Shown one piece after another: positions 1 through 64,000 of a stretch of DNA of 64,000 nt (positions within the stretch are counted from its first letter, which is position 1; every line of letters begins with the position of its first letter). The stretch lies in contig CP128835.1 of NCBI GenBank assembly GCA_030388825.1, positions 3,590,001 through 3,654,000 on the forward strand, given 5' to 3'. Under the pieces are notes generated by a model that was given only the letters and a program-made list of their open reading frames with translations, was not told the origin of the DNA and ran no database searches. The stretch is from Rossellomorea sp. AcN35-11. Lineage in GTDB: Bacteria > Bacillota > Bacilli > Bacillales > Bacillaceae_B. The translations under genes and the position numbers were made by a program.

Positions 1-575
1 TTCATTATCAAGCTTTGTATATTTAATTAAAGAACGAAAAGTGACGTGGAAAGAATGTACTCCCATCCTTCCCATTGCCCTACTGGGAGGATTGACCGGG
101 GCATTTTTATCCGATATGATCCCACCATTTCTGCTGGAGTGGATGGCTTTTTTCTTCCTTTTGATGGCTCTGTCATTAAGTATTATGAAAGGGTTCAAAC
201 CTAAACATACTCAAACCGCACACGTCAGGATTTATGGATTATTGTACATGATCAGTACGTATGATGGATTATTCGGACCCGGTCAGGCAACCATGCTTAT
301 GTACACTCACTTATTAAACGGTATTTCTTATTTAAAAGCTGTGGCACTCACCCGTTTTCAAACGTTCGTAAGCTGTTTAGGTGCGTTTACCGTTTATTTT
401 CATAATGGTCACGTAGAATGGGGGGCTTGCCATCCCTTTTGCACTTGGTGCATTCATCGGTGCTCAGATTGCAGTAAGGTTAGCATCTAAACTTTCAATG
501 AAGCACGTACAAATAGTATTGAACGCCCTTACTCTCATTTTGATCTTGCAGCTAGGGAAGGGTTTATTTCTATAA
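1..575 (+). CDS. TauE/SafE-family membrane permease, 5'-partial, apparent frameshift
   Basis: The reading frame is open from base 2, so the start lies left of the window. It encodes hydrophobic segments typical of TauE/SafE (UPF0721) permeases, which move sulfite or other organic or inorganic anions. The first frame stops at about 490, but from the G6 run at 420-425 another frame continues with 'GAFIGAQIAVRLASKLS', typical of the last helices, to a TAA at 573-575. Removing one G restores a continuous protein of about 190 visible residues. The substrate cannot be told. The family call is fairly sure; whether the frameshift is real is doubtful given the same pattern elsewhere in the window. Confidence 0.75.
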
Positions 576-623
576 ATGCATGTTCAATACAATGATGTTG
601 TCCGAAAAGGTATGAATGAATAA

Positions 624-651
624 AAGAGGATGACAAAGATGCCATCCTCTT
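624..651. terminator. Bidirectional terminator between permease and cbpB
   Basis: A perfect 9-bp stem (AAGAGGATG / CATCCTCTT) lies between two convergent genes. A T-rich stretch follows on the minus strand, so it best serves the CBS-domain gene and may also stop the permease transcript. Confidence 0.6.
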
Positions 652-684
652 AATTTCCTCCGGTATGTAACTGTAACGTAAGGA

Positions 685-1125
685 CTAATCCTTTTTAAAG
701 AGCTGTCGTTGAAGTTGCTTTAATACAACTCTCCTTGTCATAATACCTTCAAAGTACCCATTATCTGATACCACACATAAAAATGGATGGTCGACCAATA
801 GTTCAAGTGCTTTCTTGAAATCCGCTTGTAAGGATACGCTTGGAAATTCAGTCGTCATGACTTCCTCTACCTTTTTTACATCAAGTTGTTCAAATTCAAA
901 TCGTTCGAGGCCAAGGATGGAATCTGTAATCAAGCTTGAACTGATCAACCCCTGAAAGCGAAACGCCGGATCGAGTACAGGGATCGCTGAGTAACCACTC
1001 TTAGTGAGTAAAAGTAATGCATGTTCGAGGGAATTCCCCACTTGAACATGAGCCACCTTCTCAGAAGGAATAATGAAATCTTTAATATTCGTTTCTAATA
1101 ACTCTTTGTTACTCAATGAAATCAT
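685..1125 (-). CDS. cbpB: Cyclic-di-AMP-binding CBS-domain protein CbpB (DarB/YkuL)
   Basis: A 146-residue protein made of a tandem CBS pair. The stretch 'KVAHVQVGNSLEHALLLL' followed by 'GYSAIPVLDP' near residues 23-53 closely matches B. subtilis DarB/YkuL (about 147 aa). In that species the protein binds c-di-AMP and, when ligand-free, stimulates the stringent-response enzyme Rel and pyruvate carboxylase. The C-terminal CBS carries 'GIMTRRVVLKQL'. A GAGGGG Shine-Dalgarno sits 6 nt before the ATG. It is transcribed as a single gene downstream of ykuJ, as in B. subtilis, although ykuK is absent here. Function rests on homology and family recognition is strong. Confidence 0.88.
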   Translation of the reverse strand: MISLSNKELLETNIKDFIIPSEKVAHVQVGNSLEHALLLLTKSGYSAIPVLDPAFRFQGLISSSLITDSILGLERFEFEQLDVKKVEEVMTTEFPSVSLQADFKKALELLVDHPFLCVVSDNGYFEGIMTRRVVLKQLQRQLFKKD

Positions 1126-1379
1126 AGATAACCCCTCGTTTTTTAATATGGGCTATTTTCTGGATGCCTGCTGCTTTTGACAAAGATGTTAGATGAAATT
1201 GTTTACCCAGAATTTGATACTGTGAAAATCAACCATTCCACTTAGCGCAATGGTAATGAAAACAGCCTTACGTAATGCAGCCATCACTTTATCATAAATA
1301 GTAGCTGATAAAGAATCACACTATACATTTTAACATACCGGAAGAAAAATAGTTGTTATCACATATTGTTTGGAGACTA

Positions 1380-1408
1380 AAAAAGATAACCGGACGGTTA
1401 CCTTTTTT
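1380..1408 (-). terminator. Terminator after ykuJ
   Basis: Inverted repeat AAAAAGATAACC / GGTTACCTTTTT with a short loop. On the minus strand it is followed by a T run just past the ykuJ stop. Confidence 0.6.
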
Positions 1409-1413
1409 GCAGC

Positions 1414-1659
1414 TTAATCCTGTTGAGCTTCCTGAAGAAGTTCAAAGATTTCAATTGCCGTAATGTCTATGTTATCAAAAGGAAAACTGTTTCCTTTTTC
1501 ATTCATGACTTCAATTTCGAATGTATCTTGCTTAGGCAGGTATTTTACCTCACAGATTTTCTTCCCATTGTATTCAAAAAATCGTTGTTGAGTTTCCCCT
1601 TGTTCACCTTGTTCTTGTAATGTTTTTAATCTTTGTATAATTCCAAGAAGCTGAGACAT
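1414..1659 (-). CDS. ykuJ: YkuJ-family protein
   Basis: An 81-residue soluble protein beginning MSQLLGIIQRLKTLQE and ending in 'FPFDNIDITAIEIFELLQ', the signature of the YkuJ family (79 aa in B. subtilis). The molecular function is unknown. An AGGAGAG ribosome site lies just upstream. It lies next to cbpB, as ykuJ lies near ykuL in B. subtilis. Family assignment is confident; no function is inferred. Confidence 0.85.
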   Translation of the reverse strand: MSQLLGIIQRLKTLQEQGEQGETQQRFFEYNGKKICEVKYLPKQDTFEIEVMNEKGNSFPFDNIDITAIEIFELLQEAQQD

Positions 1660-1814
1660 AAGCGGTCTCTCCTTTCCTGTTCTAATTCTTGGTCATAGCT
1701 TTTGCATTGTACCAGATTCTATCCTGCTAAATCTAATGTTTTGTCCTTTTACGACACAATTTCCTTTATAATGAAAGCATAGAAACAGCATCTTCCCTTG
1801 AAAGGATTGATCCG

Positions 1815-2771
1815 ATGAGTATTTATCGTATAGATTCACGAATATCCTTAGTTGATTTAATGGATTTGTCATTAAAGGAACGTACCGGAAGTTATATTAT
1901 TAATGAAGAGTCCCTAACCATTATCGAAACATCTGCAAGTCCATCTATACCTCATCTAAAAAAAGGTCTCTCTAAGTTAAACATTAATCTTGAAGATATT
2001 CAATACATAATTTTAACTCATATCCACCTTGATCATGCGGGAGGTGCTGGTCTTTTTCTTCAAGAATGCCCTAAAGCAAAGGTCGTCGTCCATCCTAAAG
2101 GACGTCGTCACCTTGTTAATCCTACCCGCTTAATCAATGGAGCTAAAGAGGTATACGGCGGGAAATTCGATAAGCTGTTTCACCCGATTGTTCCTATTCC
2201 GGAAGAAAGGATTCTAGTGATGGAGCATAAAGAACGACTAAAGCTGAGTGATCGCTGTACATTGACGTTTTACCATACTCCCGGTCACGCGAATCATCAT
2301 TTCAGTATCTATGATCCTGTTTCAAATGGGATGTTCACCGGAGATACATGTGGAATTCAGTATACAATTGGATCAAAGCACTTTTACTTCCCTTCTACTT
2401 CCCCCAACCAATTCAACCCAGAAGGGATGAAAGATTCCATTCGCTTATACAGAAACCTGGAGTTGGATCGTTTATACTTTGGGCACTATGGTGTCACAGA
2501 AGAAGTAACATTCGCATTACGGGAAGTTGAGAACTGGCTTGATGTTTTCATTGAAAAAAGCCGGGAGCAATTCTCTCCCCATGAATCCATTGAAAAGAAT
2601 GTTAACATGATAACTTCTGTACTTTTTGAGCTTACTAAGAGTACAATGATTCAAAAAGGGGTTGAATCTGCCAATCCGATATTCAATTTAGTGAAGCTCG
2701 ATATGAATGTATCTGCAATGGGAATCGTGGATTATTTCATTAGGCAAAGAAAAGGAGAAAAGCGATTATGA
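1815..2771 (+). CDS. MBL-fold metallo-hydrolase
   Basis: A 318-residue metallo-beta-lactamase-fold enzyme. The zinc motif HIHLDHAGG is near residue 69, a further ligand motif HTPGHANHH near 155, an Asp in 'GDTCG' near 177, and His in 'FGHYG' near 223. Together these make a full two-metal site. A C-terminal extension of about 90 residues is mainly helical. AAAGGA lies 8 nt before the ATG. The stop overlaps the start of the next gene, a glutaredoxin-like protein, by 4 nt, so the two are translationally coupled. That suggests thiol chemistry, perhaps of the glyoxalase-II or persulfide-dioxygenase kind, but the substrate is not known. Confidence 0.8.
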   Translation: MSIYRIDSRISLVDLMDLSLKERTGSYIINEESLTIIETSASPSIPHLKKGLSKLNINLEDIQYIILTHIHLDHAGGAGLFLQECPKAKVVVHPKGRRHLVNPTRLINGAKEVYGGKFDKLFHPIVPIPEERILVMEHKERLKLSDRCTLTFYHTPGHANHHFSIYDPVSNGMFTGDTCGIQYTIGSKHFYFPSTSPNQFNPEGMKDSIRLYRNLELDRLYFGHYGVTEEVTFALREVENWLDVFIEKSREQFSPHESIEKNVNMITSVLFELTKSTMIQKGVESANPIFNLVKLDMNVSAMGIVDYFIRQRKGEKRL

Positions 2772-3004
2772 AATCAGTCACCCTGTACTCTCAACCAGAA
2801 TGCCCACCTTGCGAAGTGGTCAAAATGTTCCTTAAGGAACAGCAAATTCAATACAAAGAAATCAATATAAAAGAAAATGAACAAGCAAGAAATTACCTTG
2901 TGAAAGAGCTTAACTCCTACTCCACACCCACCATCACAGTTGATGATGAAGTGATATCAGGCTTTAATCTTGAAGCCCTGATGGCAGCATTAAATAGAGA
3001 TTAA
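2768..3004 (+). CDS. Glutaredoxin-like (NrdH-type) redox protein
   Basis: A 78-residue thioredoxin-fold protein with the redox motif CPPC at residues 12-15 and the cis-proline loop in 'STPTITVDDEVISGF'. Length and motif fit the glutaredoxin/NrdH family. Its start overlaps the stop of the upstream MBL hydrolase (ATGA overlap), so the two are one operon. It may recycle a thiol or persulfide for the hydrolase; that is inference from the coupling only. Confidence 0.82.
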   Translation: MKSVTLYSQPECPPCEVVKMFLKEQQIQYKEINIKENEQARNYLVKELNSYSTPTITVDDEVISGFNLEALMAALNRD

Positions 3005-3014
3005 TGACTTCATG

Positions 3015-3051
3015 AAAAAAGCTGGCCGTCATGGTCGGGGCCAACTTTTTT
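3015..3051. terminator. Bidirectional terminator
   Basis: Stem AAAAAAGCTGGCC / GGCCAACTTTTTT, perfect on the minus strand with one wobble pair, between convergent genes. It is flanked by A and T runs on both sides. Confidence 0.7.
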
Positions 3052-3056
3052 GGTAT

Positions 3057-3557
3057 TCACCTGGACTGGATTGATTCAGGCAACTCGTAGGAGATGGATG
3101 AAACCTTCCATTTGCCTTCCTCTTCAGTTAGTACAACAGCTGTTACACCGGGAACGGAAGAAACAGGCCCTTCCTCTTCACTCACACTTTCTTCCCATAC
3201 GTACCAGTGCCCATTTATGTATTGTACATTCGTTGAGGCATCATAGTTAAAAAAAGGAATATAATGTGGTGCGAAGTCAGATCCAAATGTCAGATAACCA
3301 CCTTCAACTTCATACACATTTTCCTTTATGAAGCTTGAAGTTAGTTCCTTTGTGAAATAATGAGACAGTTTATCAACTATCTGTTTCTTCGATTGTGGTT
3401 TTTCACTTAAGGATACTTGGGTACGGAAGGCATTTTCCACAAGAACTAATGCATGTTCTTTGTGGAATTCTGACGCCTCGGTTTGACTAACCTGTCCACT
3501 TGCAGCTGTAACGAGTCCTAATATTAGAAATAATAGCCATATTTTCTTCTTTTCCAT
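3057..3557 (-). CDS. Secreted protein of unknown function
   Basis: The frame is open from 3701, but the ATG at 3557 has a strong GGAGG 8 nt upstream and begins an ideal signal peptide (MEKKKIWLLFLILGLVTAASG), so I choose it; the product is 166 aa. The mature part has alternating charged and aromatic residues ('FGSDFAPHYIPFFNYD', 'INGHWYVWEES') and ends in 'GKWKVSSISYELPE', like small exported DUF domains of Bacillaceae that fold as beta-rich modules. I cannot name the family with confidence. No cysteine or lipobox follows the signal, so it is probably released or wall-trapped. Confidence 0.7.
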   Translation of the reverse strand: MEKKKIWLLFLILGLVTAASGQVSQTEASEFHKEHALVLVENAFRTQVSLSEKPQSKKQIVDKLSHYFTKELTSSFIKENVYEVEGGYLTFGSDFAPHYIPFFNYDASTNVQYINGHWYVWEESVSEEEGPVSSVPGVTAVVLTEEEGKWKVSSISYELPESIQSR

Positions 3558-3731
3558 ATGCTTTCCCTCCTTAAAATACTTGTTGAAATGATTGTAGCAA
3601 TGGAAAGTTGTCGATAGGTTATCATTTGTTCGTAATATCCTAACAAGGACTGACATCATTTTTGTTCTGGTTGTAAAATTCCCCCTATATTTGACAGTCA
3701 AACATGAAAACCAATGGTATATTTAACCAAG

Positions 3732-3761
3732 AAGGTGCCGCATGAAATCATGCGGCACCTT
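3732..3761. terminator. Terminator hairpin, 13-bp perfect stem
   Basis: AAGGTGCCGCATG / CATGCGGCACCTT with a 4-nt loop, directly after the small membrane-protein gene (minus strand). It also faces the promoter region of the secreted protein. Confidence 0.75.
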
Positions 3762-3765
3762 TTGA

Positions 3766-4008
3766 TTATGACAGATAACGAATGGACCAATATAAAATGA
3801 AAAGTGCAATGAGAATGGTTCCAATTAATATGGATAGGAAGATAGGATTACGAATATATGGATGCTCTTTCACCACATCTGGAATATCCGTATCATATTC
3901 CCCCTTCAGCCGCTTCTCCTGTCCAGCCACTCTAAAAGTATACACCAGCGAATAGCCGGCTACCCCTATTACAATAAGGGCAAGCACAATCATGTATATA
4001 CTCATCAT
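3766..4008 (-). CDS. Small two-helix membrane protein
   Basis: An 80-residue protein with an N-terminal membrane helix (residues about 3-25), a charged cytoplasmic or external loop ('QEKRLKGEYDTDIPDVVKEHP') and a C-terminal helix (about 55-77). GGAGG lies 3 nt before the first ATG and 6 nt before the second, so translation may start at 4005 instead. I do not recognise a named family. Confidence 0.65.
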   Translation of the reverse strand: MMSIYMIVLALIVIGVAGYSLVYTFRVAGQEKRLKGEYDTDIPDVVKEHPYIRNPIFLSILIGTILIALFILYWSIRYLS

Positions 4009-4090
4009 AGCCCTCCTTACAAAATGTCCTTAAGAATAATTTGTCCTATATGGAAAAGGCTATTCACTAAAAGCAGTGGCAGAGAAGAAC

Positions 4091-5314
4091 TCAAAATAGC
4101 AAACCATCCTCCTCGAATAAGAACTCATAAGAAAGATCCATAAATAGATACAAGCCATTTCCAAACGGAAAGGAATATGTACGAATGGATTCGCTGGAAT
4201 CGATATCACTATATATGTCAGACAATAACCCTTTCTTGTTGATCCTCATACGGATGATGTTTTCAAGAAAGTAAGGCCGCCAGCTCCAGTTCATGCCTTT
4301 ATATCTGGATTCCAACCGCCAGTCTTGATCGTTTTTCACTACGTTGCTGGTTACCTGGAAGCCGTTTTCATCACAAATATATAAACGGAAACATTTGTCG
4401 GAAAATGACTGCCCCAATTCCAAAAGGATGTCATCGAAATCTGTCGCATGTTTTTTTATCAGAATCAGCTTTTGACTGATCTCTTTATGGAGTACATCGG
4501 CGAATTCATACCCTGCTTCGAGGTACTTTTTCTCATATCGGATATAGTCCTGACACTTTTCTTTGAGTTTCTCTTTCAGCAGATCAGGATTCAGGAATGA
4601 GGCTGAAGGACGGTGCAGATAGTATCCTTGATAATATCGGCCGCCGTTCAACCATGCAAATTGCAGTTGGAAGTTGATTTCGATATTTTCAAACAAAAGG
4701 GATGCACCGATCTTTCTGGCAAGCATCGATAAACTGTACAGGATATCTTTGTATATTTTATTCCCTGCATCATTTCTCAGCTGGAATAAGTCCACCTTTA
4801 AAATATCTGGTGAAAATTGTGAGAGCCGGTCCAACTGACCACTATTCCCGCCTACATTATCGATCGCAATTTTAATCCCATACGTCTTATAATAAAGAAG
4901 AAGATGAACGAGCTGATCGAAATCCCCAGAGAATGATTTCTCAGAAAGCTCTATCACTGTATGGTTCAAGTTCAATCCCAATTTTTCATATTCCTGAAGG
5001 AGGGCAAGAAAAGCTTCTCCAGAGTCGAGCATCAACTGCCTGGCATCCCGGTTTAGAAAGATATACCCCTCTTGTCCCTCCTGTATAAATTTGCTCAGTG
5101 CAAGCCTCGTGACTTTGTCATCCACTTCGACTTTATATTCATCGGGTATTTCATCATCCCCAAAGAATGGACCGAGGCTTTCCACTTTCCCCTTTTCCAC
5201 TTCTATTCTACCCAGTACTTCGTAACCGATGATTTTATGTGCATCTGCACTGAAGATGGGCTGATAGTACGGTATGACTTTTTCAATGTTCGTTAACACC
5301 TCTAACGGGTCCAT
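4091..5314 (-). CDS. ykuI: EAL-domain c-di-GMP-binding protein YkuI
   Basis: About 407 residues, same length and start as B. subtilis YkuI. An EAL domain (residues about 15-250) is followed by a PAS-like C-terminal domain ('YLFMDLSYEFLFEE' at the end). The EAL signature is the variant EVLGR near residue 32; downstream metal-site residues are present ('LNLNHTVIELSEKSF', 'IKIAIDNVGG', 'ILKVDLF'). The B. subtilis protein binds c-di-GMP but phosphodiesterase activity was not detected, so a receptor role is plausible. An upstream GTG is open at 5320 but would abut the GGGGGA ribosome site; the ATG at 5314 is 7 nt from it and is preferred. Confidence 0.87.
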   Translation of the reverse strand: MDPLEVLTNIEKVIPYYQPIFSADAHKIIGYEVLGRIEVEKGKVESLGPFFGDDEIPDEYKVEVDDKVTRLALSKFIQEGQEGYIFLNRDARQLMLDSGEAFLALLQEYEKLGLNLNHTVIELSEKSFSGDFDQLVHLLLYYKTYGIKIAIDNVGGNSGQLDRLSQFSPDILKVDLFQLRNDAGNKIYKDILYSLSMLARKIGASLLFENIEINFQLQFAWLNGGRYYQGYYLHRPSASFLNPDLLKEKLKEKCQDYIRYEKKYLEAGYEFADVLHKEISQKLILIKKHATDFDDILLELGQSFSDKCFRLYICDENGFQVTSNVVKNDQDWRLESRYKGMNWSWRPYFLENIIRMRINKKGLLSDIYSDIDSSESIRTYSFPFGNGLYLFMDLSYEFLFEEDGLLF

Positions 5315-5464
5315 GTACACTCCCCCAGTTTAGCTCTTTTTTTTGCATAATTATAACATAACTATACAGTGAAATTGAAAAGTCATAAACAAAAAAGCTT
5401 CCCCAGCCCTGCCTATTTAGACAGATCAAGGAAAGCCATTTATCTTTCGTGCTTACGTTCTCAA

Positions 5465-6238
5465 TCAGAATGGAAATGGATTAAGCCATTGTCCACCATC
5501 CATTGTGATGCATTCTCCATTAATATAAGCCGCTTGATCCGATGCAATGAAGTAAGCAAGACCCGCAATCTCTTCAGGTGTCCCTAATCGTTTTAACGGA
5601 ACGCTGTCAATGGTCCTTTTTGCAGCTTCTTCAGAAATCCAAAGTTTCTCTGCACCGCCAGTCCGTTCAATCGGTCCAGGTGCAATGGCATTTGTACGAA
5701 TGCCGTATTTATGTCCCCACTCGACGGCAAGTGTGCGTGTTAATGATAACACTCCCGCTTTGGCGGCTGGCGAATGAGCCACGCCTGCACCCGCATTCCA
5801 GGCGTAAGTTGCCACCATATTAATGATGGATCCCTTTTGATTTTGTTCGATCCAGTAGTTCCCCACCGCATGTGAGCATAGGAATGTCCCATTTAGGACA
5901 ATATCAATGACAGATTTCCAGCCGTTAGGTGTGAGTTTTTCAACCGGACAAATAAAATTACCGGCTGCATTGTTAATAAGCACATCGATCTTGCCGAATT
6001 TTTCTGCCGTAAATTCAACCATGGCCTTAACATGTTCTTGTTCCCTGACATCCATTTGAAATACTTCGATGTTCCCATCAAGAGTAGCGAACTCCTCTTT
6101 CACCGACTGAAGTCTCTCTTCATTTCTTCCTGTCACGACAACGCTCGCTCCAGATTCCAGGAAACGCTTCGCCATATATTTCCCCATGCCATTCGATCCG
6201 CCTGTTACAATGACCACCTGCTGTTTTGATTCTCCCAT
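5465..6238 (-). CDS. fadH: 2,4-dienoyl-CoA reductase-type short-chain dehydrogenase FadH
   Basis: A Rossmann SDR of 257 aa with the NADPH motif TGGSNGMG near residue 13, NNAAGNF near 90 and the catalytic Lys in 'HSPAAKAG'. The usual catalytic Tyr is not at its standard place, as in dienoyl-CoA reductases. The C-terminus ends 'ITMDGGQWL'. It matches B. subtilis FadH (YkuF), which acts in beta-oxidation of unsaturated fatty acids. The open frame starts at 6277 but the ATG at 6238 has AAGGGGGAG 6 nt upstream. As in B. subtilis it lies close to ykuI. Confidence 0.82.
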   Translation of the reverse strand: MGESKQQVVIVTGGSNGMGKYMAKRFLESGASVVVTGRNEERLQSVKEEFATLDGNIEVFQMDVREQEHVKAMVEFTAEKFGKIDVLINNAAGNFICPVEKLTPNGWKSVIDIVLNGTFLCSHAVGNYWIEQNQKGSIINMVATYAWNAGAGVAHSPAAKAGVLSLTRTLAVEWGHKYGIRTNAIAPGPIERTGGAEKLWISEEAAKRTIDSVPLKRLGTPEEIAGLAYFIASDQAAYINGECITMDGGQWLNPFPF

Positions 6239-6322
6239 ATGTAACTCCCCCTTGTTAATGAATGAATGTTCACTCACAATTTTATCATAATAAAAGGCAT
6301 TACGGCCATTTTTATCATAAAA

Positions 6323-6367
6323 AAGACTGATTTTTAAGAAAATATACCCTTCTGAAAAATCAGTCTT
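6323..6367 (-). terminator. Terminator, 13-bp perfect stem
   Basis: AAGACTGATTTTT / AAAAATCAGTCTT followed on the minus strand by a run of T. It separates the 72-aa gene from fadH. Confidence 0.8.
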
Positions 6368-6373
6368 AACTCA

Positions 6374-6592
6374 TTAACTATCCTGATTGTTAATGATGGT
6401 CTCATGCAATTGTGCCAATGCCTTAATAATCGTTTTATTTCTCTTATATCCTTTTGCTTCAATGGAAACATTATTATATGAAACTACCACCTGGCCTAAA
6501 GATCGAGGAGATATAAAGCCGGATACATATACTTTAATCGTTCCCCTATCGGTAGGGAGAAATAAGATTTCCATATGTTTTGTCTTTTTCAT
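6374..6592 (-). CDS. Small hypothetical protein (72 aa)
   Basis: A 72-residue soluble protein, beta-rich at the start and with a helical end ('TIIKALAQLHETIINNQ'). AGGAGAGG lies 4-5 nt before the ATG and a strong terminator follows, so it is a genuine single-gene unit. I do not recognise the family. Confidence 0.65.
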   Translation of the reverse strand: MKKTKHMEILFLPTDRGTIKVYVSGFISPRSLGQVVVSYNNVSIEAKGYKRNKTIIKALAQLHETIINNQDS

Positions 6593-6776
6593 AATCCCTC
6601 TCCTTTAAATAGCATCAGGAACTCCGATTCACCTTGGTGCACTCTTCTATGAATCTTATACTCTCCTCACTCTAAAATAAGTGATAGGAACTACCCTGTC
6701 AAACTTTCTGAAATCATCTCACATAGAAAAGCTTTATTAGATTGGAGGAATGGCACATTCAGGCTAGAAAGGAATC

Positions 6777-8871
6777 TTACATGAAAACAAATCTCTGCTC
6801 CTCTATTTCTTGTGGACAAATGGGTTTACTAAAGAAATAGCCTTGGGCTTTTTGACAGTTCGCCTCTCTTAAGAAGTCTACCTGTCCCTCTCTCTCCACC
6901 CCTTCCGCAATAACTTCGAGCCCCAGGCTATGGGCAAGATGGATGATCGTCGTAGTAATGGCAGAGTCTTTCTGATTCATTCCAATTTCCTTTACAAATG
7001 ATTGGTCGATCTTTAATATGTCAATCGGGAATCGCTTTAGATAATGAAGCGAGGAATATCCTGTTCCAAAATCGTCCACAGAAATATACACCCCAAGATG
7101 TTTAAGCTTTTTCAACATTTTCAACGTTTGTTGCGTGTCTTGCATGGCTCCCTCTGTAATTTCAATTTCTATGCAGGAAGAGGGGATATTATACGTTGTT
7201 AAATAATAACTGATGGTATCTGCCAACTTTTCTTCCAGGAATTGTTTAGGGGATATGTTGATAGCTACACGTACAGACCTGTAACCTTTATTCCTCCATG
7301 CTTGCAATTGCAAGCACACTTGCTCCAACACCCATTCCCCAATTTGGTGAATCAAGCCTGTTTCTTCTGCCAACGGAATAAATTGAGCAGGTGATACAAA
7401 CCCAAATTTACCATTATTCCAACGTATCAATGCTTCAAAGCTGTCAATGGTACCCGACGATAGATTCACCTGGGGCTGATAGTGAATATACAGCTCCCCC
7501 TTCTCGATCGCTTTTCGCAAGTGGGATTCCATAATGATGTAATTGGGAAAGCTGGATTTCATATGCGTTTGGTAGAAACGATAATGAGCCCTCCCTTTTT
7601 CTTTAACCTCAAAGAGTGCTTGTGCAGCTTTTTGAATGAGAGCATTAGAGTCATACCCATCGGCGGGATACCGGCTGATTCCAATTGAGGGAGAAATATA
7701 ATATTCCTGGTCTTCTATTGCAAACGGCTTAATGAACTGTGATAAAATTTCTTTCGCCATCGTTTTGGTTTCTTCAAAACTACTATTCTTCAAGAGAAAA
7801 ATGAATTCATCACCGCCCTGCCGGTACAATAGACATTCTTCATTGGTAAGGGTAATCAGGCGCTGGGTGATCCTTTTCAGAAATCGGTCTCCTCCCTTAA
7901 AACCAAGGGTGTCGTTCACAAATTTGAACCGATCTAAATCAAGGTATAAAAGGGATAGTTCCATCCCCTTCTCTTCCATGTTGTGTATGATCAGCGGGAT
8001 GTGGTCATCCAGAGCCTTCCTGTTCCAGATACCGGTCAAGTGATCATGAAGAGCCATATAATGGATCATTTCATTTTGTTCATGATGTTTGGTCATATCC
8101 TTCACGATGATATAACAGCCGTCATACTTTTCATCGACAATGATTGGGACCATTTTCAATTGGGTTATTTTCTCTTCTCCTTTAACGTCAAGGAGAAGAG
8201 AATGATTAATCACAGAAGGGACTCCCATTAACGTTTGCCGAAGCGAACTGGTTAAAGTTTTCTTGTTCTGTGAATGAAACAGATCGTAAATCTTCATATT
8301 TACCAGGTCTTCTTCCAAATACCCCGTTAATTGGCAGGCTGCTCCGTTAAACTCTTTGATAGATCCTTGTTCGTCAAGAATAAATATAGCATCCAGGTTA
8401 TGTTCAATAATGGACTTATAGCGCTCTTTCGTTTTCAATAGTTTCTTCTTCTCCGCAATGGACGTCGTAATGTCTCTTGTAATGGAAACAACATACTCTA
8501 CACGGCCACGACCATTTTTGATTGGGGTCAGGATGGATTCGTTCACTACCTGAGTTCCATTTTTAAGAAAAAATGTATCCTGATAGGTGATGCTCTCCCC
8601 CCATTTGGACAAGTTTATTATATTTGTCCTGTATAATAGCGGCCATTTCAGAAGAAACAACTTCTTCCAACAGGCGTCCCATATCCGCTTGCTGAATAGA
8701 TGTGTATTTTTTGGCAGATTCGTTAATATATAAGTATCTGAAAGCAGGTCCTTCTTCAACCTTCATAATAAAAATCATATCATGAATATGATCTAAAATT
8801 AATTCTTTTAATACGTTATCCAGTACCTCTTGATCTTGTTCGGAGGCGTTGTTCATATTCGTCCATTTCAT
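6777..8871 (-). CDS. PAS-PAS-GGDEF-EAL cyclic-di-GMP enzyme, apparent frameshift
   Basis: About 697 residues once one G is removed from the G6 run at 8597-8602. The first ~100 residues (from ATG 8871) form a PAS-like domain, then the second frame continues with the end of that PAS ('VEYVVSITRDIT'), a second PAS, an intact GGDEF motif ('QGGDEFIFLL') and an intact EAL domain ('FEALIRW' and 'DDFGTGYSSLHYLKRFPID'). Both cyclase and phosphodiesterase signatures are kept, so either activity is possible. No membrane segment is seen, so it is cytosolic. The split occurs inside a conserved domain, and the two frames join without loss. Confidence 0.8.
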
Positions 8872-9102
8872 GGATTCTTCATCCTCTTAGGCTAATGTCA
8901 TATACAATATTATGTATCATACTTATATTTTACTAGTTAATCCATCATTTTCCTACAATCATCTATGAATATTCCTCTACCCACTCAAAATTTATTACTT
9001 TTGACCCACTCCCTCTCTTTCCCTGCCCATTAAATGTAAGACAGGCGCGCAGAATGAATAAGCACCATACACTAAAGTGAGAAGAGAGGAGGTTCATTGC
9101 TC

Positions 9103-9399
9103 ATGTATCAACACGTTTATTACCCATATCACGGTTATCCAAGGTATAGAGGAGGAGATCAGCGCTTCTTTCCCTTTTTCGGATTGCCCTTTTTAGTAGG
9201 TGGTTTGGCCGGATTGGCCATTAGTCCGTTCCTTTTCAATAGGCCCTGCTACGGTCCAGCCTGCTATCCGCCGCCTTATCCGCCATATGGAGGGTATCCG
9301 TATCCGTATCCTTCCTATCCCCAGACTTATGGCGGGAATACTATCCAATCACAACCTTACAACTTTACGGAGAACATTAATATATACCCCCAAGGATGA
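9103..9399 (+). CDS. Tyr/Pro/Gly-rich small protein, possibly spore- or surface-associated
   Basis: About 98 residues: an N-terminal aromatic stretch ('YHGYPRYRGG'), a short hydrophobic segment ('GLPFLVGGLAGLAI'), then YPPPYPPYGGYPYPYP-type repeats. Composition resembles spore-coat or crust-associated proteins of Bacillus but I cannot name a family. GGAGG lies 10 nt before ATG 9103; a TTG at 9097 is in frame but only 4 nt from it. A CATACACTA sequence at 9066-9074 resembles the -10 of mother-cell sigma factors (SigE/SigK), without a clear -35. Sporulation expression is a guess. Confidence 0.6.
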   Translation: MYQHVYYPYHGYPRYRGGDQRFFPFFGLPFLVGGLAGLAISPFLFNRPCYGPACYPPPYPPYGGYPYPYPSYPQTYGGNTIQSQPYNFTENINIYPQG

Positions 9400-9401
9400 A
9401 C

Positions 9402-9452
9402 AAAAGGCTCTCCTTATGATGTAGGACTACATTGTTAAGGCAGAGCCTTTTT
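9402..9452 (+). terminator. Rho-independent terminator
   Basis: AAAGGCTCT / AGAGCCTTT with further pairing inside (CCTTA...TAAGG, ATGTAG...CTACAT), followed by TTTTT, directly after the Tyr/Pro-rich gene. Confidence 0.85.
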
Positions 9453-9631
9453 GATCCTTACGAACGCCTTGTATGGATCTATACTCCACAGAACCGAATC
9501 AAATCAGTTAAGGGAAATAAAAGCTCACACACCATGAGACGATCTTTCACCAGTAAACTCCCCATGGTACCTTTCCAATTCCAGAAATAGGAGGTATAAT
9601 AGTGATAATACATTGGAAAGGAGCCAATATC

Positions 9632-10099
9632 TTGAGGAATACTAGTAAATCCACCCCTACTTCCACATCTGTAACCACCCTCTCTCAAGCTATTTTCACT
9701 GTGAATCGTCATGCGAAAACAGCAGGAAATCCAAAATACTTATATTCATTAAAAAAACGGGCTTTAATGAAAATGATCCGCGAAGGAAAAGCAAAGAAAG
9801 TCGGACTTCACTTTTCCAATAACCCCAGGAACAGTCAACAGCAGTCTGATGTATTAATTGATTGCGGAGAGTATACTTTTCATATCCCGCCAACTAAAGA
9901 AGACTTCAAAGAGCTGCCTCACCTTGGGTCACTTGATCAATCGTTAAGGAATCCTAAATGTAAAATGGGTCTTCAACAGGCGAAGGGGATTTTAGAACAA
10001 TATACAGGAATGTCCGATCGAAATGAACAGACTCGGAAGCCAGGAAAAAACGGTTACGAAAAACCTGTATTCAAAAAGTTGGGAGACAGCTTCTTTTAA
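9632..10099 (+). CDS. ykyB: YkyB-family protein
   Basis: About 155 residues with the YkyB core 'LSQAIFTVNRHAKTA', 'LYSLKKRALMKMI', 'QQQSDVLIDCGEYTFHIPP' and the tail 'KPVFKKLGDSFF'. The function is unknown in B. subtilis, where it also neighbours cheV. I choose the TTG at 9632 because AAAGGAG lies 8 nt upstream; the in-frame GTG at 9602 has no ribosome site. Confidence 0.85.
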   Translation: MRNTSKSTPTSTSVTTLSQAIFTVNRHAKTAGNPKYLYSLKKRALMKMIREGKAKKVGLHFSNNPRNSQQQSDVLIDCGEYTFHIPPTKEDFKELPHLGSLDQSLRNPKCKMGLQQAKGILEQYTGMSDRNEQTRKPGKNGYEKPVFKKLGDSFF

Positions 10100-10140
10100 T
10101 ACTCTAAGATTTTAGCAGATTAACGCATATATGCTCTAAA

Positions 10141-10168
10141 GGGTTCAGACAAAAGTCTGAACCCTTTT
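10141..10168. terminator. Bidirectional terminator
   Basis: Perfect 10-bp stem GGGTTCAGAC / GTCTGAACCC with loop AAAA, then TTTT; AAA precedes it. It lies between convergent ykyB and cheV. Confidence 0.9.
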
Positions 10169-10180
10169 CTTTATCCTTCA

Positions 10181-11102
10181 CTATAATATATGCTGGTCTA
10201 TTTTTAGGATCAAATCAGCAATCTCAGGTTTACTGATTTGATCTTCCGCCCCAACCATTTCTCCTTTATGTTTTAAATCATTTGTTATCAGTGAAGAGAA
10301 AATAATAACAGGCAGTTGATTGAGTTCTGGATGACTTTTGATTCTTTTTGTCAGGTGATGTCCATCCATCTGAGGCATTTCAATATCTGTTATGACAAGC
10401 TGAACAGATTCTTTAATATCTCCGGTTTCCTTCACAAGCGACTCGAGATAATGAAATGCATCTGCTCCATTTTCAAAAAAACTCCACCTCTTCATACCCC
10501 GCTTCACGCAGCGTATCACTCAACAGTTTACGGAGCAGGGGAGAATCTTCGGCGGCTACAATTCTCTTATTCCTTCGTTGCCTTGTTCCTAACTTCTTTA
10601 CTTGTTCCACTCGAATTCCTGTTTCAGGATTGATTTCGAGCATAATGCTTTCAAAATCCAATAACAGAATCATCGACTCGTCTCTTTTGATGACGCCAAT
10701 GATCCCTGAATGGACTCCTGAATACAATTCAGAAGGCTTCTCAATTTGATTCCAAGAAATCCGGTGAATCCTAGTAACATTATGTACATGAAAAATAACC
10801 TTCTGTTGATTAAACTCAGCAACGATATATTTGGATGATGGGATTTCCTCCTCTTTCACACCGAGCACCCTTGCCATATCGATGACTGGCAGTACCTCAC
10901 CCCTCAACTGTATGAGTCCCTTGACATGATGATGGGAATGGGGGATCGGAATAACAGGTCTTGGTTCAATAATTTCTTTCACTTTAATCACGTTTATACC
11001 AAATTTATTGTTTTGAACTTCAAATTCAACAATTTCAAGTTCGTTGGTTCCACTTTCAAGAAGAATAGAGTTTGATTGATTCAATTGTATTCGTCCTTCC
11101 AT
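10181..11102 (-). CDS. cheV: Chemotaxis coupling protein CheV (CheW + receiver), apparent frameshift
   Basis: About 306 residues after removing one T from the T7 run at 10475-10481. The N-terminal CheW domain ('ELEIVEFEVQNNKFGINV', 'LIQLRGEVLPVIDMARVLG') is followed by a receiver domain with acidic pocket 'VAAEDSPLLRKLL', phospho-Asp in 'LVITDIEMPQMDG' and Lys in 'QISKPEIADL'. Length matches B. subtilis CheV (303 aa), which couples chemoreceptors to CheA and aids adaptation. ATG 11102 lacks a close ribosome site; the TTG at 11084 with GGAAGG 10 nt upstream is an alternative start. Unbroken, this is a normal CheV. Confidence 0.85.
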
Positions 11103-11167
11103 ACAAATTCGTTGAATTGCCTTCTCCTTATATATCGAACATTTGTGGGAGTTGTTTATACACCACC

Positions 11168-11205
11168 TAAAAAAAGTCGGCATTCCTGTTATCCAGAAAG
11201 CCGAC
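11168..11205 (-). terminator. Terminator after ykuV
   Basis: GTCGGC / GCCGAC stem followed by a run of seven T on the minus strand, right after the ykuV stop. Confidence 0.75.
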
Positions 11206-11214
11206 ACTTTATCC

Positions 11215-11661
11215 TTACTCTTCTATTTTAAGAATACGATTCAATTTTTTTCTGAGCATGTTCATGCCACTTCCCCCAGCTTGGAAGTGACGAAGATTGC
11301 CTTCTTCATCAAACACATAATAAGCAGGAACATATTTATTTTCGAAAGCGTCCGTTAATATATGTTCACTATCAACATAAGTAGGCTGGGAGATATCGTG
11401 CCCCAGGGCCATTTGCTCGATCACACTCATGTTCAGATCGTCTTCTGAACGTGGCATATGTACGGATACTACATTGAGAATATCTTCATACTCATCCCTG
11501 ATTTCATTAATTTCAGGCATTGCCTCTTTACATAAATGACAGCTCACTGACCAGAAATGTATGAGTGTAGGCTTCTCCCCTATTAGCTCATCTCTTGTCA
11601 CTTCTTCATTCAACCAGGCAGTAGCACCTGATAACTCAGGCATTGGTTCTCTTAACTTCAT
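11215..11661 (-). CDS. ykuV: Thiol-disulfide oxidoreductase YkuV (TlpA/ResA-like)
   Basis: 148 residues, the same length as B. subtilis YkuV. Thioredoxin fold with the redox motif CHLC at residues 41-44 ('HFWSVSCHLCKEAMPEI') and cis-Pro loop 'KYVPAYYVFDEEG'. No signal peptide or membrane anchor, so cytosolic, unlike ResA. Family enzymes reduce protein disulfides; a role in redox homeostasis is likely. GGAGG lies 7 nt before the ATG. It is a single gene closed by a terminator. Confidence 0.87.
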   Translation of the reverse strand: MKLREPMPELSGATAWLNEEVTRDELIGEKPTLIHFWSVSCHLCKEAMPEINEIRDEYEDILNVVSVHMPRSEDDLNMSVIEQMALGHDISQPTYVDSEHILTDAFENKYVPAYYVFDEEGNLRHFQAGGSGMNMLRKKLNRILKIEE

Positions 11662-11805
11662 TATGATTCCTCCAAAATAGTATAAATTATTTATTTATAA
11701 TTATTATTATATAATACACATTATATTAACTAATTCCTTCCCCGTCAATAGAAAGACTTATATAAAGTGTATCCCTATCCATACTAAGGGGAGGAGGTGT
11801 TGAAA

Positions 11806-12006
11806 ATGACTGATCGTAGGAACATTGAAAGCCGGGACCTGCCAGATTTTGATGAAATAAGTGACCACATCCTTCCCGCCCAGAACAATCTACCCACTAT
11901 TGCCATTGGCAAGAATGCTGAAGGAAAAGATGAGCCTGATGAACTCTCTTACATTGAAGGTCAAAGGAGAATCCATCAGGAACACCGTGAAAACTCTCAA
12001 AAGTAA
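11806..12006 (+). CDS. Small acidic hypothetical protein (66 aa)
   Basis: 66 residues from ATG 11806, which has GGAGG 8 nt upstream; a GTG at 11797 is too close. The protein is hydrophilic and charged ('RNIESRDLPDFDEISDHI', 'IEGQRRIHQEHRE') with no membrane segment or known motif. A strong terminator follows directly. Family not recognised. Confidence 0.62.
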   Translation: MTDRRNIESRDLPDFDEISDHILPAQNNLPTIAIGKNAEGKDEPDELSYIEGQRRIHQEHRENSQK

Positions 12007-12007
12007 G

Positions 12008-12048
12008 AAAAAAAGCGATTGAAAGGAATCCCTTCAATCGCTTTTCTC
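12008..12048. terminator. Strong bidirectional terminator
   Basis: AAAGCGATTGAAAGG / CCTTCAATCGCTTT with a 4-nt loop, A run before and T run after, between the 66-aa gene and queE, which converge. Confidence 0.92.
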
Positions 12049-12771
12049 TTAGACTCCACGTTTGTTTCCCCATACCAGGGTATGGAGCTGAGGGAGCACG
12101 CGAACATGATTTAATTCTTCTTTCTCACAAACCTTGTCAATGAGCGCTTCGTAATCCAATAATAAATTTGACACCAATTTCTGTGTATCCCCTTCTGAAA
12201 CAGAGGGATTACCGGTCTGGATATAGAATGGCACGTCAGGGTACCGATTATGAACTTTAGAAGCGTAATCAAGATCTGTATCGTCAAAAACAACAACTTT
12301 CAGGCTGAACTGTGACCCATTTTCAATTAAACGATGAACAATCAAGTCCAACTTCTCAAAATCAGTCTCCATTTTTGAACTAGGAGGCTTTGGAGAAAGA
12401 GTCAGGTCATCTATGTCATAGAACCAATCCTGCCATCTGCTTCCTTGTGTCTCTAATGCAGAGGCTATGCCGTTCTCCTTCAAGATCTGGATAAACTCCT
12501 TCAGATGGGCTAATAGAGCAGGATTACCACCAGAGATTGTGACATGAGAAAACTTATCTCCGCCTGCCTCTTTTAGTTTTTTCCATACTTCTTCAGCCGT
12601 CATCAGTTGAATGTCTTCTTTTGCAGAACCGTCCCATGTAAATGCAGAATCACACCAGGCACAGCTATAGTCACAACCTGCAGTGCGGACAAACATCGTC
12701 TTTTGACCTATTACCATCCCTTCCCCTTGGATGGTCGGCCCAAACACTTCTAATACAGGGATTCTCCTCAT
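12049..12771 (-). CDS. queE: 7-carboxy-7-deazaguanine synthase QueE
   Basis: 240 residues, radical-SAM enzyme. It turns 6-carboxy-tetrahydropterin into 7-carboxy-7-deazaguanine, the ring-contraction step of queuosine precursor synthesis. The cluster motif C-x3-C-x2-C is seen in 'CDYSCAWCDSAF' near residue 33, with the SAM glycine motif 'VTISGGNPALL'. It is last in queC-queD-queE; its start overlaps queD by 4 nt. Transcription is controlled by the preQ1 riboswitch before queC. Confidence 0.95.
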   Translation of the reverse strand: MRRIPVLEVFGPTIQGEGMVIGQKTMFVRTAGCDYSCAWCDSAFTWDGSAKEDIQLMTAEEVWKKLKEAGGDKFSHVTISGGNPALLAHLKEFIQILKENGIASALETQGSRWQDWFYDIDDLTLSPKPPSSKMETDFEKLDLIVHRLIENGSQFSLKVVVFDDTDLDYASKVHNRYPDVPFYIQTGNPSVSEGDTQKLVSNLLLDYEALIDKVCEKEELNHVRVLPQLHTLVWGNKRGV

Positions 12772-13202
12772 GATCGTTTCCCCTTTGGTCTGTAAATAAC
12801 GTAACTAGTCGGTGTTTCTCTTAAAAACACTTGGAGACATTGAGGTCGATGGGGAAGAGTATCCAAATGGGCCTGTATGATTTCCCACATCACTTTAGCC
12901 ACAACTTCAGTAGTCGGAAATCCTTTTCCTTTTTCAGCAGAAAACCATTCGTCATCGTTGATGACCTTATGATCAAAGCGTTTATGAATCAGCTTTTTTA
13001 TGTGCTGGAAATTAATCAGAAAACCGGAATCATCCAGCTGATCCCCTCCGATTGTAATATTCGCAAAGTACGTATGACCATGGACCTGCTGGCAGCTTCC
13101 TGCATCCTCATGGGGGATATAGTGGGCGGCTGCAAAATGCATATCTTTATTCAATTCAAATTCATATGGATGATCAGGGGACGGGTAAATTTGTTGGATC
13201 AT
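12768..13202 (-). CDS. queD: 6-carboxy-5,6,7,8-tetrahydropterin synthase QueD
   Basis: 144 residues of the PTPS fold. Zinc-binding His lie in '[10 protein letters not shown]' and '[10 protein letters not shown]', the catalytic Cys in 'GSCQQVHGH', and a conserved Glu/Asp-His set further on ('RFDHKVIND'). It makes 6-carboxy-tetrahydropterin from dihydroneopterin triphosphate. It overlaps queC and queE by 4 nt on each side, a tightly coupled operon. Confidence 0.95.
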
Positions 13203-13864
13203 TTTCCCTCAACCCCTTGTTTTTTATTCATATACTCATTCAGCCCTCTTTGTCTAAGTTCACAGGCAGGACATTCACCACAGCCACTGCCTTTCATACC
13301 ATTATAGCAAGTGAGGGTATTTTCCTGAATATACCGGAATGCGCCCAGATTATCTGCCATTTCCCACGTTTCAGCTTTATTGATCCACATAAGTGGTGTA
13401 TGGATGACAAACTGATCATCCATGGATAGATTAAGGGTCACATTCAGGGATTTCACAAATATATCCCGACAATCAGGATAGCCGCTAAAATCCGTTTCAC
13501 AAACACCTGTTACAATATGTTTGGCTCCTATTTGCTTCGCCAAAATGCCAGCAAATGAGAGAAATAACAAATTTCTTCCCGGAACAAACGTAGACGGCAG
13601 TTCACCATCCTGCTGTGTAATCTCTTCATCCACCCTTGTTAAAGCACTGGGTGCCAGTTGATTTAATAAACTCATATCTAATACATGGTGAGGCACATTC
13701 AGATCATGTGCAATCTCTTCTGCACAGTCCAACTCTGCAGCATGTCTCTGACCATAGTTAAATGTCACTGCTTCTACTTCTTTAAAGTGTTGCTTTGCCC
13801 AAAATAAACACGTTGTACTATCTTGACCTCCGCTAAAAACGACTAACGCTTTCTCTGTGTTCAT
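13199..13864 (-). CDS. queC: 7-cyano-7-deazaguanine (preQ0) synthase QueC
   Basis: 221 residues. ATP-PP-loop '[15 protein letters not shown]' at residues 8-22 and a C-terminal zinc-cysteine cluster ('[16 protein letters not shown]'). It converts 7-carboxy-7-deazaguanine to preQ0 with ATP and ammonia. It is first gene of queCDE, with AAAGGAG 6-8 nt before the ATG. The usual partner queF (preQ0 to preQ1), adjacent in B. subtilis, is not in this window. Confidence 0.95.
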
Positions 13865-13963
13865 AAATGGTTCTCCTTTCTTTACTAAAGGCAGGACTCT
13901 GCCTTGAAATGAAGAAAGAGATTCTCTGTTTCCCTATAACATTGGCTTTAAAATCGCCATCAA

Positions 13964-13993
13964 CAAAAAATAACGACACCTAAGGATGCCGTT
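13964..13993 (-). terminator. preQ1-controlled terminator of queCDE
   Basis: AACGGCA / TGTCGTT stem with loop TCCTTAGG followed by TATTTTTT. The loop CCTTAG can instead pair with CTAAGG at the end of the aptamer, giving an antiterminator. This is the expected transcription-attenuation arrangement. Confidence 0.85.
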
Positions 13994-13995
13994 TT

Positions 13996-14031
13996 CCTTA
14001 GTTTTTTATAGAGGGTTGTGCTAGAACCTCT
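13996..14031 (-). promoter_or_regulatory. preQ1-I riboswitch aptamer
   Basis: Read on the minus strand, AGAGG-TTCTAGC-..-CCTCT-ATAAAAAACTAA matches the class I preQ1 consensus: a P1 hairpin (AGAGG/CCTCT), the C-rich loop, and the A-rich tail that forms the pseudoknot. It sits about 130 nt before queC with an attenuator terminator just downstream, so excess preQ1 should shut off queCDE. Confidence 0.93.
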
Positions 14032-14151
14032 CGGGACTTATGTTTTAAGCCCCAATTCTTCTTCTTTAGTCCTTACCCAATATAACGTGTTTCCTGAAAA
14101 AAATCTACCGTTTACAGGAATTTCATCTGACTTCACTGCTTTTTCCAGAGT

Positions 14152-15147
14152 TTATTTTAAACGAAGGAGCCTTTTCCGCTTTCTCTTCTTCTTCGAACCG
14201 AACTTTAACCAACCGATCTTTACAAAGAAACCAAACATGATCATGGCTATGACCCCCATAACTCCGAGAACAATAAAGTATCCGCTTCGCTCATCAAGTT
14301 CCGGCATATATACAAAATTCATCCCGTATAAACCTGCAATAAACGTCAATGGCATAAAGATCGTTGTAATGACGGTTAACGTCATCATGATATTGTTCAT
14401 CTTGTCTGAGTTAATGGACAAATAATTATCCCTGATATCTGATGAAAATTCACGATAGGATTCCAGCATCTCAACAAGTTTGATTAAATGGTCGTACACA
14501 TCATTGAAATAAAGCTTCTCTTCTTTCAATGCATTCAATCTTCCGGAATTGCTGATACGATATAATAAGTCCCTCATGGGGACCAGGGTTCTCCTTAATT
14601 TTGACATATCATGACGTATATCGAATAATTCTTCCATCAGATCAATGTCAGCTTCATCATTCGTATTATCCTCAATCGTATTCAGCCTGTCTTCAATCCC
14701 ATAAACAAGAGGGAAATAATCATCCACCAGCCGGTCGACAATCTTATGCATCACTTTAAAAGGACTCAGCCTTTCTCCTTCAGACCGAACTTCCTCCCAT
14801 ACATTGTGCAGTTCCCTGACCGGTTCCTTATGAAAGGTTACGATAAAGTTGGAGTTCACAAACATATTCACTTCCTGTGAATCCAACGTCTTCCCATTAA
14901 TTGCATGAAGAAGGACAAATATGTACCCATCATAAAAATCAAGTTTAGCCCGTTGGCTGAAGTCGTCCAGGCAGTCTTCTATAGCAAGGGGGTGGAATTG
15001 AAAATACTGTTTAAGCAGCCGTATATCCTTGTTGGTCGGCTCTGAAAAATCAACCCAGTACCATTTAACATTCTTTTCTTTTATTCTCGATAGAGGAACA
15101 TTATGCTCAATGCCCCCATTTTCCATGATTATGCTCGTATGAATCAT
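14152..15147 (-). CDS. corA: CorA-family magnesium/cobalt transporter
   Basis: A long cytosolic alpha/beta and helical part is followed by two C-terminal membrane helices with the hallmark GMN in 'IAGLYGMNFVYMPE'. The end is rich in Lys/Arg ('FGSKKKRKRKRLL'), as in CorA. I choose ATG 15147 (MIHTSII..., 331 aa) because GGGGAG lies 6 nt upstream; frames open from 15207 or 15189 are less well placed. CorA pentamers pass Mg2+ (or Co2+) down the gradient. No M-box is seen upstream. Confidence 0.88.
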   Translation of the reverse strand: MIHTSIIMENGGIEHNVPLSRIKEKNVKWYWVDFSEPTNKDIRLLKQYFQFHPLAIEDCLDDFSQRAKLDFYDGYIFVLLHAINGKTLDSQEVNMFVNSNFIVTFHKEPVRELHNVWEEVRSEGERLSPFKVMHKIVDRLVDDYFPLVYGIEDRLNTIEDNTNDEADIDLMEELFDIRHDMSKLRRTLVPMRDLLYRISNSGRLNALKEEKLYFNDVYDHLIKLVEMLESYREFSSDIRDNYLSINSDKMNNIMMTLTVITTIFMPLTFIAGLYGMNFVYMPELDERSGYFIVLGVMGVIAMIMFGFFVKIGWLKFGSKKKRKRKRLLRLK

Positions 15148-15283
15148 CTGGCTCTCCCCAACATACATTTTTTCGTTTCTTAAATCCATTCCCTTATACC
15201 TTTCCATTCAAACAACATTGGACTACGTAAAAGCGAGAATTAATGGTAAAATATGAATCATCTTATTAAAGTAGGTGTACATA

Positions 15284-16435
15284 TTGGAACAATATTTAAA
15301 TCCCCGGGTGAAGGACATTCAAATCTCTGGTATCAGGAAATTTTTTAATATGGTGGCAGAGATAGATGACATCATCTCCCTGACGATCGGTCAGCCTGAC
15401 TTCCCCACCCCCCAGCACATTAAAGACGCAGGAAAAAGGGCCATCGATGAAGATTTCACTTCCTATACCCACAATGCAGGTTTTATAGGTTTACGTGAAG
15501 CGGCTGCATCATATGTGGAGGATAAATATACTATCCATTATAACCCTGTCAATGAGGTCATAGTCACCAATGGTGCTTCCCAGGCCATAGACGTGATCCT
15601 TCGTACCATATTAACTGAAGGTGATGACTGCCTGCTTCCTGGGCCCGTATATCCCGGCTATGAACCGATCATCAAATTATGCGGTGCCAACCCCGTCCAT
15701 ATCGACATCACACAAAATGGCTTTAAGATGGATGCAGCCCTTATCAAAAAGAATTTGACTCCTGCTACGAAATGCGTCATTCTTCCTTATCCGTCCAATC
15801 CAACAGGCGTCAGCTTATCCAAAGGAGAACTGGAAGAAATTGCAGATTTACTCAGAAGCCGTAACATATTTGTGCTCGCAGATGAAATCTATAGCGAACT
15901 TACTTTTGATGACTCCCATTCTTCCATAGCGCAATTCTTGAGGGAACAAACCATTGTCGTAAACGGATTATCGAAGTCACATAGTATGACCGGGTGGAGA
16001 ATAGGTTTGATTTTCGCTCCAAAATCGATTTCACAGCATCTTCTCAAAGTTCATCAGTATAATGTGTCATGTGCCTCATCCATCTCACAGAAAGCAGCTT
16101 ATGAAGCTCTTACAGTTGGAAAAGACGATGCATTAAGGATGAAGCAACAATATAAAGAACGAAGGGACTATGTTTACAACAGGTTAATCGAGATGGGATT
16201 TGAAGGAGTGGTAAAACCGCACGGTGCCTTCTACTTTTTTGTCAAAATTCCAGATGGGCTGCTCATGAGTTCATTTGATTTCTCTCTGGCTCTCGCTAAA
16301 GAAAACAAAGTGGCTGTCGTTCCCGGTGATGCATTTTCCAAATTAGGGGAAGGTTATTTTCGTCTATCCTACGCATGCTCAATGGATCAACTGAGGAAGG
16401 GACTCGACCGTCTTCAATCCTTCATTCAAAGATGA
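15284..16435 (+). CDS. patA: Class-I aminotransferase PatA (N-acetyl-LL-diaminopimelate aminotransferase type)
   Basis: 383 residues, PLP fold-type I. PLP Lys in 'VVNGLSKSHSMTGWRIGL', substrate motif 'LTIGQPDFPTP', 'LPYPSNPTGV', and the terminal 'GEGYFRLSYACSMDQL'. Very close in pattern to B. subtilis PatA, which serves lysine/diaminopimelate synthesis. A TTG at 15284 gives the family start (MEQYLNPRV) and has AGGTG 6 nt upstream; the GTG at 15275 lies inside that ribosome site. The stop codon lies inside a long terminator stem. Confidence 0.88.
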   Translation: MEQYLNPRVKDIQISGIRKFFNMVAEIDDIISLTIGQPDFPTPQHIKDAGKRAIDEDFTSYTHNAGFIGLREAAASYVEDKYTIHYNPVNEVIVTNGASQAIDVILRTILTEGDDCLLPGPVYPGYEPIIKLCGANPVHIDITQNGFKMDAALIKKNLTPATKCVILPYPSNPTGVSLSKGELEEIADLLRSRNIFVLADEIYSELTFDDSHSSIAQFLREQTIVVNGLSKSHSMTGWRIGLIFAPKSISQHLLKVHQYNVSCASSISQKAAYEALTVGKDDALRMKQQYKERRDYVYNRLIEMGFEGVVKPHGAFYFFVKIPDGLLMSSFDFSLALAKENKVAVVPGDAFSKLGEGYFRLSYACSMDQLRKGLDRLQSFIQR

Positions 16436-16491
16436 TCAAAATAAAGGGAGGGACCTTGTTCGACAAGGTCCCTCCCTTTATTTTGATCATC
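16431..16491. terminator. Exceptionally long perfect hairpin terminator with 29-bp arms
   Basis: Bases 16431-16459 are the exact reverse complement of 16463-16491, with a 3-nt loop. Internal T and A runs flank a GGGAGGGACC/GGTCCCTCCC core. The patA stop (16433-16435) and the stop of the opposite small gene (16487-16489) both lie inside the stem, so it terminates both convergent genes. Confidence 0.9.
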
Positions 16492-16663
16492 CCTTATATT
16501 CTCCGTTATTTTTGGGTGCTTTTTCTTTTTTTGCTTTGTCATGATGAATTTTATTGGTTGCGGCACTTCCTATTTCGTGTGCGAATTCAGAGTTGATTTT
16601 GGAAGAATCGAATCCTTTCTTATTTTTCTGTTGAGGATCGTTCTTCTTTGTCCGTTTAGCCAT
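16487..16663 (-). CDS. Small Lys-rich protein (58 aa), possibly spore-associated
   Basis: 58 residues from ATG 16663, with GGGGG about 10 nt upstream. The protein is very hydrophilic: MAKRTKKNDPQQKNKK, then 'SSKINSEFAHEIGSA', ending 'KKEKAPKNNGEYKG'. The 'SEFAHE' stretch recalls the 'TEFASE' repeats of gamma-type small acid-soluble spore proteins, but there is only one and the call is not firm. Its end is shared with the patA terminator. Confidence 0.6.
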   Translation of the reverse strand: MAKRTKKNDPQQKNKKGFDSSKINSEFAHEIGSAATNKIHHDKAKKEKAPKNNGEYKG

Positions 16664-16775
16664 TTTGATTTTACCCCCTGTCGATTATCTCGCTTTCCCT
16701 ATATGGGAACAGCACAGGTTTATTATTCACTTCGTTCATTTTCACTATACAGTTATTTGAGAGCCGATTATACGA

Positions 16776-16810
16776 CAAAAAAAAGAACTAACCCAGAGAA
16801 CTGAGTTAGT
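16776..16810 (-). terminator. Orphan terminator on the minus strand
   Basis: ACTAACCCAG / CTGAGTTAGT (one wobble) with a 4-nt loop and eight T residues following on the minus strand. No coding sequence ends here: nothing with a ribosome site and start reads into it from the right. Confidence 0.6.
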
Positions 16811-16934
16811 CAAAGAAAAAAAGGAAAAGGGGGTGTTAGTGAGAAATTAATCTCCAATTTCATGCTTAGTTATAGAATACCCGCTTTACAGAATGATAAA
16901 CTCTCCTTTGAAAAAAAGTTCACTTTTATTCAAA

Positions 16935-17338
16935 AGCTCTTATCGTAAGCATTGTGGCTCTTCAAAGGAAGAACGTTGAAGGTGATTTCTCCTGCATGCT
17001 GCTCGCTTTCTGCTCCCATCAACTTTCTCAGCATTGTACCCTTAAGAGATATCATCTAAACCAGAATGATAGCAACCTAAAGCTGAGTAGAGATTCTTCT
17101 TCCTTTCAGTACATTTTTTCTCATTGCATTGGTTTTTTCCTCGTCTTTATTCTGTCACTATAGTCCTATTAAAGATGGTGGTACAGAAGGATGGGAATGC
17201 CGAGACCCCGTTGGGCTAAGCTTAGGAGGCTCGGCCGAACACTAGGTGAAAGGGGGGGCAGTTCCCCTCATCATCCACATATTCTTTAGAGCAGAGCCCT
17301 GCATTATGTAAAAAAGCAACAATCCATGTGAAAAGAGC
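16935..17338. repeat. Dispersed repeat copy 1 (404 bp, inverted ends)
   Basis: Starts GCTCTTATCGTAAGCATTG and ends CATGTGAAAAGAGC, similar ends in inverted orientation. Inside, near the left end, a TTGA(A/T)..TGATTT block and a later CAACTTTCTCAGCAT block form the core inverted repeat shared with copies at 20.5, 26.2 and 58.4 kb. The right half holds a hairpin GCCGAG (17199-17204) / CTCGGC (17230-17235) and the shared GCAGTTCCCCT. No credible ORF. It fills most of the gap between the 58-aa gene and ykwB. MITE-like or structured RNA; related palindromic repeats are common in Bacillaceae genomes. Confidence 0.75.
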
Positions 17339-17370
17339 GTTACCATAAGAAAGTTATTTTAGAAAAACAC

Positions 17371-17399
17371 TTTAAAAAAGCGCTTTCATGACGTATAAT
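17371..17399 (+). promoter_or_regulatory. Putative SigA promoter of ykwB with overlapping cre-like site
   Basis: TATAAT at 17394-17399 with a weak -35 (TTTAAA, 17371-17376) at 17 bp spacing. AAAAAAGCGCTTTCA between them is close to the CcpA cre consensus (TGAAAGCGCTTTNA on the minus strand). It suggests catabolite control, but is unproven. Confidence 0.4.
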
Positions 17400-17432
17400 A
17401 AACAAGTAAATTCTGAGAAGCGAGGTTCTGAC

Positions 17433-18098
17433 ATGTATGTGAAAGAGCAGTATGTTTTTAGGAACAACCACATTCATAAAGCCGTTATCAGAAATTATCA
17501 AATCGATGATTTCGATCATCTTATAACGATTCAAAAGAGAGCTTTTCCTCCTCCTTTCCCATCTGACTTATGGTGGAATAAAGATCAGCTGAATCAGCAT
17601 GTGTCCCAGTTTCCCACCGGGGCTTTGTGTGTGGAAGTTGATGGAAAGGTTTCGGGGAGTATGACAAGCTTAATAGTAGATTTCGATCCATCTCATCCGG
17701 ATCACTCATGGGAAGGCATTACAGATAATGGATATATCAGGACACATAATCCAAATGGAAATACGTTGTATGTGGTGGACCTTTGCATCGATCCAGATTT
17801 TCGAGGCTTCAAGTTAGGAAAATTGCTGATGAACGCCATGTATGAGATTGTGGTTCATTTACGATTGGAACGATTACTCGGCGGCGGGCGTATTCCAACC
17901 TATCATAAGGTGGCACATGAAATGTCCGTCGAGGAATATGTACGAAGATTAACGACGGGTGAATACAAAGACCCTGTCTTTACCTTCCTTTTACAGACTG
18001 GACGAATCCCGTTAAAAGCAGTTCCAGGGTACCTTGAAGATGAAGAATCGTGTGACTACGGGATCTTAATGGAATGGAAAAATCCCTTTAAGCATTAA
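17433..18098 (+). CDS. ykwB: GNAT-family N-acetyltransferase YkwB
   Basis: 221 residues from ATG 17433 (GCGAGG 7 nt upstream; an earlier open frame to 17388 runs through the promoter). GNAT fold with the acetyl-CoA loop 'DPDFRGFKLGKLLMNAMYE' and a long C-terminal part 'EEYVRRLTTGEYKDPVFTFLLQTG'. It matches B. subtilis YkwB, which lies near ptsHI there too. The substrate is unknown. Confidence 0.8.
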   Translation: MYVKEQYVFRNNHIHKAVIRNYQIDDFDHLITIQKRAFPPPFPSDLWWNKDQLNQHVSQFPTGALCVEVDGKVSGSMTSLIVDFDPSHPDHSWEGITDNGYIRTHNPNGNTLYVVDLCIDPDFRGFKLGKLLMNAMYEIVVHLRLERLLGGGRIPTYHKVAHEMSVEEYVRRLTTGEYKDPVFTFLLQTGRIPLKAVPGYLEDEESCDYGILMEWKNPFKH

Positions 18099-18112
18099 CA
18101 TGACACTCTGAA

Positions 18113-18152
18113 TAAAAAAAGGGATTGAAAGAACACTTCGTTCCTTCAATCC
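18113..18152. terminator. Terminator between ykwB and ptsI
   Basis: GGATTGAA..GAAC / GTTC..TTCAATCC stem. On the minus strand it is followed by CCCTTTTTTT, so it chiefly ends ptsHI. Confidence 0.75.
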
Positions 18153-18246
18153 ACAAGAAAGGGGGAAATGAGAATGAAAAGGCCCAAAGGGTGTGCCTTA
18201 TTCTACAAAATTATATTACCCTCATTTCCAACTTCTAAACATGAAA

Positions 18247-19968
18247 TTATTCCATTGATAAAGCTTTTTTCACAGCCGTAATCACTTCATCATTTGTATC
18301 CAATTGTAGGACTTGTTCAGCCAGTTCTTTCATTTCAGCCTTATTCAACTGAAGGATTTGAGAACGTGCACGCAGGATGGATGTAGCACTCATCGAGAAC
18401 TCATCCAGTCCAAGTCCAAGCAGGATAGGGACGGCAATTTCATCTCCAGCCATTTCTCCGCACATGCCTGCCCATTTCCCTTCTTTATGAGCCGCATCAA
18501 TCACCATTTTAACAAGACGTAAAATGGCAGGGTTATACGGTTGATATAAGTAGGAAACGCGTTCGTTCATACGATCGGCAGCCATTGTGTATTGAATCAA
18601 ATCATTCGTTCCGATGGAGAAGAAATCGACTTCTTTGGCAAAAACATCAGCCATGACTGCCGTCGAAGGGATCTCCACCATGATTCCAACTTCAATGTGC
18701 TCCGCAACATTTGTACCATTTTCCAGGAGGGCTTTTTTCTCTTCCTCAAGAATGGATTTTGCTTCTCTGAACTCTTGAAGGTTAGAAATCATCGGGAACA
18801 TGATTTTAAGATTTCCGTATGGACTTGCCTTTAGTAGTGCTCTCAGCTGTGTACGGAAAATATCCTGCTCTTCTAAACAAAGACGGATTGCACGATATCC
18901 CAGGAACGGATTCATTTCTTTAGGCAGATTTAAGTAAGGAAGCTCTTTGTCTCCGCCGATATCAAGGGTACGAACGACAACAGGCTTTCCATCCATGCCT
19001 TCTAATACAGCTTTATAAGCTTCAAACTGCTCGTCTTCAGATGGTAATTCGTCACGGCCCATGTATAGAAATTCTGTACGATAAAGCCCTACACCTTCTC
19101 CTCCGTGATTTTTCACCCCTTCAAGATCCTTAGGTGTTCCAATATTGGCAGCAAGTTCTACATGCTCCCCATCCTTGGAAACTGTTGGTTCATTGACAAG
19201 CTTTGCCCACTCTGCTTTTTGTTCCTCATATCTGGCATGTTCTTTCTTATACTGTTCAATGACTTCGGGAGTCGGATTAATATGTACTTCTCCATTTAAT
19301 CCGTCAACGATGATCATATCACCATTTTCAACAGAAGATGTAATGGATTTTGTTCCCACGACAGCTGGAATCTCCATTGAACGGGCCATAATCGCTGAGT
19401 GCGATGTTCTTCCCCCGATATCTGTAGTGAACCCTTTTACGAATTCACGGTTTAGTTGTGCCGTATCAGAAGGTGTTAAATCCTCTGCAATCACAATCAC
19501 TTCTTCGGTTACCATGCTGGGGTTTGCAATTTGCACGCCCAATAAGTGTGAAAGGATGCGTTTTGTTACGTCACGTATATCAGACGCACGTTCTTTCATG
19601 TACTCATTATCCATGGATTCAAACATAGAAACAAACATATCGGCAGTTTCTTTAAGAGCGAATTCAGCGTTTACATTTTCTGATTTCACTTTATCTTCAA
19701 TCGGTGTCAGTAGTTCTGGATCGCTCAAAACAAGAAGATGGGCTTCAAAAATTTGAGCTTTGTCTTCCCCTAAATCGACTCTTGCTTTATCACGTATCGC
19801 TTCCAGCTCTGTTTTTGATGTTTCAATGGCTTCTTGGAAGCGGGAAACTTCCTGTTCAGCATTGTCTACGCTTTTCTTTTCAAAGCTTAAATCAGGCTCT
19901 ACTAATCGATACGCTTTCGCGATGGCGATGCCATTTGATGCCGCAATTCCTTTTAGAAGACTAGACAT
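18247..19968 (-). CDS. ptsI: Phosphoenolpyruvate-protein phosphotransferase, PTS enzyme I
   Basis: 573 residues. N-terminal HPr-binding domain, phospho-His in '[19 protein letters not shown]' near residue 189, PEP-binding barrel with '[17 protein letters not shown]' and active-site Cys in '[11 protein letters not shown]'. It transfers phosphate from PEP to HPr for all PTS sugars. Its ATG shares one base with the ptsH stop (TAATG), so the two are coupled. Confidence 0.97.
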
Positions 19969-20234
19969 TACTCAGCTAAACCTTCCTTGTTTAATGTTTC
20001 CTGTAAGCTGTTTAACGCTTCTTCTTCATCGCTACCTTCAGTAGTGATCGTGATTTCTGCACCTTTACCAACACCTAAAGACATAACACCCATGATTGAT
20101 TTTAAGTTTACTTTCTTTTCTTTGTATTCTAGATGTACATCGCTGTCGAATTTGCTTGCCGTTTGAACTAGTAAAGTTGCCGGACGAGCGTGGATCCCTG
20201 TTTCAGCTGTAACTGTAAATGTTTTTTGTGCCAT
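19968..20234 (-). CDS. ptsH: Phosphocarrier protein HPr
   Basis: 88 residues with the phospho-acceptor His15 ('TGIHARPAT') and the regulatory Ser46 ('NLKSIMGV') that HPr kinase modifies in Firmicutes for CcpA-mediated catabolite repression. It leads a ptsH-ptsI operon. ptsG, upstream in B. subtilis, is not adjacent here; instead a non-coding region with a repeat lies upstream. Confidence 0.97.
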
Positions 20235-20356
20235 GTAAATCGACTCCTTAATGATCTTTTGTTTTAGGTTGCTTCATTAAAGTAATGGATAATGAAGAAA
20301 ACGTCAACTGTTTCTAGTGACTAATCCATTCCTACTATAAAGCTGTTCAATAAAAA

Positions 20357-20385
20357 AGAATAGCATGCAATGAGAATATACACAA
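20357..20385 (-). promoter_or_regulatory. Putative SigA promoter of ptsHI
   Basis: On the minus strand TTGTGT (20385-20380), a 17-bp spacer and TATTCT (20362-20357), about 120 nt before the ptsH start. Plausible spacing, moderate match. Confidence 0.4.
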
Positions 20386-20477
20386 TTGTAAAGCTTGTTT
20401 TTTTTAGTATTTCATAAATTTGCCACTCTTATGAACCTATTTATGTAAATTCCCACATTCATTAATCTAAATGAAAG

Positions 20478-20749
20478 GATCCTCCCAAAAACAATGTTGC
20501 TATTCTGGAGAAGAAAGTAGAAGTTGATTTTCGCTGCAGAATGCTCACTTTCTGTCCTATCAACTTTCTGAGCATGCATCCTAAAACCAACATGTTCGTT
20601 AACAACCTCATTTAAGGTGAATGGAGATTCCATTTCTATTTAGTACATCGTTCATCAGCTCAATTTCTACAAACCCATCATAGGCATATATTTATGCAAA
20701 AAGCCTCCCAAAGCTTATGTTAATAAGCAACAATCTTTGCGAAATGAGC
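20478..20749. repeat. Dispersed repeat copy 2 (about 270 bp)
   Basis: Left end is degenerate (AAAACAATGTTGC), the right end GCAACAATCTTTGCGAAATGAGC matches the other copies. The core pair AGTAGAAGTTGATTTTCGCTG ... CCTATCAACTTTCTGAGCAT is nearly the same as in copy 4. It lacks the GC-rich hairpin of copies 1 and 4. It lies between the ptsHI promoter region and the 87-aa gene and contains no credible ORF. Confidence 0.7.
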
Positions 20750-20782
20750 TTTATGAAAAGAGACTTGGGAATTGAGCCAAAT

Positions 20783-20845
20783 AAAAAACTGACTAGATTG
20801 AACTCCATCCTAATGGTGGGATGGATTCATGAATCTAAGTCAGTT
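20783..20845 (-). terminator. Terminator with long stem
   Basis: AACTGACT / AGTCAGTT plus inner AGATT..AATCT and CCATCC/GGATGG pairing, followed by six T on the minus strand, directly after the 87-aa gene. Confidence 0.8.
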
Positions 20846-20857
20846 CATTTAACAAGG

Positions 20858-21121
20858 TTACCCTTTTTCAACCGTATCAGCATGAGATTTTAGTATATTG
20901 AATCCGATTTTTGCTTTGATGACCGTGCCTTTCAATGTCATTTCATGATCTTCCGCGGTGTTTGTATATACATTTACTAAGTCACATATGCAGCGAGAGA
21001 ATAATTCTGAGAGCTGTTTCAGTTCCTTTGCCCCATGTTTTCGCTCCTCATTCATGAGTTCTTCTATTACATCCAATGCTAAACTTTTCACTCTGAGGGC
21101 CTGCTCTGTTTCATAATTCAT
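20858..21121 (-). CDS. Hypothetical helical protein (87 aa)
   Basis: 87 residues, mostly alpha-helical by composition ('VIEELMNEERKHGAKELKQL', then 'ELFSRCICDLVNVY'). GGGGAGG lies 7 nt before the ATG and a strong terminator follows, so it is a real monocistronic gene. No family recognised and no membrane segment. Confidence 0.62.
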   Translation of the reverse strand: MNYETEQALRVKSLALDVIEELMNEERKHGAKELKQLSELFSRCICDLVNVYTNTAEDHEMTLKGTVIKAKIGFNILKSHADTVEKG

Positions 21122-21197
21122 GTAGAAACCTCCCCTTTCCTACCATCTTTCTCTATCATATGCTGAGATAAATAGGTTAGAACAGGCTAACATAAGT

Positions 21198-21980
21198 CTA
21201 TATATTCAACTGTGAATCTTTCGTAAATAACTGCTTATATCCCAAGAGAATGAAGATGATTACGGTCAGAGCTACACTTCCGACAATTCCTAACAGGATG
21301 GCAATCTGGTACTCGATTGCCACCAAAGGGCTTATTCCTGAAAGAATCTGTCCTGTCATCATCCCCGGCAAAAAGATGATCCCCATTCCCAGCATATTAT
21401 TAAGGGTGGGAAGAATGGCTGAGTCAAAAGCATTATCCACATATGACTTTGAAGCGGCTTTCGGTGTTGCACCAAGCATGAGGGCCCCTTCTACCTTCTC
21501 TCTTTGATCCTTTAATCCCCCCAAAAGGGTGTTGATGCCCAACGTAATCCCGGTCATGGAATTGCCCACTATCATTCCAGCGATAGGGATAAAATATCTA
21601 GGATCATACCATGGAGAGAAATGAATCACTACCATATTAAAGTAGAATAAGCTAATGAGTGTTCCGATCAGTAAAGCTAAAGCGGCAATGACTTTCAGTT
21701 TTCTGTCCATTTCATATTTCACCTGTTTAAAAATATTCCTGATGGCGAATGCTTCCATTATCAAGATGATACTTACAGTAAGCCATGGACTCGGATTATC
21801 AAATATATAGGTTAAGATGTAGCCTGCGAAAATTAACTGTATAGTCATCCGAAAGGAAGCCAGAATAATCTGCTTCTCCCTGGAGATCCCCCGCCATTTC
21901 ACAATGAATAATAATAAAACAACAAAGGCATATGCGGCAATGAACCTCCACAGATTAATATCAATAATTCCTTTTTCCAC
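21198..21980 (-). CDS. fetB: ABC transporter permease, FetB/YjkA type
   Basis: 260 residues with six or seven membrane helices and the UPF0014 signatures 'GMIVGNSMTGITLGINTLL' and 'LPTLNNMLGMGIIFLPGMM'. FetAB in E. coli exports iron under oxidative stress; the Bacillus counterpart YjkA is little studied. It lies 18 bp downstream of its ATPase partner, forming a two-gene operon. The substrate is inferred from the family only. Confidence 0.85.
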   Translation of the reverse strand: MEKGIIDINLWRFIAAYAFVVLLLFIVKWRGISREKQIILASFRMTIQLIFAGYILTYIFDNPSPWLTVSIILIMEAFAIRNIFKQVKYEMDRKLKVIAALALLIGTLISLFYFNMVVIHFSPWYDPRYFIPIAGMIVGNSMTGITLGINTLLGGLKDQREKVEGALMLGATPKAASKSYVDNAFDSAILPTLNNMLGMGIIFLPGMMTGQILSGISPLVAIEYQIAILLGIVGSVALTVIIFILLGYKQLFTKDSQLNI

Positions 21981-21998
21981 AAACGCTCTCTCCTTCTG

Positions 21999-22613
21999 TT
22001 ATTTTGATATGGTGATCGTCTCTTCACCATATTGCTCTGCAACATTCATCGAATGTGTGACCATGATGATGGTTCCTGAATGCCCTTTTGCACACTCAAT
22101 AAACCGTTTCATCACCTCGATTTCAGTTTCCTCATCGAGTGCAGAAGTTGGTTCGTCCAATAAATACACAGAAGGCTTCATCAATAGTACCCTGCCGAGG
22201 GATAGACGTTGTCTTTCCCCTCCGGACAACCGTTCTGCACGTTCATCCAAAGGTTTATCCAACTTTATGACTTTAAGTATGTTGCTAAGCTCATCCCTGC
22301 TTACCTGAGGTTTTTCTGAAAATATCAGGCCCATTTGAAGATTCTCTTCCACAGTCTCTCCGAATAGTAATGGAGTCTGTGAAATCATGACAACCTCTCT
22401 TCGAAGTTTAACAGCATCCATATGGGATAAGGGTTTCCCACCATAATAGATTTTCCCTCCTTCCGGTAGATACATTTTGTTTAGCAACTTAAGGAGAGTC
22501 GACTTTCCAGCACCACTCTCACCAATGAGACAAGTTGTTTTGTCTGGTGGTATTTCTAAGTGATTGATGCTCACGATATTTTTATAGGTCACGTTTTCTA
22601 GTTGAAACAACAT
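21999..22613 (-). CDS. ABC transporter ATP-binding protein, FetA/YjkB type
   Basis: 204 residues. Walker A 'GESGAGKSTLLKLL' near residue 34, signature 'LSGGERQRLSLGRVLL', Walker B 'VYLLDEPTSALD' and H-loop 'IIMVTHSM'. All ATPase motifs are intact. ATG 22613 with GAGGTG 6 nt upstream is preferred to the GTG at 22622, which is inside the ribosome site. It pairs with the FetB-like permease. Confidence 0.87.
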   Translation of the reverse strand: MLFQLENVTYKNIVSINHLEIPPDKTTCLIGESGAGKSTLLKLLNKMYLPEGGKIYYGGKPLSHMDAVKLRREVVMISQTPLLFGETVEENLQMGLIFSEKPQVSRDELSNILKVIKLDKPLDERAERLSGGERQRLSLGRVLLMKPSVYLLDEPTSALDEETEIEVMKRFIECAKGHSGTIIMVTHSMNVAEQYGEETITISK

Positions 22614-22670
22614 GATTCTCACCTCTTATCTATTCACTTTTATCATACCCCAACGAACCATGAAATAAAG

Positions 22671-22697
22671 AAGCTGATGCTCACTGCACCAGCTTCA
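22671..22697 (-). terminator. Terminator after the DUF4129 gene
   Basis: GAAGCTGGTGC / GCATCAGCTTC on the minus strand (one wobble) followed by TTTATTT. It overlaps the last codon of the gene. Confidence 0.7.
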
Positions 22698-23945
22698 CTT
22701 TAGTCTTGTATTCAATGATTCTATATGGTCACAGATCCGGCTTGTGAAAAAATCTACATCCACCTTGTCCGGGTTTCGGTCTCCATATCTTACTTTTTCG
22801 TATATAGTGAAGAACCTTTCATTTTCTTGCAAACGAATTCTAGCGAACCAGTCACGGGCACTTTCATTTGGCAGTCTGCCTGCTTCATACCGGTGCGCTT
22901 CACTTTCCAGTCTTTCCATCGATGTTCTAACAGCATCACTTGCTTTAGAATATATAACCTGTTTGTATGGAAGAGTTTCATTAAGGTCTCTCCCCCCTTG
23001 AATCATAACCGGAGAGGACATGACTGTTTTAGAGGGAGATTGACCTGAGGCTTGTCTTTTCTTTATGACATAAAAGAGAGCAAAACAAATCAATATCCCC
23101 ATCAAAAGCTCATTTAACCAGGGAAACGACCATCCATCACCTAAGGCATTCAACTGGGATTCATCATAACTCTGTTGTTCCATCTCACTGCCGGATCCTT
23201 TTTCCGGATTCCTTTGGAAGTACTCTAAGATTAAATCCCTTACTTTAATCAACACATTGAAAATCGGGTTAACCATAAAGGAGATCAGCCGTAATATTTG
23301 TTCCAGGAGCCAGTATAGCCCCCGGCTTACGACTGAACTGAAAGCAGCAAGTACACCCAAGCCCATGGTCACCGTCATTAACAAAACAAGTGGCTTATAT
23401 AGGTTCTTCACTGCTTTTTCCCTGTCACTCGATAGCATCCTTTGAACAGAAGTGCAGACCCCGATGATTGCAAAGAATACAAAGATGAGTAGGTAAAGCA
23501 GATAGCTGTTTTCCAACTGTCTGATAGATCCAGACAATAATGAGGCCACAGAGATAAACAGGAAAATCAATACGTTTCCACTGCTGATTTCGATAGATGG
23601 AGAGCTGTTCTGTATGTGCAAGCTTATTTTCCAGTGGAGATAAATACCCGCGGAAAGCAAAACCACCCACGATACCCCGAACAGAAAGATCCCGGCTCCA
23701 CCTCCTAAAACCAAAACGGTATATAACAATAAGTGATTAAACCTCTCAAGTTTAACGGAGATAACAATGTAGGTCAGGAGCAATAAATACATCAAACCAA
23801 AAGTGGGAACGTAATGATTCCACACCGTTTCCCCCGTAAATAAGAACGATGCAATCAGCACAACAAATAAAAAATCGATTCCTATACTCAGTCCCAATTT
23901 TATATATAGCATTTCTTTATGTTTTTTTAAGAGGAAATTTTCCAT
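22695..23945 (-). CDS. DUF4129-type membrane protein without a transglutaminase domain
   Basis: 416 residues from ATG 23945 (GGAG 6 nt upstream). About seven membrane helices fill residues 15-220, an eighth near 285, and a cytosolic C-terminal DUF4129-like region holds 'SARDWFARIRLQENERFFTIYEKVRYG'. In B. subtilis the equivalent YebA also has a transglutaminase core; none is seen here (no Cys-His-Asp triad region). It is the last gene of MoxR-DUF58-DUF4129 and overlaps the DUF58 gene by 19 nt. Role unknown, probably envelope-related. Confidence 0.72.
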   Translation of the reverse strand: MENFLLKKHKEMLYIKLGLSIGIDFLFVVLIASFLFTGETVWNHYVPTFGLMYLLLLTYIVISVKLERFNHLLLYTVLVLGGGAGIFLFGVSWVVLLSAGIYLHWKISLHIQNSSPSIEISSGNVLIFLFISVASLLSGSIRQLENSYLLYLLIFVFFAIIGVCTSVQRMLSSDREKAVKNLYKPLVLLMTVTMGLGVLAAFSSVVSRGLYWLLEQILRLISFMVNPIFNVLIKVRDLILEYFQRNPEKGSGSEMEQQSYDESQLNALGDGWSFPWLNELLMGILICFALFYVIKKRQASGQSPSKTVMSSPVMIQGGRDLNETLPYKQVIYSKASDAVRTSMERLESEAHRYEAGRLPNESARDWFARIRLQENERFFTIYEKVRYGDRNPDKVDVDFFTSRICDHIESLNTRLK

Positions 23946-25123
23946 GTGCGACTCCATTTTGTTACGACTCCTTGTTCTTCTTCTAAATCCAGTTTAAAGA
24001 TGAGGGCTCGGCGTTTTCCGATTTTCTCCAATATCGCTTCCTCACTCGATCCCAATGCACCTGCGACAATACAGACGGAAGGTACCAGGCGCTGAAGATA
24101 CATATGCTGAAGGACGAGGTCAAAGGGCATAGTGAATTCATCAGTAGACAAGGTGGCTAAAAACTCCAACCCTCTTTGCCGGTGCTTCCGTCCGGAACCC
24201 GGCGGAAGATAAATATAAGGCGTAGGTCCGCTTGTTCTTACATTTAAAGCTAGGGAGAATGAGATATTTTGTTCCTCGGCCAGCTGCATAAGGAAAGCTG
24301 TATGCTTGATGATGTCCTCCAAATGGTTTGTGATGGCATAACGATCGGATAGATTGATGGCGATCAACCACTCTTTTTGAGTCGCTGGTGCGAAGACTTT
24401 CGTTTGCAAGTCGCCTGTCCTTGCAGTTGCCTTCCAGTGAAGATCCTGAAACCGGTCCCCTTGCACGTATTCCCTCGTTCCCACAGGATGGAACACATCA
24501 AAAAACAAAGAATGGGGAGTAGCCACATCACCTTGTCTTAACGTGAGCTTATGTTCTGCCATTCTGACAGACGATGAAGACGGAAATACCATAACCGTGG
24601 TGGGGACTGAATCAAGTAAATCCAGTAAAACCTTACCGCTTCCGAACAAGTGGGGAATCTCCAGCTGCAAATGAGTAATGCGGCACAATCCTCTTCTTTT
24701 TCCTTTGATCGGCAAGGAAACACATCCCTTTTCATTCTTCCGGATGGAGAACGGGATGGCCACTTCTATCTCGTTTTCAATACCCGTTGAATAGGGATGT
24801 GCTGTTGGCTCGACAATGTCTTTAAATGACAGCTTCAAGGTCGCGCCCCAAATGGGAAATCCCATGTTTTCGAGATGGAACACCCATTTATCTTCTTCAC
24901 CACAATGAAGCCTTAATCTTTTTTGGGTTTTTTTCTCAAGCATAACACCCTCCCCAACCTTCAACAGATACCATTGATGAAGACGGAAATAAACGGCGAG
25001 CAACAGGAAAACCCCCACCCCTACATAAGACTGTACGTAGAAACATGCTGCCACTAAGATGACCAGGATCACTAAACTGATGGATATATAAGGGTCTTCA
25101 ACTACTTCACGCTTCCAGTTCAC
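23927..25123 (-). CDS. DUF58 domain protein
   Basis: 398 residues. Two membrane helices near the start (residues 14-45), then a beta-rich region, then the DUF58 signature 'DRFQDLHWKATARTGDLQTK' within a VWA-like fold. It starts at a GTG that overlaps the MoxR stop (GTGA). DUF58 proteins occur with MoxR ATPases, and the pair is thought to act in assembly or insertion of metal centres or complexes; the target here is unknown. Confidence 0.83.
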   Translation of the reverse strand: MNWKREVVEDPYISISLVILVILVAACFYVQSYVGVGVFLLLAVYFRLHQWYLLKVGEGVMLEKKTQKRLRLHCGEEDKWVFHLENMGFPIWGATLKLSFKDIVEPTAHPYSTGIENEIEVAIPFSIRKNEKGCVSLPIKGKRRGLCRITHLQLEIPHLFGSGKVLLDLLDSVPTTVMVFPSSSSVRMAEHKLTLRQGDVATPHSLFFDVFHPVGTREYVQGDRFQDLHWKATARTGDLQTKVFAPATQKEWLIAINLSDRYAITNHLEDIIKHTAFLMQLAEEQNISFSLALNVRTSGPTPYIYLPPGSGRKHRQRGLEFLATLSTDEFTMPFDLVLQHMYLQRLVPSVCIVAGALGSSEEAILEKIGKRRALIFKLDLEEEQGVVTKWSRTWKISS

Positions 25124-26058
25124 TTCGTCTGCCCCGCTTCAACTGGCAGCATAACCATCTCTATGACTCTGTCCATCACTTCCTCCGGTGTTTTGGTCAA
25201 GGAGGCCTCTACGGTTAATTGCACTCTGTGTTGAAGAACAAAGGAAGCTACGGCCACAACGTCCTGAGGATTTACGAAGTTCCTTCCCGAGATAAAAGCC
25301 TGTGCCTGGGACGCTTTCAAGAGAGCTAAACTTGCACGTGGACTCGCTCCAACTTCAACCCATTCATGACTTCTTGTCTCCCTTGTAATTTGAAGAATAT
25401 ACGTCTGGATATCCTCAGATATGTATACCTCCTTCACTTGACTTGAGAGAGATTGAATATCACTCAAACTCATTACCTTTTCTACTGTCTGTAGATGCCC
25501 GGTCTTAAAGCGGTTAAGAATACTCCGCTCTTCTTCAAACGTTGGATATGTAAAGGGAATCTTTAACAGAAACCGATCCAGCTGAGCCGCTGGCAGGGGG
25601 AATGTCCCCTGCTGTGATTCGATGGGGTTCTGTGTAGCCACTACAATGAAAGGGGGCTCTAAACCTACCGTTTCGCCATCTATCGTAATTTGTCTCTCTT
25701 CCATTACTTCCAGTAAACTTGCCTGGGTTCTCGGGGTGGCCCTGTTAATTTCATCTGCCAACAGCACGTTGGTTACTACAGGACCCGTTCTTAATTCAAA
25801 CTCCTGTGTCTTCGGATTGAAGAACTGAATACCTGTTACATCACTCGGCAGTACATCTGGTGTGAATTGTATCCGCTTAAAGTCTCCTTCGATACATTGT
25901 GCGAAGGTTTTAGCCAACAATGTTTTACCTGTTCCCGGGACGCTCTCAAGCAAGACATGTCCTTCCTGAAGCAGGGCAATCAAAAGCAGATCGATTTCTT
26001 TCTCCCTGCCAATCAGTACTTTGCTCATTTCTTTTTTTAATTCTTTTATGGATAACAT
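25120..26058 (-). CDS. MoxR-family AAA+ ATPase
   Basis: 312 residues. Walker A 'ESVPGTGKTLLAKTFA' near residue 38, Walker B 'VLLADEINRATPRTQ', sensor 1 'FIVVATQNPIES' and sensor-2 arginine in 'GASPRASLALL'. A chaperone-like ATPase heading a three-gene operon with overlapping stops and starts. AGGAGG lies 7 nt before the ATG. Confidence 0.92.
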   Translation of the reverse strand: MLSIKELKKEMSKVLIGREKEIDLLLIALLQEGHVLLESVPGTGKTLLAKTFAQCIEGDFKRIQFTPDVLPSDVTGIQFFNPKTQEFELRTGPVVTNVLLADEINRATPRTQASLLEVMEERQITIDGETVGLEPPFIVVATQNPIESQQGTFPLPAAQLDRFLLKIPFTYPTFEEERSILNRFKTGHLQTVEKVMSLSDIQSLSSQVKEVYISEDIQTYILQITRETRSHEWVEVGASPRASLALLKASQAQAFISGRNFVNPQDVVAVASFVLQHRVQLTVEASLTKTPEEVMDRVIEMVMLPVEAGQTK

Positions 26059-26182
26059 TCTCGTTCCTCCTACTAATGTGCTTCATAAAATGAAGGGATA
26101 ACTATTTGAAAATTGCATAAATAATTACACGTATCATCATAACACAATCGACATTGTTAAAATATCCCTTTTTCAACATTGT

Positions 26183-26345
26183 AGACTCTATTCATACACA
26201 TTGTGGCAATTCAGAAGAAGAAAGTAGAAGTTGATTTCCCATGCAGGGGCTCCGCTTTCAGTGAACCAGCTTCGGGCATTTGCCTTATGGGTTCTCATCT
26301 GTCCAGTTATTCCCGCTGGAGTCTCGTCCTGCACTCCAATCAACC
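26183..26345. repeat. Dispersed repeat copy 3 (truncated, with longer core)
   Basis: Left end GACTCTATTCATACACATTG resembles the other copies, followed by AGTAGAAGTTGATTTCCCATG. Here the core inverted repeat is closed by CACTCCAATCAAC after about 120 bp, and the insert (GGCTCCGCTTTC ... GTCTCGTCCTGC) is the longer form often seen in Bacillaceae. No right end is found. It lies between the MoxR start and the SDR terminator. ORFs across it are not credible. Confidence 0.65.
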
Positions 26346-26386
26346 GTTGGAAAGAACTAAAATCCAGATGTACATTTATACAACAA

Positions 26387-26433
26387 AACACCCGGACTCA
26401 TTACCTTTTTGAAAGGTAATGAGTCCGGGTGTT
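26387..26433. terminator. Terminator, 22-bp perfect stem
   Basis: AACACCCGGACTCATTACC... arm at 26387-26408 is exactly complementary to 26412-26433; loop TTG. TTTTGTTG follows on the minus strand. It ends the SDR gene. Confidence 0.88.
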
Positions 26434-26473
26434 ATTAAACTAGTATACGTTTGTCCAAACCGTAATATCCCCA

Positions 26474-27213
26474 TCAATGTTCATAGATCATCTTACGGGT
26501 CATACCACCATCAATCACTAAGTTTTCACCGGTAATAAAATCATTTTCAGGGTGAGCAAGGAATAAACATGCCCTTGCAATGTCGCCTGGTTTTCCAACT
26601 CTGCCTGAGGGGTGCTGATCATGGTCTTTGACCCTTAATGACTCATAATCTTCGGTTTGAATCCAACCGGGGCTAATCGAATTCACCCGGATTCCCACGT
26701 CACCAAGAGTGATTGCCATGGAATGTGTGAGACTCAGGACCCCCCCCCTTTTGAAGCTGAATAAGCTTCTGTATCCGGTTCAGACATTGAAGCTCTGGTG
26801 GAAGCCATATTGATGATACATCCCCCACTGTTCCTCATTAGTGCAGCCGCTTCTCTGCTGCAGTAGAAAACACTGCTTAAGTTAGAGGACAGAATAGTGT
26901 TCCAGTCTTCTGGATCCATCTCCCAAAAAGACAAGAATTTCGATACACCTGCATTATTAATAAGGACATCCAGTTCACCATGTTGTTTCTTGATCAGAGA
27001 GAAAGTGTCCTTCACTTGACGGTAACATCCCACATCTACTTTGTGAAAGCGGGTTGTGAAACCTTCAGCATTGAGCATCTGAGAAAGTTCCACCCCTTTT
27101 TCACCATCCAGATCCATAAATTCCACAATCGCTCCTTGTTTCGCGAATTCTTCAACGATGGTCTTTCCAATTCCATTTGCTCCACCTGTGATACAGACAA
27201 TTTTGTCTTTCAT
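26474..27213 (-). CDS. Short-chain dehydrogenase/reductase, apparent frameshift
   Basis: About 245 residues when the G9 run at 26740-26748 is read as seven G. Start ATG 27213 has GGGAG 8 nt upstream. NAD(P) motif 'CITGGANGIGKTI', 'LINNAGVSKFLSF', catalytic Ser and the YxxxK in 'EAYSASKGG', then across the break 'GIRVNSISPGW' and the closing 'NLVIDGGMT'. A classical SDR of 3-oxoacyl-ACP reductase or glucose-dehydrogenase type; substrate unknown. Intact apart from the homopolymer. Confidence 0.78.
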
Positions 27214-27351
27214 CTTTTCATCTCCCATGGTCGTTTTCAATCACCAGCTACTGTACTTACTTCCTTAAAATAATACCCTTATTTACTTCGACTCAATCCA
27301 GAAAAGGATCAACCCGGGAGTGTTGAGACATTCCAAGATTAATCCTCTTAT

Positions 27352-27537
27352 TTACTGTATTATTTTTTTGTCCAATGGTTTTGTTTTGCTAATCTCATTG
27401 AGTTGTTGAACATTGATCAATGCATCCAGCTCTTCACTAAGTTGAAGGGTTGCTGGACTGCTGAGTCCAAAACGGACACCTGACTGTATCATTTTCCATC
27501 TTACCATTTCAATTCGATCTGTCTTGATCCCCTTCAT
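27352..27537 (-). CDS. Spo0E-like aspartyl-phosphate phosphatase
   Basis: 61 residues from ATG 27537 (AGAGGTG 6 nt upstream). It carries the family pattern: 'IEMVRWKMIQSGVRFGL' helix, then 'LQLSEELDALI' holding the SxELD signature. Family members remove phosphate from Spo0A and so delay sporulation. B. subtilis spo0E also lies between ykvI/que and the mtn genes, so this may be the positional equivalent. Confidence 0.8.
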   Translation of the reverse strand: MKGIKTDRIEMVRWKMIQSGVRFGLSSPATLQLSEELDALINVQQLNEISKTKPLDKKIIQ

Positions 27538-27785
27538 CAACAACACCTCTTTTTTCTTTACTCTATTTTACTATTAATTCCACATAGAGAAAAGTAAAAA
27601 CAGGCGGAAGACTCATAGGTTTACCTCGATTTAGACTATTGAAGAGGCGATGCTTTAAAATGGCAAGAACCTTCCATTAACAACGGGGAATAGGCCTGAT
27701 GTCCACTTGCTTCTAAATAGATCCCTTCTTCATTGTAACTCTATTTCTAAAATACGCATATGCTTCATATATTGAATATGAACAA

Positions 27786-27812
27786 CAAAAAGGCGGGGGA
27801 TATCTCCCCCGC
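27786..27812 (-). terminator. Terminator
   Basis: GCGGGGGA / TCCCCCGC with a 4-nt loop, followed on the minus strand by CTTTTTGTTG, just past the 64-aa gene. Confidence 0.85.
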
Positions 27813-27817
27813 TCCTT

Positions 27818-28012
27818 CTAACTTCTGGGCGAATCCAGATAATGATAAAGAATATTGCCTCCATGCTCTGCCACACCACGGAACTGTTTGAAATCTTCCT
27901 GCTTCACAAGCACAGATCGAAAGACCAGAAAATCTTCTTTCATCACTCTTATTTCTTCTATTTCTTTCGTGCGCAATAATTGTAGCTTTTCAAGAATTTC
28001 TGCTTCACTCAT
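27818..28012 (-). CDS. Hypothetical protein (64 aa)
   Basis: 64 residues. The N-terminal half is helical ('AEILEKLQLLRTKEIEEI'), then 'FLVFRSVLVKQEDFKQFRG' and 'GGNILYHYLDS'. GGAGG lies 7 nt before the ATG and a strong terminator follows. It lies back to back with the DUF2187 gene. No family recognised. Confidence 0.62.
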   Translation of the reverse strand: MSEAEILEKLQLLRTKEIEEIRVMKEDFLVFRSVLVKQEDFKQFRGVAEHGGNILYHYLDSPRS

Positions 28013-28180
28013 ATCCTAACCTCCATCCTCCATGTTTCTATTGTAGTGATAAATGGATGAAAACCTCAAGGATAAATTCCCCTTGAATTGTGAGAAAACT
28101 CTTTACCTTTTAATAAGTTTACGTCAAAATATGAGTAATTGTTGTGTTTGTTGAATTTTGGCAAAAAGGAGAGACCTCTG

Positions 28181-28360
28181 ATGAAAAAGGCAGAAATCGG
28201 AAACATCATTGAATTTAGAGATGGTTTAAGAGGAATTGTAGAAAAGGTAAATGAGAATTCGGTAATCGTAGATTTGACGTATATGAAAAATTATCGAGAT
28301 CTGGAGCTGGAAGAAAAGACGGTTGTGAACCATAAAAACTATAAAATTGTTGAAGCATAG
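28181..28360 (+). CDS. DUF2187-family protein (YkvS-like)
   Basis: 59 residues from ATG 28181 (AAGGAG 9 nt upstream; the frame is open from 28139 but without a site). Pattern 'KKAEIGNIIEFRDGLRGIVEKV', 'NSVIVDLTYM', 'VVNHKNYKIV' is that of DUF2187, a small beta-barrel-like domain known as B. subtilis YkvS. Function unknown. Confidence 0.83.
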   Translation: MKKAEIGNIIEFRDGLRGIVEKVNENSVIVDLTYMKNYRDLELEEKTVVNHKNYKIVEA

Positions 28361-28374
28361 GAAAAAAACCAGAA

Positions 28375-28403
28375 AAGGTGGAGGACCCTTCTCCTCCTTT
28401 TTC
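28375..28403 (+). terminator. Terminator after the DUF2187 gene
   Basis: GGAGGA / TCCTCC stem with loop CCCTTC followed by TTTTTC; AAAGG precedes. Confidence 0.65.
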
Positions 28404-28487
28404 TTTTGGACTTACATAAAAACAGGTTTACAGATATGCTCTAAAGGATACTCTTATAGCATACTTATCGTAAGGTGGATCATTCTC

Positions 28488-29873
28488 ATGAATATCAATA
28501 TTCATATCGTTAACAAAGCGAGAAAAAGTTTCTGGTTTGTACCCTTTTTATTTTCTCTTCTCTCATTATTTCTTGCACTTTTGACCTTCTATTTTGATTG
28601 GTGGTTAAGTCAGCACAATTATCCGCTATTCCCAAAGGTGCTGTTTTCCAATTTCGATTTATCTATGACCATTATCAGTACAATCGCATCCTCAATCATG
28701 ACTATGACCACGATTACCTTTTCAACCATCATGGTCGTCCTGACTACTTTTTTATCTCAGTATTCACCAAGGACCCTTCAAAATTTTATTAATGACCGCC
28801 CTACCCAACGGGTACTCGCCATCTTTGTATCGGGTGTAGTGTACTGTATTACACTACTGGTCCTTCTTAAGGACGAATCAGGTCAGGAGTTATATATCTC
28901 ATCGGCATTTGCCGGTATCGTGGCAATCATCTGTTTATTTGTATTCGTTTATTTTGTTCATCACGTATCCAATTGGGTGAAAGTCAGTAACTTAATACAT
29001 AACATAACCATCAAAACAAATAAAAAAATTGATCAAAGTTACTTGTATCGAAAAAATGCCGTAAAAGAGGATACTCCATCTCTTCATGATTCACTTTTCG
29101 AGGAGGTCAATCCAATTAACGTGTATAGTGAGCAATCCGGATATTTGCAGCAGATCGATATCGAAGGAATGCTCAAAAAAGCCTTTAAGGATAGAGTAAC
29201 TATACGAATGGTGAAAACACCGGGTGAATACTTGCTTGAAGGAACGCTTGTCATGACAGTCTGGACGGAGAATGAAGAGACTGCTGCTAAGGATTATTTG
29301 GGTTTCCTTGTGCTTGGGCCAGACAAGGAACCTATGGAAGATATTGAGCTGGGAATCCGTAAACTGGTTGAGATTGCATTAAGGGCCATTTCCCCCGCCA
29401 TCAATGACCCGAATACTGCTAAAAACTGTATCGAAGAAATCGGGATCATCCTGTCCAAGCTGGCTAAACATAAGCTTCCAAGCTCTTATCTTTCAGATGA
29501 AGAAAACAACGTTCGGATCATATTGGAACAGCCGACATTTGTTGATTATTTATACAGGAGCTTTTACCAGCTAAGGCATTACGGAAGGCATGACATCTCA
29601 ATCATTTCTGAAATCTTGCGGTCACTAAGAATGATCGGGGAAAACAACAAGGATGAAACGAAACAGATGGTGTGGACATTTAAAGATTATATCTTGGAAG
29701 GCATCGACTACGACAGCCTTCAAAATCTAGATATGCAGTACCTTATGAGGCATCTGGATGAACTGGCAGCAGCTTGTGGTCAGGGTGAATGGGATAAAGA
29801 TGAAGTGCGAAACAAATATTTTCCAGATGAATACAAAACAAGTGATTCATATAGCCAAAAGGGTAGACAATAA
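28488..29873 (+). CDS. DUF2254 multi-pass membrane protein
   Basis: 461 residues from ATG 28488 (AAGGTGG about 10 nt upstream). Four membrane helices near residues 15-40, 55-85, 100-122 and 135-158, then a large soluble domain with 'QSGYLQQIDIEGML', 'DYLGFLVLGPDKE' and 'RAISPAINDPNTA', which is the DUF2254 signature. The function of the family is unknown. Single gene closed by a strong hairpin. Confidence 0.82.
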   Translation: MNINIHIVNKARKSFWFVPFLFSLLSLFLALLTFYFDWWLSQHNYPLFPKVLFSNFDLSMTIISTIASSIMTMTTITFSTIMVVLTTFLSQYSPRTLQNFINDRPTQRVLAIFVSGVVYCITLLVLLKDESGQELYISSAFAGIVAIICLFVFVYFVHHVSNWVKVSNLIHNITIKTNKKIDQSYLYRKNAVKEDTPSLHDSLFEEVNPINVYSEQSGYLQQIDIEGMLKKAFKDRVTIRMVKTPGEYLLEGTLVMTVWTENEETAAKDYLGFLVLGPDKEPMEDIELGIRKLVEIALRAISPAINDPNTAKNCIEEIGIILSKLAKHKLPSSYLSDEENNVRIILEQPTFVDYLYRSFYQLRHYGRHDISIISEILRSLRMIGENNKDETKQMVWTFKDYILEGIDYDSLQNLDMQYLMRHLDELAAACGQGEWDKDEVRNKYFPDEYKTSDSYSQKGRQ

Positions 29874-29902
29874 CGTTCAATTGACACATTCCCTGACTTT
29901 AT

Positions 29903-29956
29903 AAAAACACGCAAAAATGTGTGCCTAATCATTGATTATGGCACTTTTGTGTTTTT
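29903..29956. terminator. Long terminator hairpin
   Basis: AAAAACAC..AAAA / TTTT..GTGTTTTT outer stem with inner GTGCC TAATCA / TGATTA GGCAC pairs. Lies between convergent genes. Confidence 0.8.
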
Positions 29957-29983
29957 AAAAGAACAAAGAAAGAAATGATGCAT

Positions 29984-30451
29984 TCATGAGTCAGCCTGTT
30001 GAAGTTTAAACATTTTTTCATAAAAAAGTTGAAAAGCATACATGGATACCGTTTTAATCAAAAAGATAAGTGATAATTGAGGCTTTGTCAGTCTTACAAG
30101 GGATACATAACCGATTTTTTTAAACCAATTCAGTAAGACATATACAAAAAGATTATCCACTATTAGATTTGTCAGCAGATAAAGCTTAAAATTCTCAAAT
30201 GTGTATTTCAATATCCAGATCGATCCAACAAAAAATGGTCCTACAATCAGAGGTAGTTCACCTAAGAAATTTCGCTTGATGTTGTAATGGAACCACCACC
30301 ATATTTTCTTTTCTGCAAGCATTCCTTCTGTAATAAGAAATACTGTCATGAATAAAGCACCGGGAATATACCTTTTGACTGTTTTTGGTTTGAGGAAAAC
30401 CATTGAGATCCATGAAAGAAGAGTCATAAGGAAAATAATATTTCTGTTCAT
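29984..30451 (-). CDS. Multi-pass membrane protein of unknown function
   Basis: 155 residues with four or five hydrophobic helices (near residues 4-20, 28-45, 62-82, 90-108, 122-142) and short basic loops. 'EKKIWWWFHYNIKRNFLGELPLI' is a striking amphipathic link. Similar small integral membrane proteins are common in spore formers but I cannot name a family with assurance. It is alone between terminators. Confidence 0.65.
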   Translation of the reverse strand: MNRNIIFLMTLLSWISMVFLKPKTVKRYIPGALFMTVFLITEGMLAEKKIWWWFHYNIKRNFLGELPLIVGPFFVGSIWILKYTFENFKLYLLTNLIVDNLFVYVLLNWFKKIGYVSLVRLTKPQLSLIFLIKTVSMYAFQLFYEKMFKLQQADS

Positions 30452-30601
30452 TCGCTAAACCACCCTTTTTGTGACTCTTTTTATTTTGCTATACAAAATA
30501 AAATCAATACATCGAAAATGAATTCCTGAAAGAAGATTGTTCATGTAATTATTTATTCTCATTCAGTATAGCGGTCGTCTTGTTAAAGAGCATACGAAAA
30601 T

Positions 30602-30625
30602 GGTCAGAGGATTGATCCCCTGACC
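30602..30625 (-). terminator. Probable terminator of the 38-aa gene
   Basis: GGTCAGAGGAT / ATCCCCTGACC (one wobble on the minus strand) followed by ATTTTC on the minus strand. Confidence 0.5.
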
Positions 30626-30696
30626 TTTCGTGTATCTGGGTTTTTATACCTCTTCATGTAAATAACAGGCATTATTTAATAGTTAAACGCTCTACA

Positions 30697-30813
30697 TTAT
30701 TTTTCCTTATTCCCATTAGCAAGTTCTTTGAATGAAGAAACTTTCCCATGAGGATGCTGTTCCTGCTTTCTTACGTTCCATTGACGTTCTTTTTCATGTT
30801 TTGATTTTGTCAC
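30697..30813 (-). CDS. Very small basic protein (38 aa), DUF6254-like
   Basis: 38 residues from a GTG at 30813 with AAGGAG 8 nt upstream. Sequence begins MTKSKHEKERQWNVRKQEQ and continues 'HPHGKVSSFKEL', a pattern I recall for DUF6254 microproteins of Bacillus. Function unknown. Too short for most gene callers, but the ribosome site, codon pattern and family likeness support it. Confidence 0.62.
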   Translation of the reverse strand: MTKSKHEKERQWNVRKQEQHPHGKVSSFKELANGNKEK

Positions 30814-30885
30814 GTTCACCACTCCTTTTTCATTAGTCCTTAATAACATGAGCAGGAGTTCCTCTTTTTACTCCCTCTTACATGA

Positions 30886-31917
30886 TTATTTACTTGGTTT
30901 CATCCAGAGGAGAACGATGAATAATAAGCTCATATAGCCAAAGAGCGGATATAGATATGACAAAAGTTTGCTGTATTCAAAGAAGCTTAAGGAATAAATA
31001 ACAAGGAAGATCCCTGTAAAAGTCATTAACGATGTGCCTTTCCAGTAGTTCGATAATTGCTTCTCAAGACCAAATACCCCACCTATCACAGAAGTGAATA
31101 TTTCCCCATAAATGATGATGATATAAATAAAATAAAAACCTGAAACAAATGATTTCATCACCACAGCCATCGGAATCTGATAATGTGTCACATCCGGTAT
31201 CATGACCAACGTAATATGGCTGGAAATCAGAATCATCGTAAGGAAAAACCCTCCCAGGTACCCACCTATTTTTATGGTTTCCCTATCCTTCACTTCACCG
31301 GCTACAGGTACGAGGACAGCCTGTGCCATGGCGAGGTTAAAGGCCACGTATGAAAAAGGGGCAACAACGGATTTCCATCCATCTTCAGAATGGGGAATCA
31401 TTAGAAAAGCATCGGAAAACCCTGCGTTTTGAACAGAATATACCATCAAGAAAAGATTAAATATAATCATGAGAGGAACCACGAACGTATTCACAGCAAA
31501 AAGCCCTTTGATTCCCACCATCATCGTGATAAAACCAAGTCCGATTGTAAGGAATATCCCCAGTTGTTTAGGGAGCAATAGCTGTTCTTGAAATACAGCC
31601 CCCGCTCCTGAAAGCATGACAGCGGAAACCCCTATCAGCATAATCATCATGACGATGTTCATAAATTTAGAAAACCATTTTCCGAATAGATATTCGTTAA
31701 ACTCTTCAAATGACTTTGCTTTAATATCATGGGATTTCAGCATTATCTTCGTCCCCATTGTAATAAATAAGTAACCGCTTACTAATATGGCGATAAATCC
31801 GACAAAGCCGAACCTGGTAAAGAACTCTACAATTTCCCTCCCGGTGGCAAATCCGGCTCCAATTACAGTACCCACATACACTGCAGCAATTTGAAACGAT
31901 CCTGATAACTTTTTCAT
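30886..31917 (-). CDS. ykvI: YkvI-family membrane protein (APC/LeuT-like fold)
   Basis: 343 residues with about ten membrane helices. The first helix is broken at 'VGTVIGAGFATGREI', like the unwound helix 1 of LeuT-fold transporters. It matches B. subtilis YkvI in length and start. No substrate is known; an amino-acid or other small-molecule role is a structural guess. Confidence 0.82.
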   Translation of the reverse strand: MKKLSGSFQIAAVYVGTVIGAGFATGREIVEFFTRFGFVGFIAILVSGYLFITMGTKIMLKSHDIKAKSFEEFNEYLFGKWFSKFMNIVMMIMLIGVSAVMLSGAGAVFQEQLLLPKQLGIFLTIGLGFITMMVGIKGLFAVNTFVVPLMIIFNLFLMVYSVQNAGFSDAFLMIPHSEDGWKSVVAPFSYVAFNLAMAQAVLVPVAGEVKDRETIKIGGYLGGFFLTMILISSHITLVMIPDVTHYQIPMAVVMKSFVSGFYFIYIIIIYGEIFTSVIGGVFGLEKQLSNYWKGTSLMTFTGIFLVIYSLSFFEYSKLLSYLYPLFGYMSLLFIVLLWMKPSK

Positions 31918-32033
31918 CCCATCACCTCTGACAGCCTTCTACTTCACCTTATGTACAAGCAGAGTAAATCAGAAGCAAAAGTCAATAATTCTTTAGGATG
32001 CAAACAGTATTGTACATACTCTTACAAAAAAAA

Positions 32034-32056
32034 GCAGCCGCAGAAATTACGGCTGC
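32034..32056 (-). terminator. Terminator after pepF
   Basis: GCAGCCG / CGGCTGC with a 9-nt loop and eight T following on the minus strand. Confidence 0.88.
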
Positions 32057-32066
32057 CCCATTCATT

Positions 32067-33763
32067 TTATAGGGATTGATCATCTATTTCATTTAACCAC
32101 TGTCTTATTGGTTCAATGACTTTTTCTACTGTTCCTTCCTGGAAAGGGGAGTCAAGATTGGCTGCCTTGACGAGGCCGGTGAATGACAGGCTCCCCCCCA
32201 GTTTACAAAGGTCCACATAATCACTCCATGCCTCTTCCCGCTTGACATTCATCTTCTTCCAGAATTGGAAAGCACAGATTTGAGCCAGCGTGTAATCGAT
32301 ATAATAGAACGGAGAATTATAAATATGAGATTGGCGCTGCCAGAACCCTCCATTTTCCAAATACGGGATGTGATCGTAGTCCCTGTGAGGAAGGTATTCT
32401 TTCTCAATCCTTCTCCACGCTGCATTTCGTTCAGATGGAGAGATCTCGGGATTTTCATACACAAAATGCTGGAACTCATCGACCGCCACACCGTAAGGAA
32501 GGAATTCCAAACCTTCACTCAGATGGGAAAATTGGTACTTTTCCGTATCCTCCTTAAAGAAATAACTCATCCATGGCCACGTGAAGAATTCCATGCTCAT
32601 GGAATGGATTTCACACGCTTCATACGTCGGCCATATATATTCAGGTATATCATATCCTCTACTGGAATATACCTGAAACGCATGGCCCGCTTCATGGGTC
32701 AACACATCGATATCCCCTGACGTCCCATTAAAGTTTGAAAAGATATAAGGTGACTCATGGTTGGCAATATATGTACAGTAGCCTCCACCAGCTTTTCCTT
32801 TCTTCGCTTCCAGGTCCATGAGATCATGCTGAATCATGAAATCAAAGAATTCCTTTGTTTCAGGTGACAACTCCTCATACATTCTTTTACCATTTTCAAT
32901 GATCCACTGAGGGCCCCCCCTTTGGAACTGCATTACCGGAAGTAAATTTAAACCCATCGTCGTAAAACTTCATGGACTCAATCCCGATGCGTTTACCTTG
33001 TCTTTCTTTAAGTTCCGTTGCAAGTGGGACAATATGCTTCTTCACTTGATCACGGAACACCTTAACCATCTCTGGTGTATAATCCGTTCTCGTCATACGA
33101 TAGTATCCCAATTCAACAAAATTTTCATATCCCAGCGTTGTCGCAATCCTGTGCCGCAGCTTCACCAATTCATCAAATAAACGATCCAATTCTTCCTGGT
33201 TTTCTTCAAAGAAAGATACTGTTGCCTGTGCGGCTTCTTTTCTTGTATCCCTATTCACAGATTGTGTAAAGGGGCCCATCTGCGCCAACGTTCTTTCTTC
33301 CCCCCTGAAAAGGGATCTTTGCTGAAGCCATCAGCTTTGTATACTGGGAAGATAACTTATTTTCTTTTTGCAGAAGAGTGACGATCTCTGGTGAAAATGT
33401 TTTCATCTCACTTTCTGCCAAAGCGAATAACTGTTTACCCCACTTCTCTTCCAATTCATTCCTATAAGGGGAATGAACGAGTTCCTGATAATATTCCGTA
33501 ACCATTCCGTGAACCTCAGGCATCATATCATCAATATAATCCTGCTCTTCTTTATAGAATTCGTCATTTGTATCGATGGAATGTCGAATATAGCAGATGT
33601 TTTGCATCGTATCTATATGGAGACGAATGTCATTCAATTCCTTGATAGCGTCCACTTGTTCATCTACATTGGACGCATCTTTAAATTTAGTAAGTATTTG
33701 CTTGAAAACAGGTTTGATTTCTTCTAATTTTGGTCGTTCATATGTAAATTGTTCAAACTTCAT
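32067..33763 (-). CDS. pepF: M3-family oligoendopeptidase F, two apparent frameshifts
   Basis: The gene is read in three frames. Dropping one G from the G6 run at 33300-33305 and one from the G7 run at 32914-32920 gives 564 residues, the usual size of this M3B subfamily. The zinc motif is intact ('DVLTHEAGHAFQVYSS', HExxH) with the third ligand Glu in 'CEIHSMSMEFFTWPW'. N-terminal part starts MKFEQFTYERPKLEEIKP with AAGGGGG before the ATG. It would cut short peptides in the cytosol. All parts are well conserved, so decay is unlikely. Confidence 0.85.
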
Positions 33764-33903
33764 TAGAATTCCCCCTTTTATAATGACTCCGACTAATATA
33801 ATTCGACCTCCCTACCACAATCTCCTGTTTATCCCCAGGAAGGAATTTGGAATCAACTCATACTTGGTGGATTCACGCAGGAAGTGAGATGTCCACATAC
33901 AAT

Positions 33904-33926
33904 AAAAGCCCCGTCAATGACGGGGC
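33904..33926 (-). terminator. Terminator after the marR gene
   Basis: GCCCCGTC / GACGGGGC with a 3-nt loop followed by TTTTATT on the minus strand. Confidence 0.85.
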
Positions 33927-33933
33927 ACTTACC

Positions 33934-34383
33934 TTAATAGGATAGATCTTTAATCGCCAGTCCTAATTTCTTCAACATTTCAATCGTTTCTTCCTTCTCC
34001 ACAGGGGAAAGGGCTGACATTAGTTCATGAATTCTATTTTCATGATCAGGGAAGATCTCTTCGATTAACCGTCTGCCGCCTTCGGTTATATGGGCATAGG
34101 TTACCCGACGGTCCTTTGGACAGGCATTACGCTTCAGATAGCCCTTTTGTTCAAGCTTATCCACAACGTAAGTTATGCTTCCAGAAGCTAAAAGGATTTT
34201 TCCGCCAATTTGTTGAAGAGGTTGATCCCCTTTGTGATAAAGAAGTTCTAATACAGCAAACTCAGTAGGGTTTAACCCATTTTCCTGGATGTTTTTATTA
34301 ATCTCTTCATTCAAGGCTTTAAACGCTCTTGATAGGACGATGAAAAGCTTTAAAGATTGTTTTGTATCTGGAGTTTCACTCAT
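33934..34383 (-). CDS. MarR-family transcriptional regulator
   Basis: 149 residues from ATG 34383 (AAAGGA 9 nt upstream; the ATG at 34392 abuts it). Winged-helix core 'NPTEFAVLELLYHKGDQPLQQIGGKILLASGSITYVVDKLEQKG' region near residues 40-85 and the wing 'DRRVTYAHITEGGRRLIEEI'. A dimeric DNA-binding repressor. Its target is unknown; pepF lies just downstream and the Spo0E-like gene upstream. Confidence 0.88.
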   Translation of the reverse strand: MSETPDTKQSLKLFIVLSRAFKALNEEINKNIQENGLNPTEFAVLELLYHKGDQPLQQIGGKILLASGSITYVVDKLEQKGYLKRNACPKDRRVTYAHITEGGRRLIEEIFPDHENRIHELMSALSPVEKEETIEMLKKLGLAIKDLSY

Positions 34384-34472
34384 ACCATTCATTCCTTTGA
34401 AATTATCTCAATTTCAAAACATTATACAAATAAACCTTGCTGTTGTCAAATCAGAAGCATGTTCCAACAGTT

Positions 34473-34518
34473 AATAAACGGAGGACGGTTCGCCAATGCG
34501 TACCGTCCTCCGCTTATT
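34473..34518. terminator. Terminator hairpin
   Basis: AATAA.CGGAGGACGGT / ACCGTCCTCCG.TTATT, 16 pairs, between the Spo0E-like gene and marR. Confidence 0.75.
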
Positions 34519-34614
34519 GAATAACGACAGATTAGTTTGGTTTTCCGGGTTTATAAGTGGATATTGTTGGAGTCTTTCTAGTAAATCTTTGGAGGTGAGG
34601 AATATCTTGTTGAA

Positions 34615-34860
34615 TTAGGAAGCAGTCCTTTTTAATAAACTTTTAATGTAAAGCCCGAAATCATTTGAGGATTCTTGGATGGTCATTTCCACTACTTTAT
34701 TTGTGCACTTTTCATAATCGTTCAAAAGCTGATCTAGCTGTTGGCTGCATCGGACTGTTTCATCTGCACATAACCCTAAATTTTCTCCTAATGAAATCAT
34801 TTCTGAACGTTTCTGATTAATTCTCATTAATAACCATTTCTTCTTTAATAGACGACCCAT
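34615..34860 (-). CDS. Spo0E-like aspartyl-phosphate phosphatase (second copy)
   Basis: 81 residues with 'INQKRSEMISLGENLGL' then 'CSQQLDQLLNDY', the paired-helix and SQxLD pattern of Spo0E/YisI/YnzD proteins. A C-terminal extension of about 30 residues is unlike the shorter copy at 27.4 kb. AAAGGAG lies 10 nt before the ATG. Likely to dephosphorylate Spo0A. Only 0.3 kb from the mtn operon. Confidence 0.75.
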   Translation of the reverse strand: MGRLLKKKWLLMRINQKRSEMISLGENLGLCADETVRCSQQLDQLLNDYEKCTNKVVEMTIQESSNDFGLYIKSLLKRTAS

Positions 34861-35080
34861 TTCAAATAAACTCCTTTTTTTCTCCTAGTCTTTATTAAGT
34901 AAAATCGTTACTTGGAAATTATCGCAAGTATTATCAGAAAAGTAAATAGATTCGCAAAACAAGACAAAATAACTAGTAATGTTGCCTGATTAGACATTTT
35001 TCACCAAATTCCTTTCCCTGTATAAGAAGGGACAGAGACCTCGCATCATTTAACAACACTATTTGAGAATAGGATCAAAC

Positions 35081-35119
35081 AAAAAAGGATAGACAATGAA
35101 TTCCCCTCATCATCTATCC
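35081..35119 (-). terminator. Terminator of mtnWXBD
   Basis: GGATAGA / TCTATCC with inner pairing, followed by TTTTTTG on the minus strand, just past mtnD. Confidence 0.75.
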
Positions 35120-35128
35120 TATGAAAGA

Positions 35129-35641
35129 TTAATAGATTGGCACCCAGCCTTCCTTTGTGACGAAGATACGGACCGCCACTACTTTTTTATCATCACTTAA
35201 TGTGAAATAATGACGGATGTTTTCCGGAACGGAAATCAAGTCACCAGGATTCAGATGCACTTCAAAGAAATCACCATTTCTACCTTGAATGACAAAAACA
35301 CCGTGTCCGTTCACGATAAAGCGTACTTCATCATCAGTATGATGATGCTCCTGCTGGAAGTTCTTCAGGAGCTCCTCTAGGTTCGGTGTACTTTCAGATA
35401 AGGAAATGACATCACTGGTCTGATATCCTCGCCGCTCAGAAATATCATCTATTTCTTTTTTAAAAGTGGTTAATATTTGACCCTTCTCCTCTTCAGTCAA
35501 GGTGTACTTGCCCCTAAGTCCATCTCCCAGCTTTTGGATATTCCAGTGTTCATAGATCACTCCCTGTTCATTTAAAAATTGTACGACCTTTTCCTGATCT
35601 TCAATGACACGGTTTTCTCCCTTGATTTTAATGGTTGTCAT
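35129..35641 (-). CDS. mtnD: Acireductone dioxygenase MtnD
   Basis: 170 residues, cupin fold. The metal site is visible in 'QEHHHTDDEVRFIVNGHG' (H-x-H...E) with the last His in 'VPENIRHYFTL'. It oxidises acireductone to 4-methylthio-2-oxobutanoate plus formate when Fe2+ is bound. Last gene of mtnW-X-B-D, 14 nt after mtnB, under the S-box at 38.3 kb. Confidence 0.95.
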   Translation of the reverse strand: MTTIKIKGENRVIEDQEKVVQFLNEQGVIYEHWNIQKLGDGLRGKYTLTEEEKGQILTTFKKEIDDISERRGYQTSDVISLSESTPNLEELLKNFQQEHHHTDDEVRFIVNGHGVFVIQGRNGDFFEVHLNPGDLISVPENIRHYFTLSDDKKVVAVRIFVTKEGWVPIY

Positions 35642-35655
35642 GACTCTATTCCTCC

Positions 35656-36285
35656 TTAAATATTTGCTTTGGTATTGTTGATTGATAAAAGAGCCAGTTG
35701 ATATTGAAACAAAAATTCACATGCTTCCAATAGTTTCTTCGCTTCAAAACCGTTTCTGCCCCATACTGTGATCCCATGATTACGGATGAGGACGGCCCCT
35801 CTGTCTTCTACAACAAAAGGTAAAAAGGCATCAGCCAATGTGGGAATATGGGCATGATTTGGTATGATCGGGATGGAAAGGGAGTCCTGTTCCCCCCATT
35901 TATCCCATGCCTTTATCAATTCCTGATTTTTGAATGTAATACGCCCTTCATCTCCGTACAGTTCACTGATGACATTATTTGCTACTGTATGAACATGGAG
36001 GCTGCATCCAGCAGAACTTTTGGCGAATACATGACTGTGCAGCAGAGTTTCCGCTGATGGTCGAAGATTGGTTTCTTCAACAGATTCCCCATTGCCATTC
36101 ACGAGGAGGAAGTCTTCTTCCGTTTGCTTCCTTTTATCCTTACCGCTTGCCGTCACGAGAAATGTATCAGGGCAAGTACCTACACGAATGGCCAGATTGC
36201 CGCTCGTTCCCATAAACCAGTCCCTGTCTGCCAATTCCCTTTTTATCTCAGCGAGCTCGTCCCAGTGATTCTGATAGAACTTCAT
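35656..36285 (-). CDS. mtnB: Methylthioribulose-1-phosphate dehydratase MtnB
   Basis: 209 residues, class-II aldolase fold. Zinc His in '[10 protein letters not shown]' and '[10 protein letters not shown]', phosphate-binding 'TSGNLAIRV' and 'VTASGKDK'. It dehydrates methylthioribulose-1-phosphate in methionine salvage. Overlaps the mtnX stop by 4 nt. Confidence 0.95.
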
Positions 36286-36944
36286 ACTATCACTCCTTTT
36301 TCAAGCACGTTCTTACAATCATGAAAGGTGTCAAAAGGATGGCAGGCAATTCCTCTTTCTTGACATTTCTGTAAGAGGTAGTCCCTGGCAAATACCCTAT
36401 CACCAAGTTCAGCCATTTCTAAATCTGTGACAGAGTCCCCAATCACAATGATTTCTGTTCCTTCTTTTATAGATAATGTTCTCATGATAGAAGGCTTGCA
36501 GCACCCACACCCTTTATTTTCACAGCCCTCATCACAAGGATGGGGCCAATGGACCTTAATGGTTGATTCATTGAATTTTGCTTCGTTACAATAAACCCCG
36601 TTAAACGGCCCGTATGGTTCCAGCAAGGGATGTACAAAGAAGTCAATCCCACCACTTACGATATATAAAGGAATTTTACGTTCTTTTGTAAACTCTATAA
36701 ATTCCTTGAATCCTTTTCGTATGACAGCTGTATCCAGCAAATACTGGACCATTTCGTCCTTCTGTGATGAAGGAATAAGGGAGAACATCTTACTTACTCC
36801 CTCTTTAATGGGAATTTTCTGCTTCAAGATGTCGTCTTTGATCCCTTCCCATTCAGGAGGGGCAAATGCTTTCATTAATGAAATGATGTTGTCGGTTTCA
36901 GTGATCGTCCCATCAAAATCACAGAAAATAACCGGAACTGCCAC
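36282..36944 (-). CDS. mtnX: HK-MTPenyl-1-P phosphatase MtnX
   Basis: 220 residues, HAD superfamily. Nucleophile motif '[13 protein letters not shown]' near the start, '[10 protein letters not shown]', and '[12 protein letters not shown]' as the last metal motif. It removes phosphate from 2-hydroxy-3-keto-5-methylthiopentenyl-1-phosphate. I pick the GTG at 36944, which shares one base with the mtnW stop (TAGTG); an ATG at 36968 inside mtnW is the alternative. Confidence 0.92.
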
Positions 36945-38159
36945 TATACCTTTACCTCCTCTCCCCATAAGGAAAGTGCTTTTCGAAGTTCATAATGGGA
37001 TTCTGACACCTCGTTGAGGGAGACACCTTTTATAACGGCTTCAATAGCTTGGAGGAATGCCTTTCCACCCCCTATTGCCCCGTCCGGGTGACCGTGAATC
37101 CCTCCCCCCTGCATTAATAACACAATCTTTTCCAAAGTCTTTCACTAAAATCGGAACAAGGCCGGGGTGAATACCGGCTGAGGGAACAGGCAATGTTCTT
37201 TTCAATTGATCATCTTCTTTTGTTAACTGATGGACTATAGACATGACCTGGGCCTTATCTAGTGCGACGCTTCCATATGGTGAAGGAAATAATGAAAAAT
37301 CAGCTCCTGCCATACGCAGGAATTTCCCTAACCACAGGGAAAAGCTCACACCATATACAGGGGATGCAGCAACCGCACCAGCAAACGCGGGATGTGCCAT
37401 GATCGGGAGAGATATTTGGGGGTCTTCCCTCAACTCTTGAAGTACATCCAGACCATAAGAAAATACATTGAATAATAAGGCATCAGCCCCGAGCTCTTTC
37501 GCTTTCCTTGCTTTATCCCTTAAATCAGAAGTTCTGCCTGTAAGATTCACTGCATATAACGTTCTCTTCCCTGTTTCTTCATACACCTCCTCCAGAACCT
37601 TTTTCCCACTCTCGATTCTCTCGACAAATGGTGTTTCTGGGTTATCAAATAGTATTTCATCGTCTTTCACGATATCGACCCCTCCCAGGGCCTGAGCTCT
37701 TAATTGATTCTCCAGATAGTTAAGATCCCTTCCAATCACACCTTTGAAGATGCTCATCAACAAAGGCCTTTCATATATGCCTGTAAGCTCTCTAATTCCT
37801 TCCAGCCCAAATCGCGGACCAGGGTAGCCATTCTTCAAGTCTTTGGAAAACTCTAAATCTACCAGCTTCACTTCCCCGTCCAGGGAAAGCTTACCGAACA
37901 CCGTTGTGAGGATGGCAGGAATATCATTTGAATAATTATGACCCGGATAAGCTATCTGCACTTTCCCCCGATGGCCCCCTGCTTCTTCCCACTCTTTCAC
38001 TGAAATGACCCTGCCCTTGTACTTCCGTAATTGATCCTGCTCTAAGAGGGGTAAATCCGTCCAAGAGCCAACCGTCAATCCCAAAGCCATTCCTTCTGCC
38101 TTCTTTTCGAATGATCCACTCTTTCCCTTGAGTTCATATGTTGCTATCACTTCACTCAT
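36944..38159 (-). CDS. mtnW: RuBisCO-like 2,3-diketo-MTP-1-P enolase MtnW, apparent frameshift
   Basis: About 404 residues after dropping one G from the G6 run at 37104-37109, where 'DCVINAGGG' should run on into '[20 protein letters not shown]'. The RuBisCO-like active-site stretch '[20 protein letters not shown]' (carbamylated Lys, Asp, Glu) is intact. It enolises 2,3-diketo-5-methylthiopentyl-1-phosphate. First gene of mtnWXBD. All other pathway genes are intact, so a real loss is unlikely. Confidence 0.9.
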
Positions 38160-38217
38160 TGTTGTGATGCCTCCTTAAGTAAATGCTGCACGAGATATGG
38201 ATACCCGTGAAAAACAA

Positions 38218-38245
38218 AAAACCTCTTCCTGATAAGAAGAGGTTT
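38218..38245 (-). terminator. SAM-controlled terminator of mtnWXBD
   Basis: AAACCTCTTC / GAAGAGGTTT with a 8-nt loop then TTTTGTTTTT on the minus strand, directly after the S-box aptamer. Confidence 0.9.
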
Positions 38246-38260
38246 GGTTCCTTCACTCTT

Positions 38261-38362
38261 TCTTATCTGTCAGCTTCGTAGCTGCAAGAATTAGCACCGT
38301 GCTCGAATAAGTCGGTTGCCGGGCTTCATAGGGCTGGTCCCTCCGCCTGCTCTTGATAAGAA
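38261..38362 (-). promoter_or_regulatory. SAM-I (S-box) riboswitch of mtnWXBD
   Basis: On the minus strand TTCTTATCAAGAG opens P1, followed by the conserved GGCGGAGGGACCAGCCC, GAAGCCCGGCAACC, GCACGGTGCTAATTC and GACAGATAAGA blocks. It is a compact, canonical aptamer of about 102 nt with a terminator next to it. SAM abundance should stop transcription of mtnWXBD. Confidence 0.96.
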
Positions 38363-38412
38363 TTTCACTATTTATTAATTCAGTTGGATTATTACACCAA
38401 TTTCAAACGTTG

Positions 38413-39597
38413 TCAATCCCCTTTATCAAATAATTCTAACTTTTCTATCCTGGAAATCGCCTCTCTCAAACGATCGTTTGTAGTCAAAAGGCCGACACGT
38501 ACATACCCCTCTCCAAATTCACCAAACCCTACACCCGGTGCCACTGCGACGTTAATTTTATCTAATAGATAATTAGAGAATTCAACTGAAGTAAATCCTT
38601 CCGGCACCTTAAGCCATGCGAAGAATGAACCTTGGGGAGCTTTTACATTCCAGCCTATATCCTTAAGGCCGGTTATGAATAGTTGCCTTCGACTTTCATA
38701 AGTTGCCACCAGGTCGGCTACACAATCCTGGGAGCTCAACAGTGCCGTTGTTGCAGCTTCCTGAATTGCGCCGAAAAGGCTTACGTAAAGGTGATCTTGA
38801 AGCAGATTGATCGCTTCAATGACACTTTTATTGCCCACAGCAAAGCCGACTCTCCAGCCTGCCATATTATACGTTTTGGATAGAGTATAAATCTCTACCC
38901 CCACTTTCTTGGCTCCTTTTGTTTGAAGAAAGCTGATGGGTTTATGACTGTCAAATCCAATTGCACCATAAGCAAAATCGTGTACGACGCAAATATCATG
39001 CTTCTCGGCAAGTTCCACGGTTTCCTCAAAAAATGATTCAGTGGCGATTGCACCTGTGGGATTATTTGGATAGTTTAGAAACATCAGCTTGGCACTGTCT
39101 AGTTCTTCCTGGGAGCGTTCCTTGTAGTCTGGCAGGAATCCATTTTCCTCCCTAAGGGGCATTTTGATCATACGTGCCTCTGCCAATGCCACTCCTGATA
39201 AATAATCCGGGTACCCTGGATCAGGCACCAATACCCCATCTCCCGGATTTAATAGACATTGGGGGATCTCTACTAATCCGGCTTTCCCTCCAAACAGAAC
39301 GGCCACTTCTGATTCTGCATCTATTTCCACACCGTATTCACGTAGGTAGAATGCCGAAATAGCCTGTTTGAAAGAAGAGAGACCTCGAAAAGGTGGATAT
39401 TTATGATTAGATGGTGAAGCAGCAGTTTCTTTCAGTTTCTCGACTATATGAGAGGGAGTCGGCTGATCAGGATTTCCCTGCCCTAAATTAATGACATCAT
39501 GCCCCTCTTTCACCACATCATTCACTTTTTTTGCAAGAGCAGCGAAAAATTGCTCGGGTAACAAGTCTAAACGTTTTGCCTTATTATAAGTTTTCAT
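38413..39597 (-). CDS. mtnE: Methionine-salvage aminotransferase MtnE
   Basis: 394 residues, PLP fold-type I. 'VINLGQGNPDQPTP', 'LNYPNNPTGAIA' and PLP Lys in 'IYTLSKTYNMAGWRVGFA'. It is close in pattern to B. subtilis MtnE, which transaminates 2-oxo-4-methylthiobutyrate to methionine with glutamine. ATG 39597 has AGGTG close upstream. It is divergent from mtnU over a 120-bp gap with no S-box. Confidence 0.9.
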   Translation of the reverse strand: MKTYNKAKRLDLLPEQFFAALAKKVNDVVKEGHDVINLGQGNPDQPTPSHIVEKLKETAASPSNHKYPPFRGLSSFKQAISAFYLREYGVEIDAESEVAVLFGGKAGLVEIPQCLLNPGDGVLVPDPGYPDYLSGVALAEARMIKMPLREENGFLPDYKERSQEELDSAKLMFLNYPNNPTGAIATESFFEETVELAEKHDICVVHDFAYGAIGFDSHKPISFLQTKGAKKVGVEIYTLSKTYNMAGWRVGFAVGNKSVIEAINLLQDHLYVSLFGAIQEAATTALLSSQDCVADLVATYESRRQLFITGLKDIGWNVKAPQGSFFAWLKVPEGFTSVEFSNYLLDKINVAVAPGVGFGEFGEGYVRVGLLTTNDRLREAISRIEKLELFDKGD

Positions 39598-39717
39598 ACC
39601 ATCACCTGCTACATTTTTTTGAAAATTAATTACTTTCAAATTCTAGTCACAAATGATATAACGGAAAATAAAGAATGTAAAGGAATAAATTCCAAAATGT
39701 ATGGAGAGGTGAAGGAA

Positions 39718-40500
39718 ATGATCCAAAAGATTGGGATCTTCCAAATGGATATAGTGTTCGGTGATCCAGAAAAGAACAGGAAAAAAGTAGAGGAATGGAT
39801 GATGAAAGCATATGAAGAAGGCTGTGATACGGTGGTACTCCCTGAGTTATGGACAACCGGATACGACCTTAAACGCCTGGATGACATAGCCGAAGATGAG
39901 GCGAGGGATTCTTCGTCCTTCCTGACAGCACTATCGAAGAAATATTCCATTCACATTGTTGGTGGATCAGTCGCTAACAGAACCGGGAACGGGGTTAGCA
40001 ATACACTGCTAGTAACGGATTCTCATGGAAAGATGGTAAAGAAATATTCTAAGCTCCACCTTTTCAAGCTAATGGACGAACATCACTATTTACTTCCTGG
40101 ACAGGATGATGGTATGTTCACACTTCAGGACACAAAGATGGCCGGTTTAATATGTTACGATATACGCTTTCCTGAATGGTTCAGGAAACATGTACTGATG
40201 GGAGCCCAGGTGGTCTTTGTTGTAGCAGAATGGCCGGCAGCACGAATTGATCACTGGGAAACCCTTTTAAGGGCACGCGCAATTGAAAACCAATGCTTTG
40301 TCATTGCATGCAACCGTGTAGGGAGTGATCCTCAAAACGAATTTGGAGGCTCTTCCCTCGTTATCGGTCCATGGGGTGACATTATGGCAAAGGGAGGAAA
40401 AGCGGAAGAACTGATAACAGCGAATATCCAGCTGGAGGAAGTGGAACACGTGCGAAAACAAATCCCCGTCTTCCAGGATCGCAAACCGGATTTTTATTAA
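39718..40500 (+). CDS. mtnU: Carbon-nitrogen hydrolase MtnU (omega-amidase type)
   Basis: 260 residues from ATG 39718 (GGAGAGG about 8 nt upstream). Nitrilase triad is visible: Glu in 'VVLPELWTTGY', Lys in 'KYSKLHLFKLM', Cys in 'GLICYDIRFPEW'. It likely hydrolyses the 2-oxoglutaramate left by the MtnE reaction with glutamine. Length matches B. subtilis MtnU (259 aa). Confidence 0.9.
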   Translation: MIQKIGIFQMDIVFGDPEKNRKKVEEWMMKAYEEGCDTVVLPELWTTGYDLKRLDDIAEDEARDSSSFLTALSKKYSIHIVGGSVANRTGNGVSNTLLVTDSHGKMVKKYSKLHLFKLMDEHHYLLPGQDDGMFTLQDTKMAGLICYDIRFPEWFRKHVLMGAQVVFVVAEWPAARIDHWETLLRARAIENQCFVIACNRVGSDPQNEFGGSSLVIGPWGDIMAKGGKAEELITANIQLEEVEHVRKQIPVFQDRKPDFY

Positions 40501-40608
40501 AAGGATGGTTATTCTTTTTCAAAAAAACGTTGACATGGAAAATAATTCAATGGTACCATTCAAATCAAATGAAACATTCTGAAAGTTTAATCAAATATTT
40601 TACGCAAC

Positions 40609-40764
40609 TCTTATCAAGAGCTGGCTGAGGGATTTGGCCCTATGAAGCCCAGCAACCGACCATAATACCGTTTTAAAACGGGGCGCAGTCTGCGCCGGAT
40701 GGAGACATCCACTAAGGCACGGTGCTAATTCCAACAGAAAGATTTTCTTTCTGAGAGATAAGAG
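40609..40764 (+). promoter_or_regulatory. SAM-I (S-box) riboswitch of mtnKA, enlarged P3
   Basis: CTTATCAAGAG, GGCTGAGGGATTTGGCCC, GAAGCCCAGCAACC, GGCACGGTGCTAATTCC and GAGAGATAAGAG give all S-box blocks. Between the CAACC and GCACGGTGC blocks it holds about 50 extra bases forming three small perfect hairpins: CCGTTTTAAAACGG, GGCGCAGTCTGCGCC and GGATGGAGACATCC. The aptamer is therefore about 156 nt, against 102 for the other copy. Confidence 0.94.
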
Positions 40765-40783
40765 GCGATGAAGACCGTTCTTC

Positions 40784-40816
40784 AAGCCTCTTTCGACCAT
40801 GGAAAGAGGCTTTTCT
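40784..40816 (+). terminator. SAM-controlled terminator of mtnKA
   Basis: AAGCCTCTTTC / GGAAAGAGGCTT followed by TTTC. The upstream AGAGGCG.. of P1 can compete for the CCTC strand as antiterminator. Confidence 0.9.
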
Positions 40817-40879
40817 TATGCATTGGAAAAGCCTCCGTAACACTCCCTTTCACCAAGGGTACTAAAAGGAGGAACTGCA

Positions 40880-42058
40880 ATGGCAATTACTAAACTAGAA
40901 ACATATCAAGCTTTAACAGAGCAGTCGGCGATAGATCTGGCCTCTCGTTTAGAACTTTTTGAAAAAGGATCAGTTCTAACATGTAAAGAAATTGGAGATG
41001 GAAACTTAAATCTTGTTTTCCATGTGACAGACCTGGAATCCGGGAAAGGAATCATCATGAAGCAAGCTCTCCCCTATGCAAAGGTGGTGGGGGAAAGCTG
41101 GCCGCTAACCCTGGATAGGGCGAGAATTGAAGCAGCCGTCCTTAAACTGCAGAAATCGTTTGTAGGGAATCTCGTTCCTGAAGTGTATTATTCAGATCCT
41201 GCCCTGGCGATAACGGTGATGGAAGACCTGAGTGCCCTGACGATTGTCCGGTCCGGACTGATCAAAGGGGAGAAGTACCCCCATCTTTCTGAAGACATTG
41301 GAACCTTTCTCGGGAAGACCCTTTACTTCACATCGGATTATGCACTTCATCCCTTTAAGAAAAAGGAATATGTGAAAGAATTTTCAAATCCTGAACTGTG
41401 TAAAATTACAGAAGACCTTGTATTTACGGACCCGTTCTTTAACAGTGAAACCAATGAATTCGAGGAAGAGCTGACACAGGATGTGCAGAAATTGTGGGAA
41501 GATTTCACGTTAAAGCTTGAAGTGGCGAAATTGAAGAAAAGCTTTCTCACAGAAGGTGAAGCATTGCTCCATGGAGATCTGCATACTGGCAGCATCTTTA
41601 TTGGCGAGCATCAAACGAAGGTGATTGACCCGGAGTTCGCCTTTTACGGACCGATTGGCTTCGATATCGGGCAATTCATGGCAAACCTTTTGTTCCAGGC
41701 TCTATCAACCCCTCATGGGAAGGATAACATTCTCTATCATATCGAGAATACGTGGACCGTATTTACGAGTACATTCTCAAAACTCTGGAAAGAAAGTGAT
41801 GACGCCTATACGAAAGTGGACGGATACCTTGAATATGTTCTTCAGAAGAGCTTTCAAGACAGCATAGGTTTTGCAGGTTGTGAATGTATCCGGAGAACAA
41901 TTGGACTTGCCCATGTGGAAGACTTAGAAAGCATTGAAGATAAAGAACAAAGGGTAGAAACGAAACGTGCCTGCCTAACACTTGGTAAAGAATTGATTGT
42001 GAAACGGAAACAGATTCATACAATCAATGAACTCATAGCCCTGATACAGTCACATTAA
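40880..42058 (+). CDS. mtnK: Methylthioribose kinase MtnK
   Basis: 392 residues of aminoglycoside-phosphotransferase fold. Catalytic loop 'ALLHGDLHTGSIFIGE', metal Asp in 'VIDPEFAFYGPIGFDIGQF' and nucleotide loop 'EIGDGNLNLVFHV'. It phosphorylates 5-methylthioribose. First gene of mtnKA, with AAAAGGAGG before the ATG, behind the S-box. Confidence 0.96.
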   Translation: MAITKLETYQALTEQSAIDLASRLELFEKGSVLTCKEIGDGNLNLVFHVTDLESGKGIIMKQALPYAKVVGESWPLTLDRARIEAAVLKLQKSFVGNLVPEVYYSDPALAITVMEDLSALTIVRSGLIKGEKYPHLSEDIGTFLGKTLYFTSDYALHPFKKKEYVKEFSNPELCKITEDLVFTDPFFNSETNEFEEELTQDVQKLWEDFTLKLEVAKLKKSFLTEGEALLHGDLHTGSIFIGEHQTKVIDPEFAFYGPIGFDIGQFMANLLFQALSTPHGKDNILYHIENTWTVFTSTFSKLWKESDDAYTKVDGYLEYVLQKSFQDSIGFAGCECIRRTIGLAHVEDLESIEDKEQRVETKRACLTLGKELIVKRKQIHTINELIALIQSH

Positions 42059-42073
42059 TAAAAGGAGAGAATC

Positions 42074-43129
42074 ATGACACAAACGCTTACCATCCCGACT
42101 TCAATAGAGTGGCACGAAGATTATTTACAGATTCTGAATCAACAAAAGCTGCCCCTCATCGAGGAATATATAAAGCTAACTCACATCGAAGAATACTTTG
42201 ATGCAATCACGACTTTAAAAGTAAGGGGTGCACCTGCTATAGGCATCACTGCCGCTTATGGATTAGCCCAGGCAGCAGGCCGCTATGAAACGGATTCCCT
42301 GACAGAGTTTATAGACCTCTTTCAACGTGACAAAAAATATCTCGCTGCTTCCCGACCAACAGCAGTCAACCTGTTTTGGGCATTGGATCGATTGGAAGCT
42401 GTTCTGGAAGATGTTTCGTCGGTCCATGAAGCGAAAACAAATTTACTTCATTGTGCCATCCATCTTCATACAGAGGATGAGGAAATGTGCCGCAAGATCG
42501 GTGAACATGCATTGAATGTGCTGAAAGACAACTATACGATCATGACCATATGTAATGCCGGCTCCATTGCCACTAGTAAATACGGTACCGCTTTAGCACC
42601 CTTTCATCTAGGGAGAGAAAAAGGAAAGAATTTCAAAGTATACGCCTGTGAGACACGCCCGGTTTTACAGGGAGCCAGACTGACTGCCTGGGAACTTCAG
42701 CAATCTGGTGTAGACGTCACACTCATTACAGACAGCATGGCTGCCCATACGATAAAAGAAAAAGGGGTAGAGGCGGTCATAGTGGGGGCTGACAGAATTT
42801 CTGCCAATGGGGATACAGCCAATAAAATCGGAACATCCATGCTTGCCATTTTATGCAAACATTTTCATATCCCTTTTTATGTCGCTGCACCTTCTTCCAC
42901 TTTCGATCTTGCCTCCCTCGAAGGAAGCGATATTCCAATTGAAGAGAGAAATCCGCAAGAAATCACAACTATGGGAGGGACAGTGATTGCACCTGAAAAC
43001 ATTCCGGTTTATAATCCGGCCTTCGATGTCACCCCTCACGACTTGATCACCGGTATCATCACAGAAAGAGGGGTGCTCTCCCCCTGCTTTAAAGAAAGTA
43101 TTCAAGATACGATTGGGTTTAATCAATAG
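42074..43129 (+). CDS. mtnA: Methylthioribose-1-phosphate isomerase MtnA
   Basis: 351 residues. Catalytic Cys160 in '[12 protein letters not shown]' and Asp240 in '[20 protein letters not shown]', as in the B. subtilis enzyme. It turns MTR-1-P into methylthioribulose-1-phosphate, the substrate of MtnB. 15 nt after mtnK; the end overlaps a terminator hairpin. Confidence 0.96.
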
Positions 43130-43156
43130 AAGAGCAGGGCTCCCCCCTACTCTTCT
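43128..43156. terminator. Hairpin between mtnA and the arsR-type gene
   Basis: AGAAGAGCAGGG / CCCTACTCTTCT, 11-12 pairs with one mismatch (wobble on minus). Lies between convergent genes and overlaps the mtnA stop. Confidence 0.65.
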
Positions 43157-43157
43157 A

Positions 43158-43751
43158 TCATTCATTTAACTTTGTCGATGCCCACATTTCCTTTGGATTC
43201 ACTTCGTAAATACCATTTTCCCGATACATGAATTGATGAATAATGAATTCCCTTCTTAAAGTAGCAAAGTCTTCATGGAATTGTTGGATAAATTCATTTA
43301 TTTCTTTTTCCTTATATTTTACTCCAACCTTCAATCCTTCGACCATATGTTCCAGGATAAATAACTTCTTTTTCTGTTGAGAGGGAATCGTTTTGATCCG
43401 TCCATTTTTTTCTATGAAGTTATTCATTACCTTTTGCTTTTCCTTCATGAGCTTGTCTGACATCGAGTTGTCCCCCTTCTCTTCATGTGCAAATTGATTC
43501 AGCACGCTTCCATGATGACTCAAGACTTTCTTATTTAAATGATAGTAGATCGTGTTCTTATCTCTTCTTGAAAAGACAATATTACAATCTTTCAGCTTGG
43601 CAAGATGATGGGAAATGGTTGGAGAGGATAATCCAAGCTTCCCTGCGATCGCTCCTACGTGAAGACTCCCTGAGGAAAGCAAGTAGACAATCTTGATCCT
43701 CGTCGGATCCCCCATCGTTTTATGAAAAGCCACTTGTTTACTTAGTTGCAC
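43158..43751 (-). CDS. ArsR-type regulator with C-terminal DUF2087
   Basis: 197 residues. An N-terminal winged helix ('MGDPTRIKIVYLLSSGSL', 'LSSPTISHHLAKLKDCNI', wing 'RRDKNTIYYHL') is followed from residue about 100 by DUF2087 ('NGRIKTIPSQQKKKLFILEHM', 'INEFIQQFHEDFATLRREFI'). No metal-binding Cys box (CxC) of classical ArsR sensors is present. Two palindromes lie just upstream of the start, so autoregulation is likely. Ligand unknown. Confidence 0.82.
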   Translation of the reverse strand: MQLSKQVAFHKTMGDPTRIKIVYLLSSGSLHVGAIAGKLGLSSPTISHHLAKLKDCNIVFSRRDKNTIYYHLNKKVLSHHGSVLNQFAHEEKGDNSMSDKLMKEKQKVMNNFIEKNGRIKTIPSQQKKKLFILEHMVEGLKVGVKYKEKEINEFIQQFHEDFATLRREFIIHQFMYRENGIYEVNPKEMWASTKLNE

Positions 43752-43764
43752 GGACCCACCCCCT

Positions 43765-43798
43765 AATTAGATATATATCTAATTAGATAATAATCTAA
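43765..43798. promoter_or_regulatory. Tandem palindromic operators upstream of the ArsR-type gene
   Basis: AATTAGATATATATCTAATT (43765-43784) is a perfect 20-bp palindrome. TTAGAT..ATCTAA (43783-43798) repeats the same half-sites next to it. The position 14-47 bp before the start suits repressor binding. Confidence 0.6.
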
Positions 43799-43872
43799 AT
43801 ACATTGAGATTTCAATCAATCATTCGATTTTGTTTTGTATTTTTCACATGAAAGAATTTCATAGGAAAGCCC

Positions 43873-43921
43873 ATAATATAGAAGAGGCATCCCCGTAAAA
43901 GGAGATGCCTCTTCTATATTA
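43873..43921. terminator. Terminator hairpin with 19-bp arms overlapping the ogt stop
   Basis: 43873-43891 is complementary to 43903-43921 around an 11-nt loop. The ogt stop codon lies at the edge of the stem. No long T run follows on the minus strand. Confidence 0.65.
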
Positions 43922-44380
43922 TTTTTCCAGCATTAATAACATTTCTTTCTTGTCTATATGTTTTCCTGCATATCCAGTTAGTGATTGATCCTTCCCGATG
44001 ACACGGTGGCATGGGATGATGATGGGGAATGGGTTTGCTTTATTAGCCTGGCCTACAGCACGGACGGCTTTTGGTCTTTTGATCGTTTCAGCCATCTCCT
44101 GGTAGGACCAGGTTTTCCCGTATGGTATCTTCTGAAGGGTATGCCATACCTCCCGTTGGAAAGTGGTTCCTTCTATCCTTAAAGGAAGTTCGAACTCTTT
44201 TCTCTCCCCTTTAAAGAATTGACTGATTTGATCCCTTGCTTTAATTAAGATGGGATGATTTGTCTGTCGACTCGTTTCTATTTCATTTCCGACAAATTGG
44301 ATAGTGGTTAAGTGAGTATGATCTGCATGAATTTCTAATTTTCCTATCGGGCTATCCATTACAATGGATTGACTTGACAT
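43919..44380 (-). CDS. ogt: Methylated-DNA-protein-cysteine methyltransferase (Ogt)
   Basis: 153 residues. Active-site 'PIIIPCHRVIGKD', DNA-binding helix-turn-helix 'GKTWSYQEMAETIKRPKAVRAVGQANKANP' region, and the terminal 'LLMLEK'. It takes alkyl groups from O6-alkylguanine onto its own Cys. It is next to kinE, as in B. subtilis. Confidence 0.93.
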   Translation of the reverse strand: MSSQSIVMDSPIGKLEIHADHTHLTTIQFVGNEIETSRQTNHPILIKARDQISQFFKGERKEFELPLRIEGTTFQREVWHTLQKIPYGKTWSYQEMAETIKRPKAVRAVGQANKANPFPIIIPCHRVIGKDQSLTGYAGKHIDKKEMLLMLEK

Positions 44381-44393
44381 GTACAGGACTCCT

Positions 44394-46547
44394 TTACGAT
44401 TTAGGGAGATAAATGTGGAAGGTGGTTCCTTCCCCTACGATACTCTCGACCTGGACGCTCCCTTTATGTTCTTTGATTATTTTAAAGCTGACCATCAGGC
44501 CAAGTCCAGTCCCTCTTTCCTTCGTTGTATAAAATGGCTCTCCAAGCTTTTTAATTTTATCATTGGATATGCCGCCCCCCTGGTCTTTTATTTCTATATG
44601 GATCATGTCATCCTCTGCTTCTTGAATAGTAATTGAAATGAATCCGCCTTCCGTCATGACTTCAATCGCATTCTTGATGACATTAATGAATACCTGCTTT
44701 AGCTGGTTCGGTTCTGCAATGATCATCGGAAGATCATCCTGATACCGCTCCTCGTATTGTACATTATGCATCACTGCCTGGGCACTTAAAAGTTCCACTG
44801 TATCTTTCATAATCTTGATTAAATTTGTTTCTTGATATTGAATGGCCTGAGGTTTTGCCAGTACCAAAAACTCGGTTATGATCGATTCAATCCTCTGAAA
44901 TTCAGAAGTGATCACATTGAAGTACATTTCATGATCTTGACCTACACTATTTTCTAATAGCTGAATAAATCCTTTAAGAGCTGTCATCGGGTTTCTTATT
45001 TCGTGAGCAATACCTGCTGCAAGCTCACCTACCACACTCAATGTATCAGATTTCCTCAGCTGCTCCTGCAGGTCAATTTGTTCGGTAATGTCACGAATAA
45101 TTGTGAGATTTAAATTAGAGAGCAAATTATATTTGGATGATAACTCGACATATTGAAGTTTATCCTTCTGGGAGGTTAAGGTTTTCAGGTATGTTGCTTG
45201 TCCCTCTTCTTTCAATTGTTGTAAGTATTCTTCATACGACTCTTCACCTGGCTCAATATTCAAAATTTCTCGCACATCTTTCCCGATCAACTGTTCTTTC
45301 TTGAGATTGATGATCTTACTCACTTCAGGATTTGCATCTACGACTACATAATTATGATTGGTAAGAAGTAAACCGTCCAAAGACCCTTCGAAGATCTTCC
45401 TGAACCGTTCCTCGCTTTCTCTTAATTCTTTCTCCATCTGATATCGTTCACTGACATTCCTGAAAATCGTCATGTTATAGCCATCGACTGAGTGAAGCTT
45501 AGAGGTGAATTCCAAATGTTTCAACTGATTGTTAGGCATTAGAAACAATACTTCATCCCTGATAGCACCGCTCCTGTATAACTGGTCCATGACTAAATCG
45601 AACTTTTGGTTTTCCAGTGGGTAAACAAAGTCGCGGATCCTCTTGGACAGCAGTTCCGAAAGGGAGCATTCAAAGATCTTAAGAGCGGAGGAATTCGCTT
45701 TCAATACTCTTCCATCCTGATCCCACAGAACGATGGCATCAATTGCTTCTTCAAATAAACCTTTAAATAGCTCTTCGTTTCTCTTCAGTTGAATCTCCAT
45801 CTGTCTCTTTTCCGTTACATCTCTTAGAATGGCCATATGGAGCCTATGGTGGACAAATGGACTTGTAGTAAACTCAACGATCGAAATACTATGTGATTTC
45901 TTGATTGGAATTTCACCACGGGCTTTTTTGTTCTGAGCAATCAAATCTTTAATTTTTTCAATTTTATAGTGGGCATTCTCAGGAATGAAGGATCTGATAT
46001 TCCTCGAAATGATTTCTTCCTTATCCAGTCCCACTTGTACACTAAATGCCTGATTCACATCATTGATATTCCCTTCGATATCAAATAGGACGATACCTTC
46101 AGATGCATTCTGAAAAATATTCGATAGTAGATGCACATTCATATGATCTTTCCGTTCTTTTTCCTTCAGTTCGGTTACATCCTTAAAATACAAATAAGCG
46201 TTGGGAGAAATGGTCGATTTTTTGAGTAGTAGTTCCACATGTATGATTTTTTCATCAGTCATATTCATCAGGGTTTCATCTTCTAATGTCTTCCCTGTTT
46301 CCATTACTTCTTTATAATGCGCCACAATTTGAGCAGGTACAGACGAGAAAAAGGAACTGAACAGCTTTCCTACAACTTTCTCACCATCTGTTTTCAGGGT
46401 TTCACATGCCTCCATGTTGGCGTGGACAATTTTCAATTCTTTATTAATCACAAGCATCGGCATGGGTGACGCTAAGCAAATTTCCCTATCGACGGGATGA
46501 CATTCTTCCTTATTAAGCTCATTTATGGTTTTACTACTATTAGTCAT
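44394..46547 (-). CDS. kinE: Multi-PAS sensor histidine kinase, KinE-like
   Basis: 717 residues without membrane segments. Four PAS domains (roughly residues 15-130, 140-255, 265-375, 385-500) precede a HisKA domain with 'ELAAGIAHEIRNPMTALKG' and an HATPase with 'NVIKNAIEVM', 'IKDQGGGIS' and 'TGLGLMVSFKII'. Size, PAS content and neighbours (ogt, ykrP, mtn) match B. subtilis sporulation kinase E, which feeds the Spo0F/Spo0A phosphorelay. Confidence 0.86.
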   Translation of the reverse strand: MTNSSKTINELNKEECHPVDREICLASPMPMLVINKELKIVHANMEACETLKTDGEKVVGKLFSSFFSSVPAQIVAHYKEVMETGKTLEDETLMNMTDEKIIHVELLLKKSTISPNAYLYFKDVTELKEKERKDHMNVHLLSNIFQNASEGIVLFDIEGNINDVNQAFSVQVGLDKEEIISRNIRSFIPENAHYKIEKIKDLIAQNKKARGEIPIKKSHSISIVEFTTSPFVHHRLHMAILRDVTEKRQMEIQLKRNEELFKGLFEEAIDAIVLWDQDGRVLKANSSALKIFECSLSELLSKRIRDFVYPLENQKFDLVMDQLYRSGAIRDEVLFLMPNNQLKHLEFTSKLHSVDGYNMTIFRNVSERYQMEKELRESEERFRKIFEGSLDGLLLTNHNYVVVDANPEVSKIINLKKEQLIGKDVREILNIEPGEESYEEYLQQLKEEGQATYLKTLTSQKDKLQYVELSSKYNLLSNLNLTIIRDITEQIDLQEQLRKSDTLSVVGELAAGIAHEIRNPMTALKGFIQLLENSVGQDHEMYFNVITSEFQRIESIITEFLVLAKPQAIQYQETNLIKIMKDTVELLSAQAVMHNVQYEERYQDDLPMIIAEPNQLKQVFINVIKNAIEVMTEGGFISITIQEAEDDMIHIEIKDQGGGISNDKIKKLGEPFYTTKERGTGLGLMVSFKIIKEHKGSVQVESIVGEGTTFHIYLPKS

Positions 46548-46717
46548 TTCCTCATCCCCTTATTAGATTGAAAGACGACTATCGGCTCACACCTTTGTTG
46601 AGTTTACATAGCCTCCCATACTTTTGGTGATAATTAACAGTGAAATCCTGGTTTTACTCGATGTATCCTAGGGTAAGAATGAATGAGATTAAATCTTTTC
46701 TAAGAAGTGGTGAAGAT

Positions 46718-47743
46718 ATGAAACAGCGTGACTATTACTTCGACAATGCCAAATTTATTTTGATCTTTCTCGTTGTATTTGGACACTTGATCCGGTCCTA
46801 TATCGAAAGCGATCCATTTATCCTATCTTTGTATAAAACGATTTATACCTTCCATATGCCAGCCTTTATTCTTGTGGCAGGTTTTTTCGCGAAGGGATTT
46901 TATAAAAAGGGATACATTCAAAAACTGGCCAAAAAGCTAATACTACCTTACATTGTGTTTCAACTGATATACACTGTTTATTACTATTTTCTCTATGAGA
47001 AATCAACATTTGAAATGGATCCACTTAACCCTCACTGGTCTTTGTGGTTCCTCATCAGTTTATTCTGCTGGAACGCACTTCTCTATGTCTTCATCAAATG
47101 GTTAAAGCTCAAACCTGGTATTGGGTTGACTGTGGCTTTTTCCCTTGGGCTTATAGTGGGATTCGCAGATGTGATTTCCAACTATCTGAGCCTGTCTAGG
47201 ACATTTGTGTTTTTTCCGATCTTCCTGATGGGTTATTACATGGAGAAGGAGCATTTCGAATATTTTAAAACGAGTAAGGCTCGTATAGTGGCAGGTACAT
47301 TGTTTGTTCTATTGTTTATCGGAATGTACTTCGTACCTGAATTCTCCGACAAGTGGTTACTTGGATCCAAACCTTATGGAGATTTCGAATGGAATTACCT
47401 TGTAAGTCTAGCGGTCAGGGCTTTTGTATACTTGTTAAACGTTGTGATGATCTTTAGTTTCTTTACGTTTGTCCCTGCCAAGAGACAGTTCTTCACGAAA
47501 TGGGGTAAAAATACACTTTATGTTTATTTGCTCCACGGTTTCATTATCCGGTTGTTCAGGGAAAGCCATCTGAAAGATACCATTAATCCTACAACCAGTT
47601 TAATCCTGTTACTTGTCGTATCATTGGTTCTGACGATGATCTTCTCAACAACTATCTTTACAAGCATCACTCAGCCAATTGTCGAATTTAAATCAACCAA
47701 GCTACAGAAACTTCTAACAAAAAGAGAGATGAAGACAAGATAA
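46718..47743 (+). CDS. ykrP: Acyltransferase-3 family membrane protein YkrP
   Basis: 341 residues from ATG 46718 (GTGGTG 5 nt upstream), with about ten membrane helices. The acyltransferase-3 signature is visible: 'DYYFDNAKFILIFLVVFGHLI' and 'TFHMPAFILVAGFFAKGF', with the catalytic His in 'FGHL' and 'YVYLLHGFII'. Such enzymes O-acetylate envelope polymers or sugars. Next to kinE as in B. subtilis; substrate unknown. Confidence 0.85.
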   Translation: MKQRDYYFDNAKFILIFLVVFGHLIRSYIESDPFILSLYKTIYTFHMPAFILVAGFFAKGFYKKGYIQKLAKKLILPYIVFQLIYTVYYYFLYEKSTFEMDPLNPHWSLWFLISLFCWNALLYVFIKWLKLKPGIGLTVAFSLGLIVGFADVISNYLSLSRTFVFFPIFLMGYYMEKEHFEYFKTSKARIVAGTLFVLLFIGMYFVPEFSDKWLLGSKPYGDFEWNYLVSLAVRAFVYLLNVVMIFSFFTFVPAKRQFFTKWGKNTLYVYLLHGFIIRLFRESHLKDTINPTTSLILLLVVSLVLTMIFSTTIFTSITQPIVEFKSTKLQKLLTKREMKTR

Positions 47744-47753
47744 ATCTCACTAG

Positions 47754-47795
47754 AAAGGGCTGACCCAATTAGAAGCGCGGGTCAGTCCCTTTTTC
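47754..47795 (+). terminator. Terminator after ykrP
   Basis: AAAGGG.TGACCC / GGGTCA..CCCTTT followed by TTT. Confidence 0.8.
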
Positions 47796-48076
47796 ATGAG
47801 TTACTATTCTATTTGTGTGAATACTAGTCTTTTCTCTTCTACACAATTTTCTAAAAATAAGTGATTTCATTATATTATTCGTAACTTTTCCCTAAATTCC
47901 TTCTTTAAATCGCAAGAATTTTAAATTCATTTTAGACAAACATTGAGCTTTCTCTCTACCTTAGATAAAATGATAATCAGTGCTGTGATGTCCGAGCAGC
48001 TCGTGTGTGAAAATATGGTTTACAACGATTCATTTGGGAGTTAACCAAGTGGATGTAGTATAAAAGGAGCTTATTA
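47796..48076. other. AT-rich intergenic region, no gene seen
   Basis: No ORF with a ribosome site and no recognisable riboswitch. It must hold the promoter of the radical SAM gene; a GATAATC sequence near 47971 is not a complete Fur box. AAAAGGAG before 48077 is the ribosome site of the next gene. Confidence 0.5.
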
Positions 48077-49556
48077 ATGAAGAAAGTCGTTTTAAGTACG
48101 TTAAATGCAAAGTATATACACACCAATTTAGCCATTCGCTGTTTAAAGGCTTATGCGGAGCCGGAACATGAAATTGAATTGGCTGAATATACCATAAAAG
48201 ATCCTACTCTTAACATCGCTACTGACTTATTCTCCAAAAAACCGGATGTTATAGGTTTCAGCTGTTACATTTGGAATATCGAAGAAACGATTAAAGTAGT
48301 CAAGATCCTCAAGAAAATTCTTCCTGAAGTTATCATCGTACTGGGAGGACCCGAGGTCACATACGATGTTCCGTACTGGCTGGAGCGACTTCAGGATGTT
48401 GACTTTATTGTTATTGGTGAAGGAGAAGAATCCTTCAAGCAATTATTAGATGAACTGAACGGTTCAGGTGATATGACAAAGGTTCATGGAGTTGCTTATT
48501 TAGAAGACGGCAAGCCTGTGATTAAACCTCAACAGAATAAAATTGACCTAAGGGAAGTTCCTTCCCCATTCCGCTTCAAGGAAGACCTGCCTCAATTAAG
48601 TAAAAGGGTTACGTACATTGAGACAAGCAGAGGATGCCCTTTCCGCTGTCAATTCTGTCTTTCTTCCATTGAAGTAGGGGTACGGTACTTTGACCGGGAA
48701 AAGGTAAAAGATGATATCCGATTCCTTATGAAAAATGGTGCCAAGACGATCAAGTTTGTGGATCGTACCTTTAATATCAGCCGAAGCTACGCGATGGAGA
48801 TGTTCCAATTTTTAATAGATGAACATATACCTGGGACCGTCTTCCAATTTGAAATCACCGCAGACATTATGCGACCGGAAGTGATTGAATTCCTTAATGT
48901 AAATGCCCCGGCAGGGTTATTCCGCTTTGAAATCGGCATTCAATCCACAAATGATGAAACCAATGACCTCGTGATGAGAAAACAAAATTATGCGAAGCTG
49001 ACGAGAACCGTTACGATGGTAAAAGAAGGCGGCAAGATCGATCAGCACCTTGACTTAATCGCCGGCTTGCCTGAAGAGGATTATCACTCTTTCCGAAAAA
49101 CGTTTAACGATGTCTTTGAAATGAGACCTGAAGAACTTCAATTAGGATTCTTGAAGATGCTTCGGGGGAACCGGTCTAAGAATACGTGCGAATGATCATC
49201 AATATACGTATATGGACCATTCCCCTTACGAAATTCTTGGAAACAATGTGTTATCATTTGACGATATCGTCAGGATCAAACAGGTTGAAGATGTTCTCGA
49301 GAAGTATTGGAATGATCACCGTATGGATCAAACGATTGAGTATCTCGTGTCCGAATGCTTTGAAACTCCATTTGATTTCTTCCAACAATTCGGTTCTTAC
49401 TGGGAGGAAAGGGGCTGGTCAAGAATCGGACATCAATTGGAAGATTTATTTAAAAGGCTGCTTGAGTTTTTATCTGCAGAGACCAGCTATAACATTTCGG
49501 TCATTGAAGGTCTAATGAAACTGGATTACTTAAAAAAACCAAAAGTACAAGCCTAG
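48077..49556 (+). CDS. B12-binding-domain radical SAM protein (DUF4080 type), apparent frameshift
   Basis: About 492 residues after dropping one G from the G5 run at 49164-49168, which restores 'LKMLRGTGLRIRAND'. N-terminal cobalamin-binding-like domain ('KPDVIGFSCYIWNIEET', 'VLGGPEVTYD', 'GEGEESFKQLL'), then radical-SAM cluster 'CPFRCQFCLSS' near residue 192 and the C-terminal DUF4080-like part 'YMDHSPYEILGNN'. The B12 His motif (DxHxxG) is not obvious, as in many relatives. Substrate unknown. The gene 22 bp downstream is probably in the same operon. Confidence 0.83.
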
Positions 49557-49578
49557 AAAGCCTTGGTGGAACCATGAA

Positions 49579-49809
49579 ATGACGAAAGAAGATCGTTCTG
49601 CCGTCTATCAAACTCTGCTTGCACATCCTTCTATTGCAGGCACTTCCTTTGAGGAACTTAACCTTAATGAAAAAGAATTATATAAACACACCTTATTGGA
49701 AACCATTCATTCCACAGATGGGCCGGAACAGTATATTTTAGCCTATTTTGAACCAGCAACTGGCCGGTCAACTGTTTTTGAATTTGACCGTCAATCCGTA
49801 ACTCAATAG
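49579..49809 (+). CDS. Small hypothetical protein (76 aa) downstream of the radical SAM gene
   Basis: 76 residues, acidic; N-terminal helices ('AVYQTLLAHPSIAGT', 'ELYKHTLLETIH') then a beta hairpin 'YILAYFEPATGRSTVFEF'. GGTGG lies 9 nt before the ATG. Only 22 bp after the radical SAM gene and followed by a perfect terminator, so the two form an operon. No family recognised. Confidence 0.65.
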   Translation: MTKEDRSAVYQTLLAHPSIAGTSFEELNLNEKELYKHTLLETIHSTDGPEQYILAYFEPATGRSTVFEFDRQSVTQ

Positions 49810-49813
49810 AAAG

Positions 49814-49846
49814 AAAAAATGTTAAGCAAATGGCTTAACATTTTTT
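49814..49846. terminator. Bidirectional terminator
   Basis: AAAAAATGTTAAGC / GCTTAACATTTTTT with a 5-nt loop. It ends the radical SAM operon on the plus strand and overlaps the last four codons of the 41-aa gene on the minus strand. Confidence 0.92.
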
Positions 49847-49960
49847 CTTTTTTTCTTTTGATTTTGGGTGCTTTTGAGTGACCTCGATAATTTTGGCTGC
49901 ATTAATATCTCCAAACTCTTGCCCTAACTCTTCTCGAAAAGATCGTTTTTTTTCCTTCAT
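49835..49960 (-). CDS. Very small basic protein (41 aa)
   Basis: 41 residues: MKEKKRSFREELGQEFGDI, then 'NAAKIIEVTQKHPKSKEKKKKC'. Its ATG shares one base with the stop of the 52-aa gene (TGATG), which supports real, coupled translation. AAGG lies 9 nt upstream. No family recognised. Confidence 0.55.
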   Translation of the reverse strand: MKEKKRSFREELGQEFGDINAAKIIEVTQKHPKSKEKKKKC

Positions 49961-50118
49961 CAGCTTCTACCTTTCATTCCTTTAGAAGAGTTTCTATTCT
50001 TTCCCTTCGCTGTATCTTCTCCTTGAGAGAATTCAGCAGAGAATTCTGTTTCCTGTTTATTCTTTAATGGGGTTTGATTGTTTTTTTCAGCTGCATTAAA
50101 CTGAGCTTTTCTTTTCAT
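49960..50118 (-). CDS. Small hydrophilic protein (52 aa), possibly spore-associated
   Basis: 52 residues: MKRKAQFNAAEKNNQTPLKN, 'KQETEFSAEFSQGEDT', ending 'SSKGMKGRS'. AAAGGAG is 13 nt before the ATG, rather far. The 'TEFSAEFSQ' stretch resembles gamma-type spore protein repeats and the 58-aa protein at 16.5 kb, but this is a weak likeness. Coupled to the 41-aa gene. Confidence 0.55.
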   Translation of the reverse strand: MKRKAQFNAAEKNNQTPLKNKQETEFSAEFSQGEDTAKGKNRNSSKGMKGRS

Positions 50119-50273
50119 CGTGTATACTCATCTCCTTTGTGGCTCTTATTTTCCCCACTCCATTCACTTTCCATTCCATATACTTAATGAAATTGATGTA
50201 TTGTATAGATTCTTATCGTAAATATCAGACTTAGAATGAAATGAAGATCACATTGTGTATAAAAACAGCCATG

Positions 50274-50301
50274 AAAAAAACGATGCACCGCATCGTTTTT
50301 T
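50274..50301 (-). terminator. Terminator after ktrD
   Basis: AAAAAACGATGC / GCATCGTTTTTT with a 3-nt loop, immediately past the ktrD stop. Confidence 0.92.
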
Positions 50302-51654
50302 CTATCCGATAATGACCCGTTCCTTTGGATAATGGTATTTCGTCGTTTTTTCTTTCCCACCAATCATTAACAGGAAAGCAAGTATTCCTACACGCCCTAT
50401 AAACATTAAGACAATGATGATGCACTTCCCGATAACAGAAAGGTCGGAAGTGATGCCTAATGATAAACCGGTCGTCCCAAACGCTGACGCCACTTCAAAG
50501 ATGATTTCAATGAGACTGTGATCTTCTGTGATCGTTAAGATCACTACAGACACAAAACACAAGAGAACAGCGACCATGGTTACTACCAGGGATTTAATGA
50601 TGTCCTGTTCGTGCACCTCTCTTCTAAACACCTTGATTGTTTGATTCCCTCTCGCAAAATGAAATAAGAAGAGGATATTTAATGCGAATGTAGTCGTTCT
50701 GATTCCTCCCCCAACTGAACTTGGAGATGCTCCGATGAACATTAAGGCACTCATGACCATCAGTGTGGGTGTTGAGAATTCAGCTACATTCATGGTGGCC
50801 AGTCCACCACTCCTTGTGGATACTGACTGAAAGAGTGAATAAAAGAATGATTCATGCCAGGTCATACCGGAAAAAAACTTATCGTATTCGAATAACCAAA
50901 TGATCATTGTCCCAAAGACCAACAGCAACCCAAAAGTAATGGTCGTAATCTTTGTGAATAAGGAAAAGTGGTGTTTACTTCTTTGCTTATTCATAAGATA
51001 GTCCTTCGTTTCAATTAATACAGGGAATCCGATCGCCCCCAGCGTAATGAGAAGGATGGTAATAAATTGAACAAAATAGTCATCTTTGAACGGGATAAGT
51101 GACTGTCCCGTAATATCAAAACCACCATTCGTCGTTGCACTGACGGACGCAAAGAGTCCATGAATGAATGCATCCTGCCAGCTCGGATAGTAACTCAAAA
51201 AGTAAACGCCTAATATCAAGGCGCCTGCCAGCTCAATCATGATGATGAGAAGGAGAATTTGTTTTAATAGAAGCACCAAGCCGGAAAGATTGGATTGGTT
51301 TTGATCCAACATGATCAATCGTCTTTCTTTCAGACCTATTTTCTTACCCACAAGTAGCCAGAAAAACGTTCCAAGGGTCATGATCCCAATACCACCAAAC
51401 TGCAAAACAAAGATCAATAAGAAGATCCCTACTGTATTAAACGTATCGGCAGTACTAACAACCGTCAGGCCCGTTACACTCACAGCACTGACAGAGGTGA
51501 AAATAGCATCAATAAAAGTCCACTCTGCCCCTGGTTTATGAGCAAATGGTAAGCTCAAAAGTATCGTAGCCACTGTTACAGCAATTAGGTAAAAGGTCAC
51601 AATGACCTGAGCAGGAGTTAATTTATTCAAATTCAATCTTAGTTTATACCACAT
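50302..51654 (-). CDS. ktrD: TrkH/Ktr-type potassium channel subunit KtrD
   Basis: 450 residues with the fourfold membrane-pore-membrane plan of Ktr/Trk proteins. Filter-like loops 'VSAVSVTGLTVVSTADTF', 'SVSATTNGGFDITGQS', 'QSVSTRSGGLATMN' and 'ASAFGTTGLSLGI' each carry the conserved Gly. KtrD of B. subtilis (449 aa, YkrM) sits beside ykrP and kinE as here, which favours KtrD over KtrB. The regulatory KtrC subunit is not in the window. Confidence 0.87.
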   Translation of the reverse strand: MWYKLRLNLNKLTPAQVIVTFYLIAVTVATILLSLPFAHKPGAEWTFIDAIFTSVSAVSVTGLTVVSTADTFNTVGIFLLIFVLQFGGIGIMTLGTFFWLLVGKKIGLKERRLIMLDQNQSNLSGLVLLLKQILLLIIMIELAGALILGVYFLSYYPSWQDAFIHGLFASVSATTNGGFDITGQSLIPFKDDYFVQFITILLITLGAIGFPVLIETKDYLMNKQRSKHHFSLFTKITTITFGLLLVFGTMIIWLFEYDKFFSGMTWHESFFYSLFQSVSTRSGGLATMNVAEFSTPTLMVMSALMFIGASPSSVGGGIRTTTFALNILFLFHFARGNQTIKVFRREVHEQDIIKSLVVTMVAVLLCFVSVVILTITEDHSLIEIIFEVASAFGTTGLSLGITSDLSVIGKCIIIVLMFIGRVGILAFLLMIGGKEKTTKYHYPKERVIIG

Positions 51655-51917
51655 ATATGTATTTCCCTTTCAAGGTTATTCCCTTTTCTATCTTAATGAA
51701 TATAAGCAAAGAAAGAAAGGAAAATTGGATAATTTCTTATAGGATTATTCTTTCTTTAATCGTTGCCGTTTAACCATCATACACCTTGCTTATACCCTCA
51801 GCATACAAACAATGCAATTAAGGCGAAATATTACCATTCATGTTCAATGGAAAAAGACAAATAATAGGTGTACAGAGACAATATTGTTTCTAGTCTATTT
51901 TTAAGGAGGAACATACA

Positions 51918-52118
51918 ATGGCGAGAAGCAGTAATAAATTGCTGGTCCCAGGTGTTGAACAATACCTTGATCAAGTGAAATATGAAATTGCTCAGGAATT
52001 TGGCGTAACACTTGGTTCAGATACAGTAGCCCGTTCTAACGGATCCGTTGGTGGAGAAATTACTAAGCGTCTGGTTCAACAAGCTCAATCCCAGCTTTCT
52101 GGACAACCAACTAAATAA
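51918..52118 (+). CDS. sspD: Alpha/beta-type small acid-soluble spore protein SspD
   Basis: 66 residues with the SASP signature: GPR protease site '[10 protein letters not shown]', then '[22 protein letters not shown]'. It coats and protects DNA in the forespore. AAGGAGG lies before the ATG. Likely SigG-dependent, though I could not place the promoter with certainty in the 260 bp upstream. Position near ktrD matches B. subtilis sspD. Confidence 0.93.
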
Positions 52119-52128
52119 TAATGGCATA

Positions 52129-52154
52129 GGGTAGCTGGTTTCGTCCAGCTGCCC
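52129..52154 (+). terminator. Hairpin after sspD
   Basis: GGGTAGCTGG / CCAGCTGCCC (one wobble) with loop TTTCGT. No T run follows, so termination is uncertain. Confidence 0.5.
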
Positions 52155-52171
52155 CTAAAAAACGAGAAAGA

Positions 52172-52189
52172 CCCATTTTTAAAAATGGG
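52172..52189 (-). terminator. Terminator after rsgI
   Basis: CCCATTTTT / AAAAATGGG followed on the minus strand by TCTTTCTCGTTTTTT. Confidence 0.65.
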
Positions 52190-52199
52190 CCGGAGTACT

Positions 52200-53282
52200 T
52201 CAGTCTTTTTTATCTTTTTTCGATTTTTCCTTTTCGGACTGATCGTCATTATTCTGCTGGTTATGGTGTCCGTTTTTCTTTTCATTTTGTTTTGATTCAT
52301 GACCATTTCCATGGCCGTTGGATTGATTTTGTTTTTGGTGTTGGCCTGGTTCATCAGAATCATCCTGTCTTCCATTCGTCTCAGTCCTTTTGTCAGGACC
52401 CGTTGAATGGGGATGAGCAGGTTTCTCCTGAGCTTTAGGTTGCTTATTTTCTTTTTTATGAGTTCGATCATTTTCAGGGGAAGATTCAGGATGAACGGGC
52501 TTCTGTATATTCTCTTCAGCCATACTGTCCTCCTTTTTATCTGCCTCTTGTACGTTTTCCTTCTCAACTGTTGGTTTTGATTCCCGTTTACCTGCTGATT
52601 CTTTTGATTCAGCTTTTTCAGTTCCCTTTAACAAGGATCCCGCAGTCATTCCTTTATCAGTAGCTGCTTGTCTCATTTCCTTCGATGTTTCTTTTACCGT
52701 TATATTCATGTTGTGGTCTGTACTGTATTTTTGAACAAATTTGGTTAATTCTTTTGTCAGATCCCCTTCAAGCTGCCTATTGGAATCTTCGACAAACGAA
52801 GAAGTGATGAGAACATGTTGATTATCCTTTAAATAACCCATCTCCTTACATAATAGAAGGATTTCCTCTGTCACTTGACTAACATCCTGTTCTTCCCAAT
52901 CTTTTAACTTTCTTAGAAGACTCTTGGCATCTTCATTAAATGGGGTGAGCGCTATCACTTCTTGTTTATTATTCAGTGTCAATTCAATACTGGGATTGAT
53001 GTCGACAGAAACATAAGCATACGCCTGATTACTCTGTAGAAATGCACTGGAAAACAAGGAAAAGATGACAATCATGGCGGTTAATAACGCAGTCGATACT
53101 TTCCAGTTCCATGTGATCAATGGCTTTGATGCTCGACGTTCGTTGGACATTGGAAAGAAAGGGATTTCGTCTCCAACGGCATATTGTTGATCAGGCTGTT
53201 TTATCCCTTTCAGAAATTCCCCATCTTGTGTGATCATCACGAGCATGTCACGTTTGATTTCCAAAATGATCCCTTTTTTCAT
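52200..53282 (-). CDS. rsgI: Anti-sigma-I factor RsgI
   Basis: 360 residues. Cytosolic N-terminal RsgI domain ('KKGIILEIKRDMLVMITQDGEFLKG'), one membrane helix near residues 62-80 and an extracellular beta domain ('AYVSVDINPSIELTLNNKQEVI'). From residue about 230 the tail is low-complexity, rich in Lys, Glu, His, Asn and Gly. It binds SigI at the membrane. It overlaps sigI by 4 nt. No carbohydrate-binding module, unlike clostridial RsgI. Confidence 0.92.
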   Translation of the reverse strand: MKKGIILEIKRDMLVMITQDGEFLKGIKQPDQQYAVGDEIPFFPMSNERRASKPLITWNWKVSTALLTAMIVIFSLFSSAFLQSNQAYAYVSVDINPSIELTLNNKQEVIALTPFNEDAKSLLRKLKDWEEQDVSQVTEEILLLCKEMGYLKDNQHVLITSSFVEDSNRQLEGDLTKELTKFVQKYSTDHNMNITVKETSKEMRQAATDKGMTAGSLLKGTEKAESKESAGKRESKPTVEKENVQEADKKEDSMAEENIQKPVHPESSPENDRTHKKENKQPKAQEKPAHPHSTGPDKRTETNGRQDDSDEPGQHQKQNQSNGHGNGHESKQNEKKNGHHNQQNNDDQSEKEKSKKDKKD

Positions 53283-54031
53283 ATCTCTAACCGCCCCTTT
53301 AAGTAATCCCGTAAATACACATAATCTCCTACAAGTATAAGAGTGATGGCAATAATATATTTTCTGTTTCTCTCTATGGTCTTTCTGCTTACGTTTACCT
53401 TTTTCTCTAGTTTTTTTATAGGTAATCGCTTCTTTTCAAGGAGGTAGTCCAATATTTCTTTCGAGCTTACCACCGTGTTAGCAATGTCAATGGCATTCAC
53501 CCTGGCATCTTCATGTTTAGGGGAATGCTCCACAAGATCTTGAAAGGATAATTTGAATTGGGAAAGGTGCTCTTGAAATGAAATAATTTCTTCGCGCCTC
53601 CTTGTCCCTTCCTGCTGTTTCCCGTACTCCTCAACAGAGACAATCTGCTCGATTGTCAGGTTTGCAGCTTCATCATCATCCTCCAACAGATTCATGTCGA
53701 TGCTTACATTTTGAATTCTTCCGTTTTTTCTGATGTAATCGATTACTTTTCGTTTAATGATTACTTCTGAAAAACTGATGATGGAAGCTCCCCGCTGATG
53801 ATTGTATTTCAGGATCGCCTCATGAAAGGCAATCAGGCCGATGCTAAATTCATCATCATTTTCATATATATAACGTTTGCAGACCGAAGATACGGTTTTT
53901 TTAACAAAAGGTTTATAGTCTTCCAGGACGATGTTCAGCAATTGATCATCACCATTTTGTATTTGTATTGCCATATCTTCTAACGTTTGTTTCTTTTTTT
54001 TAGCTAATAAAAATAGTAATACATTTAGCAT
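53279..54031 (-). CDS. sigI: RNA polymerase sigma factor SigI
   Basis: 250 residues from ATG 54031 (GGAG 8 nt upstream). Region 2 'KKTVSSVCKRYIYENDDEFSIGLIAFHEAILKY' and 'KRKVIDYIRKNGR', C-terminal helix-turn-helix 'LPIKKLEKKVNVSRKTIERNRKYI'. It matches B. subtilis SigI, a heat- and envelope-stress sigma factor. It forms an operon with rsgI. Confidence 0.93.
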   Translation of the reverse strand: MLNVLLFLLAKKKKQTLEDMAIQIQNGDDQLLNIVLEDYKPFVKKTVSSVCKRYIYENDDEFSIGLIAFHEAILKYNHQRGASIISFSEVIIKRKVIDYIRKNGRIQNVSIDMNLLEDDDEAANLTIEQIVSVEEYGKQQEGTRRREEIISFQEHLSQFKLSFQDLVEHSPKHEDARVNAIDIANTVVSSKEILDYLLEKKRLPIKKLEKKVNVSRKTIERNRKYIIAITLILVGDYVYLRDYLKGRLEI

Positions 54032-54217
54032 CAGTCTCACTCCATCCTGCACACTATTATACTTATATGATGAAAAATTTAAAAGGATAATAGAGAGGAA
54101 GGGATACTCTTGATGTTCACTTTAATGCTGGTGGTTCAGCTATAAAAGAAACATTAAGACGGGTATCCCTTCGAGACTGACTTGTCAGAAATTTTTTATC
54201 CTGTCTTTAAGCACTCA

Positions 54218-55360
54218 TTATTCTTTATTGTGGCCCTTTCCGTTTTCTTTTCCGTTTCCATTGCCCTTATTTCCTTGTTGCTCTTTTTGTTTTGCAGCAG
54301 GCTGGTGATTCTTTTCTTGTTTTATATTATGACGGGATTGTTTTTCTTCAGCCTTTTCCTGTTTTCGTACTTCTTTTGCTTCTTTTCTCTCAACTTTTTG
54401 TTGATGTTGTACCTCTTTACGATCTTCTTTTTCAATTTTATGATCCTTAACCGGTGCAGTCACTTCTGCTTCTTGTTCAACTGGAGATGACTCTGTTGGA
54501 TTCTCAGCTATTGGTGAGATAGGTGCTGATTCAACGCTGTCCTCAGATTCTACTTCCACTTCACCGGTTTCGGTTGCTCTTTTAGCCTTCTCTGTTTCCG
54601 CCCTCTTTTCTTCTAGCTTTGCAAGCTTTTCAGCTAACTTCACATAACTTTTTTCAATGTTTCGTTGAAGAGCAGCCTTCACTTTTGGATTCTCCACTTT
54701 TTCCAGATTCGCTTTAAGTGCGATGATATTTTGTGCCATTAAGTTCTCCACTTCTGCCATATCATCTGATCTTTCTTCACCGTCTTCTTCGTCAACAGTT
54801 CCCTCTTCATTACTGTCTTCAGTTTCTTCGTTATTCTCTTCAGACGCTACTTCACTCTCTGCACTGTCATCTGACTCATCTACAGCGTCATCGTTTGAAT
54901 TCTCGTTCATATCGGCAGGGAATCCTTCGCCTGCACGTTGAATCATTTCTATAGCATGATTGATCGCTTCAACCGCTTCTTCTTCTTTACCTTCTGCAAA
55001 CAAGGCTTCTACTTCAGCGAGTCTCTCTGCTGCATACTCAGCAAGTAATTTTGCTTCTTTTGCATCGTCCATTGTAAAGGCAAGTTTCACCTTCTCCAGA
55101 GTAAGCTTGGCAAAGTAGAAGAAATCACCAGGCAGCAAGGACGGAGCATCCGTTTCTTCCAGCTGTTCAATTTGTGTATGGACAGAATGAATCAGGGCTT
55201 CGTCATGAGCAGCCACATCCCCATCGCCCTTTTGCTCTAACGTGACCGTGTCGAACGTTTTTTCACTCTCATCTGCATATGCCAATGACCCTGAAAGGCT
55301 AATAGAGCCCGCTACCAATACAGCTAAAGATGATTTTATTAAATTGGAATGCTTTGTCAT
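54218..55360 (-). CDS. Secreted DUF5667-type protein with charged low-complexity tail
   Basis: 380 residues. Signal peptide (residues 1-29, 'LVAGSISLSGSLAYA'), then DUF5667 ('LLPGDFFYFAKLTLEKVKLAF' and helical 'AERLAEVEALFAEGKEEEAVEAI'), an acidic Glu/Asp/Ser stretch near 150-195, helices at 200-255, and a basic tail ending 'NKGNGNGKENGKGHNKE'. GAGGTG lies 5 nt before the ATG. A possible SigI promoter lies upstream. It sits next to sigI-rsgI, whose anti-sigma factor has a similar Gly/Asn/Lys tail. Function unknown. Confidence 0.75.
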   Translation of the reverse strand: MTKHSNLIKSSLAVLVAGSISLSGSLAYADESEKTFDTVTLEQKGDGDVAAHDEALIHSVHTQIEQLEETDAPSLLPGDFFYFAKLTLEKVKLAFTMDDAKEAKLLAEYAAERLAEVEALFAEGKEEEAVEAINHAIEMIQRAGEGFPADMNENSNDDAVDESDDSAESEVASEENNEETEDSNEEGTVDEEDGEERSDDMAEVENLMAQNIIALKANLEKVENPKVKAALQRNIEKSYVKLAEKLAKLEEKRAETEKAKRATETGEVEVESEDSVESAPISPIAENPTESSPVEQEAEVTAPVKDHKIEKEDRKEVQHQQKVERKEAKEVRKQEKAEEKQSRHNIKQEKNHQPAAKQKEQQGNKGNGNGKENGKGHNKE

Positions 55361-55419
55361 ATGTACACCTCATAATAAAAATTTTTAATATGGCCGATCG
55401 ATCGCCTTACTAAAGGAGT

Positions 55420-55448
55420 TACGTATAGACATTTTCTTTTGAGGGGGT
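55420..55448 (-). promoter_or_regulatory. Possible SigI-type promoter upstream of the DUF5667 gene
   Basis: ACCCCC (55448-55443, minus strand) equals the published SigI -35 core; CGTA (55423-55420) could be the -10 but departs from CGAA and the 19-bp gap is uncertain. Placed about 60 nt before the start codon. Confidence 0.3.
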
Positions 55449-55494
55449 TTTTGCAAATAAAACTAAAAAAGAATTTGTTTCTATCAAATAAAAA

Positions 55495-55523
55495 AAGCTG
55501 ACATGAATCGTTCATGTCAGCTT
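55495..55523 (-). terminator. Terminator after terC
   Basis: AAGCTGACATGAA / TTCATGTCAGCTT with loop TCG, A and T runs at both sides. Confidence 0.92.
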
Positions 55524-55535
55524 CGCTTTTTGTCA

Positions 55536-56321
55536 TTATTCTGCTTTTGCTTTCGCTTCAGTTGTAGTATCCGTTGCTTTTGCTTTCTTTCTGGATACTA
55601 GATACCCTCCAAAGGATAATAGAATTAATACACTCCAGAATACAAGCTTCCAAGGCTTTGATTCAGGGAAATGATGATCAAGAATCGCTACATCTGGGTG
55701 AGCGAGTGTAAATACAGCCAGTTTGACTCCGACCCATCCGACAATCAAAAATGCGGCTGATTCTAAAGTAGGGTACTTCTCCAGCAGTTTAACAAACCAT
55801 GTTGCTGCAAATCGCATAATGACCAATCCGAAGACTCCACCCAGGAACATAACCGTAAATTGACCACCGTCGATCCCCCCTACATCAAACCATCCTGTAG
55901 GTTGAAGTGTTACGGCTAATGCAACGGCAGCTAACATAGAGTCAACAGCAAATGCGATATCCGCAAGCTCCACTTTCAATACTGTTGTCCAGAAACCCGA
56001 ACCCTTTTTGGGTTCTGATTCTACAACACCTGTCTCTTTCCTCTTTTTCACAAAATGATGAATGGATACATAAAATAAATAAATGGCACCGATCGCTTGG
56101 ACTTGCCAAACATTAACTAAGAATGAGATGAGGAATAGTGCAGCAAACCTAAAGACGAAAGCTCCCAGCAATCCATAAAAGAGTGCTTTTTTTCTTTGTT
56201 CTGCAGGCAGATGTTTAACCATCACGGCCATTACCACTGCATTATCAGCAGCAAGAATCCCTTCAAGACCAACCAGGATGAGCAGCACCCAACCATATTC
56301 CAATAACATTGAAGCTTCCAT
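55536..56321 (-). CDS. ykoY: TerC-family metal exporter (YkoY/MeeY type)
   Basis: 261 residues with seven or eight membrane helices. Acidic membrane motifs 'EGILAADNAVVMAVM' and 'ELADIAFAVDSMLAAV' are the TerC hallmark. The Mn riboswitch upstream matches the B. subtilis ykoY leader; TerC proteins there are linked to Mn2+ efflux and metalation of secreted proteins. ATG has AGGAGG upstream. Confidence 0.9.
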   Translation of the reverse strand: MEASMLLEYGWVLLILVGLEGILAADNAVVMAVMVKHLPAEQRKKALFYGLLGAFVFRFAALFLISFLVNVWQVQAIGAIYLFYVSIHHFVKKRKETGVVESEPKKGSGFWTTVLKVELADIAFAVDSMLAAVALAVTLQPTGWFDVGGIDGGQFTVMFLGGVFGLVIMRFAATWFVKLLEKYPTLESAAFLIVGWVGVKLAVFTLAHPDVAILDHHFPESKPWKLVFWSVLILLSFGGYLVSRKKAKATDTTTEAKAKAE

Positions 56322-56385
56322 TAATCTGAGTCCCTCCTGTTAACACAGCTAGTTTCCGCTAGGCAAGGATTTTTCATAAAATAAA

Positions 56386-56416
56386 AAGACCCTTGCCTAA
56401 TTAAGGCAAAGGTCTT
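56386..56416 (-). terminator. Mn-riboswitch terminator
   Basis: AAGACCTTTGCC / GGCAAGGGTCTT on the minus strand (wobble) then TTTTATTTT. It shares the 3' strand of the aptamer, so metal binding would prevent it forming. Confidence 0.88.
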
Positions 56417-56512
56417 GCTGAGCATAATCATTATGCCAACAAAGCCGATGGAATCAATCCATGAACTGACGACTTTGTTTAGGTAGGACACCTATAGCTA
56501 CTCCCCTTTGAC
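56405..56512 (-). promoter_or_regulatory. yybP-ykoY manganese riboswitch
   Basis: On the minus strand: CAAAGGGGAGTAGC, then GTCGTCAG and, after two helices, CTTTG..GGCATAATG, GCTCAGCAAGACCTTTGCC. These are the conserved loops of the yybP-ykoY class. It controls the TerC gene by transcription attenuation, turned on by Mn2+. Confidence 0.95.
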
Positions 56513-56582
56513 AGGTAGAAAACGTATATGTTGTATACCCATATCTTACCTTATGAATTTCATTTCGTAAAGAAATAAATAA

Positions 56583-57044
56583 TCATTCTAACCGGAGGAT
56601 GATTAAGCGGATGATGAACCCAAGTACTACCCCTGGAATCACGAATAACATTGGCAAAAAAATGGGACCTATAAATTTCCCGAAGACATATACCTTTGGA
56701 GAATACATCAGGCCGACCGTCACCATATACGCAGACATCACAAAAGGCAAAAAGATATAAGGCTCATCCTTGATTTGGGCAAGCTTATAGGCATCCCACA
56801 TGGCAAACATATAAAGACAAGGATAAAACATCAGCCATTGATAATCGATAACCGAAGCCGCTTTATGGGTTTCCCCTAAAAAACTATACATGATCGCTTT
56901 ATTAAAATTGCTTTGGACGTTAATGATTACCTCAAGAAGCACGAGTAATGTTCCCTTAAACCAAAGACCTACCAATAATTGTGGAAACCCCGGGAGTGCG
57001 ATACTCCAGAGAATTCCCTCTAATTTAGTAATCGATGACTTCAT
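56583..57044 (-). CDS. Multi-pass membrane protein of unknown function
   Basis: 153 residues with about four membrane helices (near residues 15-42, 70-88, 95-115, 125-150) and Pro/Gly-rich turns ('ALPGFPQLLVGLWFKG'). The opening helix plus 'GLWFKGTLLVLLE' resembles small Bacillus membrane proteins annotated only as hypothetical. Starts at ATG 57044; a ribosome site is weak. No family named. Confidence 0.62.
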   Translation of the reverse strand: MKSSITKLEGILWSIALPGFPQLLVGLWFKGTLLVLLEVIINVQSNFNKAIMYSFLGETHKAASVIDYQWLMFYPCLYMFAMWDAYKLAQIKDEPYIFLPFVMSAYMVTVGLMYSPKVYVFGKFIGPIFLPMLFVIPGVVLGFIIRLIILRLE

Positions 57045-57225
57045 GAGCCACCCAATATACCGTGAAGGTGAACATATGGGTGATATATGTATAGTCTTGG
57101 TGCAGTGGTATGGGAAATAAACATCTCGTGAATCCTCCTATTGATGCTTCTCCCATTATTTTTACCATTTTCCTCCCAATTATTACGGAGTTTCATTTGA
57201 TCCTATAAACACGTTGAAATCATCG

Positions 57226-58315
57226 TTAATTAATCTTTATATGTAATGCTTCATCAGTAGAATGATCGAGATAGAATTCAACCATTTTCTCCATTTGACT
57301 GGAGAGGGAAGGGCATATTATACCAGAATTCTTTAAATCCTCCTGAGCCGTCCTACAATTAAAAACCCCTTCAAATGTTAAGTAATCAAGGGCCTCCCGT
57401 TCAACCTTCAAATACCGGCGTACAAATCGAAACCCCAGTGCCCAATTGGATAAGGACAGTGGGATTCTGCCACTCGGCTGCTTCTTATACATATGCCAAA
57501 GGATCTGTTCATACACTTCTCTCACTGTCAATGGGTGTGGATCGGTAATGTGGTATGTCTTTCCAGATCCACACTCATAGTGGCCAAGGTATATAGAAGC
57601 TTTAACGACATATTCAACAGGCACAATATTGATGAGGGCTCTTCCATCTCCCATTACCGGAATCCAAGGTAAAAACGACAATCTCTTAAACATATTCATG
57701 ATAAAATAAGGTCCATCAAATTTAATCGTTTCTCCCGTTTCTGAATTACCTTTTACAATCCCCGGCCGGATAATCGTAATTGGAAGTCTCCCCATAAGTT
57801 CCCTGACTGATTCTTCTGCCTCATACTTTGTCCGTTCGTAAAAGTTATGAAAGTCTCCCGGGTGAATCAGTTCATCCTCAAGTATCTCCCCTTTACGTGT
57901 GCCTGCAACGAAGGCAGTTGAGAAATAAACGTATCTTTTTTAATTGTTGAAGGGTTTGACAGAAAGAATTCACCTGTTTTGTCCCCTCTACATTCACTTT
58001 ATAAGCGAGATCCTCGTGTACGGCTAGATCATAAATGGCAGCCAGATGCCAAACATATTCAACAGACTCCTGAACTTCCTTAAGTCTTTCTCTGTTTATT
58101 CCAAGATCGGGTTGGGTAATATCTCCTTTCAATAAAATGAGTTCAGCTTCTGTATTCCCCTTCAAACTGCCTGTCATTTCCATTGCTTCTTCAGTTAAAT
58201 GCTCTAAATGAAGCAGATAGATAACAGATGCCTTGTCTTGATGGATTATTTCCTTCACAATATTCATGCTCAAAAAACCCGGAAACCCTGTTACAAAATA
58301 AATTCCTTTTTTCAT
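57226..58315 (-). CDS. Extended SDR / thioester-reductase-like NAD(P)-binding protein, apparent frameshift
   Basis: About 362 residues after dropping one A from the A6 run at 57937-57942, which restores 'YVYFSTAFVAGTRKG'. Start ATG 58315 has GGGGGAG upstream. NAD(P) motif 'VTGFPGFLSMNIV', 'VWHLAAIYDLAV', catalytic Tyr/Lys in 'NFYERTKYEAEE', 'ITIIRPGIVKG'. It belongs to the extended SDR / NAD-binding-4 type, close to reductase domains acting on acyl-CoA or carrier thioesters. Substrate unknown. Confidence 0.8.
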
Positions 58316-58353
58316 TCCTCTCTCCCCCTGACCAGGATTGCCTCTAAAATAAG

Positions 58354-58723
58354 GCTCTTTTCGTAAACATTGTTGCACCCCTAAAGAAGAATGTAGAAGT
58401 TGATTTCCGCTGCAGGATTCGAGCATCCGTCCGCTCCAATCAACTTTCTGAGCATGTTTCTAAATCGTTTGGATACCAACATCCCAGATACAACCTCTTT
58501 AAAGTTTATTTGAAGATTGCTCTTCTATTAAGGAAGAAAAATAGTGGTTTAAATGTGATTGTTGATTGACACACTTAGCAACATCACTACGAATCATTAA
58601 GGATGGAGAGGCTCCGCCCAACACGAGCTGCAAGCGGAGCAGTTCCCCTTACCAGTCAGCACCTGCTAACTGACAGAGTATGGAAGAGATTATGTTAAGA
58701 GCAACAATAGCTGTGAAAAGAGC
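58354..58723. repeat. Dispersed repeat copy 4 (370 bp, clear inverted ends)
   Basis: GCTCTTTTCGTAAACATTGTTGC at the left and GCAACAATAGCTGTGAAAAGAGC at the right are imperfect inverted ends. The core pair GTAGAAGTTGATTTCCGCTG and CTCCAATCAACTTTCTGAGC follows the left end. The right half has GCTCCGC (58611-58617) / GCGGAGC (58634-58640) and GCAGTTCCCCT, also present in copy 1. No credible ORF. It lies between the SDR start and the swrC terminator. Confidence 0.78.
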
Positions 58724-58730
58724 GTAAAAT

Positions 58731-58800
58731 AAAAAAGCCAACCACACCCTAAAGTACCTGCTCGATTCTAAGAGGTGACTACTTAGCTGTATGGTTGGCT
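58731..58800 (-). terminator. Terminator after swrC
   Basis: AGCCAACCA / TGGTTGGCT with a long, partly paired interior, then TTTTTTATTTT on the minus strand. Confidence 0.75.
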
Positions 58801-58808
58801 CATATTGA

Positions 58809-61800
58809 TTAGTATTCTTTTTGACCGTAAACTTTCCGGTTTTTCTTCATGCTTCTTGTTTCTTTATCAAAGAAGCTGTACACAATCGGAATGATATAGA
58901 TGGTTAATAGTGTACTGCTTATTAAACCGCCTATTACAGCAATACCCATCGGCTGATTAATCTCTGTACCTTCCCCTAATCCAAGTGCAAGGGGCAATAG
59001 ACCAAGTATGGTGGTTAAAGCAGTCATTAATATCGGTCGCGCCCTGTCTTGAACCGCTTCGACAATACTGTCAAAACTATTGATGCCCGATGCTTTCCGC
59101 TGGTTGATGTAATCAACGATCACGATTGCATTATTAACCACAATACCCGCCAGGACAATGACACCGATTACCGCTGATATACTGATTGGTGTTTGGGTAA
59201 CCGCAAGGGCTATAGCGACTCCGATGACCATGAGCGGGACAGTGAACATGATGACAAAAGGATACTTGAACGATTCAAACTGAGCCGCCATCACCATGTA
59301 TACAAGAATAACGGCAAGTAATAGAGCAAGTATCATATCGTCTATGGAGTCCTCGAGTAATTCTCTGTCACCACTGAATGAAATCAGTGTTTCATCAGGA
59401 AGAGACAATGATTCGATTCTCTCGTCAACAGCTTTTGAAATGGCTCCCAGATTAGTCGATGAGGAATACTTTAAAGTGAATTGTACGGCGTGCTGTTGAT
59501 CGATCCTTTGAATACTGACTGGACCATCTTCAATAGCAAAATCGACAACAGCGTTTAATTCAATATACTTTCCTTGACCGTTAGGAATTAAAAGTTTCTT
59601 AAGAGAGTTCAAATTTTCGGTGATATTTCGGTCATATTGTACCAGGACGTTTATGACATCTGACGAATCGGTCACGATTTGAGTCGCCAATACACCCCTG
59701 GTCACATCCTGCACGAGCGTCCCTATCTGTGCTGGCGCAAGTCCTTGCTCGAGAGCTTTTTCACGATTCACTTTCATTTGCACTTCTTTTACCGTTTCCA
59801 TCTGGTCCGTCGTCACTTCCGATACATCTTTCAAATCTTTTAAAGAATGAAGTAATGTATCAACAGATGCATCCAAACGTTTAGAGTCTGTATCCCTTAA
59901 ATTAAAGGATAGTGTCTGAGGACTCGATCCTGAGGTTGACTGGAGATTAAATGAAATTTCCGTTGAATCATTTACCTCTCTTGCCGCTTTTTCAATCTCG
60001 GGTTTCACTTCATCAGCAAAAGCGAAGATGGATCTTTCACGATCTTCCAATGGGGCCATCTTCACATAAACCTCGGCAATATTCCCCTTGGAACTTCCTC
60101 TAAACGACTCTTCCTGGGTGGTACCGACCAAGCTTACAAAAACATCAACGTCTTTTTCTTCTTCAAGCCTTCCTTCAATTGCTTTGACGACCTTGTTCGT
60201 TTCCTCAACAGATGCTCCATTTTCTAATTCGACCCTCATGTTGAAAAATCCTTCATCCGTCGGTGGTAGAAACTGAGTACCGACTGTTGTTAATCCAAGT
60301 CCGCCGGCAACTAAGGTAAGAGCTGTAATAAACAGGACGATAAACCGGTGACGAAGAGCCCATTTAACGGACCTGGCAAATGTCTTCCTTCCTTTGGAAC
60401 GTCTCCTTTTAGCTTCTAAGTTGCCTTTAGGCTTCTTCAATAGTCTGCTCGCCAACATGGGAATCACTGTTAAGGCTACAACGAGAGAGGCCAATAAACT
60501 AAAGGAGATGGTCAGGGCAAATTCGGTGAATAGCTCACCAAGCAAACCGGAAATGAACACCACTGGTAAAAACACTGCAACAGTCGTTAAGGTAGAAGCT
60601 GTAATCGCTCCCCCCACTTCTTTTGCCCCGATACTCGCAGCCTCTCTTGGTGTTTTCCCCATGGAAAGATGCCTGTAAATATTTTCAATCACTACAATGG
60701 CGTTATCCACAAGCATCCCAATTCCTAAAGCAAGTGCCCCAAGGGTCATGATGTTCAACGCGAAATCCGCAAAGAACATCAACACAAACGTAACGATGAC
60801 GGAATAGGGAATAGCCACTCCAATGATTAATGGACTCTTTACATTTTTTAAAAACAGAAACAGAACGAGCATAGCAAACGCCCCGCCTATAATAAGGGAA
60901 TTGGCGATATTTCCGATGGCCTGGGTTATGTAATCACCCTGATCAAAGAGGATGTCTGCTCGGATTGATTTATATTGATCTTGCTGTAGGAGACGATCAA
61001 GTTCCTGTTGGAATGCCTTCGAAACGGAAGCTGTGTTTGCATCTGATTGCTGCAATACACTGAAAAGAATGGCAGACTCCTGGTTGGCACGAGTGATGGT
61101 GTTCGTGTCCTGAAGTTTTTTCTCTACCGTCGCAACATCCCCTAGAGTGATGTTCTTTCCACTCTTAGGATTTACTTGTAATACCAGTTTCTTTAAATCA
61201 TCAACAGAATGAAGTTCGCTTAAGACCCTGGTGGTCAAGGTTTTGCCATCGGTTTCAATCGTATCTCCAGGGGATGTTACATTATTGGCTCTAATTGTGT
61301 TCACAACGTCTGTTTGACTTAGACGATTTTCTTCCAGTTCTTTCTGATTCAGTTCAATAATGACTTCATCTCCCAGTGAGCCGGAAACGTTCACATTTGC
61401 GACTCCTTCAACCCGGGTCAGTTCCAACTTCAAGTTCTCGGATAAATTCTTTAAATTATTTGTCTTACCTTCTTCGCGTAACGAGAATTGGATAATCGGA
61501 AATTGAGCAGGATCAAACTTTAGGAATCGCGGGTTCGCCGCTCCATCGGGAAGCGCAATTTGATCTATTCTTTGTAGGACATCATTTTCTATATCATCTA
61601 TAGAAGTTGCCCAGGTAAATTCAAGGAGAATAAAGTTTGAACCTTCTCTGGAAGTAGATTGGATATTTTTCATACCTGGTAAAGTGGACAGGCTCTCTTC
61701 CAAAGGCTTTGTTACCTTTTCTACCACCTCTTGAGGTCCGGCTCCTGGATAATTGGTCACAACGACCCCGACAGGAGGATTGAGATCTGGAATGAGCTTC

Positions 61801-61901
61801 AAAGGGATTCTTAGGAGGGAAACTCCTCCTAGAATGAGGATGAGTAGCATGGTTACAAGAGTGAATACAGGACGGCGTATTGAAAAATCACTTATTTTCA
61901 A
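58809..61901 (-). CDS. swrC: RND efflux permease SwrC (YerP)
   Basis: 1030 residues from a TTG at 61901 (AAGGGGAG 8 nt upstream), giving the family start 'KISDFSIRRPVFTLV'; an open frame reaches 61991 but lacks the family pattern. Twelve membrane helices and two periplasm-like loops as in AcrB. Proton-relay Asp lie in 'ALGIGMLVDNAIVVIENIY'. It matches B. subtilis SwrC, needed for surfactin resistance and swarming. No membrane-fusion protein is adjacent. Confidence 0.92.
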   Translation of the reverse strand: MKISDFSIRRPVFTLVTMLLILILGGVSLLRIPLKLIPDLNPPVGVVVTNYPGAGPQEVVEKVTKPLEESLSTLPGMKNIQSTSREGSNFILLEFTWATSIDDIENDVLQRIDQIALPDGAANPRFLKFDPAQFPIIQFSLREEGKTNNLKNLSENLKLELTRVEGVANVNVSGSLGDEVIIELNQKELEENRLSQTDVVNTIRANNVTSPGDTIETDGKTLTTRVLSELHSVDDLKKLVLQVNPKSGKNITLGDVATVEKKLQDTNTITRANQESAILFSVLQQSDANTASVSKAFQQELDRLLQQDQYKSIRADILFDQGDYITQAIGNIANSLIIGGAFAMLVLFLFLKNVKSPLIIGVAIPYSVIVTFVLMFFADFALNIMTLGALALGIGMLVDNAIVVIENIYRHLSMGKTPREAASIGAKEVGGAITASTLTTVAVFLPVVFISGLLGELFTEFALTISFSLLASLVVALTVIPMLASRLLKKPKGNLEAKRRRSKGRKTFARSVKWALRHRFIVLFITALTLVAGGLGLTTVGTQFLPPTDEGFFNMRVELENGASVEETNKVVKAIEGRLEEEKDVDVFVSLVGTTQEESFRGSSKGNIAEVYVKMAPLEDRERSIFAFADEVKPEIEKAAREVNDSTEISFNLQSTSGSSPQTLSFNLRDTDSKRLDASVDTLLHSLKDLKDVSEVTTDQMETVKEVQMKVNREKALEQGLAPAQIGTLVQDVTRGVLATQIVTDSSDVINVLVQYDRNITENLNSLKKLLIPNGQGKYIELNAVVDFAIEDGPVSIQRIDQQHAVQFTLKYSSSTNLGAISKAVDERIESLSLPDETLISFSGDRELLEDSIDDMILALLLAVILVYMVMAAQFESFKYPFVIMFTVPLMVIGVAIALAVTQTPISISAVIGVIVLAGIVVNNAIVIVDYINQRKASGINSFDSIVEAVQDRARPILMTALTTILGLLPLALGLGEGTEINQPMGIAVIGGLISSTLLTIYIIPIVYSFFDKETRSMKKNRKVYGQKEY

Positions 61902-62098
61902 AACAGGCGCTCCCCTTTCTATATCTATATCGATTACTACCGTGCGGAAGCAGTTCATGTTAACTATAGTCTCTTCAGGAAGATCCTTCAATATTTAAGG
62001 TGCCGGAGAGGAAAATGTTCACAAAATCATCACCTGTATAAATAAATTACCCTAATTTGTGAACACTATTTCCATACTGAAGTGTAAGGAGCATTCAC

Positions 62099-62968
62099 AT
62101 GGCGAATTGGGTTCCATTTATATCCATAAGCATGATCAGTCTTTTCCTCTTAACCTGGCTGGTGATCAAGAACCGTCATTTTTCTGCTTTAATCATATTA
62201 TTCTGGCTCTTTATTTCCGGGTTGGCCTATGTGTTTGAATATATCATCTTTGTTATGTTTAACAGCTATTCGTATCATCCCCATATTCTTACGAATAATT
62301 ACAATGATAGTGTATTGGGTTCAATCAGCTCACAGGCATTTGCAGTACCGATAGCCATTGTCTTTATTGTTGTAAATCACTTAAAAATCAACAAGATTGC
62401 CTTGATCATTGGTGCTTTTTTTCTCATTGAGACTTGGTTCACCCACTCTGATTTATACAGTCATCATTGGTGGCAGTCTTACTACACAACGTTAATACTC
62501 ATCGTGGCCGTTATCCTGTCAAAAATATGGTGGCAGCTGCTCGCCGAACATTGCAATCATTATGTTCTGTTCATCACCTTGTTCTTTGCTCTGTCTACCG
62601 TTTCTTTATCACTTGCCTGGATTGTTTCTTCGATCTTGGAGCTCTACTTTATTCCCCTTAACCGGTTTTCTGACCCTTCACGGGATGTAATTGCAGGGAA
62701 TGCATTATACATCTGGTTTGTCACTTACTTTTATGCCCTGGTGATATTCTTTAGGAATGGGGATTTTAAATATACGATTTGTACCATCCTTTTCCTTTTG
62801 GTGATTGAAGGATTTATGATTGGGGAAGGACTGTTACATTTGAAAGATCCTATTGCGATAGTGGTTCTGCCGCTTTTCCATTTATTTATGATTTCATTTG
62901 GCCGTTCCTTCAACCACCATTTTCCCACATATATTGAAATGAAAAGAAAAGGACTGCCCTGTAAATAA
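62099..62968 (+). CDS. Multi-pass membrane protein of unknown function
   Basis: 289 residues with about eight membrane helices, rich in Phe, Ile, Leu and Trp; ends in a basic tail 'HFPTYIEMKRKGLPCK'. Polar patches 'HSDLYSHHWWQSYY' and 'AEHCNHY' hold many His. AAGGAG lies 7 nt before the ATG. Its 3' end is built into a terminator hairpin. I do not recognise the family. Confidence 0.7.
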   Translation: MANWVPFISISMISLFLLTWLVIKNRHFSALIILFWLFISGLAYVFEYIIFVMFNSYSYHPHILTNNYNDSVLGSISSQAFAVPIAIVFIVVNHLKINKIALIIGAFFLIETWFTHSDLYSHHWWQSYYTTLILIVAVILSKIWWQLLAEHCNHYVLFITLFFALSTVSLSLAWIVSSILELYFIPLNRFSDPSRDVIAGNALYIWFVTYFYALVIFFRNGDFKYTICTILFLLVIEGFMIGEGLLHLKDPIAIVVLPLFHLFMISFGRSFNHHFPTYIEMKRKGLPCK

Positions 62969-63016
62969 GTCATCATACGCCAAAGAGACTTGATGACTTG
63001 TCAGGACAGTCCTTTT
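62947..63016. terminator. Long terminator hairpin that includes the end of the coding region
   Basis: AAAAGGACTG / CAGTCCTTTT outer stem, CCTG/CAGG and AGTCATCA / TGATGACT inner stems. The stop codon at 62966-62968 is within it. T run on both strands, serving the convergent nhaC gene as well. Confidence 0.85.
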
Positions 63017-63031
63017 ATATCTTTCAGATTG

Positions 63032-64000
63032 TTAATTTGATGCAAGCTGATCGGATTCAGTATCTGCTTTTTCTATTGTCCATCCAGTAAATCCGTAAAG
63101 AATCGTTAACACAGGAGAAAGAAGACAGAATATCGCAAACGGTAAATAATCAAGTGTTGCGACACCTAATACATCGGTAAGGAAGATACCGCACACACTC
63201 CATGGTACTAATGGATTTATGACCGTTCCGGCGTCTTCTAAAGTACGTGACAGATTCTTTGGGTGCATTCCAAGCTTCTTGTATTGAGATTGAAATGCTT
63301 CCCCTGTTAATAAAATCGACAGATATTGTTCCCCGACAACCAGGTTGATTCCGATAGCCGATAAAGCCGTTGTTAAAATCGTTCTTCTTCCCGATTGAAT
63401 GATAGATGAAACCTTGGCTAGCAGCACGGGAATGATGCCGAGTTTAAATAGTAACCCACCTAGACTTAAAGAAAGGAAGACAAGGGATATGGTAAACATC
63501 ATGCTGTTCACCCCTCCCCCTGGTCAAAAGGGAGTCAATGGCTTCAACCCCTGTCTTTGACTCATAGCCGGCAAATAAAACCTGAAACAACTCATTCAGG
63601 GTTCTGGATCCATCTACTAAAAACGATAACCCGATGGACACGGCTATATTAATCGCCAGTGTCAGCAAGGCCGGGATCTTGAATAAAATCAGAACGACTA
63701 AGAGGAATACGGGAATAAGACTATACCAATGAATGAGGCCTGTTTCCTTCAATCCTTCCTGTAAAGATCTCAGCTGCATTAAATTTACTTCGCTCGTTTC
63801 AGGAGATAACAAACCAAATACAATGAGCGTAATGATGAAGGCAGGGACCGTTGTCCAAGCCATGTTACGAATATGAGTGAATAAATCGACTTTCACAATA
63901 GAAGATGCCAGATTCGTCGTATCAGATAATGGAGACATCTTATCTCCGAAAAAGGCACCTGAAACAATGGCACCAGCTGTGATACTTAACGATAGACCCA
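63032..64000 (-). CDS. nhaC: NhaC-family Na+/H+ antiporter, 5'-partial, apparent frameshift
   Basis: The gene enters from the right edge; the first visible codons already read 'AGAIVSGAFFGDKMSPLSDTTNLA', the NhaC hallmark. About 322 visible residues with many helices. The frame breaks at the G5 run 63516-63520; with four G it continues 'LTRGGVNSMMFTISLVFL'. It exchanges Na+ (or malate/lactate in some members) for H+. Start is outside the window. Confidence 0.85.

Follow-up and report, generated by a model that had tools for sequence, protein, structure and literature searches.

The SAM-IV and SAM-I/IV riboswitches set the precedent for a single SAM-binding core carried by varied peripheral architecture; in the excerpted text of PMC6890682, SAM-IV is described as having no P4 and an added P5 pseudoknot, and the residues around SAM are said to include 44–47 and 57–59. 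Closer in gene and riboswitch type is the mtnK S-box of Bacillus subtilis, which excerpts of a review (PMC12288461) describe as a SAM-dependent attenuator assisted by a NusG-dependent pause that precedes completion of the aptamer and, by folding predictions, aids its formation. Methionine starvation of B. subtilis gave an induction ratio of 45 for metE versus 2.5 for mtnKA according to the excerpted account in PMC8882085, whose authors considered that mtnKA might carry an inactive pseudo-riboswitch or be controlled at the level of translation. That idea sits uneasily with the SAM-dependent attenuation reported in the review. In the Rfam consensus of the SAM-I (S-box) family, RF00162, P3 is a plain hairpin, and in the openly readable literature searched we found no description of a junction in P3.

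The locus studied here lies in the window, by which we mean the whole 64,000-nucleotide stretch of DNA analysed, from a genome of 4.8 Mb. Its features, in window coordinates, are as follows.

40530–40559, plus strand: promoter-like hexamers TTGACA and TACCAT, 18 nt apart (consensus scan, 10 of 12 matches).
40608–40764, plus strand: SAM-I (S-box) aptamer, RF00162 (80.7 bits, model positions 1–108).
40608–40615, plus strand: P1 5′ strand, pairing with 40757–40764 (RF00162 alignment; pair probability 0.92–1.0).
40651–40726, plus strand: P3 junction domain, AGCAACC to GGTGCT (models R1 and R2; covariation in 99 relatives).
40662–40667, plus strand: J5 junction strand AUAAUA, consensus RUAAUA (column counts in 99 domains).
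40668–40681, plus strand: hairpin H1, CCGTTTTAAAACGG, loop UUAA here, GNRA in 89 of the 99 domains compared (fold, covariation).
40682–40696, plus strand: hairpin H2, GGCGCAGTCTGCGCC (fold, covariation).
40697–40710, plus strand: hairpin H3, GGATGGAGACATCC, an optional arm that some relatives lack (fold, covariation).
40711–40715, plus strand: J3 junction strand ACUAA, consensus ending YAA (column counts in 99 domains).
40735–40753, plus strand: P4 hairpin (pair-probability fold).
40757–40764, plus strand: P1 3′ strand (RF00162 alignment).
40784–40812, plus strand: intrinsic terminator-like hairpin followed by a T run (fold, scan).
40880–42058, plus strand: mtnK, S-methyl-5-thioribose kinase (TIGR01767, 539.7 bits).
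42074–43129, plus strand: mtnA, S-methyl-5-thioribose-1-phosphate isomerase (TIGR00512, 451.1 bits).
38260–38362, minus strand: compact S-box before mtnW (82.0 bits).

By the features tested, the leader is a SAM-I riboswitch with a P3 architectural variant that lies outside the Rfam consensus. A preliminary description of this DNA had recognized an S-box of mtnKA with all conserved blocks, about 50 additional bases in P3 and a compact second S-box in the same locus, and the profile searches bear it out on each of these points: the aptamer scores nearly twice the RF00162 cut-off of 44.4 bits over all 108 model positions, mtnK and mtnA lie downstream by profile, the P3 loop holds 50 residues compared with 4 in the model (63 bases separate the two P3 blocks), and the S-box before mtnW spans 103 nt. 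With the Rfam family the window shares P1, P2, the base of P3, P4, the conserved blocks and the terminator-like platform ahead of a methionine/SAM gene pair. It departs from the family in P3, where the plain consensus hairpin is replaced by a three- or four-way junction with conserved strands of its own and three hairpins within the P3 loop. Because RF00162 accepts insertions in P3 and the score remains above the cut-off, we count this as a variant and not as the failure of a defining feature. Membership in SAM-IV or SAM-I/IV was rejected: RF00162 is the sole family at the site when the best match of the clan is kept, and the window keeps P4 and elaborates P3, unlike SAM-IV as excerpted above. 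Within 40640–40740 no other Rfam family was found up to E = 5. Downstream, AAGAGGC at 40760–40766 in the P1 3′ strand is complementary to GCCTCTT at 40786–40792 in the 5′ strand of the terminator, making 40760–40766 a candidate antiterminator through which the leader would switch. Such complementarity between the P1 3′ strand and the terminator 5′ strand is the usual S-box arrangement.

The minimum-energy fold of the whole aptamer (−57.6 kcal/mol, z −4.6) was equalled by none of 200 shuffles, and that of 40660–40724, which contains the insert, by three of 200 (z −2.7). All three hairpins noted in the preliminary description are present as strings and form side by side in the P3 arm of this fold, at 40668–40681, 40682–40696 and 40697–40710, above a short CC/GG extension of P3, with pair probabilities of 0.73–1.0 for H1, 0.66–1.0 for H2 and 0.99 for H3. 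They had been called perfect, which is true of H1 as a 14-nt palindrome; as a hairpin, however, it cannot pair all seven positions, and the stems comprise 5 bp (loop UUAA) in H1, 6 bp (3-nt loop) in H2 and 5 bp (loop GAGA) in H3. The GGGGCGC of H2 resembles the GGTGC block of the S-box. The canonical base of P3 (AGCA/UGCU) reaches a pair probability of just 0.09–0.19 in the window because the energy fold draws P2 longer; it is supported instead by the match to the covariance model and by comparison with relatives. Folding with and without the insert had been proposed as a way of revealing its effect. The same P1, P2 and P4 are predicted when it is swapped for a four-base loop, so that energy folding gives no sign that the insert influences the rest of the aptamer. 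Across 153 distinct leaders an average of 0.56 of the insert's bases are predicted to pair within the insert and 0.024 outside it, an insulation by which the insert should be able to fold alone during transcription.

Stronger proof of the hairpins than the energy fold provides comes from comparative pairing. R1, a covariance model restricted to the P3 part, was built from 21 of 33 mtnK leaders of the window's family. It matched once in each of 99 chosen loci, of which 11 come from those 33 leaders and the rest are other loci less some near-identical siblings; since the matches are aligned to R1 the alignment leans towards the model. A second model, R2, was built from the 99. Paired letters fill 98.4% of cells, 13 of 23 pairs have changed on both sides, and double-change cells number 218 against a shuffle mean of 61, while sliding the partner strands as a control lowers pairing to 31–47% of cells. 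Changes on both sides occur at least once in five of five H1 pairs, four of four modelled H3 pairs, two H2 pairs and two P3 pairs, so that compensatory change in the alignment supports all three hairpins.

Conservation is not confined to the helices. The J5 strand leading from P3 to H1 is RUAAUA-like, with 97, 95, 99 and 91 of 99 domains agreeing at columns 14, 15, 16 and 17, and the J3 strand returning to P3 ends in AA (columns 145 and 146, 96 and 87 of 99). The H1 loop is GNRA in 89 domains, kept while the sequence of the stem varies freely; the window, with UUAA, and nine others have no GNRA loop. The palindrome that drew attention in the preliminary description is therefore the form of H1 without the common loop, and the window is atypical of its kind in this respect. 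At least three of the four modelled H3 pairs form in 76 of 99 domains; among the remaining 23 some are misaligned, and about 13 have no H3 by reading. As judged from the alignment, the conserved core is P3, the RUAAUA strand, H1 with its GNRA loop, H2 and the YAA strand, with H3 optional. In this architecture P3, H1 and H2 meet through the conserved junction strands in a three-way core, to which H3 adds an optional fourth arm. The unit proposed previously, an insertion of several hairpins, is accordingly replaced by this junction domain, in which H3 is dispensable.

Within the GTDB family of the window, MtnK is detected in 33 of 36 genomes at a threshold of E 1e-40, and one locus was taken per genome. 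All 33 mtnK leaders carry an insert of 54–66 bases with H1 and H2; H3 is missing by reading in four (L046–L049). Random sequence among relatives, which would have spoken against a structured insert, was not seen in these leaders. R1 recovers the 33, the weakest at 28.5 bits, the 21 from which it was built matching by construction, and a 34th match lies in one of these same loci, in reverse orientation. Two further MtnK-like paralogues (L060, L061) showed no S-box in a pattern search. A draw of 299 genomes across the order gave R1 matches in 106 genomes and 34 of 116 genera, at 122 places, and MtnK matches at E 1e-60 or better in 161 genomes. For the 132 MtnK matches that were followed, best first down to E 8e-102 with weaker ones left out, an R1 match lies on the same strand within 1.5 kb upstream in 101 (median distance 143 bases) and is absent in 31; 21 of the 122 R1 matches do not adjoin any of these 132. 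In a named set consisting of the best 80 of at least 556 confirmed MtnK loci, from genomes that partly overlap the order-wide draw, cmscan and cmsearch found an S-box before mtnK in 78, the two without it being Domibacillus loci. Of these 78 S-boxes, drawn from the best 80, 67 reach 41.8 bits or more with R1. Six (L187, L200, L204, L207, L214, L229) score 26–33 bits with P3 loops too diverged to call, and five, comprising four of the five Anoxybacillus loci and one from Halalkalibacter, are compact at 100–109 nt with no R1 match. The insert, thought unusual in the preliminary description, is so among the S-boxes of the window's own genome and is common in mtnK leaders, as the 67 of 78 named and 101 of 132 followed loci attest.

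Beyond the order, R2 matched 43 of 398 genomes in a class-wide draw, 20 from the window's order and 23 from two other families, and 5 of 398 in a phylum-wide draw, all from the window's order; both draws used strict filters that lose weak matches. None of the draws searched showed the domain outside the class of the window, Bacilli as judged from named relatives. The domain also keeps to its riboswitch. The 299 genomes were searched, allowing one mismatch, with a 24-base consensus that spans J5, H1 and the first part of H2 but none of the S-box core; it occurs at 75 places, all 75 inside R1 matches, and the reversed pattern gave 0 matches. A free-standing module was rejected on this ground, since every place lies within an S-box. 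A repeat or mobile element was likewise rejected: 40655–40730 is single in its genome, other matches covering 14–26 bases at E 0.59 or worse. An exact 28-base consensus had no match in viral contigs, and a plasmid search with the aptamer returned three records, of which the one examined, from Bacillus velezensis, is an mtnK leader. As a control, R2 was applied to 18 other S-box loci of the window's genome and family, where the one score listed, 24.2 bits, belongs to the compact mtnW S-box. In the S-box, a textbook system, many mtn leaders of Bacilli bear a covarying and sequence-conserved P3 domain that the Rfam consensus does not contain. Leaders that have the domain, lack it or have part of it offer a clean natural comparison of the ways in which the periphery of an RNA calibrates its riboswitch.

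The genes behind the 99 domains are mostly those of methionine salvage as represented by mtnK, mtnW and the N-terminal frame of mtnA (90 of 99). To mtnK belong 81, of which 78 were assigned by motif and the others singly: L074, whose frame is more than 500 bases away, L165 by TIGR01767, and L059, taken as the leader of an MtnK match. Seven domains precede mtnW (two of them, L093 and L123, profile-checked) and two precede frames (L095, L134) of 138 and 145 residues whose match to MtnA is confined to its N-terminal third. Three precede metE, with L083, L102 and, outside the 99, L118 profile-checked over the available stretch, and three precede binding-protein genes: Peripla_BP_4 at L086, SBP_bac_5 at L171, and L089, which resembles L086 by eye. 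The substrate-binding lipoproteins at L086, L089 and L171 are candidate transporters of methionine or of salvage compounds. The frames that follow L081 and L090 have no NCBIfam assignment at E 1e-10, and L150 is truncated. In a B. velezensis record the domain stands upstream of both annotated mtnK (86.3 bits) and annotated metE (85.2 bits), with just a 27-nt match of 26.4 bits upstream of mtnW, and four genomes of one genus (G144, G171, G245, G308) have it before both metE and mtnK, metE being confirmed by profile in three. B. velezensis therefore places the same domain before two genes reported as very unequal responders in B. subtilis. Given this pairing, there and in the four genomes, how large the response is does not depend on the domain alone.

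We consider it somewhat better than an even prospect that the leader is a SAM-I riboswitch whose modular, locally folding P3 junction domain serves as a tuning scaffold. Most likely the domain pre-folds P3 and in this way would tune co-transcriptional sensing of SAM. SAM would bind an unchanged aptamer core and switch mtnKA off by termination, with the junction domain closing and holding P3 once it has been transcribed. P3, where we take residues 44–47 and 57–59 to lie, presumably forms one wall of the SAM pocket, and its early closure would bring forward the moment at which the aptamer is ready, before RNA polymerase gets to the terminator. The domain may act jointly with NusG-dependent pausing, which is reported for the mtnK leader of B. 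subtilis; gene and S-box type are the same there and, in the review excerpts, the pause comes before the aptamer is complete (PMC12288461), so that pausing and scaffolding would fit together. The comparison with B. subtilis rests on its relatives B. mojavensis and B. velezensis, whose mtnK leaders carry the domain. That a small folded side domain is kept across many Bacillus relatives suggests an extra layer of tuning. In favor of the scaffold are the covariation, the conserved junction letters, the frequency of the domain before mtnK and the insulated pairing of the insert, together with the confinement of every core-consensus match to S-boxes and the scores of at most 24.2 bits at the other 18 S-box loci. 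Against it stand the unchanged fold predicted without the insert, the unequal responses of metE and mtnKA, the compact mtnK S-boxes of Anoxybacillus and Halalkalibacter, the missing GNRA loop of the window, and unpaired junction letters conserved more strictly than a plain scaffold needs. The TTNTTT motif of NusG was dropped as support for pausing, being patchy and dependent on composition: of 153 leaders, 29 have it in P4 (TTCTTT in the window), 18 in the H2–H3 part, 7 in the 5′ part and 6 after the aptamer, compared with about 2, 6, 2 and 2 in letter shuffles.

The strict conservation of loop and junction can be read in other ways. The GNRA loop of H1 might dock at long range into P1, P4 or P3 itself and lock the SAM-bound state, a role that peripheral contacts play in other riboswitches, and its persistence in 89 of 99 domains on a stem free to vary in sequence speaks for this. 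A receptor should then be seen to change according to whether A or G is the third loop base. Among the leaders in which a GNRA loop is recognized (132 of 153), seven variable aptamer columns pass a shuffle z of 3 (3.3–5.7); all carry at most 0.09 bits with ancestry ignored and none is receptor-like, and ten domains, the window among them, have no such loop to dock. We regard this contact as unlikely. A ligand such as methylthioribose, or a protein, could alternatively be recognized by the domain, which would then be a second receptor nested in the SAM aptamer and gating P3 and the SAM response. The near-invariance of junction letters outside the helices and the salvage genes behind most domains point in this direction, and the weak starvation response of B. 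subtilis mtnKA excerpted from PMC8882085 would suit an extra signal. The same domain, however, precedes metE and binding-protein genes, and its core consensus has no match outside S-boxes in the 299 genomes. Conserved junctions and GNRA loops are, moreover, common in purely structural RNA. A nested receptor is improbable on this evidence, and it is likewise improbable that the near-invariant RUAAUA/GNRA/YAA junction, through recognition by a small molecule or protein, itself decides whether P3 and the SAM pocket form; if it did, these leaders would be two-input riboswitches, an aptamer inside an aptamer.

It could also be that the insertion is variable, tolerated, harmless and of no further function. 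Variable stem-loop insertions are described for riboswitches in general in excerpts of PMC2258182, the domain is missing from some mtnK S-boxes (four of the five from Anoxybacillus), H3 is variable, and the predicted core fold is unchanged without the insert. Neutral sequence would hardly keep its unpaired junction letters nearly fixed in 99 domains, match R1 in 34 genera of the order or show compensatory change in all three hairpins, and we give this account very little credence. The tuning scaffold in P3 is the reading we retain.

Several observations concern neighboring genes and riboswitches. Unlike the compact mtnW S-box of the window, mtnW S-boxes in some other genera have the P3 domain (L093, L094, L101, L115, L121, L123, L149). 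The mtnW frame of the window, 37041–38159 on the minus strand, encodes 372 aa, its fit to the family profile stops at about position 360 of 407, and an MtnW-like C-terminus carries on in another frame at 36944–37135 on the minus strand (by eye); a frameshift seems to lie close to the 3′ end of mtnW, through a real break or an assembly error. Short frames of 130–145 residues follow the domain-bearing S-boxes L081, L090, L095 and L134 and are candidates for broken genes, frameshifts or short proteins. In the window's genome the metK S-box (L011 1501–1648; G000:C1:1878677–1878824) is also long, at 148 nt, with a P3 sequence unlike the mtnK domain, and a compact S-box without the domain (L007; G000:C1:1165357–1165465) precedes a lipoprotein that resembles that of L086 by eye. 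The window further holds a yybP-ykoY manganese riboswitch at 56420–56518 on the minus strand (56.1 bits) and a PreQ1 riboswitch aptamer at 13992–14036 on the minus strand (49.9 bits).
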